Shown here: positions 1-33,912 of the stretch, in pieces | How the letters are laid out: every line of letters starts with the position of its first letter | Position numbering within the stretch: position 1 is the first letter of the stretch | Assembly: GCA_015493575.1 (NCBI GenBank) | Contig: WGCX01000048.1 | Location: 1-33,912 of the forward strand | Reading direction: 5' to 3' | Origin: Desulfobacteraceae bacterium | GTDB taxonomy: Bacteria > Desulfobacterota > Desulfobacteria > Desulfobacterales > Desulfobacteraceae | Length of the DNA stretch: 33,912 bases | Translations under genes and position numbers: made by a program | Notes under the pieces: generated by a model | The model's database searches: none | The model's input: the letters and a program-made list of their open reading frames with translations, nothing else | Told to the model about the DNA's origin: nothing

Positions 1-88
1 AAAAAAGTGAAAAAATATTACAAAATTAAATCAGGAAAACTATTACCAATACGCGCGAAATGTGAGTTATAAAAAAATAAAAATGCAA

Positions 89-3000
89 TTATTCGACAAT
101 TTTATGTATCATTTCTGAAAAATCTGTATCCAGATCCTTTAGAAACTGATCCCAGTTAAGGCCAAATTTATAAAAAGCCATTGAAGATAATTTCTTTGTT
201 ATAATTGCATTGCGATATGCATTAAGTTCCAGGGAATTTAATTTATCCATAATAACTTTTTTACCAATTTTTCTGATAAGTATTCCCGGAATATAGTGCT
301 TGAGAATTTTCCATACCAGGTTTTCATCTTTAAGAATCTCTTTAAGCTTCTTTTCAAAGACAGCCTGTAATGAATAAATATACTCACTTGTGGTTTCGGA
401 AAGCTCAAACAGCGGAACTGCGGTGTCAGAATCGTGTATTTTAATAAGCATACCGGTTTCATCCACAGAATATTTTTCCACAAGCATGATAATATCTTTT
501 ATAAGAGACCACCTTGTATCGGTGTGCTGCAGCAGCTTTTTATCATAGTCATCCTGGAAAAGAAATGCACTTAAAACTTCTGCAGTGGAGCTTGAAAACA
601 CTCCGCCCTTATTTGCCGTGAAATCCTTGATCTGTTTGATGGTCGTAGATGATGCTATACGTCTTCTTGCAGCATCGTCAAAAAATACATTTGCCCCTTC
701 TACAATAAACTTAAGCTCCTTAAAATTGCTTAGGAATTCATCAACATTTGTGTGGTTAATTGTATCTTTTACACCGCCACAGGGGATAAAGGCTTCAATA
801 TTGGCCTTTTCAAGGAATCGGCGGTTTTCAGGCTCAGTGAGAAATGTTCTGTGAAAAATAGCGCCGTCTTCCACATGGGTTCCATCAGGAAGGGTAACAT
901 TTTTTGATGTTCTTTTGACAATAAAGCCATCCTGCCCCAGTTTATCCGCGGGAAAGCTTAAAGAATTTTTTCTTGGTGAGGCATAGCGCATGAAGCAGAG
1001 TTTCATTAACTCTTTTTTGTCGAGCCCGTCAGGGTCAAACAGTACAGAACCTCCATCAATGACAATGCAGATTTTCCCTTTATAGCACTGGATCTGATTT
1101 GATCCAAGGTCGCCATCCGGACCTCCGGTCATCATGAGATTTAAGTCTTCTTCCTTTGTTTTGTAATGGGCAATCATGGTTCTGAAGGAGTTCATCACAC
1201 TTGTTGTGGTCATGCCGCTTATTTCTATTTTACCGCCAATGATATCGTATATTTCATCCATATCCTTTGTTATCATAACGGATTTTCCGTTTATCTGGAG
1301 ATCGGTGCCCTGCTTCCCTGCATCAAGCAGCCCGAAAACATCCCCGTTTTCAAGCAGGCCGTAGGTGTCATGGGGAATACCAAAACTCTTACCTGTTGTA
1401 ATGGTTCTCCAGTATTTATACCCGAGATCCCTTGCCCTGTATGCGACAGCATCCATTAAAGGAGCTGTACCTTCGTCGGGACCGAAAAAGATCATTTCAG
1501 GTTTTCCGTAGTAATCCACAATGGAATCGTCAGCCAGCATAAGATTCATTATGCCTTCGGTGTAATCAAACAGGGCTTCTTTACTGTAAACGCCACCTCC
1601 GTATGTGGCATGGGGAACAACAACACCCTTGGAACCACTTTCACAAATATCCTTGTGTTTCAGTCTCTGGGCCCTTGCACCAAGGGCATAATTTAATGAT
1701 ACTGCATGATCCAGTTCAAATGAATGGTTGGATGGTGTAATCCGGATCATCCTTAATCCGCCCCTTGCTATATCGCTGGCCCTTAAATGTGTTCCGCAGA
1801 TATAATGACCGTTAACCAGGAAAATCCCGAAAACAGGCTTGTCAAACACAAGCGGGTCAAGAATACGATTATCGAACCGGAATGCATATGACCTTTTTTC
1901 AGGTTTGTAAAAATTGGTTTTCAAAGTGCAGGAGACAATTTTAAACATAAAATGAAAAATATCATAGCCATGGGAAAAATCCATGAATCTTACGGCAATA
2001 ATTTTGTCAAATTCCTTGAATTTTGCTTCTATTTCCTTTTCATCAGGCCTGTTGCTTAACGCAGGATTAAATTTTCTGTCAAAAAGTTCAAAAAGAAATT
2101 TAATCAGGTCAGGATTTTCCTTTACAGCCTCAAGTATCAGTTTAAAGGTATAGGTTGATTTTGTTGATTCATAGATTCTTCCTGCAAATGCAGCTTTGTG
2201 GTCTTTGTTTGCAAGACTTTCCATGATTTCCCTGTCTGTTTTATTCTCCCTTTCCTGAAAAACAAACATATGAACAAAATCAATTGCATTGCCTGCAAAA
2301 AGCATCTCTTTAAAATTCAATTTTCCCTGTTCGTAGAGTTTTGTGACACTGCTTACCCCAAAGGAAAGATATGCACACATATCATCGATAATGGCGGATT
2401 CTTTTTTTCTGGTAAGCTCTTTATCAACATATAATGAACATACCGAAGAAGGGACAGAGGAATTGGTAATATAAGGTTCCCAGTAAGCGCGATTTAAAAT
2501 AAGGCCGTGGTCGGAAAACAGTTTTCGTAAAATCGGCAGTTGAGGCAGTGCAAAATCACTGTTAAAAAGCAATCTTGTCTCGCCGGTTTCAGGAAGATTA
2601 AACACTTCAATGAGCGGGGTTATGGATTCTTTCATATTTTCCATAAAATTTTCATAACGCTGCCTGGTCGGTTTTGGAGTGATGGAATAATCCCCTGCAA
2701 GGCTGAACAAAAATCTTGATTTATCAAAATCTTCTCTTTTGTAATCCTTTACCGTTTCAGATCTGAATATATATGTATAATAATTATTCTCCGGGGAGAA
2801 GTAATATTCACGCCTGTGCCCGGTAAGTAAAGGCTGGAGCGTTTTTTCCATGTCATCACGGGTTTCCTGTGTTGCAATTCTCATCCTCTGTATCTGGGAG
2901 CCCTGCTCAAAATCAAAACCGATATTACCGATTTTGCCCTGGAGTACGACATTACCACCCTGATACTTCATACTCGCTGCAATTGATGCAAGGATATTTT

Positions 3001-3226
3001 TTAGAGATTCTTTTGTTATGGTTTTAAAAAAATAATCAGGGAGTCCCAGTTTATCCAGGAGAATACCGGCTGCCATATTAATACAGTTGGCAGTTAAAAG
3101 CCCTTCTGTTGAGAGATCTATAACAGCTTCATATAAAATTTTTGAATCAAGATTGACACTCAGGGCTCTGTTAATTATATAAGTACCCTGCGAAACATGG
3201 CCGGTTTGGTTAAGATCATTTTCCAT
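89..3226 (-). CDS. NAD-specific glutamate dehydrogenase, large (115-kDa GDH2-like class)
   Basis: Predicted to deaminate glutamate oxidatively to 2-oxoglutarate and ammonia in the cytoplasm. Numbering residues from the ATG at 3232, a ~450-residue N-terminal regulatory/oligomerisation part precedes the catalytic core. The core shows GGLRMIRITPS (491-501), ESGSKGVVVPH with the likely catalytic Lys535, FGPDEGT (583-589) and the dinucleotide-binding GGPDGDLGSNQI (703-714). The length of about 1045 residues fits the yeast GDH2-type class, not the 450-residue hexameric or 1600-residue 180-kDa classes. I prefer the ATG at 3226 because the AAGGAG ribosome site is 8 nt from it but only 2 nt from the ATG at 3232. 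The gene is divergent from the sigma-54 activator gene, and the shared 228-nt gap holds a 17-bp palindrome. It may recycle glutamate formed by the aminotransferase of the nearby putrescine pathway (inference). I see no clear terminator in bases 1-88. Confidence 0.93.
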   Translation of the reverse strand: MENDLNQTGHVSQGTYIINRALSVNLDSKILYEAVIDLSTEGLLTANCINMAAGILLDKLGLPDYFFKTITKESLKNILASIAASMKYQGGNVVLQGKIGNIGFDFEQGSQIQRMRIATQETRDDMEKTLQPLLTGHRREYYFSPENNYYTYIFRSETVKDYKREDFDKSRFLFSLAGDYSITPKPTRQRYENFMENMKESITPLIEVFNLPETGETRLLFNSDFALPQLPILRKLFSDHGLILNRAYWEPYITNSSVPSSVCSLYVDKELTRKKESAIIDDMCAYLSFGVSSVTKLYEQGKLNFKEMLFAGNAIDFVHMFVFQERENKTDREIMESLANKDHKAAFAGRIYESTKSTYTFKLILEAVKENPDLIKFLFELFDRKFNPALSNRPDEKEIEAKFKEFDKIIAVRFMDFSHGYDIFHFMFKIVSCTLKTNFYKPEKRSYAFRFDNRILDPLVFDKPVFGIFLVNGHYICGTHLRASDIARGGLRMIRITPSNHSFELDHAVSLNYALGARAQRLKHKDICESGSKGVVVPHATYGGGVYSKEALFDYTEGIMNLMLADDSIVDYYGKPEMIFFGPDEGTAPLMDAVAYRARDLGYKYWRTITTGKSFGIPHDTYGLLENGDVFGLLDAGKQGTDLQINGKSVMITKDMDEIYDIIGGKIEISGMTTTSVMNSFRTMIAHYKTKEEDLNLMMTGGPDGDLGSNQIQCYKGKICIVIDGGSVLFDPDGLDKKELMKLCFMRYASPRKNSLSFPADKLGQDGFIVKRTSKNVTLPDGTHVEDGAIFHRTFLTEPENRRFLEKANIEAFIPCGGVKDTINHTNVDEFLSNFKELKFIVEGANVFFDDAARRRIASSTTIKQIKDFTANKGGVFSSSTAEVLSAFLFQDDYDKKLLQHTDTRWSLIKDIIMLVEKYSVDETGMLIKIHDSDTAVPLFELSETTSEYIYSLQAVFEKKLKEILKDENLVWKILKHYIPGILIRKIGKKVIMDKLNSLELNAYRNAIITKKLSSMAFYKFGLNWDQFLKDLDTDFSEMIHKIVE

Positions 3227-3317
3227 TGTCATTGCTCCTTGTTTTTAAGAACTAACTATTATTGTCTGTCACCAGCAATTATAAGTCAAATATTTGCATA
3301 TTATTATTACTTATCAT

Positions 3318-3345
3318 TTGACATATCAACTCATTTTTATATGAC
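3318..3345 (+). promoter_or_regulatory. Candidate sigma-70 promoter for the sigma-54 activator gene
   Basis: A perfect -35 hexamer TTGACA (3318-3323) is followed after 16 nt by TATGAC (3340-3345), a 4/6 match to the -10 box. It lies about 110 nt upstream of the activator ATG and upstream of the 3393-3431 palindrome, so a repressor or the activator bound there could act on elongation or on this promoter. In this AT-rich gap the -10 match is not strong. I found no GG-N10-GC sigma-54 signature on either strand of the gap. Confidence 0.3.
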
Positions 3346-3392
3346 GGCTATTATATTTTTTTCTTCTTGATCATTTTATAACATCCTTTTAT

Positions 3393-3431
3393 GTTATGCC
3401 GTAATGCATATTTAATGCATTACGGCATAAC
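3393..3431. promoter_or_regulatory. Perfect 17-bp inverted repeat between gdh and the sigma-54 activator gene
   Basis: The left arm GTTATGCCGTAATGCAT (3393-3409) and right arm ATGCATTACGGCATAAC (3415-3431) are exact reverse complements around a 5-nt ATTTA spacer. It ends 23 nt before the activator ATG (3455) and lies 160 nt from the gdh start. It could be an operator for autogenous control by the Fis-type HTH of the activator, or an mRNA hairpin in the activator leader. TTATGC/GCATAA half-sites also occur in the palindrome at 5265-5288, which favours a protein-binding site. There is no U-tract, so a simple terminator is unlikely. Confidence 0.6.
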
Positions 3432-3454
3432 ACTCAAAAAAGGAAAGATATACC

Positions 3455-5251
3455 ATGCTTTCAGAACCACTGCACCTCCACCCTGCCATGATAAAAGATA
3501 ACAGTGTTAAGCTTGACTGGAAAAAATTCAGCAAGGCATTTCTTGATGCCACACCCGATGGAATCGCCGTACTGGATCTTAATTTAAAAACAATTATTTC
3601 AAATATAATAGCCCAGGAAGCTCTCAGCCTTTTTCCCGGCACTCTCCTTAAATCAACTCTTCCGGAGTTGTCAGATAAAGCGGAAAAAGTACTTGGAAAA
3701 CTGCAGGCAGAAAGCACCATTTTGTCAAAGCAGGAAAACTCACATTTTTCAGTAATTTTAAGTCCTATTATGCTTGGGGGAAACCCTTTGGGACTTCTCT
3801 GTATTTTTCGGGATATTACCGCATTTGAAAGTATTAAAGACAGCTTGATTTCCTATCAGGACCTTTCCATTGAACTTGATACGGTTATAACTTCAAGCAA
3901 TGACGGATTGTGGATCTGTGACGGAGAGGGAAATGTACTGAGAATGAATCCTGCATCGGAACGTTTAAACTGCATAAAGGCATCTGATATTGTAGGAAAA
4001 AATATGCAGGAGCTGATAGATTCCGGGCTTATTGATAAATCTGTAACTCTGAAAGTAATTAAATCCCGTAAAAAGGAAAGTATTTTCCAGAAGGTAAAGA
4101 CTGGAAAAAAGCTGTTTCTAACGGCAAATCCGGTGTTTGACAAAGATGGACGTCTTTTCAGAGTGGTTGTCAATGAAAGGGATATTACTGAAATCGAAAA
4201 CCTGAAACAAAGGGTTGAAGATCAGGAGGCCTTAAAGGATCAATATAAAAGAGATCTGTTGGAAATGCAGATAGAAGAGAGTGAATCAAAAAAAATTATC
4301 TGCAAAAGTTCCAATTATAAGTTAATTCTTGAAAAAGCAATTAAGCTTGCCAAAGTAGATTCAACGGTGCTCATCCTTGGTGAATCAGGAACCGGTAAAG
4401 GGGTAATTGCCGATTTGATCCATAAATATTCTTCACGTGCTGACAAGCCGATGATCAAATTAAACTGCGGAACAATTCCTGAATCCCTTGTTGAAAGCGA
4501 ATTGTTCGGGTATGAAAAAGGTGCATTCACAGGGGCTGGCAAAACAGGAAAACCAGGCAGGTTTGAAATGGCGGATAACGGCATAATTTTTCTTGATGAA
4601 ATCGGAGAACTGCCCCTGTCATCCCAGGTAAAATTGTTAAGATTCCTTGAAGACGGTAAAATTATCCGTGTGGGCGGGACTAAAAGTAAAACCATTGACA
4701 CCAGAGTCATTGCGGCCACAAACAGGGATATAAAAAATATGCTTGTAAAAAGAACTTTCCGCAAGGATCTCTACTACAGACTCAATGTGGTTCCGCTTAC
4801 AATCCCTCCTCTAAGGGAACGTAAAGAATGTATTCTTCCTCTCATAGCCCATTACCTCGACTATTTCTGTGATAAATATAAAAAGAAACGAAACCTGCGT
4901 TTGAAAAAGAAAGCCATTGACGCCCTTTTTTTATATACCTATCCCGGAAACGTCAGGGAATTGATTAATATCTGCGAACGTCTTGTTGTAATGCATACCA
5001 GGGGCGATATTTCCCATAAAGATTTACCACAGAGTGTTATTGCCGGAAAATACATTTCAGATATGGATAATTCAGCAATGTCAGCAATATGGGACAGCGG
5101 GCTTACACTTCGCCAAATGCTTGAAAAAGTGGAGAAAAAAGCTGTTGATCATGCATTTAAAAAGTATAAGACCCAGGCGGAAGCGGCAAAGGCACTGGGA
5201 CTTAACCAATCGACCATTGCAAGAAAATTAAAAAAATACGCACTGGGATAG
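3455..5251 (+). CDS. PAS-PAS sigma-54-dependent transcriptional activator (enhancer-binding protein)
   Basis: This 598-residue protein has two N-terminal PAS-like sensor regions (about 20-125 and 140-245), a short coiled-coil linker (about 248-280), an AAA+ sigma-54 interaction domain and a C-terminal Fis-type helix-turn-helix (about 565-595). The AAA+ domain has Walker A GESGTGKG (309-316), the sigma-54 contact loop GAFTGA (356-361) and Walker B GIIFLDEIGE (376-385), so it should be a competent activator. There is no receiver domain, so it probably senses a ligand or redox cue through PAS rather than a kinase. AGGAAAG precedes the ATG by 7 nt. It lies directly upstream of a sigma-54 promoter and the agmatine/putrescine genes, which are its most likely targets (inference). 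The inducer is not evident from sequence. Confidence 0.92.
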   Translation: MLSEPLHLHPAMIKDNSVKLDWKKFSKAFLDATPDGIAVLDLNLKTIISNIIAQEALSLFPGTLLKSTLPELSDKAEKVLGKLQAESTILSKQENSHFSVILSPIMLGGNPLGLLCIFRDITAFESIKDSLISYQDLSIELDTVITSSNDGLWICDGEGNVLRMNPASERLNCIKASDIVGKNMQELIDSGLIDKSVTLKVIKSRKKESIFQKVKTGKKLFLTANPVFDKDGRLFRVVVNERDITEIENLKQRVEDQEALKDQYKRDLLEMQIEESESKKIICKSSNYKLILEKAIKLAKVDSTVLILGESGTGKGVIADLIHKYSSRADKPMIKLNCGTIPESLVESELFGYEKGAFTGAGKTGKPGRFEMADNGIIFLDEIGELPLSSQVKLLRFLEDGKIIRVGGTKSKTIDTRVIAATNRDIKNMLVKRTFRKDLYYRLNVVPLTIPPLRERKECILPLIAHYLDYFCDKYKKKRNLRLKKKAIDALFLYTYPGNVRELINICERLVVMHTRGDISHKDLPQSVIAGKYISDMDNSAMSAIWDSGLTLRQMLEKVEKKAVDHAFKKYKTQAEAAKALGLNQSTIARKLKKYALG

Positions 5252-5264
5252 TATAGTTCTATTT

Positions 5265-5288
5265 AATTTATGCACAGCTGCATAAATT
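5265..5288. promoter_or_regulatory. 10-bp inverted repeat; possible activator-binding site or terminator
   Basis: The arms AATTTATGCA (5265-5274) and TGCATAAATT (5279-5288) are perfect complements around CAGC. It starts 14 nt after the activator stop codon, so it could terminate that transcript, but the following bases are only weakly T-rich. It is also about 190 bp upstream of the -24/-12 promoter, a normal distance for an enhancer site, and shares TTATGC/GCATAA half-sites with the 3393-3431 palindrome. I slightly favour an upstream activating sequence. Confidence 0.45.
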
Positions 5289-5461
5289 GGTTTGTTATTC
5301 TAAGATTTCTCAATATCTTAATACAGATTTTTGAATACAATACAGATGACGGTATAGGACAGCAATAGAACCTGTATCAAGGGTAGAATCTGATTCCGCC
5401 CCTGTAGCGTAGATATAGATTCCATAAAAATTGAAATCTTGCTTATTTTATTACACTGATA

Positions 5462-5478
5462 TGGGCACATCTTTTGCT
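5462..5478 (+). promoter_or_regulatory. Sigma-54 (-24/-12) promoter of the agmatine/putrescine operon
   Basis: The sequence TGGGCACATCTTTTGCT has GG at 5464-5465 and GC at 5476-5477 with exactly 10 nt between them, matching the strict -24/-12 rule and nearly the whole consensus TGGCAC-N5-TTGC. Transcription would start near 5489, leaving a leader of about 215 nt before aguB. The gene immediately upstream encodes a sigma-54 activator, which strongly supports function. It is the only well-matched sigma-54 site I found in the gaps I scanned. Confidence 0.8.
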
Positions 5479-5488
5479 TATGTTAAAA

Positions 5489-5703
5489 GCTGTAAGCCAA
5501 AATTTCTTTAGAAAACGACTTTACATTTTGAAAGCTGATTCATCCTGTACGGCAGCAAAGGCAGCGATAGATCTGTCGGCAGAGATTAAAAAATATTTTA
5601 AAACTTGATGGCCTCGTAAAAAGTAGAAAATGCTAAGAGGCCGATCTGCTTTTGCCCAGGTTTACCTCTTGGGCTTTCATATGAAATATAGGAGTGAATT
5701 TTC
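5489..5703 (+). other. Predicted 5' leader of the agu operon with hairpins and a coupled mini-ORF
   Basis: This is the stretch between the inferred sigma-54 start point and aguB. It contains a GGCCTC/GAGGCC hairpin (5610-5642) and a GCCCA/TGGGC hairpin (5654-5674) just before the AGGAG ribosome site (about 9 nt upstream of the aguB ATG). A 25-codon ORF (ATG 5630, TGA 5705-5707) runs through both and overlaps the aguB start codon as ATGA. It has only a poor ribosome site of its own. These could give post-transcriptional control, but none matches a riboswitch class that I recognise. Confidence 0.35.
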
Positions 5704-6582
5704 ATGAATAAAATAATCGTTGCCGCAACCCAGATGAAATGCAGCACTGATATTGATGAAAATATAGATAATGCTGAAAGACTGGTGAAAGAAGCTGCAT
5801 CACAAGGGGCGAAAATTATTTTACTTCAGGAGTTGTTTGAAACTTTTTATTTTTGTCAAATGGAAAAAACTGAATATTTTTTATTTGCCACAGAACTGGA
5901 GAATAACCTGGCGGTGCAGCACTTTGCGACAATTGCTAAAAAACTGAAGGTTGTTATTCCCGTCAGTTTTTTTGAACGGAAAAATAATGCCCATTATAAT
6001 ACAGTTGCAGTTATCGATGCAGACGGATCTATTCTGGGCACTTACCGGAAAACTCATATACCGGATGGGCCTGGGTATGAAGAAAAATTTTATTTTAACC
6101 CGGGAGATACTGGTTTCTGTGTTTGGAAAACCCGTTTTGCAACTATTGGTGTTGGTATCTGCTGGGACCAGTGGTTTCCTGAATGTGCTCGCTGTATGGC
6201 ACTTATGGGAGCAGAAATCTTATTTTATCCCACTGCAATTGGTACGGAACCACAGAACCCGGACTATGATTCCAGACAACACTGGCGGAGGTGTATTCAG
6301 GGGCATTCTGCTGCAAACATGATGCCTGTTGTTGTCTCAAACCGCACAGGCATAGAAAAAATTGATAATTCCGAAATTACTTTTTATGGATCTTCCTTTA
6401 TTACTGATAATAAAGGAAAAATTATTGCAGAAGCTGATAAATTATCAGAAAGTGTACTATTATCAAAATTAGATCTTGACTTACAAAAAAAAGAGAGGGT
6501 CAATTGGGGTATTTTCAGGGACAGACGGCCTGAAAGATATGCACCTATTTTAACCTGTGACGGTGTGAAGCATTCACTATAG
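5704..6582 (+). CDS. aguB: N-carbamoylputrescine amidase
   Basis: A nitrilase-superfamily C-N hydrolase of 292 residues, the usual length for AguB. It would hydrolyse N-carbamoylputrescine to putrescine, CO2 and ammonia in the cytoplasm. The catalytic triad is visible as Glu43 (LLQELFE), Lys116 (YRKTHIPDGPGY) and Cys153 (VGICWDQWFPE). The YRKTHIPDGPGYEEKFYF segment and the CWDQWFPE motif are typical of AguB rather than of general nitrilases or beta-ureidopropionase. An AGGAG box lies 9 nt before the ATG. It is the first gene after the sigma-54 promoter. Its substrate would come from AguA, encoded 3.5 kb downstream in the same direction. The separation of aguB and aguA by two other genes is a less common order. 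Confidence 0.95.
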   Translation: MNKIIVAATQMKCSTDIDENIDNAERLVKEAASQGAKIILLQELFETFYFCQMEKTEYFLFATELENNLAVQHFATIAKKLKVVIPVSFFERKNNAHYNTVAVIDADGSILGTYRKTHIPDGPGYEEKFYFNPGDTGFCVWKTRFATIGVGICWDQWFPECARCMALMGAEILFYPTAIGTEPQNPDYDSRQHWRRCIQGHSAANMMPVVVSNRTGIEKIDNSEITFYGSSFITDNKGKIIAEADKLSESVLLSKLDLDLQKKERVNWGIFRDRRPERYAPILTCDGVKHSL

Positions 6583-6592
6583 ACTTTCATAT

Positions 6593-6672
6593 AGATAATT
6601 TCGCTGCGTTATCAGTCGCCGGCGTAAAGCAGATAAGCAGTCCTGCTTCTAACCTTGTGAAATTATTTATCT
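6593..6672. repeat. Imperfect 80-nt palindrome in the aguB-patA gap
   Basis: AGATAATTTC (6593-6602) pairs imperfectly with GAAATTATTTATCT (6659-6672). A shorter AAGCAG/CTGCTT fold lies inside. The element fills most of the 140-nt gap between two co-directional genes. It may be a REP-like dispersed element or an mRNA processing/stability hairpin that adjusts aguB versus patA levels. I have only one copy of this type in the window. Confidence 0.45.
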
Positions 6673-6722
6673 AAAAAACCATAAGTCACGTCATATAAAA
6701 CTGATTATAAGGAGATTTTACA

Positions 6723-8066
6723 ATGGGCAGAGATATTCAAACGGCCTTATCAGAGACAAAACGTATGTTTGAAATTATAACCGCACCTGAAGTTTCCCTT
6801 GAAACAAGGAAAAAAATTGCAAGGGAAACTACTGAGAATTTTGCCAATAATATTAATAAAGGTTTCTTAGAATATCGTAAATCAGTAACGGAATCAGGTG
6901 AATTTGCCGTTACGGAATGGTCAGGACAGGGATCGATATTAAAGGATGCTCTGGACAGGGAGTTTATTGATGCACTTGGAGGGTTTGGTATATATTCTCC
7001 CGGCATCAGGCATCCTAAGATAGTTGCAGCAGTTAAGGCTCAACTGGATAGAAGCCCTCAATACAGCCAGGAAATGCTTGATCCTCTCCGTGCTCACTTA
7101 ATGAAGGTGCTTTCCATGCTGACTCCCGGAGAGATTCAGTATGGTTTTTTCATTAACAGTGGAACTGAAGCCGTGGAGGGAGCCATGAAACTTGCCAAAC
7201 TTTATACTGGTAAGTCGGGTTTTATTTCCATGTTAAAGTCTTTTCACGGAAAAACACTTGGGGCACTGTCATTAATGGGGAAATCGGTTTTCAGAAAACC
7301 TCTGCTGCCGCTTTTAGAAGGTGTAAGACATGTTCCTTTTGGGGATTATAAGGCGGTTGAAGATGCTCTTAAAGCAGCTCAACAGGTTGGAGACGGAATC
7401 GCCGCCGTTGTTGCTGAACCAATTCAGGGAGAAGCCGGTGCAATCGTACCTCCTGATGATTTCTGGCCTAACATTCGTAAAATATGTGATCGTTATGGAG
7501 TACTTCTTATAGCAGATGAGGTTCAAACAGGCTTTGGCAGAACAGGTAAAATATTTGGTGTGGATCATTGGGATGTAGCACCCGATATCATGTGCCTTGG
7601 TAAAGCTCTCGGAGGCGGAGTGATGCCTATGTCTGCATTTATTTCAACGCCAAAAATATGGAAGTGCATGGAACCTAATCCATTTATACATACATCTACT
7701 ACTGGTGGGAACCCTCTTGCATGTGCAGCTGCACTGGCTCATATTAACGTTATGCTGGAAGAAGACCTGCCTGGCCAGGCTGCTGAAAAAGGAGCATATA
7801 TTTTGTCAAAACTTGAAGAATTAAAGTCTAACTATCCGAAGATCCTTGCCTTCACACATGGTAAAGGACTTTTGATTGGAATGGAATTCTTTTCAGATGA
7901 AATTGGTTATAAAGTTGCATCAGGGCTTTTCAGTCGCAGAGTTCTAACTGCAGGCACTCTCAACAATTCCAAAAATATTCGTATAGAACCTGCTCTTAAT
8001 GTTTCTTATGAAATAATAAATGAAATCCTGAATCGTCTTGAGGACACATTTAAAAGCATAAATTAA
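6723..8066 (+). CDS. patA: Putrescine aminotransferase, PatA/YgjG-like (class III, PLP)
   Basis: Predicted to transfer the amino group of putrescine to 2-oxoglutarate, giving 4-aminobutyraldehyde (which cyclises to 1-pyrroline) and glutamate. The 447-residue protein resembles E. coli PatA along its length by eye, including GFLEYRKSVT (47-56), FFINSGTEAVE (142-152), AEPIQGE (231-237), LIADEVQTGFGRTGK (262-276, cofactor-binding Asp265) and DIMCLGKALGGGVMP with the likely Schiff-base Lys294. RVLTAGTLNNSKNIRIEP near the C terminus also matches PatA. AAGGAG sits 8 nt from the ATG. Position between aguB and the AOR gene supports putrescine as substrate rather than ornithine or GABA, though cadaverine could be used too. 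Confidence 0.9.
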   Translation: MGRDIQTALSETKRMFEIITAPEVSLETRKKIARETTENFANNINKGFLEYRKSVTESGEFAVTEWSGQGSILKDALDREFIDALGGFGIYSPGIRHPKIVAAVKAQLDRSPQYSQEMLDPLRAHLMKVLSMLTPGEIQYGFFINSGTEAVEGAMKLAKLYTGKSGFISMLKSFHGKTLGALSLMGKSVFRKPLLPLLEGVRHVPFGDYKAVEDALKAAQQVGDGIAAVVAEPIQGEAGAIVPPDDFWPNIRKICDRYGVLLIADEVQTGFGRTGKIFGVDHWDVAPDIMCLGKALGGGVMPMSAFISTPKIWKCMEPNPFIHTSTTGGNPLACAAALAHINVMLEEDLPGQAAEKGAYILSKLEELKSNYPKILAFTHGKGLLIGMEFFSDEIGYKVASGLFSRRVLTAGTLNNSKNIRIEPALNVSYEIINEILNRLEDTFKSIN

Positions 8067-8094
8067 ATAAATTGTAACCGTTCACATCGCAAAC

Positions 8095-8204
8095 TGTAAG
8101 CGTTTACAGGGTGCTGCAGATGCAAGGTGGCGGGCAGGCAGACGTACTAATGTACTTCAAGTGCCCGCCAACGCTGCAGGTGCAGTGCCCTGTGAACGCT
8201 TACA
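8095..8204. repeat. 110-nt imperfect palindrome between patA and the AOR gene
   Basis: The outer arms (TGTAAGCGTTTACAGGG at 8095-8111 and CCCTGTGAACGCTTACA at 8188-8204) continue inward through TGCTGCA/TGCAGTG. An inner GGCGGGCA/TGCCCGCC stem follows, and the centre is GTAC-TAAT-GTAC. Nearly the whole 180-nt spacer after patA folds back on itself. This looks like a REP/BIME-type element. In the transcript it would be a very stable hairpin that could protect upstream mRNA or reduce read-through to the AOR gene. There is no T-tract on either side. Confidence 0.65.
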
Positions 8205-8284
8205 ATGAATTATTTTGCTCCTGAAAAGGGGCTCAATTATGTTTCATGCCATGCAGAAGGCTGCTGGTAAAACAGGAGGTGTTT

Positions 8285-10018
8285 ATGAAATTTTTAAGAG
8301 TTAATATGGATGACCTTTCCATTAATACGGAAGCGGTTTCAAAGGAATATTATGGTCTTGGTGGTCGCGGTTTAACGTCAATTATGATCAACCAAGATGT
8401 TCCTGCCTCATGCGATGCTTTGGGAGCAGAAAATAAACTGATTTTTGCCCCGGGCTACCTTTCCGGTACAACTCTGGTAAACAGCAGCAGGTTGTCAATT
8501 GGAGCAAAAAGTCCTCTCACAGGTGGTATAAAAGAAAGTAATGTAGGCGGCACAGTTGCGGCTGATATTGCCTCCCTTGGAATTACAGCAGTTATCATTG
8601 AGGGTAAAATAAAGGATGATAAATTTTATATTCTAAGAATAGATCAAAATGGTCAGGCAGAATTATTGGATGCGGCTGCCTATACCGGTTTGAATACATA
8701 CGATCTTGTAAAAAAACTTAAAGCTGATTTTGGTGATAAAAACAGTGTTACCTGTATAGGCACAGCTGGAGAAATGAAATTAAAAACAGCCTCCATACAG
8801 ACCAGTGATTTTGATGGAAGGCCATGCCGTGCTGCAGGCAGGGGAGGACTGGGAGCAGTCATGGGTTCTAAGGGGATTAAAGCGCTTGTGGTTTCCCGTG
8901 GTGGCAAATCCGCTGATGAACCTGTTGATAATAACACTTTTAATAAGGCGGCAAAAGCCTATGCAAAAGCAGTAAAAGCCGATGAATTCAGTGGTGAAAT
9001 TTTACCTGAACTTGGGACAGCCGTCCTTGTTGATCCCATAAATGCAGCAGGCGGGTTACCAAGCTACAATGCCACAAAAGGGCAGTTTGAAAATGCTGAC
9101 AAAATCAATGGCGATGCGCTTGCATCAAGGATTAAAAAACGTGGGGGTAAAACTACCCATAAGGGATGCGCCCAGTGCATTATTAATTGCTCCAATGAAT
9201 ATGTTGATGAAAAAGGAAGGTATGTCACATCTTCACTTGAATATGAAACTATATGGGCAATGGGACCGATGTTAGGCAATGATGATCTTGATGTTATTGC
9301 CACTCTTGATTTTCTTTGTGATAATATCGGCATAGACACTATGAGTACCGGTGCTTCCCTGGCAATTGCCATGGATGCCGGATATAAAGAATTTGGAGAT
9401 GGCGCAGCTGCCATTGAGATGGTAAGGGGAATTGGTGCAGGTACGGAATTTGGAAAAATCCTTGGAAACGGTCCTGCGGCCGTTGGCAGACATTTTAATC
9501 ATAAAAGGGTTCCGGTAGTCAAGGGACAGAGTATTGCTGCATATGATCCCAGGGCAATTCAGGGCATGGCTGTTACCTATGCTACATCACCCATGGGTGG
9601 TGATCATACTGCAGGATGGGTAGTAGATCAAAATCTTGCTGATTTCGGAGGAACACTTGATCCTCTTTCAGACAAAGGCCAGGTTGATGCGTCAAGGGAT
9701 GCCCAGTTGCATATGGCCGCCGTTGATACAGTTGGGATTTGTGATTTTGCCCAGTCAGGACTTGCCGCTGAAGGTGGAATGGAAAATGTATTTTCCATGG
9801 TATCGTCAAAATCCGGTAAAGCATTTGGCGAAAAGGAGTGGGCAGCACTGGGAAGCCGTATACTTAAGGCTGAACTTGATTTCAACAAAAAGGCAGGCTT
9901 TACAAACAAGGATGACAGACTGCCGGAAATGTTTTATAAAGAGCCTCTTCCACCCCATAATACAGTCGTTGTGGTAAGTGATGAACAGATGGATTCAACA
10001 TTTGACTTTGAAGAATAA
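8285..10018 (+). CDS. Tungsten-containing aldehyde:ferredoxin oxidoreductase (AOR family)
   Basis: Oxidises an aldehyde to the acid with reduction of ferredoxin, using a tungsto-bispterin cofactor and a [4Fe-4S] cluster. The 577-residue protein starts at ATG 8285, five bases after AGGAGGT; an upstream in-frame ATG at 8246 lacks such a site. Cluster ligands are visible as CAQCIINC (Cys295, Cys298, Cys302) plus Cys486 in DTVGICDF, matching the AOR pattern Cx2Cx3C...C. Candidate active-site Glu (EYET, 319-322) and His441 (GGDHTAG) are present. N-terminal GGRGL (26-30) and GRGGLGAVMGSKG (185-197) are pterin-domain signatures. The natural substrate is unknown by family. Its place directly after a putrescine aminotransferase points to 4-aminobutyraldehyde -> GABA (inference). 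A broad-specificity detoxifying role remains possible. Confidence 0.93.
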   Translation: MKFLRVNMDDLSINTEAVSKEYYGLGGRGLTSIMINQDVPASCDALGAENKLIFAPGYLSGTTLVNSSRLSIGAKSPLTGGIKESNVGGTVAADIASLGITAVIIEGKIKDDKFYILRIDQNGQAELLDAAAYTGLNTYDLVKKLKADFGDKNSVTCIGTAGEMKLKTASIQTSDFDGRPCRAAGRGGLGAVMGSKGIKALVVSRGGKSADEPVDNNTFNKAAKAYAKAVKADEFSGEILPELGTAVLVDPINAAGGLPSYNATKGQFENADKINGDALASRIKKRGGKTTHKGCAQCIINCSNEYVDEKGRYVTSSLEYETIWAMGPMLGNDDLDVIATLDFLCDNIGIDTMSTGASLAIAMDAGYKEFGDGAAAIEMVRGIGAGTEFGKILGNGPAAVGRHFNHKRVPVVKGQSIAAYDPRAIQGMAVTYATSPMGGDHTAGWVVDQNLADFGGTLDPLSDKGQVDASRDAQLHMAAVDTVGICDFAQSGLAAEGGMENVFSMVSSKSGKAFGEKEWAALGSRILKAELDFNKKAGFTNKDDRLPEMFYKEPLPPHNTVVVVSDEQMDSTFDFEE

Positions 10019-10035
10019 GAAAAAAGTGAACCATA

Positions 10036-11124
10036 ATGATATATTTTGATACTACACCAAAAGATGACGGCTTCCGAATGCCAGGCGAATTTGAGCATCA
10101 TCTGGGATGCTGGATGTTGTGGCCGGAAAGGTGTGATACCTGGCGATTGGGAGCCAAGCCTGCACAATACGCATTTACTGAAATAGCTAAGGCCATTGTA
10201 AATTTTGAGCCTTTAACTGTATGTGTGTCAGCAGAGCAGTTTAAAAATGCACGTTATCTTCTTGATGGGAGAATCAGAGTAGTTGAAATTTCATCAGATG
10301 ATGCATGGATGCGTGATGTGGGGCCAACTTTTGTCGTTAATAAAAATGGATCTGTACGTGGTGTAGACTGGGATTTCAATGCATGGGGAGGTATAAAAGA
10401 AGGCATTTATTTCCCCTGGAATAAAGATGCTGTTGTTGCACAGAAAGTTTTGGAAATAGAGGGTATTGATTCCTATAAAGCTCCTTTTGTACTTGAGGGT
10501 GGTTCCATCCATACAGATGGAGAAGGTACAGCATTAACTACAAGAGAGTGTTTGTTGAACTGCAATAGGAATCCTGATCTAAACGAAAATGAAATCGAAG
10601 AACTTTTAAAAAAATATCTGAATGTTGAGAGAATCATATGGCTGGATAAAGGGGTATTTCAGGATGAAACCAACGGTCATGTTGATAATTTATGCTGTTT
10701 TGTGAAACCTGGAGAAGTTTTGTTGACTTGGACCGATGATAAGTCTGATCCCCAGTATGAAATATCTGAAAATGCCCGTAGGGCTTTGCTGAATTCAGTT
10801 GATGCAAAGGGTAGAAAACTGAAAATACATACAATCCACCAGCCAGGTCCTTTATACCGTACACGTGAAGAATGTTTTGGTATTGATTTTGATACAAATG
10901 CAGCTCCAAGAGAACAGGGTGACAGGCTGGCTGCATCCTATGTTAATTTTTATATTGCAAATAATGGTGTTGTGGTACCATTGTTTGATGATGAATTTGA
11001 CGAACCCGCAATAAAAATTTTTGAACAACTTTTTCCAGGCAGAAAAATCGTGGGAATTTTATCCAGGGAGATTTTGCTGGGTGGTGGAAATATTCACTGC
11101 ATTACTCAACAGCAACCAGGATAA
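10036..11124 (+). CDS. aguA: Agmatine deiminase
   Basis: Converts agmatine to N-carbamoylputrescine and ammonia; a member of the guanidino-group-modifying (pentein) superfamily. The 362-residue protein has the family motifs: [17 protein letters not shown] (12-32), WMRDVGP (91-97), [15 protein letters not shown] (151-165), ETNGHVDN (211-218, likely catalytic His215) and C-terminal [11 protein letters not shown] with nucleophile Cys355. The start gives the usual N terminus but has only a weak ribosome site (AGTGA), 17 nt after the AOR stop. This suggests translational coupling to AOR. Together with aguB it makes the two-step agmatine -> putrescine route. No arginine decarboxylase is encoded in the window, so agmatine is either imported or made elsewhere. 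Confidence 0.95.
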
Positions 11125-11332
11125 TCAGCACATAGTAAGGTCAGTGTGTATCTGAAGCGAGCAATGCCGCAACTCATATACCTGTCACAATTCCCTGTTT
11201 TTTATCACAGAAATTCAAAGGTAAGGCACTAAAGGAACAAAAGAATTGAGATTGAAACGTAAAGGTTTTTTATTTATATGAAATAAAACATAAACCATTA
11301 CTTTTATTGGCTACGCGTCTACGACCCATAAT

Positions 11333-11383
11333 TTGTTGTGAGGCAAATCTGAACTTGAATCCAGATCGGCCTCATGACCATTA
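11333..11383 (+). repeat. Dispersed hairpin repeat, copy 1 (aguA-potA gap)
   Basis: TTGTTGTGAGGC, then ATCTG, a 10-nt loop, CAGAT and GGCCTCATGACC form a two-tier stem (GAGGC/GCCTC outside, ATCTG/CAGAT inside). It is the best-folded member of a family seen at 20245, 21368, 27305, 29628 and 31334. It lies in the 290-nt gap after aguA, just upstream of potA. I saw no sigma-54 site or other strong promoter in the rest of the gap (11125-11408), so potABCD may be co-transcribed with the agu genes. Confidence 0.65.
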
Positions 11384-11414
11384 ATGACTATCAATAATTT
11401 ATTGGAAAATGAAC

Positions 11415-12452
11415 ATGGCACCAGATAAAGGAATGTTATATCTAAAGGGTATCAATAAAACATATGGAAGTGTAAAAGCTGTAAAAGATGTTACACTTGA
11501 GATAAAATCAGGAGAATTTTTTACTCTGCTGGGACCATCGGGATGCGGCAAAACAACCTTGCTTCGCATGATCGCCGGCCTGGAGATTCAGGACTCGGGC
11601 AGCATTATACTTGAAGGTAAAGATATCACCCGGATACCTGCAACTAAAAGACAAATAAATACTGTTTTTCAAAGTTACGCCCTTTTTCCACACTTAAATG
11701 TTTTTGAAAATGTTGCTTTTGGGCTCAGGGCCAGAAAAATTCCTGAAAAAGAGTTGAAACCAAAGGTCCAAACTGCGCTGGATATACTTGAACTTGGGAG
11801 GATGTCAACCCGTTTTCCCCATCAGCTTTCAGGAGGACAAAACCAGCGGGTAGCCCTTGCCAGAGCAGTGGTTAATGACCCTAAAGTATTATTGTTGGAT
11901 GAACCCATGTCTGCCCTTGATGCAAAGCTGCGAGCACAGGTACAGGTGGAGCTCAGGCGACTTCAAAAACAACTTGGTCACACTTTTATACTTGTCACCC
12001 ACGATCAGGACGAGGCACTTGTTGTATCAGACCGGATTGCCGTAATGAAAGATGGTCAGATCATCCAGTCCGGCAGCCCGGATGATGTATATGATTTTCC
12101 CAAAAATAGATTTGTTGCTGAATTCTTAGGAGCTGCCAATATTCTTTCAGGTAAATTCTTTGATGGGATGTTCCATACTGATGTCGGCAATCTTGAACTG
12201 GATGTTCAGCCTTCCTGGGAACATGGGGTAATTGCCATTCGACCGGAATGGATAAAATTTTCAGACACAAAACCCGAACAAAATGGTGTCAGAGCAAAGG
12301 TCACTGAAATTATTTATCGCGGTACAAATCTGGATATCTGGTGTGAACCGGGACCGATAAGGGTGAAAAGCACTACCTATAAAGATTTTAAAATTGGAGA
12401 TGAATTATGGCTTGAACTGGCTCCCAAAGAACTGGTGGTGTTAGATGAATAA
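11415..12452 (+). CDS. potA: Spermidine/putrescine ABC transporter ATPase
   Basis: Cytoplasmic ATPase of a polyamine-type importer. Counting from the ATG at 11409, it has Walker A GPSGCGKTT (42-50), Q-loop FQSYALFPHL, signature LSGGQNQR (140-147; Asn replaces the usual third Gln), Walker B LLLDEP (161-166), H-loop THDQDEAL and a C-terminal TOBE region (about 265-345) typical of PotA. I prefer ATG 11415 because GGA at 11404-11406 is 8 nt from it and only 2 nt from the ATG at 11409. It overlaps potB by 8 nt, so the two are translationally coupled. The order potABCD is canonical. Confidence 0.93.
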   Translation: MAPDKGMLYLKGINKTYGSVKAVKDVTLEIKSGEFFTLLGPSGCGKTTLLRMIAGLEIQDSGSIILEGKDITRIPATKRQINTVFQSYALFPHLNVFENVAFGLRARKIPEKELKPKVQTALDILELGRMSTRFPHQLSGGQNQRVALARAVVNDPKVLLLDEPMSALDAKLRAQVQVELRRLQKQLGHTFILVTHDQDEALVVSDRIAVMKDGQIIQSGSPDDVYDFPKNRFVAEFLGAANILSGKFFDGMFHTDVGNLELDVQPSWEHGVIAIRPEWIKFSDTKPEQNGVRAKVTEIIYRGTNLDIWCEPGPIRVKSTTYKDFKIGDELWLELAPKELVVLDE

Positions 12453-13350
12453 ACTGATGATTTGGTACGGTGAACTGATTGCCCCTAAAAAACTTCTGAA
12501 AAGAGGCGCTTTGTTTCTAAGTCCCGGCATGCTGTGGCTGATATTTTTTCTGGTTATTCCAGGCCTTGTGCTGATTCTTGTCAGCTTTGCAGGCAGGGGA
12601 AGCTATGGGGAACTTGTATGGGAGTTTGGACTTGCAAATTATAAAAGACTTGTGGGATATGGGATATTCGGGTGGACACCTGATTATATCGTTATTCTTT
12701 TACGTTCAGTGTGGGTGGCCATTGTCACTACAGGTTTATCCGTTGTCCTTTCTTATCCTTTATGTTTTTTTATAGCAAAAAAGCCAGAAAGAACCCGTTA
12801 CGTATGGCTGATGATGGTGATTATTCCTTTCTGGACAAATATGGTCATCAGAACATACTCATGGTTTTTGATTCTTGCCCCTGAAATGCCCCTTGCAAAA
12901 CTTGCAGCATATTTTAAATTAATTTCACCTGGAATGGCTCTATATCCCAGTGCATTTGCAGTCTATCTCGGTATGATTTCCATATTTCTTCCTTTTGTCG
13001 CATTGCCGCTTTTTTCAAGCGTTGAACGCATGGACTGGGCTCTTGTTGAAGCTGCCCAGGATCTTTATTCATCAAATGTAAGAATTTTTATGCATGCTAT
13101 TTTACCCCAGACTCTGCCAGGACTTTCTGTGGGTATTATCCTTACCTTTGTACCGGCCATGGGAATGTTTGTGGTTCCGGATCTTCTTGGCGGAGCAAAG
13201 TACATGTTAGTCGGGAACCTGATAGAACAGCAGTTCGGGACAAGCAGAGACTGGGCATTTGGTGCGGCAATAAGTATGGCCCTGATGGCTTTGACCCTGT
13301 TCAGTCTATATTTGTATAGAAAGAAAAATAAGGATATCGATTTATTATGA
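12445..13350 (+). CDS. potB: Spermidine/putrescine ABC transporter permease
   Basis: A 301-residue inner-membrane permease with about six hydrophobic segments, the first near residues 25-50. The conserved cytoplasmic EAA loop is present as EAAQDLYSSN (about residues 208-217), followed by LPQTLPGL, which docks on PotA. Its 5' end overlaps potA by 8 nt and its 3' end overlaps potC by 4 nt (ATGA), a tight operon. The slightly long N terminus before the first membrane helix is normal for PotB. Substrate could be putrescine, spermidine or agmatine; the neighbouring agu genes favour agmatine or putrescine. Confidence 0.92.
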   Translation: MNKLMIWYGELIAPKKLLKRGALFLSPGMLWLIFFLVIPGLVLILVSFAGRGSYGELVWEFGLANYKRLVGYGIFGWTPDYIVILLRSVWVAIVTTGLSVVLSYPLCFFIAKKPERTRYVWLMMVIIPFWTNMVIRTYSWFLILAPEMPLAKLAAYFKLISPGMALYPSAFAVYLGMISIFLPFVALPLFSSVERMDWALVEAAQDLYSSNVRIFMHAILPQTLPGLSVGIILTFVPAMGMFVVPDLLGGAKYMLVGNLIEQQFGTSRDWAFGAAISMALMALTLFSLYLYRKKNKDIDLL

Positions 13351-14147
13351 AAAAAATCAAATTGCTGGTTAATGCCATGGCATTGGGAACAATGGCATTT
13401 TTGTATCTTCCACTAATGGCGGTGGCTTTTTTTTCCGTGAATAACACAAAATACGGTCTTGTATGGAAGGGATTTACCCTGAAATGGTATATTCAATTAC
13501 TTCATAATGAGGCGATCCTCCACATTGCCTTGAATACACTTATTCTCGCTGTTGTTTCAACGATAATCTCCACTATTCTTGGCACTGCACTTGCCATCGG
13601 GATGGGACGCTTTCCATGGCCCGGAAAAATGAACACCATTCTTGACCTTATCCTGCATCTCCCTGTGATTATACCGGACATTATTCTTGCAGCAGCACTT
13701 GTAATCGCTTTCGGGCTTCTCCGTTCTTTGTCATCGGTATTCGAACCCGGTCTGATATGTATGATAATCAGCCATATTACCTTTCAGGTGGCGTTTGTTG
13801 CCCTTGTGGTTCGCAGCCGCCTGATAAGTATTGGAAAGGATATTGAAGAAGCTGCAAGAGATCTCTATGCAAGTACGTCATACCTTTTATGGAAGATCAC
13901 CCTGCCCCTGTTGCTGCCTGGTATTATTGCCGGGGCAATGCTTGCTTTTACCTTGTCCCTTGATGATTTCGTCATTAGTTTTTTTACAGCCGGACCTGAC
14001 TCCGTAACATTACCATTGTACATTTTTGCGGCAGTCAGACGAGTAGTAACACCACAGATACATGCCCTTGCAACTATAGTTTTATTTGTTACTGTAATTC
14101 TTGTATTTACAATGGAACGTTTTACAAGAAAAAAAGATATACAATAA
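13347..14147 (+). CDS. potC: Spermidine/putrescine ABC transporter permease
   Basis: The second inner-membrane permease of the importer, 266 residues with about six membrane helices beginning near residue 8. The EAA loop is EAARDLYASTSYLLWKITLP, which matches PotC-type permeases and pairs with the PotB loop in the transporter heterodimer. The start codon overlaps the potB stop as ATGA. The C terminus ends in a short basic tail (RFTRKKD). A 75-nt gap with a good ribosome site follows before potD. Confidence 0.92.
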   Translation: MKKIKLLVNAMALGTMAFLYLPLMAVAFFSVNNTKYGLVWKGFTLKWYIQLLHNEAILHIALNTLILAVVSTIISTILGTALAIGMGRFPWPGKMNTILDLILHLPVIIPDIILAAALVIAFGLLRSLSSVFEPGLICMIISHITFQVAFVALVVRSRLISIGKDIEEAARDLYASTSYLLWKITLPLLLPGIIAGAMLAFTLSLDDFVISFFTAGPDSVTLPLYIFAAVRRVVTPQIHALATIVLFVTVILVFTMERFTRKKDIQ

Positions 14148-14222
14148 ATAGTCATTTTGTAATGATGTACTAACAATATAGAGAAGTTATAACTTTTAAT
14201 TATCAGAAACAAGGAGAGAAAA

Positions 14223-15275
14223 ATGAAAAAGATGATGCTGATCGTTACAACCTTTTTAGTCTTTTTGTCAGGAATCGCCTGGGCCGGAAACGGGGTTCTA
14301 AAAATTTTTATTTGGTCTGAATATATGGATGAAGTCAATTTTCCAAAAGAATTTCAGGAAGCCACAGGCATTAAGGTTAAACTGGATTTATATGAATCAA
14401 ATGAGGAGATGATGGCAAAGCTTCAGTCAGGCGGACTGGGACAATATGACATCGTTGTTCCATCGGATTATATTATACCAAGTCTTATTCATCTGCATTT
14501 GCTGACACCCCTTGATCATTCCAAAATACCCAATTTAAAGAATTTAAGTAAAACCTTTACCAACCCTGTTTTCGATCCTGGCAATAAATATTCAGCAGGA
14601 TGGCAGTGGGGGACCATTGGGTTGATGTATAACAAGAATAAACTAAGCCAGGCCGATGTTCAGTCCTGGTCCATTTTATTTGACCCAAGTAAAAAACCCG
14701 GCCCCTTCTATCTTTTGGATTCTGTGCGGGAAATGCTTGGCATTACTTTGTTATACCTGGGACATGATTTTAACTCTACCAATCCCAAGGAGCTGAAGGA
14801 AGCAGCAGATCTTCTTATATCTACCAAGAAAAGAGAAGCATGCCTGGGCTTTAAAGGAGGGGTTGGTGGCAAAAATGATGTAATATCCGGAACTGCAAAT
14901 GCTGCCATGGTTTATAATGGTGATGCTGTCCAGACTATTGCCAATTATCCTAAAAAATATGGCTTTGTAATACCAAAAGAAGGCAGTGAAATATGGGTCG
15001 ATTCAATGTGTATTCCAGCCAAAGCACCTGATCTTGATGCCGCCTATAAGTGGATCAACTGGGTTCTCAGCCCCAAGGTTGGTGCTGAGTTGTCAAATTA
15101 TAATCATTTTGCAACTCCAAATGGAGCAGCAAAACCCTATCTTTCCAAAGCAGATCTAAATAATCCAAGTGTATGGCCGACACCAAAAATTATGAAGACC
15201 CTCAGATTTGTTAAAGATCTTGGAAAAAAGAATTATATTGTTGACCAGACATGGACAATGGTAAAAGCGCATTAA
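14223..15275 (+). CDS. potD: Periplasmic spermidine/putrescine-binding protein
   Basis: The 350-residue protein begins with a signal peptide (MKK, hydrophobic core, cleavage probably after GIAWA near residue 21). It then shows the PotD/PotF start LKIFIWSEYMDE, followed by the two-lobed binding-protein pattern (YDIVVPSDY, GTIGLMYNK, AAMVYNGDA, WVDSMCIPAKAPDLDAAYKWINWVL). AAGGAG lies 7 nt from the ATG. It is the last gene of the potABCD set, and its position next to the agu genes makes putrescine or agmatine plausible ligands. I cannot assign specificity from motifs alone. Confidence 0.92.
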   Translation: MKKMMLIVTTFLVFLSGIAWAGNGVLKIFIWSEYMDEVNFPKEFQEATGIKVKLDLYESNEEMMAKLQSGGLGQYDIVVPSDYIIPSLIHLHLLTPLDHSKIPNLKNLSKTFTNPVFDPGNKYSAGWQWGTIGLMYNKNKLSQADVQSWSILFDPSKKPGPFYLLDSVREMLGITLLYLGHDFNSTNPKELKEAADLLISTKKREACLGFKGGVGGKNDVISGTANAAMVYNGDAVQTIANYPKKYGFVIPKEGSEIWVDSMCIPAKAPDLDAAYKWINWVLSPKVGAELSNYNHFATPNGAAKPYLSKADLNNPSVWPTPKIMKTLRFVKDLGKKNYIVDQTWTMVKAH

Positions 15276-15298
15276 TAAATATTGTTATCAAAGCATGG

Positions 15299-15323
15299 GA
15301 TGCAGAGAAAAAAACTCTGCATC
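15299..15323. terminator. Hairpin after potD, probable bidirectional terminator
   Basis: GATGCAGAG (15299-15307) and CTCTGCATC (15315-15323) form a perfect 9-bp stem around seven A residues, 24 nt after the potD stop and between convergent genes. The T-run expected of a strong intrinsic terminator is missing on both strands, so it could instead serve mainly as a 3'-end stability hairpin. Confidence 0.55.
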
Positions 15324-15387
15324 TCATCTGAGTTTAACAAAAATGATCAAGGCCTTCAGGATGGTTGATACATACTGCCTTATAGTT

Positions 15388-17814
15388 TTACGCCCCCAAA
15401 TTGGCCTTTGCCGCCCGTCTCAGTAATGGCATATCAAGCCCCCTCAGCTCGGCGCATAAAAGGACTTCATTTATTACATCAATTGTACTTGCGGGAATAT
15501 CATCAGCCCATTGATTACTTATTTTTTTAAATATCGACCCGATGTTTTTACCTTTTCTCGCCGCTTTACCGGCTTTTCTACCAAACTCATGCAGAGGACC
15601 TTCAAGGGAAAAGGCAAACAGGGATGACGTCCAGACAACACTTGCTGCTGTAAAGGTCTCAGGTGATGCCCCAAGGGCAATGCCCATGGTTCTTGCCTCC
15701 TCAGATGCTAAAGCCATTAAATATGCAAGGGATGAAAACCCTTCTGAATGATCAATACCTGCAAGGTAGTTTATACATACTGCATATACCCTGGCAAGGA
15801 TGTCTGCGATCTGAACGCCTATTGGATCTTTTGAAAAAATTGTTGTCACATTTGGAGCCGTAAAAAAATCACCGAGGTTTTCAAGATTTTTCTCAGGACC
15901 TGCAAGGGTTCCGATCATTTTGTTAGATTCAATGAAATCTTTGGGTTCCACAGCACCTGCAAGCGTATAGACTTCCACGTCTTCCCTTCCGGATTCAACA
16001 ATAATATTCTGAACAAGATGGTATGGAAGAACGTGATTTTTTTGGATAAATGCCCTTGCCGTTACAATTATTTTCACCGGCTGTTCCGAGACTTCCACGA
16101 TACTGCGGATATTTGACTCAAAATCATCGGGTTTCACTGCCACGATGATCTCACTTGCCTTTCTAAAGGCGCTGTGGGGATCAGAAGTCACAAAAACATT
16201 TTTTGGAAGTGTTTTTTCGGAAAATTCAGCCGGACCATGCCGTGTCTTTCCCATAATCTCAATTAAATCACGATCAGGATCAAATATTGTTATGCTTGCA
16301 TTATTGTATTTTTTATCCTCAAGAAAACGGTTCCCAATATGAAAAGCAAGTGCAAATCCCCATTTACCGGCACCTGCAATAACAAGATTCTGGTCGGCAG
16401 TGGGAGAGTAAAGTCTTCGATCTCCATGGGTTGCATAATAGTTAAGTGCTTTTTCATCTTTTACACCTGGAAGTCCTGTTTCATCCTTTGCAAAACGATT
16501 TACAATCCCCCGTTTTTTCAATAGCCCAAGCCCGTCCTTAATGATATCGTCAATGGTGTTTTCAACAATATAATCTTCGAAATCAGGGGGATGGCCAAAG
16601 GTTTTAACATGGTATTCTTCAATGGATTTCATCTCATGCTCAACAGCTTCTGCAAGATTTTTAATCTTGTTTTTCCTTGCACGGACAAGACCCCTTGCCA
16701 CAATCTGGATTGACATGATTTTTTTAGTATGTGCTATTTCTCTGATGGAGGCAAGGGCAGTAAACTCATCAAAATCGATCCCGCTTTTTTCATTTGCATA
16801 ATTTTCCTTAAGTTCACTTAAAAGCATAGGAGCAGGCAGAGAGATATATGCCCTGCCGTAAATGTTTTCAAGGGAACGCCAGAAAAATGATCCGGGATGG
16901 AAGGGGAACTTTAATAATGTCCTGAAAAACCCCATGCCTTTAATCCAGGTTAAGCCACCTTTGCCCGAGCACATCATTCTGTCTTCGGGAACGGCTGAAT
17001 AGGATATGGCAACAGGCTGAATGACAAGATCCCTGTCAGTATTAATTGCACCCTTTAACGTCACAAGACGCTTGGGATACCTGAGGCTTCCATCCCTTGT
17101 CCTTGCACCGCCTTTCCACGCCTCAAGAAATATTCCCTGCTGTTCGCCTGATCTTGACAAAGCACTGCAATAATTGTACAATGCTGCCATTTCAAATTTT
17201 GAAGCACCCTTTCTTATAACGACATATGAACCGGTCATCAGAAGCTTTGCAATGCTCTCCACCGCCATCATGTTCTGGCCTGCGGCAAAAACAGGAAGTC
17301 CCATTTTAAGATACTGCCATAGAAGATCAAGAACAAATTCATCAAGATGCGATGAATGATTGATAAGAAATACCACGCCGCATCCGTTTTTCATGTGATT
17401 TTTAAGTTGATCTGTATATTTTAATTCACGGCCATCGGAAGATGTGAATGGAAGATAAGGATTCTGATGTTTAAAAAGATGACCAAAAACAAGGGCAATG
17501 GCTGAAGCCACTTTTAAATGAGTTTCACGGTTGTAGCGTATTTTAATCTCATTTATTATACTTTCGATTTCCTGTTGTTCAATGGTTTCACCATCCCTCT
17601 GCAGCTGCTCCATGGTCAATTCAACGGCAAGCTGACTGATTTTGTCAGAATTTTCCCAGGCAGGAGGAAGATCCTTAAATTGTTCAGCATAGGATCTTCC
17701 TGCATCGCTTTTTGCAATACGTTCCGCAATGGCGATAAAATCGATACGATTCACCAGAGCGGCAATAATTTTTGCAAAAAATCTTTTATAAAACGGTTTG
17801 CGTTTTTTACTCAC
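15388..17814 (-). CDS. PlsB-type glycerol-3-phosphate acyltransferase fused to a GpsA-like dehydrogenase domain
   Basis: An 808-residue fusion. The N-terminal half is a glycerolipid acyltransferase: H153-x4-D158 in NHSSHLDEF, YVVIRKGA (197-204), E231 to G242 (FLEAWKGGARTRDG, block III) and VIQPVAISY (264-272). This pattern fits PlsB/DHAP acyltransferases. A linker (about 340-470) leads to a GpsA-like domain with GAGKWG (481-486), VAVKPDDF (558-565), IGVQI (665-669) and MGIALGASPETF. In GpsA, lysines in ATKG and in GGALKN are catalytic. Here the first aligns with Arg587 (VTARAF), and no lysine lies at the second. It could make acyl-G3P from DHAP in one polypeptide, or the second domain could be regulatory. 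The start is GTG at 17814, 17 nt after the permease stop, with a rather distant AAAGGA. Confidence 0.85.
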   Translation of the reverse strand: MSKKRKPFYKRFFAKIIAALVNRIDFIAIAERIAKSDAGRSYAEQFKDLPPAWENSDKISQLAVELTMEQLQRDGETIEQQEIESIINEIKIRYNRETHLKVASAIALVFGHLFKHQNPYLPFTSSDGRELKYTDQLKNHMKNGCGVVFLINHSSHLDEFVLDLLWQYLKMGLPVFAAGQNMMAVESIAKLLMTGSYVVIRKGASKFEMAALYNYCSALSRSGEQQGIFLEAWKGGARTRDGSLRYPKRLVTLKGAINTDRDLVIQPVAISYSAVPEDRMMCSGKGGLTWIKGMGFFRTLLKFPFHPGSFFWRSLENIYGRAYISLPAPMLLSELKENYANEKSGIDFDEFTALASIREIAHTKKIMSIQIVARGLVRARKNKIKNLAEAVEHEMKSIEEYHVKTFGHPPDFEDYIVENTIDDIIKDGLGLLKKRGIVNRFAKDETGLPGVKDEKALNYYATHGDRRLYSPTADQNLVIAGAGKWGFALAFHIGNRFLEDKKYNNASITIFDPDRDLIEIMGKTRHGPAEFSEKTLPKNVFVTSDPHSAFRKASEIIVAVKPDDFESNIRSIVEVSEQPVKIIVTARAFIQKNHVLPYHLVQNIIVESGREDVEVYTLAGAVEPKDFIESNKMIGTLAGPEKNLENLGDFFTAPNVTTIFSKDPIGVQIADILARVYAVCINYLAGIDHSEGFSSLAYLMALASEEARTMGIALGASPETFTAASVVWTSSLFAFSLEGPLHEFGRKAGKAARKGKNIGSIFKKISNQWADDIPASTIDVINEVLLCAELRGLDMPLLRRAAKANLGA

Positions 17815-17831
17815 AGATACAAATTTTCCTT

Positions 17832-18533
17832 TTATGCTGCCATGGCTTCAGGATTCAAATGAGCTGTAATTTTCTTTTCTATTTTTTTAAAAACAAAAAG
17901 AAGTCCGTAAACAAGAACAAGATAAATTACAGCAGCAGTGATGAAAATCTCGTAAAATGCGAATGTCCTTGAAGCAATTAGTCTGGCAACACCTGTGATA
18001 TCCATGAGGGTTATTATTGAAACAAGGGAAGTTGCCTGGAGCAGAAAAACCACCTCATTTGTATAGGCAGGCCACGCTATTCTCAGGGCAGCCGGCATGA
18101 TTATTCTCCTGTAGAGGAGGAAACCTGACATCCCGCAGGCCCTTGCCGCCTCTATTTCACCAAAATCAACACCTTCAATACCTCCCCTTAAAATTTCAGC
18201 ACTGTAGGCGGCCGTATTTAAAGCAAGGGAAAGAACAGCACAGAAAAAAGGTTTCCTGAACAGATACCATAACCCCACATGGCTTAAAGCACTCTGAAAC
18301 TGGCCGCTCCCATAGTAGATTATAAAAATCTGAACCAGAAGCGGGGTCCCCCTGAAATAAAAGATAAACCATTTCACAGGCATCCGTATGAAATTGTTTT
18401 TTGACACACTCATTATTGACAGAAAAAGAGCCATGACAAAACCTGCTGCGACACTGATGGCTGTAATTTCCAACGTTATGACCGTCCCGTCAAGCAGCTT
18501 TGGTATATTATTGGTAATAACGGAAATATCCAT
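17832..18533 (-). CDS. Basic amino-acid ABC transporter permease, HisM-like
   Basis: A 233-residue inner-membrane permease of the polar amino-acid (His/Glu/Gln/Arg/opine) family. The N terminus TNNIPKLLDGTVITLEIT, the FRGTPLLVQIFIIYYG segment and the EAA loop GEIEAARACGMSGFLLYRRIIMP are hallmarks. There are about five hydrophobic segments. The start lies 3 nt after the upstream permease stop with GGAGG 9 nt away. It would form a heterodimer with the 18537-19226 permease. The substrate is probably a basic amino acid because the ATPase is HisP-like. Confidence 0.9.
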   Translation of the reverse strand: MDISVITNNIPKLLDGTVITLEITAISVAAGFVMALFLSIMSVSKNNFIRMPVKWFIFYFRGTPLLVQIFIIYYGSGQFQSALSHVGLWYLFRKPFFCAVLSLALNTAAYSAEILRGGIEGVDFGEIEAARACGMSGFLLYRRIIMPAALRIAWPAYTNEVVFLLQATSLVSIITLMDITGVARLIASRTFAFYEIFITAAVIYLVLVYGLLFVFKKIEKKITAHLNPEAMAA

Positions 18534-18536
18534 TTC

Positions 18537-19226
18537 TTATTCCCTCCTTATGCCGCGGCTGGCTCTTTTTTCCGCCCATTGCTGAAAACCTATGGATAAA
18601 ATGGTAATTAAAAGATAAATCAAAGAAGCTGCAAAATAGCATGAAAAAGGCTTGTGGGTGCTTCTTGCCGCAATACCTGCGTTCATGAGAAGCTCGGGAA
18701 GCTGGATAACGGAAATAAGAGCGGTTGCCTTGATCAGGACCATCCAGACATTACTTAAGCCCGGGATGGCAAATCTCCACATCTGGGGAAGCAGTATCCT
18801 CCTGAATGAAAGAACCGCACTCATACCGCATGCACGCGCAGCCTCCATCTGACCCCTTGGTACGGCAAGAAATGCTCCGCGGTAGACCTCCGTTGTAAAT
18901 GCACCATATATAAAACCAAGTGTAAGAATTCCGGCAAACATGGGATCCAGGTTAACATAAATGTTTTTACCGAAAAAAGCTGCAATATCCTGAATCAATG
19001 TAGGAGCGCCATAGTAAACAAGAAGAATTGATACAAGTTCGGGAACTCCCCTCATTACAGTGGTATAGGTTTCTGCAAGCACCGCAAGTGTCTTAATTTT
19101 AGACAGCTTGAAAAGTGATCCGACAAGTCCTAATAACAGAGCAATAATCAATGCTCCAATTCCCACAACAATGGTGAGTTTTGCCCCTTTAACGAGAAGA
19201 AAACCATAGCCCTGAAGATCAAACAT
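18537..19226 (-). CDS. Basic amino-acid ABC transporter permease, HisQ-like
   Basis: A 229-residue inner-membrane permease of the same family. GYGFLLVKGAKLTIVVGIG at the N terminus, TVMRGVPELVSILLVYYG and the EAA loop GQMEAARACGMSAVLSFRRILLP are typical of HisQ/ArtQ. It is followed almost without spacing by the HisM-like gene. It is separated from the binding-protein gene by 179 nt that hold a large nested fold-back (19276-19395), consistent with lower expression of the membrane parts than of the binding protein. Confidence 0.9.
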   Translation of the reverse strand: MFDLQGYGFLLVKGAKLTIVVGIGALIIALLLGLVGSLFKLSKIKTLAVLAETYTTVMRGVPELVSILLVYYGAPTLIQDIAAFFGKNIYVNLDPMFAGILTLGFIYGAFTTEVYRGAFLAVPRGQMEAARACGMSAVLSFRRILLPQMWRFAIPGLSNVWMVLIKATALISVIQLPELLMNAGIAARSTHKPFSCYFAASLIYLLITILSIGFQQWAEKRASRGIRRE

Positions 19227-19275
19227 TGTTGTATTCCCCTTAAAAAAACAATCAATTACAAAAAACGACTATAAA

Positions 19276-19395
19276 AAAAATTGAAGAATCTTCCATTGGA
19301 TACTGCCCTGTCCGGCAAAAAGACCCATTGTAAAAGTCCGATTTTACAATAATTATAAAAAACGGGCAGCAGAAACAGAAAATTCTTCAATTTTT
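19276..19395 (-). other. Nested 120-nt fold-back between binding-protein and permease genes
   Basis: Three concentric inverted repeats share one centre: AAAAATTGAAGAAT/ATTCTTCAATTTTT (14 bp, 19276-19289 and 19382-19395), CTGCCC/GGGCAG (19303-19308 and 19364-19369) and ATTGTAAAA/TTTTACAAT (9 bp, 19327-19335 and 19342-19350). On the transcribed (minus) strand the outer stem ends in a run of eight U residues, as in an attenuator or leaky terminator. Such structures after solute-binding-protein genes are known to raise binding-protein mRNA relative to permease mRNA. A mobile MITE-like origin is an alternative. Confidence 0.65.
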
Positions 19396-19405
19396 AAAAA
19401 TTTAT

Positions 19406-20191
19406 CTAATCACCATAAACATCAAAATCAAAATACTTTGCATTGATTTTTTTGTATGTACCATTGGCGCGGATTTTATCTATTGCAGTGTTAAAAAGAT
19501 TTATAAGTGCTGTATCACCCTTTCTGACAGCAATTCCTATACCTTCACCAAACCACTTGGGGTCATTGAACCCGGGTCCGACAAATTCAAAATCTTTTCC
19601 CATTGGTTTACTTAGGAATCCACCGTTGAGCACAACGGAATCAGCAACTACAAGATCAACCCTGCCGGCAACAAGGTCAAGATTAGCCTCATCCTGGGTT
19701 GTGTAGGATTTTATTGTTGCAACTTTGCCAAATTCATCGTTTGCAAAATTAGCAGCTACGGTTCCCCTCTGTACACCTATGATTTTACCCTTAAGCCCTG
19801 CCTTTGTAATTTTAAAATGAGAACCTTTCTTGGCAACAAATCTTGCAGGTGTACTGTAATACTTATGTGTAAAACTGACTTTTTTCTTCCGTTCAGCGGT
19901 GATGGACATGGACGCTATGATGCAGTCAAATTTTTTCGCAATAAGTCCCGGGATAAGACCGTCCCAGTCCTGAACAACAAATTTATATTTGACACCTGCA
20001 GATTTACACAAAGCTTTTGCAATATCGATATCAAAACCCTGAACCTTGCCGTTTTTATCAACATAATTAAACGGAGGATATGCGCCCTCCGTTCCAATGC
20101 GGATCATCTTTATTTTACTACCGGCAAATGCAGTGGTTGTTCCTGCGATGGTAAGACATAATACGATTGCAAACAAAATTAATTTTTTCAT
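19406..20191 (-). CDS. Periplasmic amino-acid-binding protein (HisJ/ArtJ-like)
   Basis: A 261-residue family-3 solute-binding protein. The signal peptide is MKKLILFAIVLCLTIAGTTTAFA with cleavage near residue 23. The mature part has IRIGTEGAYPPFNYVDKNGKVQGFDIDIAKAL, the family's ligand-binding start. It is followed by WDGLIPGLIAKKFDCIIASMSITAERKK (the Ser and Arg residues that contact the amino-acid backbone), then GVQRGTVAANF. GGAG lies 6 nt from the ATG. The gene lies between the HisP-like ATPase gene and the two permease genes. Lysine, arginine, ornithine or histidine is the likely ligand, and arginine would fit the agmatine theme nearby. Confidence 0.9.
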   Translation of the reverse strand: MKKLILFAIVLCLTIAGTTTAFAGSKIKMIRIGTEGAYPPFNYVDKNGKVQGFDIDIAKALCKSAGVKYKFVVQDWDGLIPGLIAKKFDCIIASMSITAERKKKVSFTHKYYSTPARFVAKKGSHFKITKAGLKGKIIGVQRGTVAANFANDEFGKVATIKSYTTQDEANLDLVAGRVDLVVADSVVLNGGFLSKPMGKDFEFVGPGFNDPKWFGEGIGIAVRKGDTALINLFNTAIDKIRANGTYKKINAKYFDFDVYGD

Positions 20192-20244
20192 TTTTTTCTC
20201 CGTTTTTAAAAAATAGTTAAAAAAGCATCATTTAAGTTAATAAC

Positions 20245-20290
20245 TGCCATGAGGCAAATCTTAACAGCGTTACAGCTGTCTCACAACAAA
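20245..20290 (-). repeat. Dispersed hairpin repeat, copy 2 (ATPase / binding-protein gap)
   Basis: Read on the minus strand it begins TTGTTGTGAGAC, carries AGCTGTAACGCTGTT in the middle and ends GATTTGCCTCATGGCAGTTA, matching the family consensus at both ends. It sits just after the ATPase stop codon (20313) in the direction of transcription. The stem is less perfect than in copy 1. Confidence 0.6.
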
Positions 20291-20312
20291 TGTAAAACCT
20301 TTAAAAAAAGTA

Positions 20313-21089
20313 TCAGATAAGATTGGATAAAAATTGCCTGCATCTTTCAGAATCAGGGCTGTCAAATATATAATCCGGCGGACCCTCGGCTTCAATTACC
20401 CCCTTATCAAGAAAAATGATTTTAGATGACACCTCCCTTGCAAAACCCATTTCATGGGTGGCAACAATCATTGTACGGCCCTCCTTCACAAGATTCTGCA
20501 TAACCCTTAAAACCTCACCCACAAGTTCAGGATCAAGTGCAGAGGTTGGCTCATCAAAAAGCAGGACATCGGGGTCCATGGCAAGGGCACGGGCTATGGC
20601 TGCTCTCTGCTGCTGACCGCCTGAAAGCTGTGCCGGAAAATAGTGGGATCTATCGGCAATACCAACCTTTTCAAGCAGTTCCATTGCATATTCTTTCGAC
20701 TCTTTTTTAGGTCTTTTAAGAACATGCACAGGAGCTTCCATGATATTTTCAAGAATAGTCATATGCGACCATAAATTAAAATGCTGGAACACCATTCCGA
20801 GCTTTGTCCGGATCCTGTCCACCTGTTTTTTATCGGAAGGCACAATTTTACCACGACGGTTTTTTATCATCTTAAGATACTCTCCACCCACATGGATTTC
20901 ACCTGCCGTCGGGATTTCAAGCAGATTCATGCACCTTAAAAAAGTACTTTTCCCGGACCCGCTTGAACCGATCAGGGTTATAACATCACCTTCATGGGCT
21001 TCCATCGATATTCCCTTTAACACTTCAAGTTTGCCAAAATTTTTATAAAGATCTTTCACAATCAAAGCATCCGGGGCTGTTTTGCTCAA
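20313..21089 (-). CDS. hisP: Basic amino-acid ABC transporter ATPase
   Basis: A 258-residue ATPase closely resembling HisP. It has Walker A GSSGSGKST (41-49), the HisP-typical insert GEYLKMIKNRRGKIVPSDKKQ, VFQHFNLWSHMT, signature LSGGQQQRAAIARALAMDPD, Walker B LLFDEPTSALDPELVGEVLR and H-loop THEMGF. The start is TTG at 21089 with AGGTGA 5 nt upstream; the nearby ATG is followed at once by a stop. It would energise uptake of histidine, lysine, arginine or ornithine together with the downstream binding protein and permeases. A GC-rich hairpin (21118-21139) lies in its leader. Confidence 0.9.
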   Translation of the reverse strand: MSKTAPDALIVKDLYKNFGKLEVLKGISMEAHEGDVITLIGSSGSGKSTFLRCMNLLEIPTAGEIHVGGEYLKMIKNRRGKIVPSDKKQVDRIRTKLGMVFQHFNLWSHMTILENIMEAPVHVLKRPKKESKEYAMELLEKVGIADRSHYFPAQLSGGQQQRAAIARALAMDPDVLLFDEPTSALDPELVGEVLRVMQNLVKEGRTMIVATHEMGFAREVSSKIIFLDKGVIEAEGPPDYIFDSPDSERCRQFLSNLI

Positions 21090-21117
21090 TATTCACCTCA
21101 TATGATAAAAAATTACA

Positions 21118-21139
21118 CCTGCAGGAAAAATCCCGCAGG
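21118..21139 (-). other. Leader hairpin upstream of hisP-like gene
   Basis: CCTGC-a-GGA and TCC-c-GCAGG pair across an AAAA loop (8 bp with one mismatch), 29 nt upstream of the TTG start. It could modulate translation. The remainder of the 21090-21412 gap holds a near-miss sigma-54 motif (21211-21227, wrong spacing) and the repeat at 21368. I see no gene in it. Confidence 0.35.
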
Positions 21140-21367
21140 AAACAGAAATAATTCTCACCTGGCATGAAACAATCAAGATAAAAAGCCCTTAAACCGTTAA
21201 ACAGGTAATATGCAAAAAATAATGCCACAGTTTCTCACATACCCTGAAACACTTTTTATGATAATTGCTCCTGAAATTGAAAAATACAGTAGCAGGTAAA
21301 TTCCCCCAAATCAAGTTTTTTATATGAAACTACTTCAAAGTACCTTTAAGAATATGAGTTTCTATAT

Positions 21368-21416
21368 TTGTTGAGAGGCAGTCTGAGAGTCTCCAGATCC
21401 GCCTCATGGCGGTTAT
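21368..21416 (+). repeat. Dispersed hairpin repeat, copy 3 (overlaps the PIN gene stop)
   Basis: It starts TTGTTGAGAGGC, has TCTG/CAGA and GAGGC/GCCTC stems, and ends GCCTCATGGCGGTTA. The final TTA on this strand is the TAA stop of the PIN-domain gene on the other strand. It is closest in sequence to the copy at 27305-27353, which in the same way supplies the stop codon of rel. Confidence 0.65.
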
Positions 21417-21877
21417 AAGAAAAACTGTGTTGATATCTCAGATAATTTCTCAATATTTCCAAATTGTTTTACTTTACGATAATGCTTTATGTCATTTGTA
21501 ACGAAAACTGCCCCGTTAAAAATAGCGAGGGCATGATATAGTGAATCACTCAACTCAGGAAAACCACTTTTTTTATGTCCTGTTCTGGCTATTTCAATTG
21601 CTTTCATGCGCACCTTACAATTTGGAACGACAATTTTAATCACATCTTCTTTGGCAAGATGCTCAATATAACCTAAATGTTTCTGGATAACTTCAGTGTC
21701 ATTTAAATTTCCGCACAATACCTCTGTAATTTCATCGAGTAATAAACTTGGGACAAAAATTTGGCTTTGTTTTATTATTGCACTCTTTATGAGCTGGTGG
21801 GATACATATGCAAAGTGACGATCAAATATGTATTCCAGAAAAACATTCGCATCCAGTACAAACTTCTTACTTCCCAT
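21413..21877 (-). CDS. PIN-domain toxin (putative ribonuclease)
   Basis: A 154-residue PIN-domain protein, predicted to be the RNA-cleaving toxin of a type II pair. The acidic metal-binding residues are visible: Asp9 (FVLDANVFLEY), Glu49 (LLLDEITEVL), Asp111 (LSDSLYHALA) and Asp129 (VFVTNDIKHY). All four are intact, so it should be active. It overlaps the 3' end of the Phd-like antitoxin gene by 11 nt and has no strong ribosome site of its own, so it is probably translationally coupled. The family is VapC-like in the broad sense but pairs here with a Phd/YefM antitoxin. The C-terminal stop lies inside a dispersed repeat. Confidence 0.85.
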   Translation of the reverse strand: MGSKKFVLDANVFLEYIFDRHFAYVSHQLIKSAIIKQSQIFVPSLLLDEITEVLCGNLNDTEVIQKHLGYIEHLAKEDVIKIVVPNCKVRMKAIEIARTGHKKSGFPELSDSLYHALAIFNGAVFVTNDIKHYRKVKQFGNIEKLSEISTQFFL

Positions 21878-22160
21878 ATTTTTTGCCTGCCTGTACTCTT
21901 TTTCCTTCTCTCATTGACCGCAAAATATCTGTTGGGTCATCATTAGATGACACTACAGGTAAAGCTTCCATTTCATCTAATAGTGCTAACTGAGCAGGCG
22001 ATAGAGTGTTATTTGTTAAGTTCTCACTTTCAAGTGGAATAATTTTAGCGAGAGATTTTCCCTTCCTTTGAATTGTAATAATATCTTTTTTATGAAAAAC
22101 CTCATCAAGTATAGTTCCAAGTTGCCTCCGTACTGATGTAACATCAATTATTCTTTCCAT
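21867..22160 (-). CDS. Phd/YefM-family antitoxin
   Basis: A 97-residue protein. The N-terminal Phd fold (IIDVTSVRRQLGTILDEVFHKKDIITIQRKGKSLAKIIPLE) would bind the operator, and the polar C-terminal half would wrap the PIN toxin. GGGGG lies 7 nt before the ATG. It is the first gene of the pair, with a promoter and inverted repeat directly upstream that suit autorepression. Confidence 0.85.
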   Translation of the reverse strand: MERIIDVTSVRRQLGTILDEVFHKKDIITIQRKGKSLAKIIPLESENLTNNTLSPAQLALLDEMEALPVVSSNDDPTDILRSMREGKRVQAGKKYGK

Positions 22161-22184
22161 AGTATTGCCCCCTTAACCATATTG

Positions 22185-22225
22185 ACTATATGAGTTAACA
22201 TAGTTCTCAAATCAAAAAATGTCAA
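22185..22225 (-). promoter_or_regulatory. Promoter and candidate operator of the Phd-PIN pair
   Basis: On the minus strand TTGACA (22220-22225) and TATGTT (22197-22202) are separated by 17 nt. An inverted repeat ACTAT-N10-ATAGT (22185-22189 and 22200-22204) overlaps the -10 box. This is the usual layout for autorepression by a toxin-antitoxin complex. Confidence 0.45.
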
Positions 22226-22290
22226 ATATGTTTTCATTAACAAGAGGTTGATTCCTTAGGGAACTGTAAGAAAATAATATTCGTATATTG

Positions 22291-22390
22291 TGCAGTATTT
22301 TTGTTCGTTTTCAAGGCGTGATGACAGGTGCATAGTCGAACTATGTGCCTGTTATCACTTAAAGCCCGGAAGCTGCTTGAAATATGTGCA
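22291..22390. repeat. REP-like palindrome between the toxin-antitoxin pair and ispG
   Basis: The core GTGATGACAGGTGCATAG (22318-22335) pairs with CTATGTGCCTGTTATCAC (22341-22358) across TCGAA, with three mismatches that are mostly G.U-type. A weaker outer pairing runs from TGCA at 22291 to TGCA at 22386. It lies in the 373-nt gap before ispG, which has no other gene that I can see. It looks like an intergenic repetitive element rather than a terminator, as it lacks a T-run. Confidence 0.5.
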
Positions 22391-22533
22391 GAAAAGAGCT
22401 AAATAAACAGGCTCATATTATTAACTTGAATATTCAATGATTACTGTGGTATTTCTTTTTTTAAAACTTAAAATAGATTTGTAACCTTAATTCGCCCATG
22501 GCTGTTATTGAATATTTTTAGGATAAATAAAGC

Positions 22534-23598
22534 ATGCCGCTGTTAAAACCAAGAAAGAAAACCCGTGAAATAAGTGTAGGGAATGTTAAAATAGGGGGAA
22601 ATGCCCCTGTTGCAGTCCAGTCAATGATAACTGCCTTTACAGAAGATTCAAAGGCCGCCATTGCACAGATTAAGGAGCTTTCCGCCGCAGGATGTGAAAT
22701 TGTCAGAGTGGCTGTGCCAGGCATGGATGCGGCACATTCCATAAAGAAAATAAAAAAAGAAATTAATATCCCTTTGATTGCAGATATTCATTTTGATTAT
22801 AAGCTTGCCATTGCTTCTGCTGAAGCCGGGGCTGACGGTCTCAGAATAAATCCCGGCAATATCGGAGAAAAAAAGAAAATTAAAGCTGTTGCTGACTGCG
22901 CAAGGGACAGAGGTATTCCCATAAGAATAGGAGTCAATGCAGGATCACTTGACAAAACCATTGCAGAAAAAATGGGTGCAACTCCCCAAGCCATGGTGAA
23001 AAGCGGAATGAATAATATCCGTTTACTTGAAGATCTTGATTTCCATAATATCAAAATCTCACTTAAAGCATCGGATGTTGAAAGAACCGTTGAAGCCTAC
23101 AGGCTGATGTCATCAAAAACCGATATTCCCCTTCACCTTGGAGTCACGGAAGCAGGCGGTATTTACAGCGGCATTGCAAAATCATCCATTGGCATGGGCA
23201 TGCTCCTTGCCGAAGGCATAGGAGATACCATGAGAGTCTCCTTAACAAGAAACCCCGTTGAAGAGGTGAGAGCCGCATGGGAAATTTTAAGGGCTCTTAA
23301 AATCAGGAAGAGGGGTCCTGAACTTATCTCATGTCCCACCTGCGGAAGATGCAGGATAGATCTCTTCACCATTGCAGAACAGGTGGAAAAAGCGCTTTTG
23401 ACATGCAGTGCAACAATAAAAGTTGCCGTAATGGGATGTATTGTAAATGGACCCGGAGAGGCAAAGGAAGCCGATATAGGAATAGCCGGGGGAGATGGAA
23501 TGGGAATTCTCTTTAAAAAAGGCAAATTTATAAAAAAAGTTAAACAGGACATGCTTGTGGATGTGCTGCTGAATGAAATAAAAACAATGACAGAATAA
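22534..23598 (+). CDS. ispG: 4-hydroxy-3-methylbut-2-en-1-yl diphosphate synthase
   Basis: The penultimate enzyme of the MEP isoprenoid pathway, reducing methylerythritol cyclodiphosphate with a [4Fe-4S] cluster and ferredoxin or flavodoxin. The 354-residue protein has the usual bacterial size. The N-terminal TIM barrel shows VAVQSM (26-31), LIADIHFDYKLA (81-92) and GLRINPGNIG (102-111). The cluster ligands are Cys267 and Cys270 (SCPTCGR) and Cys302 (GCIVNGPGEA), with the following Glu309. AGGA lies about 10 nt upstream of the ATG. It heads a tight operon with proS (32-nt gap) and rel. Confidence 0.96.
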   Translation: MPLLKPRKKTREISVGNVKIGGNAPVAVQSMITAFTEDSKAAIAQIKELSAAGCEIVRVAVPGMDAAHSIKKIKKEINIPLIADIHFDYKLAIASAEAGADGLRINPGNIGEKKKIKAVADCARDRGIPIRIGVNAGSLDKTIAEKMGATPQAMVKSGMNNIRLLEDLDFHNIKISLKASDVERTVEAYRLMSSKTDIPLHLGVTEAGGIYSGIAKSSIGMGMLLAEGIGDTMRVSLTRNPVEEVRAAWEILRALKIRKRGPELISCPTCGRCRIDLFTIAEQVEKALLTCSATIKVAVMGCIVNGPGEAKEADIGIAGGDGMGILFKKGKFIKKVKQDMLVDVLLNEIKTMTE

Positions 23599-23630
23599 AT
23601 ATTATAATGGACTCAAAGGAATAAAATCAA

Positions 23631-25142
23631 ATGGCAAAAAAGATTAAAAACGCAATTTCACCGACAAGATCTGAAGATTATCCAATGTGGTATCAGGAGG
23701 TTGTAAAAGCATCTGATATGGCGGAAAAATCCCCTGTCAGGGGGTGCATGGTTATTAAGCCATGGGGTTACAGCCTGTGGGAAAATATAGTAAACAAACT
23801 CAATGAAATGTTCCGGGAAACCGGCGTTAAAAATGCCTATTTCCCGCTTTTTATACCTTTGAACTTTCTTGAAAAAGAAGCTCAGCATGTTGAAGGGTTT
23901 GCAACGGAATGCGCCGTTGTTACCCACCATAAACTTGAAAAAAACAAGGATGGCAAGCTTGTTCCGGCAGGAAAGCTCACCGAACCTTTGATTGTTCGCC
24001 CCACATCTGAGACAATTATAGGAGAATCCATGTCAAGGTGGATTTCAAGCTACCGCGATTTACCACTTCTGCTTAACCAGTGGGCAAATGTTGTAAGATG
24101 GGAGATGAGAACCAGAATCTTTCTGCGCACAAGTGAATTTCTATGGCAGGAAGGCCATACTGCCCATGCAACGGAACAGGAAGCAATAGAAAGAACAATG
24201 ATGATGCTTGATATCTATACTGAATTTGTGGAAAAATATCTCGCCATGCCCGTGGTCAGGGGGAAAAAGACCGAGGCTGAAAGATTTCCAGGAGCATGCG
24301 ATACAACATGTATTGAAGCGATGATGCAGGACAGAAAAGCACTCCAGGCAGGCACGTCCCATTTTCTCGGACAGAATTTTGCAAAGGGCTCTGATATAAA
24401 ATTCCAGACAAAAGATGAAAAAGAAGAATTTGCATGGACAACATCATGGGGTGTTTCAACGCGAATGATCGGAGGGCTTATAATGACCCACGGTGATGAC
24501 AACGGAGTTATAATGCCGCCGAGAATAGCCCCTTCCCATGTCGTCCTCCTCCCCATCATAAGGAAAGAAGAAGAAAAAAGAAAAATCATGGACTACACAC
24601 AGGGCATAGCAGATGCCCTGAGAAAACGCAGGTACCACGGCAGAAAAATTGTTGTGGAAATTGACGACAGGGATATTGGAGGCGCAAGGGGATGGGAATG
24701 GATAAAAAAAGGAATCCCTGTGAGGGCGGAAATAGGACCGAGGGACATGGAAAACGATTCTGTTTTTGCAGGAAGGAGGGATAAAGATCCAAACGAAAAA
24801 CAGTCCATCAAAAGAGAAGCATTTATAAACGGCATACAAGATATGTTAGATGATATACAGGACACCCTTTTTAACAGGGCAATGGCATTCAGACAGGAAC
24901 ACACCCATAATATAGACACAAAAGAAGAATTTTATGAATTTTTCACTTCACAGGATAATAAAATTCACGGCGGATTTGCCATGTCCCACTGGTGCGGTTC
25001 CAGTGAATGTGAAGCAGAAATAAAAAAAGATCTTTCCGTGACCATAAGGTGTATTCCATTTGAAAGCAGAACGGAACATGGAAAATGCATATGCTGCGGC
25101 AGTGCAAGCAGCAGACGTGTTCTTTTTGCAAAGGCGTATTAA
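23631..25142 (+). CDS. proS: Prolyl-tRNA synthetase, archaeal/eukaryote-like form without editing insertion
   Basis: Charges tRNA-Pro. The 503-residue protein lacks the ~180-residue INS editing domain of the common bacterial form. It ends with a zinc-type C-terminal domain (HWCGSSECEAEIKKDL and CICCGSAS) and a terminal Tyr, features of the archaeal/eukaryotic-type ProRS found in some bacteria. Class II motifs are present: PLFIPL...VEGFATE, RPTSETII, RWEMRTRIFLRTSEFLWQEGHTAH and the GGLIMTHGDDNGVIMPPRIAP motif 3. AAAGGA lies 10 nt before the ATG. The rel gene follows after only 3 nt. Confidence 0.95.
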   Translation: MAKKIKNAISPTRSEDYPMWYQEVVKASDMAEKSPVRGCMVIKPWGYSLWENIVNKLNEMFRETGVKNAYFPLFIPLNFLEKEAQHVEGFATECAVVTHHKLEKNKDGKLVPAGKLTEPLIVRPTSETIIGESMSRWISSYRDLPLLLNQWANVVRWEMRTRIFLRTSEFLWQEGHTAHATEQEAIERTMMMLDIYTEFVEKYLAMPVVRGKKTEAERFPGACDTTCIEAMMQDRKALQAGTSHFLGQNFAKGSDIKFQTKDEKEEFAWTTSWGVSTRMIGGLIMTHGDDNGVIMPPRIAPSHVVLLPIIRKEEEKRKIMDYTQGIADALRKRRYHGRKIVVEIDDRDIGGARGWEWIKKGIPVRAEIGPRDMENDSVFAGRRDKDPNEKQSIKREAFINGIQDMLDDIQDTLFNRAMAFRQEHTHNIDTKEEFYEFFTSQDNKIHGGFAMSHWCGSSECEAEIKKDLSVTIRCIPFESRTEHGKCICCGSASSRRVLFAKAY

Positions 25143-25145
25143 TTA

Positions 25146-27308
25146 ATGATAAGAATAACTGACATACTTGATAAGGTAAGCGAGTACACCCCGGATGCGG
25201 ATACGGATATCATTGACCGTGCATATATCTATTCTGCCCAGGTACATGCCGGCCAGACCCGCCTTTCAGGAGAGCCGTATCTCACCCACCCCCTTGAAGT
25301 GGCATCTATTCTCGCCGACATGCAGTTTGATGTGGAAAGCATTGCAGCGGCCCTTCTCCACGATGTAGTTGAAGACACACATGCCACCAGAGAAGAGATT
25401 GAAGAGATGTTCGGTCACAATGTTGCCCACATCGTTTCAGGAGTAACAAAACTCTCTAAAATCACCTGCTCGACAAAAGCTGTTCAGCAGGCAGAGAGTT
25501 TAAGAAAAATGATCCTTGCCATGGCAGACGATATACGGGTCATTCTCATTAAACTTGCAGACCGGCTCCACAATATGAGGACATTGAAATATCATAAAAG
25601 AGCGGAAAAACAGAGATCAATTGCCCAGGAAACCCTTGATATCTATGTCCCCATTGCAGCACGGCTCGGCATATTCTGGATGAAACAGGAACTGGAAGAT
25701 ATCGCTTTTTTCTACACCATGCCTGAAGAATATGAGAACATCAATGCACTTGTAAATAAAGACCGAAAAGAAAAAGAAGAATATATTAAGACGGTAAAGA
25801 AGAAACTAAAGGAAAAAATAACAAGCTCAGGCCTTAAAGCTGATATAAAGGGGAGGTACAAACAGCCCTATAGTATTTATCATAAAATGCTTTCCCAGAA
25901 TCTGGATTTTAATGAAATCTATGATATCATCGCATTCAGAATTATTGTTAACACCATTTCCGACTGTTATAATTCTCTTGGACTTATTCATTCCATGTGG
26001 AAACCGATCCACAGTAAAATAAAGGACTATATCGGTGTACCAAAACCCAACGGATACCAGTCTCTGCATACAACGGTCATCGGCCCCTATGGAGAAAGGG
26101 TTGAAATTCAGATCAGGACAGACGAAATGGATCAGGTCGCAGAATCCGGCATTGCAGCACACTGGAGCTACAAAGAAGGTGCAACCCTTGATGATAAAAC
26201 CGTGGGAACATTTGCCTGGCTGAGAGACCTTGTGGAAAACCAGAAGGAATCAAGTGATCCCGATGAATTTATTGAAAACGTAAAAATAGATCTTTACCCG
26301 GACGAAATTTACATTTTTACACCGGGAGGTGAGATCAAGACCCTTCCCAAAGGCGCAACCCCTGTTGATTTTGCATATAAAATCCACACTGAGGTGGGAG
26401 CTCACTGTACAGGGGCCAAGGTAAACGGAAAGCTTGTTCCACTGGCCCACCGCCTTGAGACCGGAGATACTGTTCAGATAACAACTTCAAACGAACACCA
26501 CCCAAGTGCAGACTGGCTCCATTTTGTAAAAACAGTCAAGGCAAGAACAAAAATACGGCAATGGGTTAAAGCAAGGGAAAAAGAGAGAAGTATCAGCCTT
26601 GGCAAAGAAATTTGTGAAAAAATTTTCAGGAAAAATAATCAGAATTTTTCAGGACTTGTTAAATCAGGGGATATTGAAAAAGCTGCTGCAGCATTTGGAT
26701 TTAAAACCAGCGATGATCTCATTGCCCAGGTGGGCTTTGGAAAACTCACACCCCTTCAGGTACTTCACAAAACAATTCCCGAGACAGAACAGCAGCAGGA
26801 AAAGAAACCTGCCACCATACTCTCAAAAATAATAAAAAGTACAAAGGTAAAAGAAAAAAGTTCAGGCGTTATAGTAAAGGGCATTGATGATATTCTTGTT
26901 AAATTTGCCAAATGCTGCAACCCCCTTCCCGGAGACGCGATCACCGGATATATCACCCAGGGACAGGGTGTTGCCATACACAGAAAAAACTGTCTTAACG
27001 TACTGAAAATGAGTCCTGAAAGATTAATTGATGTACAATGGAGTGAGGACCTTACAGATTCATACCCAGTAACGATTAGAATCCGTTCAGCTGACAGGGT
27101 TGGCCTTCTCGCAGATGTAACTTCAGTTATCACGAAGAATAAAGCAAATATCGTTAACGGACACACAGAGACCGGTGATTACGGCATTGTAAGCAGCTAT
27201 TTTACAATATCCGTTGCAAGTACAGAACAGCTCCAGAAAATAATAACGGAAATTAAAAAAGTAAAAAAAGTACGGGATGTAAAAAGAATAGTGTCAACTA
27301 ACAAATAA
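25146..27308 (+). CDS. rel: Bifunctional (p)ppGpp synthetase/hydrolase, Rel/SpoT family
   Basis: Controls the stringent response. The 720-residue protein has the full long-RSH layout. An HD hydrolase domain carries an intact LLHDVVEDT (71-78) and KLADRLHNMRT. The synthetase domain has GRYKQPYSIYHK, YDIIAFRIIV, KDYIGVPKPNGYQSLHT and EIQIRT. TGS (DEIYIFTPGGEIKTLPKGATPVDFAY), a conserved-cysteine region (KCCNPLPGDAITGYIT) and a C-terminal ACT domain follow. Because HD residues are kept, it is probably bifunctional rather than a RelA-type synthetase only. The stop codon lies inside a dispersed hairpin repeat. Linkage to a tRNA synthetase gene is functionally suggestive, since Rel senses uncharged tRNA. 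Confidence 0.95.
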   Translation: MIRITDILDKVSEYTPDADTDIIDRAYIYSAQVHAGQTRLSGEPYLTHPLEVASILADMQFDVESIAAALLHDVVEDTHATREEIEEMFGHNVAHIVSGVTKLSKITCSTKAVQQAESLRKMILAMADDIRVILIKLADRLHNMRTLKYHKRAEKQRSIAQETLDIYVPIAARLGIFWMKQELEDIAFFYTMPEEYENINALVNKDRKEKEEYIKTVKKKLKEKITSSGLKADIKGRYKQPYSIYHKMLSQNLDFNEIYDIIAFRIIVNTISDCYNSLGLIHSMWKPIHSKIKDYIGVPKPNGYQSLHTTVIGPYGERVEIQIRTDEMDQVAESGIAAHWSYKEGATLDDKTVGTFAWLRDLVENQKESSDPDEFIENVKIDLYPDEIYIFTPGGEIKTLPKGATPVDFAYKIHTEVGAHCTGAKVNGKLVPLAHRLETGDTVQITTSNEHHPSADWLHFVKTVKARTKIRQWVKAREKERSISLGKEICEKIFRKNNQNFSGLVKSGDIEKAAAAFGFKTSDDLIAQVGFGKLTPLQVLHKTIPETEQQQEKKPATILSKIIKSTKVKEKSSGVIVKGIDDILVKFAKCCNPLPGDAITGYITQGQGVAIHRKNCLNVLKMSPERLIDVQWSEDLTDSYPVTIRIRSADRVGLLADVTSVITKNKANIVNGHTETGDYGIVSSYFTISVASTEQLQKIITEIKKVKKVRDVKRIVSTNK

Positions 27309-27353
27309 CGGCCATCAGGCTGATCCAAAGACTCTCATACGGTCTCTCAACAA
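27305..27353 (-). repeat. Dispersed hairpin repeat, copy 4 (overlaps the rel stop)
   Basis: Read on the minus strand it starts TTGTTGAGAGAC, then GTATGAGAGTCTTTGGATC, and ends AGCCTGATGGCCGTTAT. The complement of the last bases contains the rel TAA stop. The GAGGC/GCCTC stem is partly degraded (GAGAC/GCCTG), but the linear match to copy 3 is strong. Confidence 0.6.
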
Positions 27354-27431
27354 GAAATGAGTCAAAGGCGCGAAGCCAGCTCTTGTAATTTGCAGTTAAA
27401 AATGCCGGAATGAAATCCGCCAGATGCTATT

Positions 27432-27463
27432 GGGCAGATCCGAATCTACTTTTGAATCTGCCC
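27432..27463. terminator. Hairpin between convergent rel and rpmB
   Basis: GGGCAGAT (27432-27439) and ATCTGCCC (27456-27463) make a perfect 8-bp stem, with a possible inner GAATC/GAATC-type extension. It lies 10 nt after the rpmB stop on the minus strand and about 120 nt after rel. No long T-run follows on either strand, so it may act as a processing or stability hairpin instead. Confidence 0.5.
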
Positions 27464-27472
27464 GTAAAATAT

Positions 27473-27685
27473 TTATGCCTGTGCTTTGCTGCCCTTGGCA
27501 ACCTTGACCACACTTCCCTTTTTAATGCAGCTTGTGCAGACATCAATTTTTCTCACCCTGCCTTCAAACAGAGCACGGACCCTCTGAAGATTGGGGTTGA
27601 AACGACGTTTATTTTTATTATGCGCATGGCTGACATTGTTTCCCACCATTGGTTTCTTGCCGCATATTTTACATTCTTTTGACAT
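27473..27685 (-). CDS. rpmB: 50S ribosomal protein L28
   Basis: A 70-residue large-subunit ribosomal protein with the L28 pattern [30 protein letters not shown] and [11 protein letters not shown]. The two CxxC pairs (Cys5/Cys8 and Cys50/Cys53) mark it as the zinc-binding C+ form; zinc-independent forms lack these cysteines. AGGAG lies about 10 nt before the ATG. It is a single gene here, without its frequent partner rpmG. Confidence 0.95.
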
Positions 27686-27816
27686 AATTTTTCAACTCCT
27701 GTATCTAAATATTAAATATATATAAACCTTTTTCTTAAATTGTAAGGCCTTAATTCACGTCAACAATAACGGAACCTTCAACAATAATGGAACGAGGTTA
27801 CATACATTAAATAAAA

Positions 27817-28539
27817 TTAATTGTAAAGAAAATTAAAAAAATGAAACCCTTTTTCAGGCATATTCTTTCCCGATTCCTGTATCAGTCTCTGGCACTTTGA
27901 AATCATTGACATGGCTTTTTTCCCCTCATAAGTATCGGGATAATGGGCGAAAATATATTCAAACCGGTTCAATGCAGCCTTATAGTGTTTTGATTTAAAA
28001 TAAAAATTTGCAACATACAATTCATGACCGGCAAGGTTTTCAATACATTTTTTAATTTTACGTTTTGCTTTAAATGCATAGGGACTGTCAGGAAATATTT
28101 TTACGAGGCGTTTAAACTGTTCAAGTGCTTTTTTAGTAAAATCCTGCTCCCTGTCCACACTGTCAAGCCGGTCATACCAGCACAACCCCATACGGTATAT
28201 AACATAGGGAACTGCATCATTTTTAGGATGCATTGTTTCAAATTCATGATAAGCCGATAAAGCTTCATCATATTCCTTAAGTTTATAATGTGCATCGGCT
28301 ATCTTCAACTGGGCAAGGCTTGCGTATTTGCTGAAAGGATACCAATCATTAAGTTTTTTAAAAGCAGCAATGGCGTTTTGAAATTCATCTGCCCTGAATG
28401 CAGCAACACCTTCCCCGGCAAGTTGTTCAGCACTCTTTTGTGTTTTATGAGCATTTTTAAATATTGCACACCCTGAAACGGAAAAAAACAAAACAAATGT
28501 AATAAAAACAAATACGGAAAACAAAGATAATTTCTTCAT
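27817..28539 (-). CDS. bamD: Outer-membrane assembly lipoprotein, BamD/YfiO-like
   Basis: A 240-residue lipoprotein predicted to be part of the BAM complex that inserts beta-barrel proteins into the outer membrane. The signal peptide ends in a lipobox VSGC, with lipidated Cys24. The rest is TPR-like helical repeats such as AGEGVAAFRADEFQNAIAAFKKLNDWYPFSKYA and ALNRFEYIFAHYPDTYEGKKAM. AGGAT lies 4-5 nt from the ATG. It follows trxB in the same direction with a 117-nt gap in which I see nothing notable. A general TPR lipoprotein is the main alternative name. Confidence 0.82.
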   Translation of the reverse strand: MKKLSLFSVFVFITFVLFFSVSGCAIFKNAHKTQKSAEQLAGEGVAAFRADEFQNAIAAFKKLNDWYPFSKYASLAQLKIADAHYKLKEYDEALSAYHEFETMHPKNDAVPYVIYRMGLCWYDRLDSVDREQDFTKKALEQFKRLVKIFPDSPYAFKAKRKIKKCIENLAGHELYVANFYFKSKHYKAALNRFEYIFAHYPDTYEGKKAMSMISKCQRLIQESGKNMPEKGFHFFNFLYN

Positions 28540-28656
28540 AATATCCTACTTAAGTACCAGAACGAAAATACAGGAATAATATCCAAAGCGGTCCATGCCC
28601 ATAACCCAACTGCCTCTCCACAATTTCTTGTTTTTTACAAAAAGTCCCCTAAAGCA

Positions 28657-29580
28657 CTAAGGATTATTTTCAATAAAATGTTCAGCAGAGATCACTGCAA
28701 CAGAGCCGTCACTCACAGCCGTTGTCACCTGGCGCAGGGGCGTTGTCCTTACATCTCCGGCTGCAAAAATTCCAGGAACAGAGGTTGCCATGGTGTGATC
28801 GGTCACAATAAAACCCTGGTCATCAAGTTCTAAGGAATCGCCGACAAACCCTGTATTTGGTATAATACCTATCCAGACAAAGCATCCGTCAGCCTTTATC
28901 GTTTTTTCTTCCCCTGATTTTACGTTTTTTATTTTGACATTTTCAACGTTAAAAAAGCCATCCATGGCTGAAACCACAGAATCCCAGATAAATTCAATTT
29001 TATCGTTTTTAAAAGCCCTTTCCCTTAAAATTTTTGTGGCCCTGAGTTCACCCCTTCTGTGAACAAGATAAACTTTTTCAGCAAATTTTGTCAGATACAT
29101 TGATTCCTGAACTGCAGTATCTCCGCCGCCAACGGCAACTACTGTTTTTCCCTTGAAAAAAGGAGCGTCACATGTGGCACAGAACGAGACTCCCTTACCA
29201 ATGAATTTTTCTTCTCCAATATTTAATTTTCTTGGAGAAGCACCCGTTGCAATGATAATCGTTTTTGTACTGATGCTTCCGTCATCAAGATTAAGAATCT
29301 TCTTTTCCCGGGAAACATCCATTGAAAGGACCTCAGCCGTCTTGATATTCACCCCGAGGTTCTTTGCCTGATTAAGCATTTTATCCCCAAGGTCAAAACC
29401 ACTTATACCATCGGGAAAACCGGGATAATTTTCAATCCAGTCCGTAATAATAATCTGGCCGCCAGGAGCTGCTTTTTCAAGAACAAGCACATTCATTTTT
29501 GCCCTTGCAGCATACATTCCAGCACAAAGCCCTGCAGGGCCTGCACCGATCACAACAAGATCATAGTCTGTCTCTGACAT
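28657..29580 (-). CDS. trxB: Thioredoxin reductase (NADPH)
   Basis: A 307-residue FAD/NAD(P) flavoprotein that reduces thioredoxin. It shows the FAD motif GAGPAGLCAGMYAAR (12-26), the redox-active CATC (Cys134, Cys137), the pyridine-nucleotide motif GGGDTAVQE and the C-terminal FAD motif GIFAAGDVR. HRRGELRATK after the dinucleotide motif fits NADPH-type enzymes (HRRxxxRA). AAGGAGG lies 4 nt from the ATG. It is immediately downstream of trxA, separated by a dispersed hairpin repeat, so the pair is probably one transcript. Confidence 0.95.
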   Translation of the reverse strand: MSETDYDLVVIGAGPAGLCAGMYAARAKMNVLVLEKAAPGGQIIITDWIENYPGFPDGISGFDLGDKMLNQAKNLGVNIKTAEVLSMDVSREKKILNLDDGSISTKTIIIATGASPRKLNIGEEKFIGKGVSFCATCDAPFFKGKTVVAVGGGDTAVQESMYLTKFAEKVYLVHRRGELRATKILRERAFKNDKIEFIWDSVVSAMDGFFNVENVKIKNVKSGEEKTIKADGCFVWIGIIPNTGFVGDSLELDDQGFIVTDHTMATSVPGIFAAGDVRTTPLRQVTTAVSDGSVAVISAEHFIENNP

Positions 29581-29627
29581 ACAATCCTCCTTCTTAATTC
29601 AAATAAAATTCCTGAAAAAACCTTTTT

Positions 29628-29680
29628 TTGTTGTGAGGCGGATCCGGGACTCAAATCCCCATCATCCTCAGCCTCACAGC
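29628..29680 (+). repeat. Dispersed hairpin repeat, copy 5 (trxA-trxB gap)
   Basis: TTGTTGTGAGGC opens the element and AGCCTCACAGC closes it. GTGAGGC/GCCTCAC gives a 7-bp outer stem, and GGGA-N6-TCCC an inner one. It ends 5 nt from the trxA stop, again at a gene 3' end. Confidence 0.6.
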
Positions 29681-29685
29681 ATTTA

Positions 29686-30012
29686 TTACAAAAGTCCCTT
29701 AATTGAATTTTCAAGTTTTGCCTTTGCAACCATACCCGTAATCTTGTCTGCGGATTCCCCATTCTTGAAAAAAATCAAAGTTGGAATGGCTCTTATACCG
29801 TATTTACTCGGTGTCAAGGGATTTTCATCCACATTTACCTTTGCAAACTTAACCTTGTCTCCGTATACTTCTGCAAGCTCCGCAACTATCGGGCCAATGG
29901 CCTTACATGGACCGCACCATGGGGCCCAGAAATCAACCATTACCGGCACATCTGATTTTAATACTTCATTGTCAAATGAATCATCGTCTATTTCCATAAT
30001 TTTTCCTGACAT
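29686..30012 (-). CDS. trxA: Thioredoxin
   Basis: A 108-residue thioredoxin with the active site WCGPCK (Cys33, Cys36), preceded by VMVDFWAP and followed by the cis-Pro IPTLIFFKNGE. I chose the ATG at 30012 because a GGGAG ribosome site lies 8 nt upstream and the product has the standard length; an in-frame ATG at 30033 would add seven residues upstream of that site. It is transcribed ahead of trxB, forming the complete thioredoxin system. Confidence 0.95.
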   Translation of the reverse strand: MSGKIMEIDDDSFDNEVLKSDVPVMVDFWAPWCGPCKAIGPIVAELAEVYGDKVKFAKVNVDENPLTPSKYGIRAIPTLIFFKNGESADKITGMVAKAKLENSIKGLL

Positions 30013-30491
30013 GATATATCTCCCTTTAACCAATTATTTCAATCTGTCTGTAAATTATTGTTTAAACCATATTAATGATTTCAACATTAAAAACACTGAA
30101 TGAATATATGATCTTGTACCTGTTTTGTCAATGTAAGTTAATGCCGCAATGCAAAATTTTACTAAACTGAAGTTGAACTTCAGCCCAGCCACTCGTCAAA
30201 TTTGATTGTTCACGAATAATATTTTATAAGAAAGAGCTCATTTTTGACAGAGTCACAAATGCTTTTTCTATGTTCGTTGTGAGGCTCCGTGGATGCGGAT
30301 CTTACCACAATTCATGGAGATTAAGCCGGCGTATTTGACCCGCCGGTACCTGATCAAAAAGACCTGAAAGTGACACTGCAGGATCTGATAAAAAACTGAT
30401 ACTTTCCTTAGGAATTCACGTTACATTCAGGGTGTTGTGAGGGCTGGGGAAGAAAAATACTCAGCTACCCGATTCGATTATTTCGCACGCT
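30013..30491. other. Gap of about 480 nt with repeat fragments, no gene recognised
   Basis: This stretch holds a partial copy of the dispersed repeat (30274-30306, GTTGTGAGGC then GGATGCGGATC, with no right half). A CCGGCG/CGCCGG hairpin (30326-30331 and 30341-30346) and a second GTTGTGAGG fragment near 30433 are also present. No ORF in it looks coding. It may be decayed DNA at the edge of the toxin-antitoxin island. Confidence 0.4.
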
Positions 30492-30752
30492 TCAGTAGTG
30501 ATATCTGCATGAAATGATTGTAATAAAATCATCATCGACAGCATATACGAGCCTGTTTATTTCATCAATTCGCCGGGACCAAAATCCAGATAAATTCTCT
30601 CTCAGTGGTTCTGGTTTTCCTATTCCTTCAAATGGTTGCCTCATAGTATTATTAATCAGTTTATTAATTCGCCTGAGTGTTTTTTTATCTTGCGATTGCC
30701 AATAGATATATCCCTTCCATGCTTCATCAGTCCATGCTAATGTTCTATTCAT
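30492..30752 (-). CDS. yoeB: YoeB/Txe-family mRNA interferase toxin
   Basis: An 86-residue RelE-superfamily toxin that would cleave mRNA on the ribosome. It matches E. coli YoeB closely by eye, including PFEGIGKPEPLRENLSGFWSRR, NRLVYAV and the C-terminal CRYHY. Residues equivalent to the E. coli catalytic Glu46, Arg65 and His83 are present as Glu48, Arg67 and His85, so the toxin should be functional. It overlaps the antitoxin gene by 8 nt. Confidence 0.93.
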   Translation of the reverse strand: MNRTLAWTDEAWKGYIYWQSQDKKTLRRINKLINNTMRQPFEGIGKPEPLRENLSGFWSRRIDEINRLVYAVDDDFITIISCRYHY

Positions 30753-30999
30753 CTAAAAGCTCTTTTTCCTGGACGTTTCCACTTTTATACTGCTCTATAG
30801 ATTTTGTAAGATGTGTTGCATTAGCTGGTGCCCTGAGAAGATAGAAAGTCTCCATATAACTATTGAAGGTCTCTAACGACATAACAACTGCGTCTTCTGA
30901 ATCCCGGCGAGTTATTATTGTATAATCCGCATCATTTATGACTTGATCTAAAACAGACTTCAAATTATTTCTTGCTTCGCTAAAATTGACAATTTTCAT
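30745..30999 (-). CDS. yefM: YefM-family antitoxin
   Basis: An 84-residue antitoxin starting MKIVNFSEARNNLKSVLDQV, the standard YefM N terminus, with DYTIITRRDSEDAVVMSLETFNSYMETFYLL next and a polar C-terminal toxin-binding tail. The ATG at 30999 is placed 5 nt after GGAGGA. An upstream in-frame start at 31056 would run through the promoter/operator and is rejected. It should repress its own operon together with YoeB. Confidence 0.93.
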   Translation of the reverse strand: MKIVNFSEARNNLKSVLDQVINDADYTIITRRDSEDAVVMSLETFNSYMETFYLLRAPANATHLTKSIEQYKSGNVQEKELLDE

Positions 31000-31025
31000 A
31001 ATATCCTCCAGACTTGTGCCATTTA

Positions 31026-31061
31026 TTGTACAAGTATAATAAATACTTTTCAACATGTCCA
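31026..31061 (-). promoter_or_regulatory. yefM-yoeB promoter with TTGTACAA operator core
   Basis: On the minus strand TGGACA (31056-31061) and TATACT (31033-31038) are 17 nt apart, each a 5/6 match to the sigma-70 boxes. The palindrome TTGTACAA (31026-31033) abuts the -10 box. A TGTACA core is the known recognition element of the E. coli YefM-YoeB operator. A wider ACTTGT-N12-ACAAGT inverted repeat surrounds this site. Confidence 0.7.
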
Positions 31062-31102
31062 GCTATTTATACCACGGTAAATTTATTCTAATTCAGAAAG
31101 GA

Positions 31103-31324
31103 TTATAGATGGCAGCTATTCCGCGTCATTTTCAAAAAATCAGAAAGATCATGTTTATTCCCTTGTGCGGAATGGACGAACCGTTGTAAGGCTGACTGCT
31201 GGTCAAATTTAAAAATTGGCATCAATAAAAGGTCACTTATGGACTCTAAAATTTCTGCCCGTGATATTTCATAAACAGATTCTAAAACCCAAAGCATTTC
31301 TAAAATGACCAGTATATGAGAGTT
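31103..31324 (-). pseudogene. Fragment of a VapC-like PIN-domain toxin gene
   Basis: The 64-codon frame from ATG 31297 reads MLWVLESVYEISRAEILESISDLLLMPIFKFDQQSALQRFVHSA...HDLSDFL. This resembles the central and C-terminal part of VapC-type PIN proteins (ETVWVLxxxYxxSRxEI ... DFxDxLI). The frame stays open upstream to 31324 (HILVILEM) and is then closed by a stop, so the N-terminal part with the first catalytic Asp is missing. No antitoxin gene is adjacent. A dispersed hairpin repeat begins about 10 nt further on. This is probably a decayed remnant. Confidence 0.5.
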
Positions 31325-31333
31325 TCATTTTGT

Positions 31334-31380
31334 GTTGTGAGGCCGTTTAAGAGTCACCGGATCGGCCTCATAGCCTTTAT
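31334..31380 (+). repeat. Dispersed hairpin repeat, copy 6 (upstream of the vapC fragment)
   Basis: GTTGTGAGGCC ... AAGAGTCACCGGATC ... GGCCTCATAGCC, with a GAGGCC/GGCCTC stem, matches the family at both ends and in the GAGTC centre. It lies in the 270-nt gap between the yefM/vapC island and purN. Confidence 0.6.
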
Positions 31381-31485
31381 ATAGGGCATGGGCGGCTATC
31401 AATCCTGCCTGAATTCCAATTTTATAATCTTCTTTTCCTTGACATTGCTGCTTCTCTTACGCATTATCATCTTTTTATGTAAATA

Positions 31486-31516
31486 TTCGGCCAGCGCTCC
31501 TGGAGTGCTGGCCGAA
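31486..31516 (+). terminator. 15-bp near-perfect hairpin upstream of purN
   Basis: TTCGGCCAGCGCTCC (31486-31500) pairs with GGAGTGCTGGCCGAA (31502-31516) across a single T, with one G.U-compatible mismatch. ATTT follows. It ends 82 nt before the purN ATG. It may terminate read-through from the left or form part of a purN leader. The minimal loop also suggests a protein-binding palindrome. Confidence 0.5.
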
Positions 31517-31598
31517 ATTTGCATTATTACATTATTAATGTCGGATATTTGCTTTTTTATTTAAAATTTTCACATAGAAAATATGGAAAAAATTCAAA

Positions 31599-32351
31599 AT
31601 GAAGAATAAAATCAGGGCAGGTGCTCTTATTTCAGGAGGCGGGACAAACCTCCAGGCAATTATTGATGCATGCAGCAAGGGAACAATCGACGCGGAAATA
31701 GTTTTTACAGGCTCTGATAACAAAGATGCTGCAGGACTTAAACGAGCTGAAAAAGCAGGGATAGAAACCTTTGCCGTGGATTATAAATCAATCATAAATC
31801 AATACAGAAAAAACCCCGGCGAACTGCCTCTGCCCCATGATTTTAATATTGAAGAGATTAAAGCAAAACAGACCCTGATTCCGGAAAAAGCGGGTAATGA
31901 AAAAATCGAATTCTTTTTAAAGTCAAGGGCAGGTGCTGAAAAAGCACTCCTCGATGAAATCCTGCCATACAACATTGATCTTCTTATCCTTGCAGGCTTC
32001 ATGCGAACCCTGACACCGTATTTTATAGACAAGATCAACACAGACAAAAACCACCATAAAATAATGAACATTCACCCTGCCCTTCTTCCGGCTTTTCCCG
32101 GAACTGACGGTTATGGAGACACCTTCAGGTATGGATGCAAAGTAGGGGGCTGCACGGTTCATTTTATTGATTACGGAGAAGATTCAGGCCCCATCATAGG
32201 CCAGCGCGCATTTCAAATTGAGGATGACGACACCATGGAAACCATTCGAAAAAAAGGGCTTGAACTTGAATGGCAGCTTTACCCGGAATGTATTCAAAAA
32301 TTTGCAGAAAAACTGATTCAGCAAAAAAATGAAACCATAGTTAAACAATAA
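31599..32351 (+). CDS. purN: Phosphoribosylglycinamide formyltransferase, with insertion
   Basis: Transfers a formyl group from 10-formyl-THF to GAR in purine synthesis. It has the N-terminal ISGGGTNLQAIIDA (11-24), AGFMRTLTP (132-140) and catalytic residues equivalent to E. coli Asn106, His108 and Asp144: Asn157 and His159 (MNIHPALLP) and Asp195 (DYGEDSGPII). At 250 residues it is about 40-50 longer than typical PurN. The extra segment is near residues 64-112 (INQYRKNPGELPLPHDFNIEE...), between the nucleotide fold and the catalytic half. I see no strong ribosome site (weak GGAAAA about 11 nt upstream). It converges with the TraB gene 2 nt downstream. Confidence 0.9.
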   Translation: MKNKIRAGALISGGGTNLQAIIDACSKGTIDAEIVFTGSDNKDAAGLKRAEKAGIETFAVDYKSIINQYRKNPGELPLPHDFNIEEIKAKQTLIPEKAGNEKIEFFLKSRAGAEKALLDEILPYNIDLLILAGFMRTLTPYFIDKINTDKNHHKIMNIHPALLPAFPGTDGYGDTFRYGCKVGGCTVHFIDYGEDSGPIIGQRAFQIEDDDTMETIRKKGLELEWQLYPECIQKFAEKLIQQKNETIVKQ

Positions 32352-32353
32352 AC

Positions 32354-32884
32354 TTAATGCATAACCCTCAGCATAAACGGAATTGCCGCCATTGTGCCGA
32401 TGGTGCTGCCAAGATTTGTAAATACGACCACAAGCAGTATCCTTGTAACATTGTTTTTCCAGAATCCTTTTATGGAAAGTATGTCCGTGGGAATGGCCTC
32501 AAGGTCTTTAACCTTTGGTTTTCGCGCAAAGGCTTCTGCAAGCCCTGACACCCATCCTGCTGCAATCATGGGATTTAACGAGGTTAAAGGAGCTGCAAGG
32601 GCCGCGGTAATAATTGTCAAAGGATGAGCTAAAGCTGCAATGGCGCCAAGCCCTGCAAAAATACCATTGGCAAGTATCCAGAACCAGATCATATCTGCCC
32701 CGGCACTTTTTCCTTTAATGAAAAAACCCGCTGCAAACAGTGCAAGGATCAGCCCCGGTATAAGCCATTTAACGACTTTGCCGAAAATACCTCCTTTAGG
32801 TATTGTGTTAAGCTCATCAAGATCAATTTTTTTTTCTTCGGACATATATTTTTTAATTCCGGGAACATGACCTGCACCAACCAC
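32354..32884 (-). CDS. TraB-family protein, C-terminal membrane part (out of frame)
   Basis: This frame continues the TraB-family protein of the preceding frame. It begins VGAGHVPGIKKY, the conserved motif expected right after the end of the upstream frame. A polar linker follows (MSEEKKIDLDELNTIPKGG), then three or four membrane segments (VVKWLIPGLILALFAAGFFI, MIWFWILANGIFAGLGAIAAL, HPLTIITAALAAPL and ILLVVVFTNLGSTIGTMAAIPFML). The GTG at 32884 has no convincing ribosome site, so independent translation is doubtful. Joined with the upstream frame the protein would be about 390 residues, normal for bacterial TraB/PrgY homologues. Function in bacteria is not established. Confidence 0.75.
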   Translation of the reverse strand: MVGAGHVPGIKKYMSEEKKIDLDELNTIPKGGIFGKVVKWLIPGLILALFAAGFFIKGKSAGADMIWFWILANGIFAGLGAIAALAHPLTIITAALAAPLTSLNPMIAAGWVSGLAEAFARKPKVKDLEAIPTDILSIKGFWKNNVTRILLVVVFTNLGSTIGTMAAIPFMLRVMH

Positions 32885-32889
32885 AGCAA

Positions 32890-32900
32890 CTATTTTTTTC
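32890..32900 (-). other. A7 run: frameshift or slippage site in the TraB-family gene
   Basis: On the minus strand the upstream frame ends GGA AAA AAA TAG (T7 on the plus strand at 32893-32899). A -1 shift on A-AAA-AAA, or one extra A, gives GGA AAA AAA ATA GTT GCT GTG, restoring K-K-I-V-A-V-V-G-A-G-H, the expected TraB sequence. It may be programmed -1 frameshifting, polymerase slippage, a real disabling mutation, or a sequencing error in a homopolymer. Confidence 0.8.
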
Positions 32901-33525
32901 CATCAACCTGTCTTAAACTTTCAGTTAGATACTGGTCCCTTTCATCGATTAGAATTTTTTCAACCACAGGATGGGATTTTTTTACATCTGCAAGCAGAAC
33001 TTTAAGGATATCTTCCTTTTTCATCTGCTCAATATCCTCTTCAGTGATATCATCTGAACTGCCAAGGGAGAAAACAAGCTGAAACATTAATTTGATTTTT
33101 TCCCATATCCCCATACTCCTCCACACCCTGGAAAGAGTGATCTGGATTTCACGGTCAACGGGTATTATTGCAGCTCCGGCTTCTTCTCCTGCCTCAAGGG
33201 CATTGATCATCTCCTGACCCGGCAGTACATCAAATTTTTCAGCAATCTTTTTCTGGAAGGAGGCAAGCATTAAATTCATTAAAAGCAGCAGCGTCTTCTT
33301 CTCCCTGACCACCTTGACAATATTCATATTGCGCCATTTTTCCCTGTCCCGCAGAGATGCAAGGCGGGTTGCGCACAGTTCAAGGCATACGGTGTCAGGC
33401 TTTTCACTTAAAATCACCTCTTTTACAAGTTCTGCACTTTCCTTTGACACATGGGCGGTTCCCACAAGAATTATCTCTTTGTCATTAATAAAAAGACGAT
33501 CTGTATTTTCCTGTATATTCAACAA
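32890..33525 (-). CDS. TraB-family protein, N-terminal part
   Basis: A 211-residue frame with the TraB/PrgY (Tiki-like) pattern: EIILVGTAHVSKESAELVKEVI with the conserved GTAHVS, then PDTVCLELCATRLASLRD (the conserved Glu and Arg region), EAGEEAGAAIIPVDREIQITLSRVW, and DERDQYLTESLRQ near the end. These motifs resemble metal-dependent peptidase-like TraB proteins. Start is TTG at 33525 with GGAG 6 nt upstream; no ATG is better placed. The frame stops at an A7 run just before the conserved VVAVVGAGH motif, which lies in the -1 frame. Confidence 0.8.
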   Translation of the reverse strand: MLNIQENTDRLFINDKEIILVGTAHVSKESAELVKEVILSEKPDTVCLELCATRLASLRDREKWRNMNIVKVVREKKTLLLLMNLMLASFQKKIAEKFDVLPGQEMINALEAGEEAGAAIIPVDREIQITLSRVWRSMGIWEKIKLMFQLVFSLGSSDDITEEDIEQMKKEDILKVLLADVKKSHPVVEKILIDERDQYLTESLRQVDGKK

Positions 33526-33912
33526 TATATTCTCCGGTAAAGGCCATAGAGCCTTAATTTATTTTAAATTCAACCATGTGTTTCTCTATTTAAACACAAG
33601 GGTTCACTTAAAAATAATTGTAATTTATTTTCAAATGAACCCTTATACCGTTTGAGTCAGCCCCAAAGCCGGGGGATACATAGACTAAATAAATTTCAGT
33701 TGCAACATTATAATCATTTAATATTTTATGGCAACACAAATTATCCACAGTCTGCCAGTCTGACTGAACATAATACAGCTTATGGCACATAATTAAAACT
33801 ATATCATTAATATTATTACACAGTCCAAATGGACGGGTAGCAAATACTGGACAGAATTTATATTATAAAGTCAAATATTTACATTTTTTTGCTGATTATT
33901 AAGGTTGTTTAT
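33526..33912. other. Terminal gap with one long hairpin, no gene recognised
   Basis: AAGGGTTCA (33598-33606) and TGAACCCTT (33636-33644) form a perfect 9-bp stem that continues inward through AAAATAA/TTATTTT. A small CCCC-N6-GGGG fold (near 33661) follows. The remaining bases are AT-rich, and the only frame in it (complement 33608-33790) does not look coding. The TraB-gene promoter should lie here, but I cannot pin it down. Confidence 0.4.

Follow-up and report, generated by a model that had tools for sequence, protein, structure and literature searches.

The locus described here occupies part of a 33.9-kb stretch of DNA (the window, by which we mean the whole stretch analysed) from a draft Desulfobacteraceae genome of 2.89 Mb, 88.75% complete and divided among 320 contigs. 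Within it, the gene for a sigma-54 activator stands between a divergent glutamate dehydrogenase gene and a cluster of agmatine, putrescine and polyamine transport genes, and the features on which the following sections draw are these:

89 to 3232, minus strand: NAD-type glutamate dehydrogenase (Pfam), divergent from the activator
3396 to 3428, no strand assigned: predicted tandem pair of upstream activator sites (UAS), ATGCCGTAATGCAT / ATGCATTACGGCAT, 19 bp apart, 27–59 bp upstream of the activator start
3455 to 5251, plus strand: sigma-54 activator of 598 aa, GabR-like, PAS-PAS-AAA+-Fis-type HTH (Pfam, ortholog alignment and structure model)
5270 to 5283, no strand assigned: predicted UAS, ATGCA-CAGC-TGCAT, an exact copy inside a perfect palindrome (5265–5288), with the top matrix score in the window
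5463 to 5478, plus strand: predicted sigma-54 (-24/-12) promoter, GGGCACATCTTTTGCT, which divides as GGGCAC-ATCTT-TTGCT, with a predicted start near 5489
5489 to 5703, plus strand: predicted mRNA leader of 215 nt, placed from the promoter position
5704 to 6582, plus strand: aguB, N-carbamoylputrescine amidase (TIGR03381, 455.9 bits, cut-off 410)
6723 to 8066, plus strand: patA-like putrescine aminotransferase (NF008570, 662 bits, cut-off 612; below the TIGR03372 cut-off)
8246 to 10018, plus strand: aldehyde ferredoxin oxidoreductase, AOR (PF02730, PF01314)
10036 to 11124, plus strand: aguA, agmatine deiminase (TIGR03380, 583.8 bits, cut-off 382)
11409 to 15275, plus strand: potABCD-type polyamine ABC transporter, four genes, after a 285-bp gap behind aguA

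The family profiles of aguB, patA, aguA and the pot genes bear out the catabolic cluster that a sequence-only reading of this DNA had placed behind the promoter. AguA, AguB and PatA lead from agmatine through putrescine to 4-aminobutyraldehyde, which the AOR at 8246–10018 probably oxidizes to GABA, a substrate that we assign from its neighbours. The arrangement suggests an operon that would start at aguB (aguB-patA-AOR-aguA) and perhaps extend through potABCD, with internal gaps of 180 bp before the AOR gene and 285 bp before potA. The patA-AOR gap holds an imperfect inverted repeat (8095–8204; 30-nt arms, 83% complementary and 50 nt apart) that may represent a REP-like element or act as an internal attenuator.

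The activator protein and its relatives

The protein encoded at 3455–5251 combines an AAA+ domain (PF00158, Sigma54_activat, 222.9 bits), a Walker A motif (GESGTGK) and a GAFTGA loop that are both intact in the ortholog alignment, and a C-terminal HTH (PF18024 and PF02954), the set of features by which bacterial enhancer-binding proteins are recognized; lid and PAS domains are also present. Modelling of residues 1–282 (24 aligned sequences, mean pLDDT 84) yielded two PAS folds with a helix linking them, and a structure search with that model ranked PAS proteins at the top. Neither Pfam nor the structure model revealed a receiver domain, which sets the protein apart from NtrC-type response regulators and agrees with the earlier proposal of PAS sensing without phosphorylation. 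Genome-wide, this activator is the only copy, with the next match scoring 253 against 1308 bits and covering the AAA+ and HTH part alone. Its best NCBIfam match is PrdR (NF041552; residues 134–595), the regulator of clostridial proline reductase genes, which is likewise a sigma-54 activator of the PAS-AAA+-HTH type; however, the score of 420.2 bits lies far under the curated cut-off of 795, and no proline reductase genes were found among those profiled nearby.

Orthologues of the activator occur in about 35 genomes from its own family and order, are 45–61% identical over their full length, and nearly all carry the recognition-helix motif QSTIARK or close variants. Desulfobacula (L107) is among them, which argues that the activator family belongs in the Desulfobacterales; the nearest Bacillota match (L109, 44% over 122–597) has no gabT nearby. 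In most relatives the activator has a class-III aminotransferase and an AOR as neighbours, and a TRAP transporter is often present as well; the single aminotransferase profiled, that of L130, is a GABA transaminase (TIGR00700, 558.9 against a cut-off of 506.65). The TRAP genes found divergent from the activator encode DctP in L128 and L119 and DctM in L130, and glutamate dehydrogenase is drawn into this arrangement in L118, L126 and L140, where it follows the TRAP genes in a divergent dctPQM-gdh operon with UAS and sigma-54 site (dctM of L126 was not called separately). Genes resembling CoA-transferase subunits (~325 and ~255 aa) also recur, either ahead of the activator or past aguB, in L118, L120 and L138; apparent counterparts in L142 and L130 had no NCBIfam match.

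The candidate promoter at 5463–5478

The exact GG-N10-GC spacing and nearly full consensus reported in the sequence-only reading were both recovered at 5463–5478, where exactly 10 nt separate GG (5464–5465) from GC (5476–5477) and one mismatch to TGGCAC-N5-TTGCW is present (G for the first T); these are the marks by which sigma-54 (RpoN) promoters are recognized. The site lies 213 bp past the activator stop codon, and the predicted start near 5489 would fall 215 nt ahead of the aguB ATG. Three sites in the window have at most one mismatch (5463, 13580 and 20427), and only the first of these is intergenic, the second lying inside potC and the third within a gene and without GG. When three mismatches are allowed, the window holds 167 matches against 164.5 expected, so the window by itself cannot prove the promoter. 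Across the 2.89-Mb genome there are 22 exact copies of the 15-mer GGCAC-N5-TTGCW and 2 of the pattern reversed as a control, which, together with the intergenic position, correct orientation and placement ahead of the operon, indicates that the promoter is probably real. The genome also contains rpoN, and the same sigma-54 motif family adjoins activator orthologues in relatives. Given the consensus match, the genome-wide enrichment and the presence of rpoN, the earlier promoter claim stands, and we consider 5463–5478 to be very probably a genuine sigma-54 promoter. Counting against this reading are the first consensus base, which is G instead of T, and the length of the predicted leader (215 nt).

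A different account would treat the -24/-12 match as chance and 5265–5288 as the activator's terminator, with a sigma-70 promoter or read-through accounting for the transcription of aguB. Three-mismatch matches are indeed common in the window, and 5265–5288 can fold a 10-bp hairpin just past the activator stop; however, no T-run follows that hairpin, a terminator scan has no entry there, and the palindrome recurs with equal spacing in divergent intergenic regions that need no terminator. The nearest plus-strand sigma-70 matches are moreover badly placed (5228–5257 across the activator stop, 5853 inside aguB) and the totals of such matches are at shuffle level, all of which makes this account highly improbable.

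Two smaller elements lie between the promoter and aguB. A small hairpin, GCCCAGG...TCTTGGGC, with a weak T-run occupies 5654–5674 in the predicted leader, 30 nt 5' of the aguB ATG, and terminator-like matches around it were not above shuffles. A 42-aa ORF at 5480–5608 had looked by eye like the decayed HTH tail of a second activator, a candidate that we rejected after its alignment to activator C-termini came out at shuffle level (p = 0.56) and its DNA similarity also fell within shuffles.

The UAS palindrome

Across 37 activator loci (570 kb), ATGCA-N4-TGCAT occurs 47 times, compared with a median of 0 over the 60 half-sites of equal base composition, 4 for the best other one of these, and 19 for the best other among all 1024 half-sites. 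The spacing was similarly distinctive, as among spacings of 0 to 15 the next best (12) gave 10 copies and the others at most 4. For 35 of the 47 copies, a sigma-54 site with no more than one mismatch lies within 400 bp, where 3.4% would be expected; most copies are 60–330 bp from a sigma-54 site, and among close pairs (one mismatch allowed) 21 of 24 are 18–20 bp apart. No copy was found in the loci of seven other activators from the window's genome (26 kb), nor in two distant outgroups (L152 and L153) in which the recognition helix reads SQPTIARR. By sequence, then, the palindrome behaves as a predicted enhancer site specific to this activator.

A matrix built from the relatives' sites, with the window left out, returned 5270, 3396 and 3415 as the three best positions in the 33.9-kb window, all of them in the intergenic DNA on either side of the activator gene. 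The sites at 5270–5283 and 3396–3428 tie the activator to the promoter at 5463–5478; the sequence-only reading had correctly set the two side by side and had missed these binding sites. The UAS at 5270–5283 begins 19 bp past the activator stop, and its centre is 188 bp upstream of the promoter GG. Three relatives (L143, L146 and L147) keep the order activator, UAS, sigma-54 site and operon in one direction, with 144–256 bp between UAS and promoter against 188 in the window; their operon, judged by the start of its sequence, resembles a Liv-type ABC transporter. A point against activation from this site is that the UAS at 5270 is single, where many family promoters carry two.

These sites also bear on whether a real sigma-54 promoter might be served by a different enhancer-binding protein, for instance one of NtrC type, of which we think very little. 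The genome does encode about 18 further proteins with the same AAA+ domain, and in E. coli the putrescine aminotransferase gene patA/ygjG is under NtrC and sigma-54, which makes it alike in being an aminotransferase gene read from a sigma-54 promoter and different in its control (two-component and tied to nitrogen starvation there, one-component and predicted to follow a metabolite here). Yet the UAS at 5270 fits the motif specific to orthologues of the 3455–5251 activator, the loci of the seven other activators lack it, and L143, L146 and L147 preserve both gene order and geometry.

Single exact copies of the UAS number six in the whole genome, about what chance would give, and four of these have no convincing sigma-54 promoter close by; the informative features are therefore the tandem form and the promoter context alone. 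The tandem form, 33 bp long with 18 bases fixed, has exactly two copies in 2.89 Mb, at 3396–3428 and at positions 325–357 of a second contig, C6. Because the window copy is so close to the activator's own start, the activator probably regulates its own gene. Two further candidates did not hold up. Reading of the glutamate dehydrogenase gene from a sigma-54 promoter via 3396–3428 found no support in the window, where 3233–3454 has no site with three or fewer mismatches, and a third tandem site near rpoN (C252:3356, two mismatches) lies inside the ABC-ATPase gene upstream of rpoN and was put down to chance.

The predicted regulon and its signal

The second contig (C6, 4.2 kb) carries the only gabT in the genome that scores over the family cut-off (TIGR00700), followed by an AOR gene. 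Its tandem UAS (C6:325–357) lies 178–197 bp ahead of TGGTATGCTCTTTGCT (C6:518), a sigma-54 site with two mismatches, and a further exact single UAS is present at C6:104. As C6 has no activator gene and the window copy is the only one found, gabT-AOR would be controlled in trans by the window activator. The earlier idea of a dedicated adjacent regulator therefore holds as to adjacency but not as to exclusive service of the aguB operon, since gabT-AOR on the other contig carries the same sites. A gabT gene under sigma-54 control, the hallmark of a GabR-type system, is thus predicted from sequence both here and beside the activator in relatives.

The agmatine genes are less constant members. In most relatives aguAB lies away from the activator, and 26 of 29 AguB loci elsewhere (402 kb) have no exact UAS, which suggests that control of agu genes by the activator is lineage-specific. 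The three exact copies in those 29 loci all lie in regulon-type promoters: in three genomes of one other genus (L138, L049 and L059), aguA-aguB follows dctPQM downstream of a consensus UAS/sigma-54 promoter. Together with the window, these loci tie the agmatine genes to the regulon in at least two arrangements.

We consider it likely that the activator at 3455–5251 switches on the aguB operon from the sigma-54 promoter at 5463–5478, and gabT-AOR in trans. The HTHs of two activator subunits would bind ATGCA-N4-TGCAT at 5270–5283, a DNA loop of ~190 bp would bring the activator to the polymerase, and the GAFTGA loop of the AAA+ domain would remodel sigma-54 RNA polymerase at 5463–5478 and open the promoter, with transcription beginning near 5489. 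The activator would also occupy the tandem sites upstream of its own gene and of gabT-AOR. Such control would coordinate a route from agmatine through N-carbamoylputrescine, putrescine, 4-aminobutyraldehyde, GABA and succinic semialdehyde to succinate, in which GABA would come from the window AOR and be carried to succinate by GabT and the second AOR, the AOR substrates being assigned from context. The promoter motif, UAS, activator domains and regulon linkage are read from the DNA; from them we infer the binding, looping, start, operon extent and inducer.

GABA or succinic semialdehyde is a likelier inducer than agmatine, putrescine or arginine, because the conserved partners of the activator are a GABA transaminase and an AOR. 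The PAS domains would keep the AAA+ ring inactive until either compound is sensed and autoinhibition is relieved, a scheme modelled on GabR of Bacillus thuringiensis, in which SigL and GabR mediate the induction of gabT by GABA and succinic semialdehyde, and GabR without its PAS domain is active independently of GABA (PMC4279683). That the promoter and activator work as described with agmatine, putrescine, arginine or redox state as the signal is possible but rather doubtful. The operon behind the promoter does degrade agmatine and putrescine and import polyamines, but in most relatives the activator adjoins a GABA transaminase and an AOR without agu or polyamine genes, and for GabR, the one functional analogue that has been characterized, the signals are GABA and succinic semialdehyde (PMC4279683). 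For redox, the structure search likens the tandem PAS fold to heme, flavin and redox sensors and also to ligand sensors, whereas the PAS domains show no evident heme or redox ligand and the ortholog alignment lacks a conserved set of His or Cys residues such as heme and LOV PAS domains typically have.

The likeness to GabR, in a comparison that leaves sequence orthology aside, is that of a one-component sigma-54 activator with PAS-AAA+-HTH architecture, gabT as a target, and a -24/-12 promoter preceded by an inverted repeat, to which GabR binds in its own system and which here is the predicted UAS. The GabR repeat has 21-bp arms with 5 bp between them (PMC4279683), and the centre of the window's tandem element is also 5 bp. 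GabR differs in having one PAS domain and an HTH that ends near residue 447, against two PAS domains and 598 aa here; in reportedly leaving its own promoter unbound (PMC4279683), where the window activator gene has a tandem site upstream; and in using gabD for the aldehyde step, where an AOR stands here. Agmatine and putrescine genes, moreover, join the regulon here.

Sigma-54 promoters that lie next to an activator gene are a familiar type of system, whereas an agmatine/putrescine/GABA regulon of this type is apparently undescribed, as no description of one was found in the open-licence literature. Comparative inference of activators and sites in sulfate reducers has a precedent in the Desulfovibrio vulgaris sigma-54 regulome, the main text of which has no aldehyde, aminotransferase, putrescine, ATGCA or TGCAT entry (PMC4641369), and a 2025 comparative sigma-54 study gives agmatine and 4-aminobutyrate aminotransferase for Bacillota and Bacilli only (PMC12316311). 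What had been a single promoter guess thus becomes a specific predicted regulon, with a named activator, DNA site, geometry and targets here and in ~35 relatives; it suggests a way in which sulfate reducers link agmatine and putrescine breakdown to GABA oxidation, and it provides a sigma-54 activator of PAS type for which a ligand is predicted. More broadly, we lean slightly toward an undescribed Desulfobacterales clade of dual-PAS activators that would sense GABA or its semialdehyde, recognize the operator ATGCA-N4-TGCAT (often paired 19 bp apart), and govern a regulon that uses AORs to oxidize GABA and, in certain lineages, agmatine and putrescine too, with their own gene controlled and glutamate dehydrogenase recruited.

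Several relatives show variations on these arrangements. In L125 (2906) and L133 (4582), counted in the activator's orientation, a UAS-type palindrome lies in the short gap that separates the gabT-AOR operon from the next, patA-AOR operon, with no sigma-54 site near it. In L121 (8079, same orientation), a consensus sigma-54 site without an exact UAS lies ~143 bp behind the activator gene and is followed by genes resembling a universal stress protein and phosphate dikinase. In L139 (4394–5461, minus strand), a predicted UAS/sigma-54 promoter behind the activator would drive an MttB methyltransferase-like gene, which would suggest GABA-betaine-like substrates.
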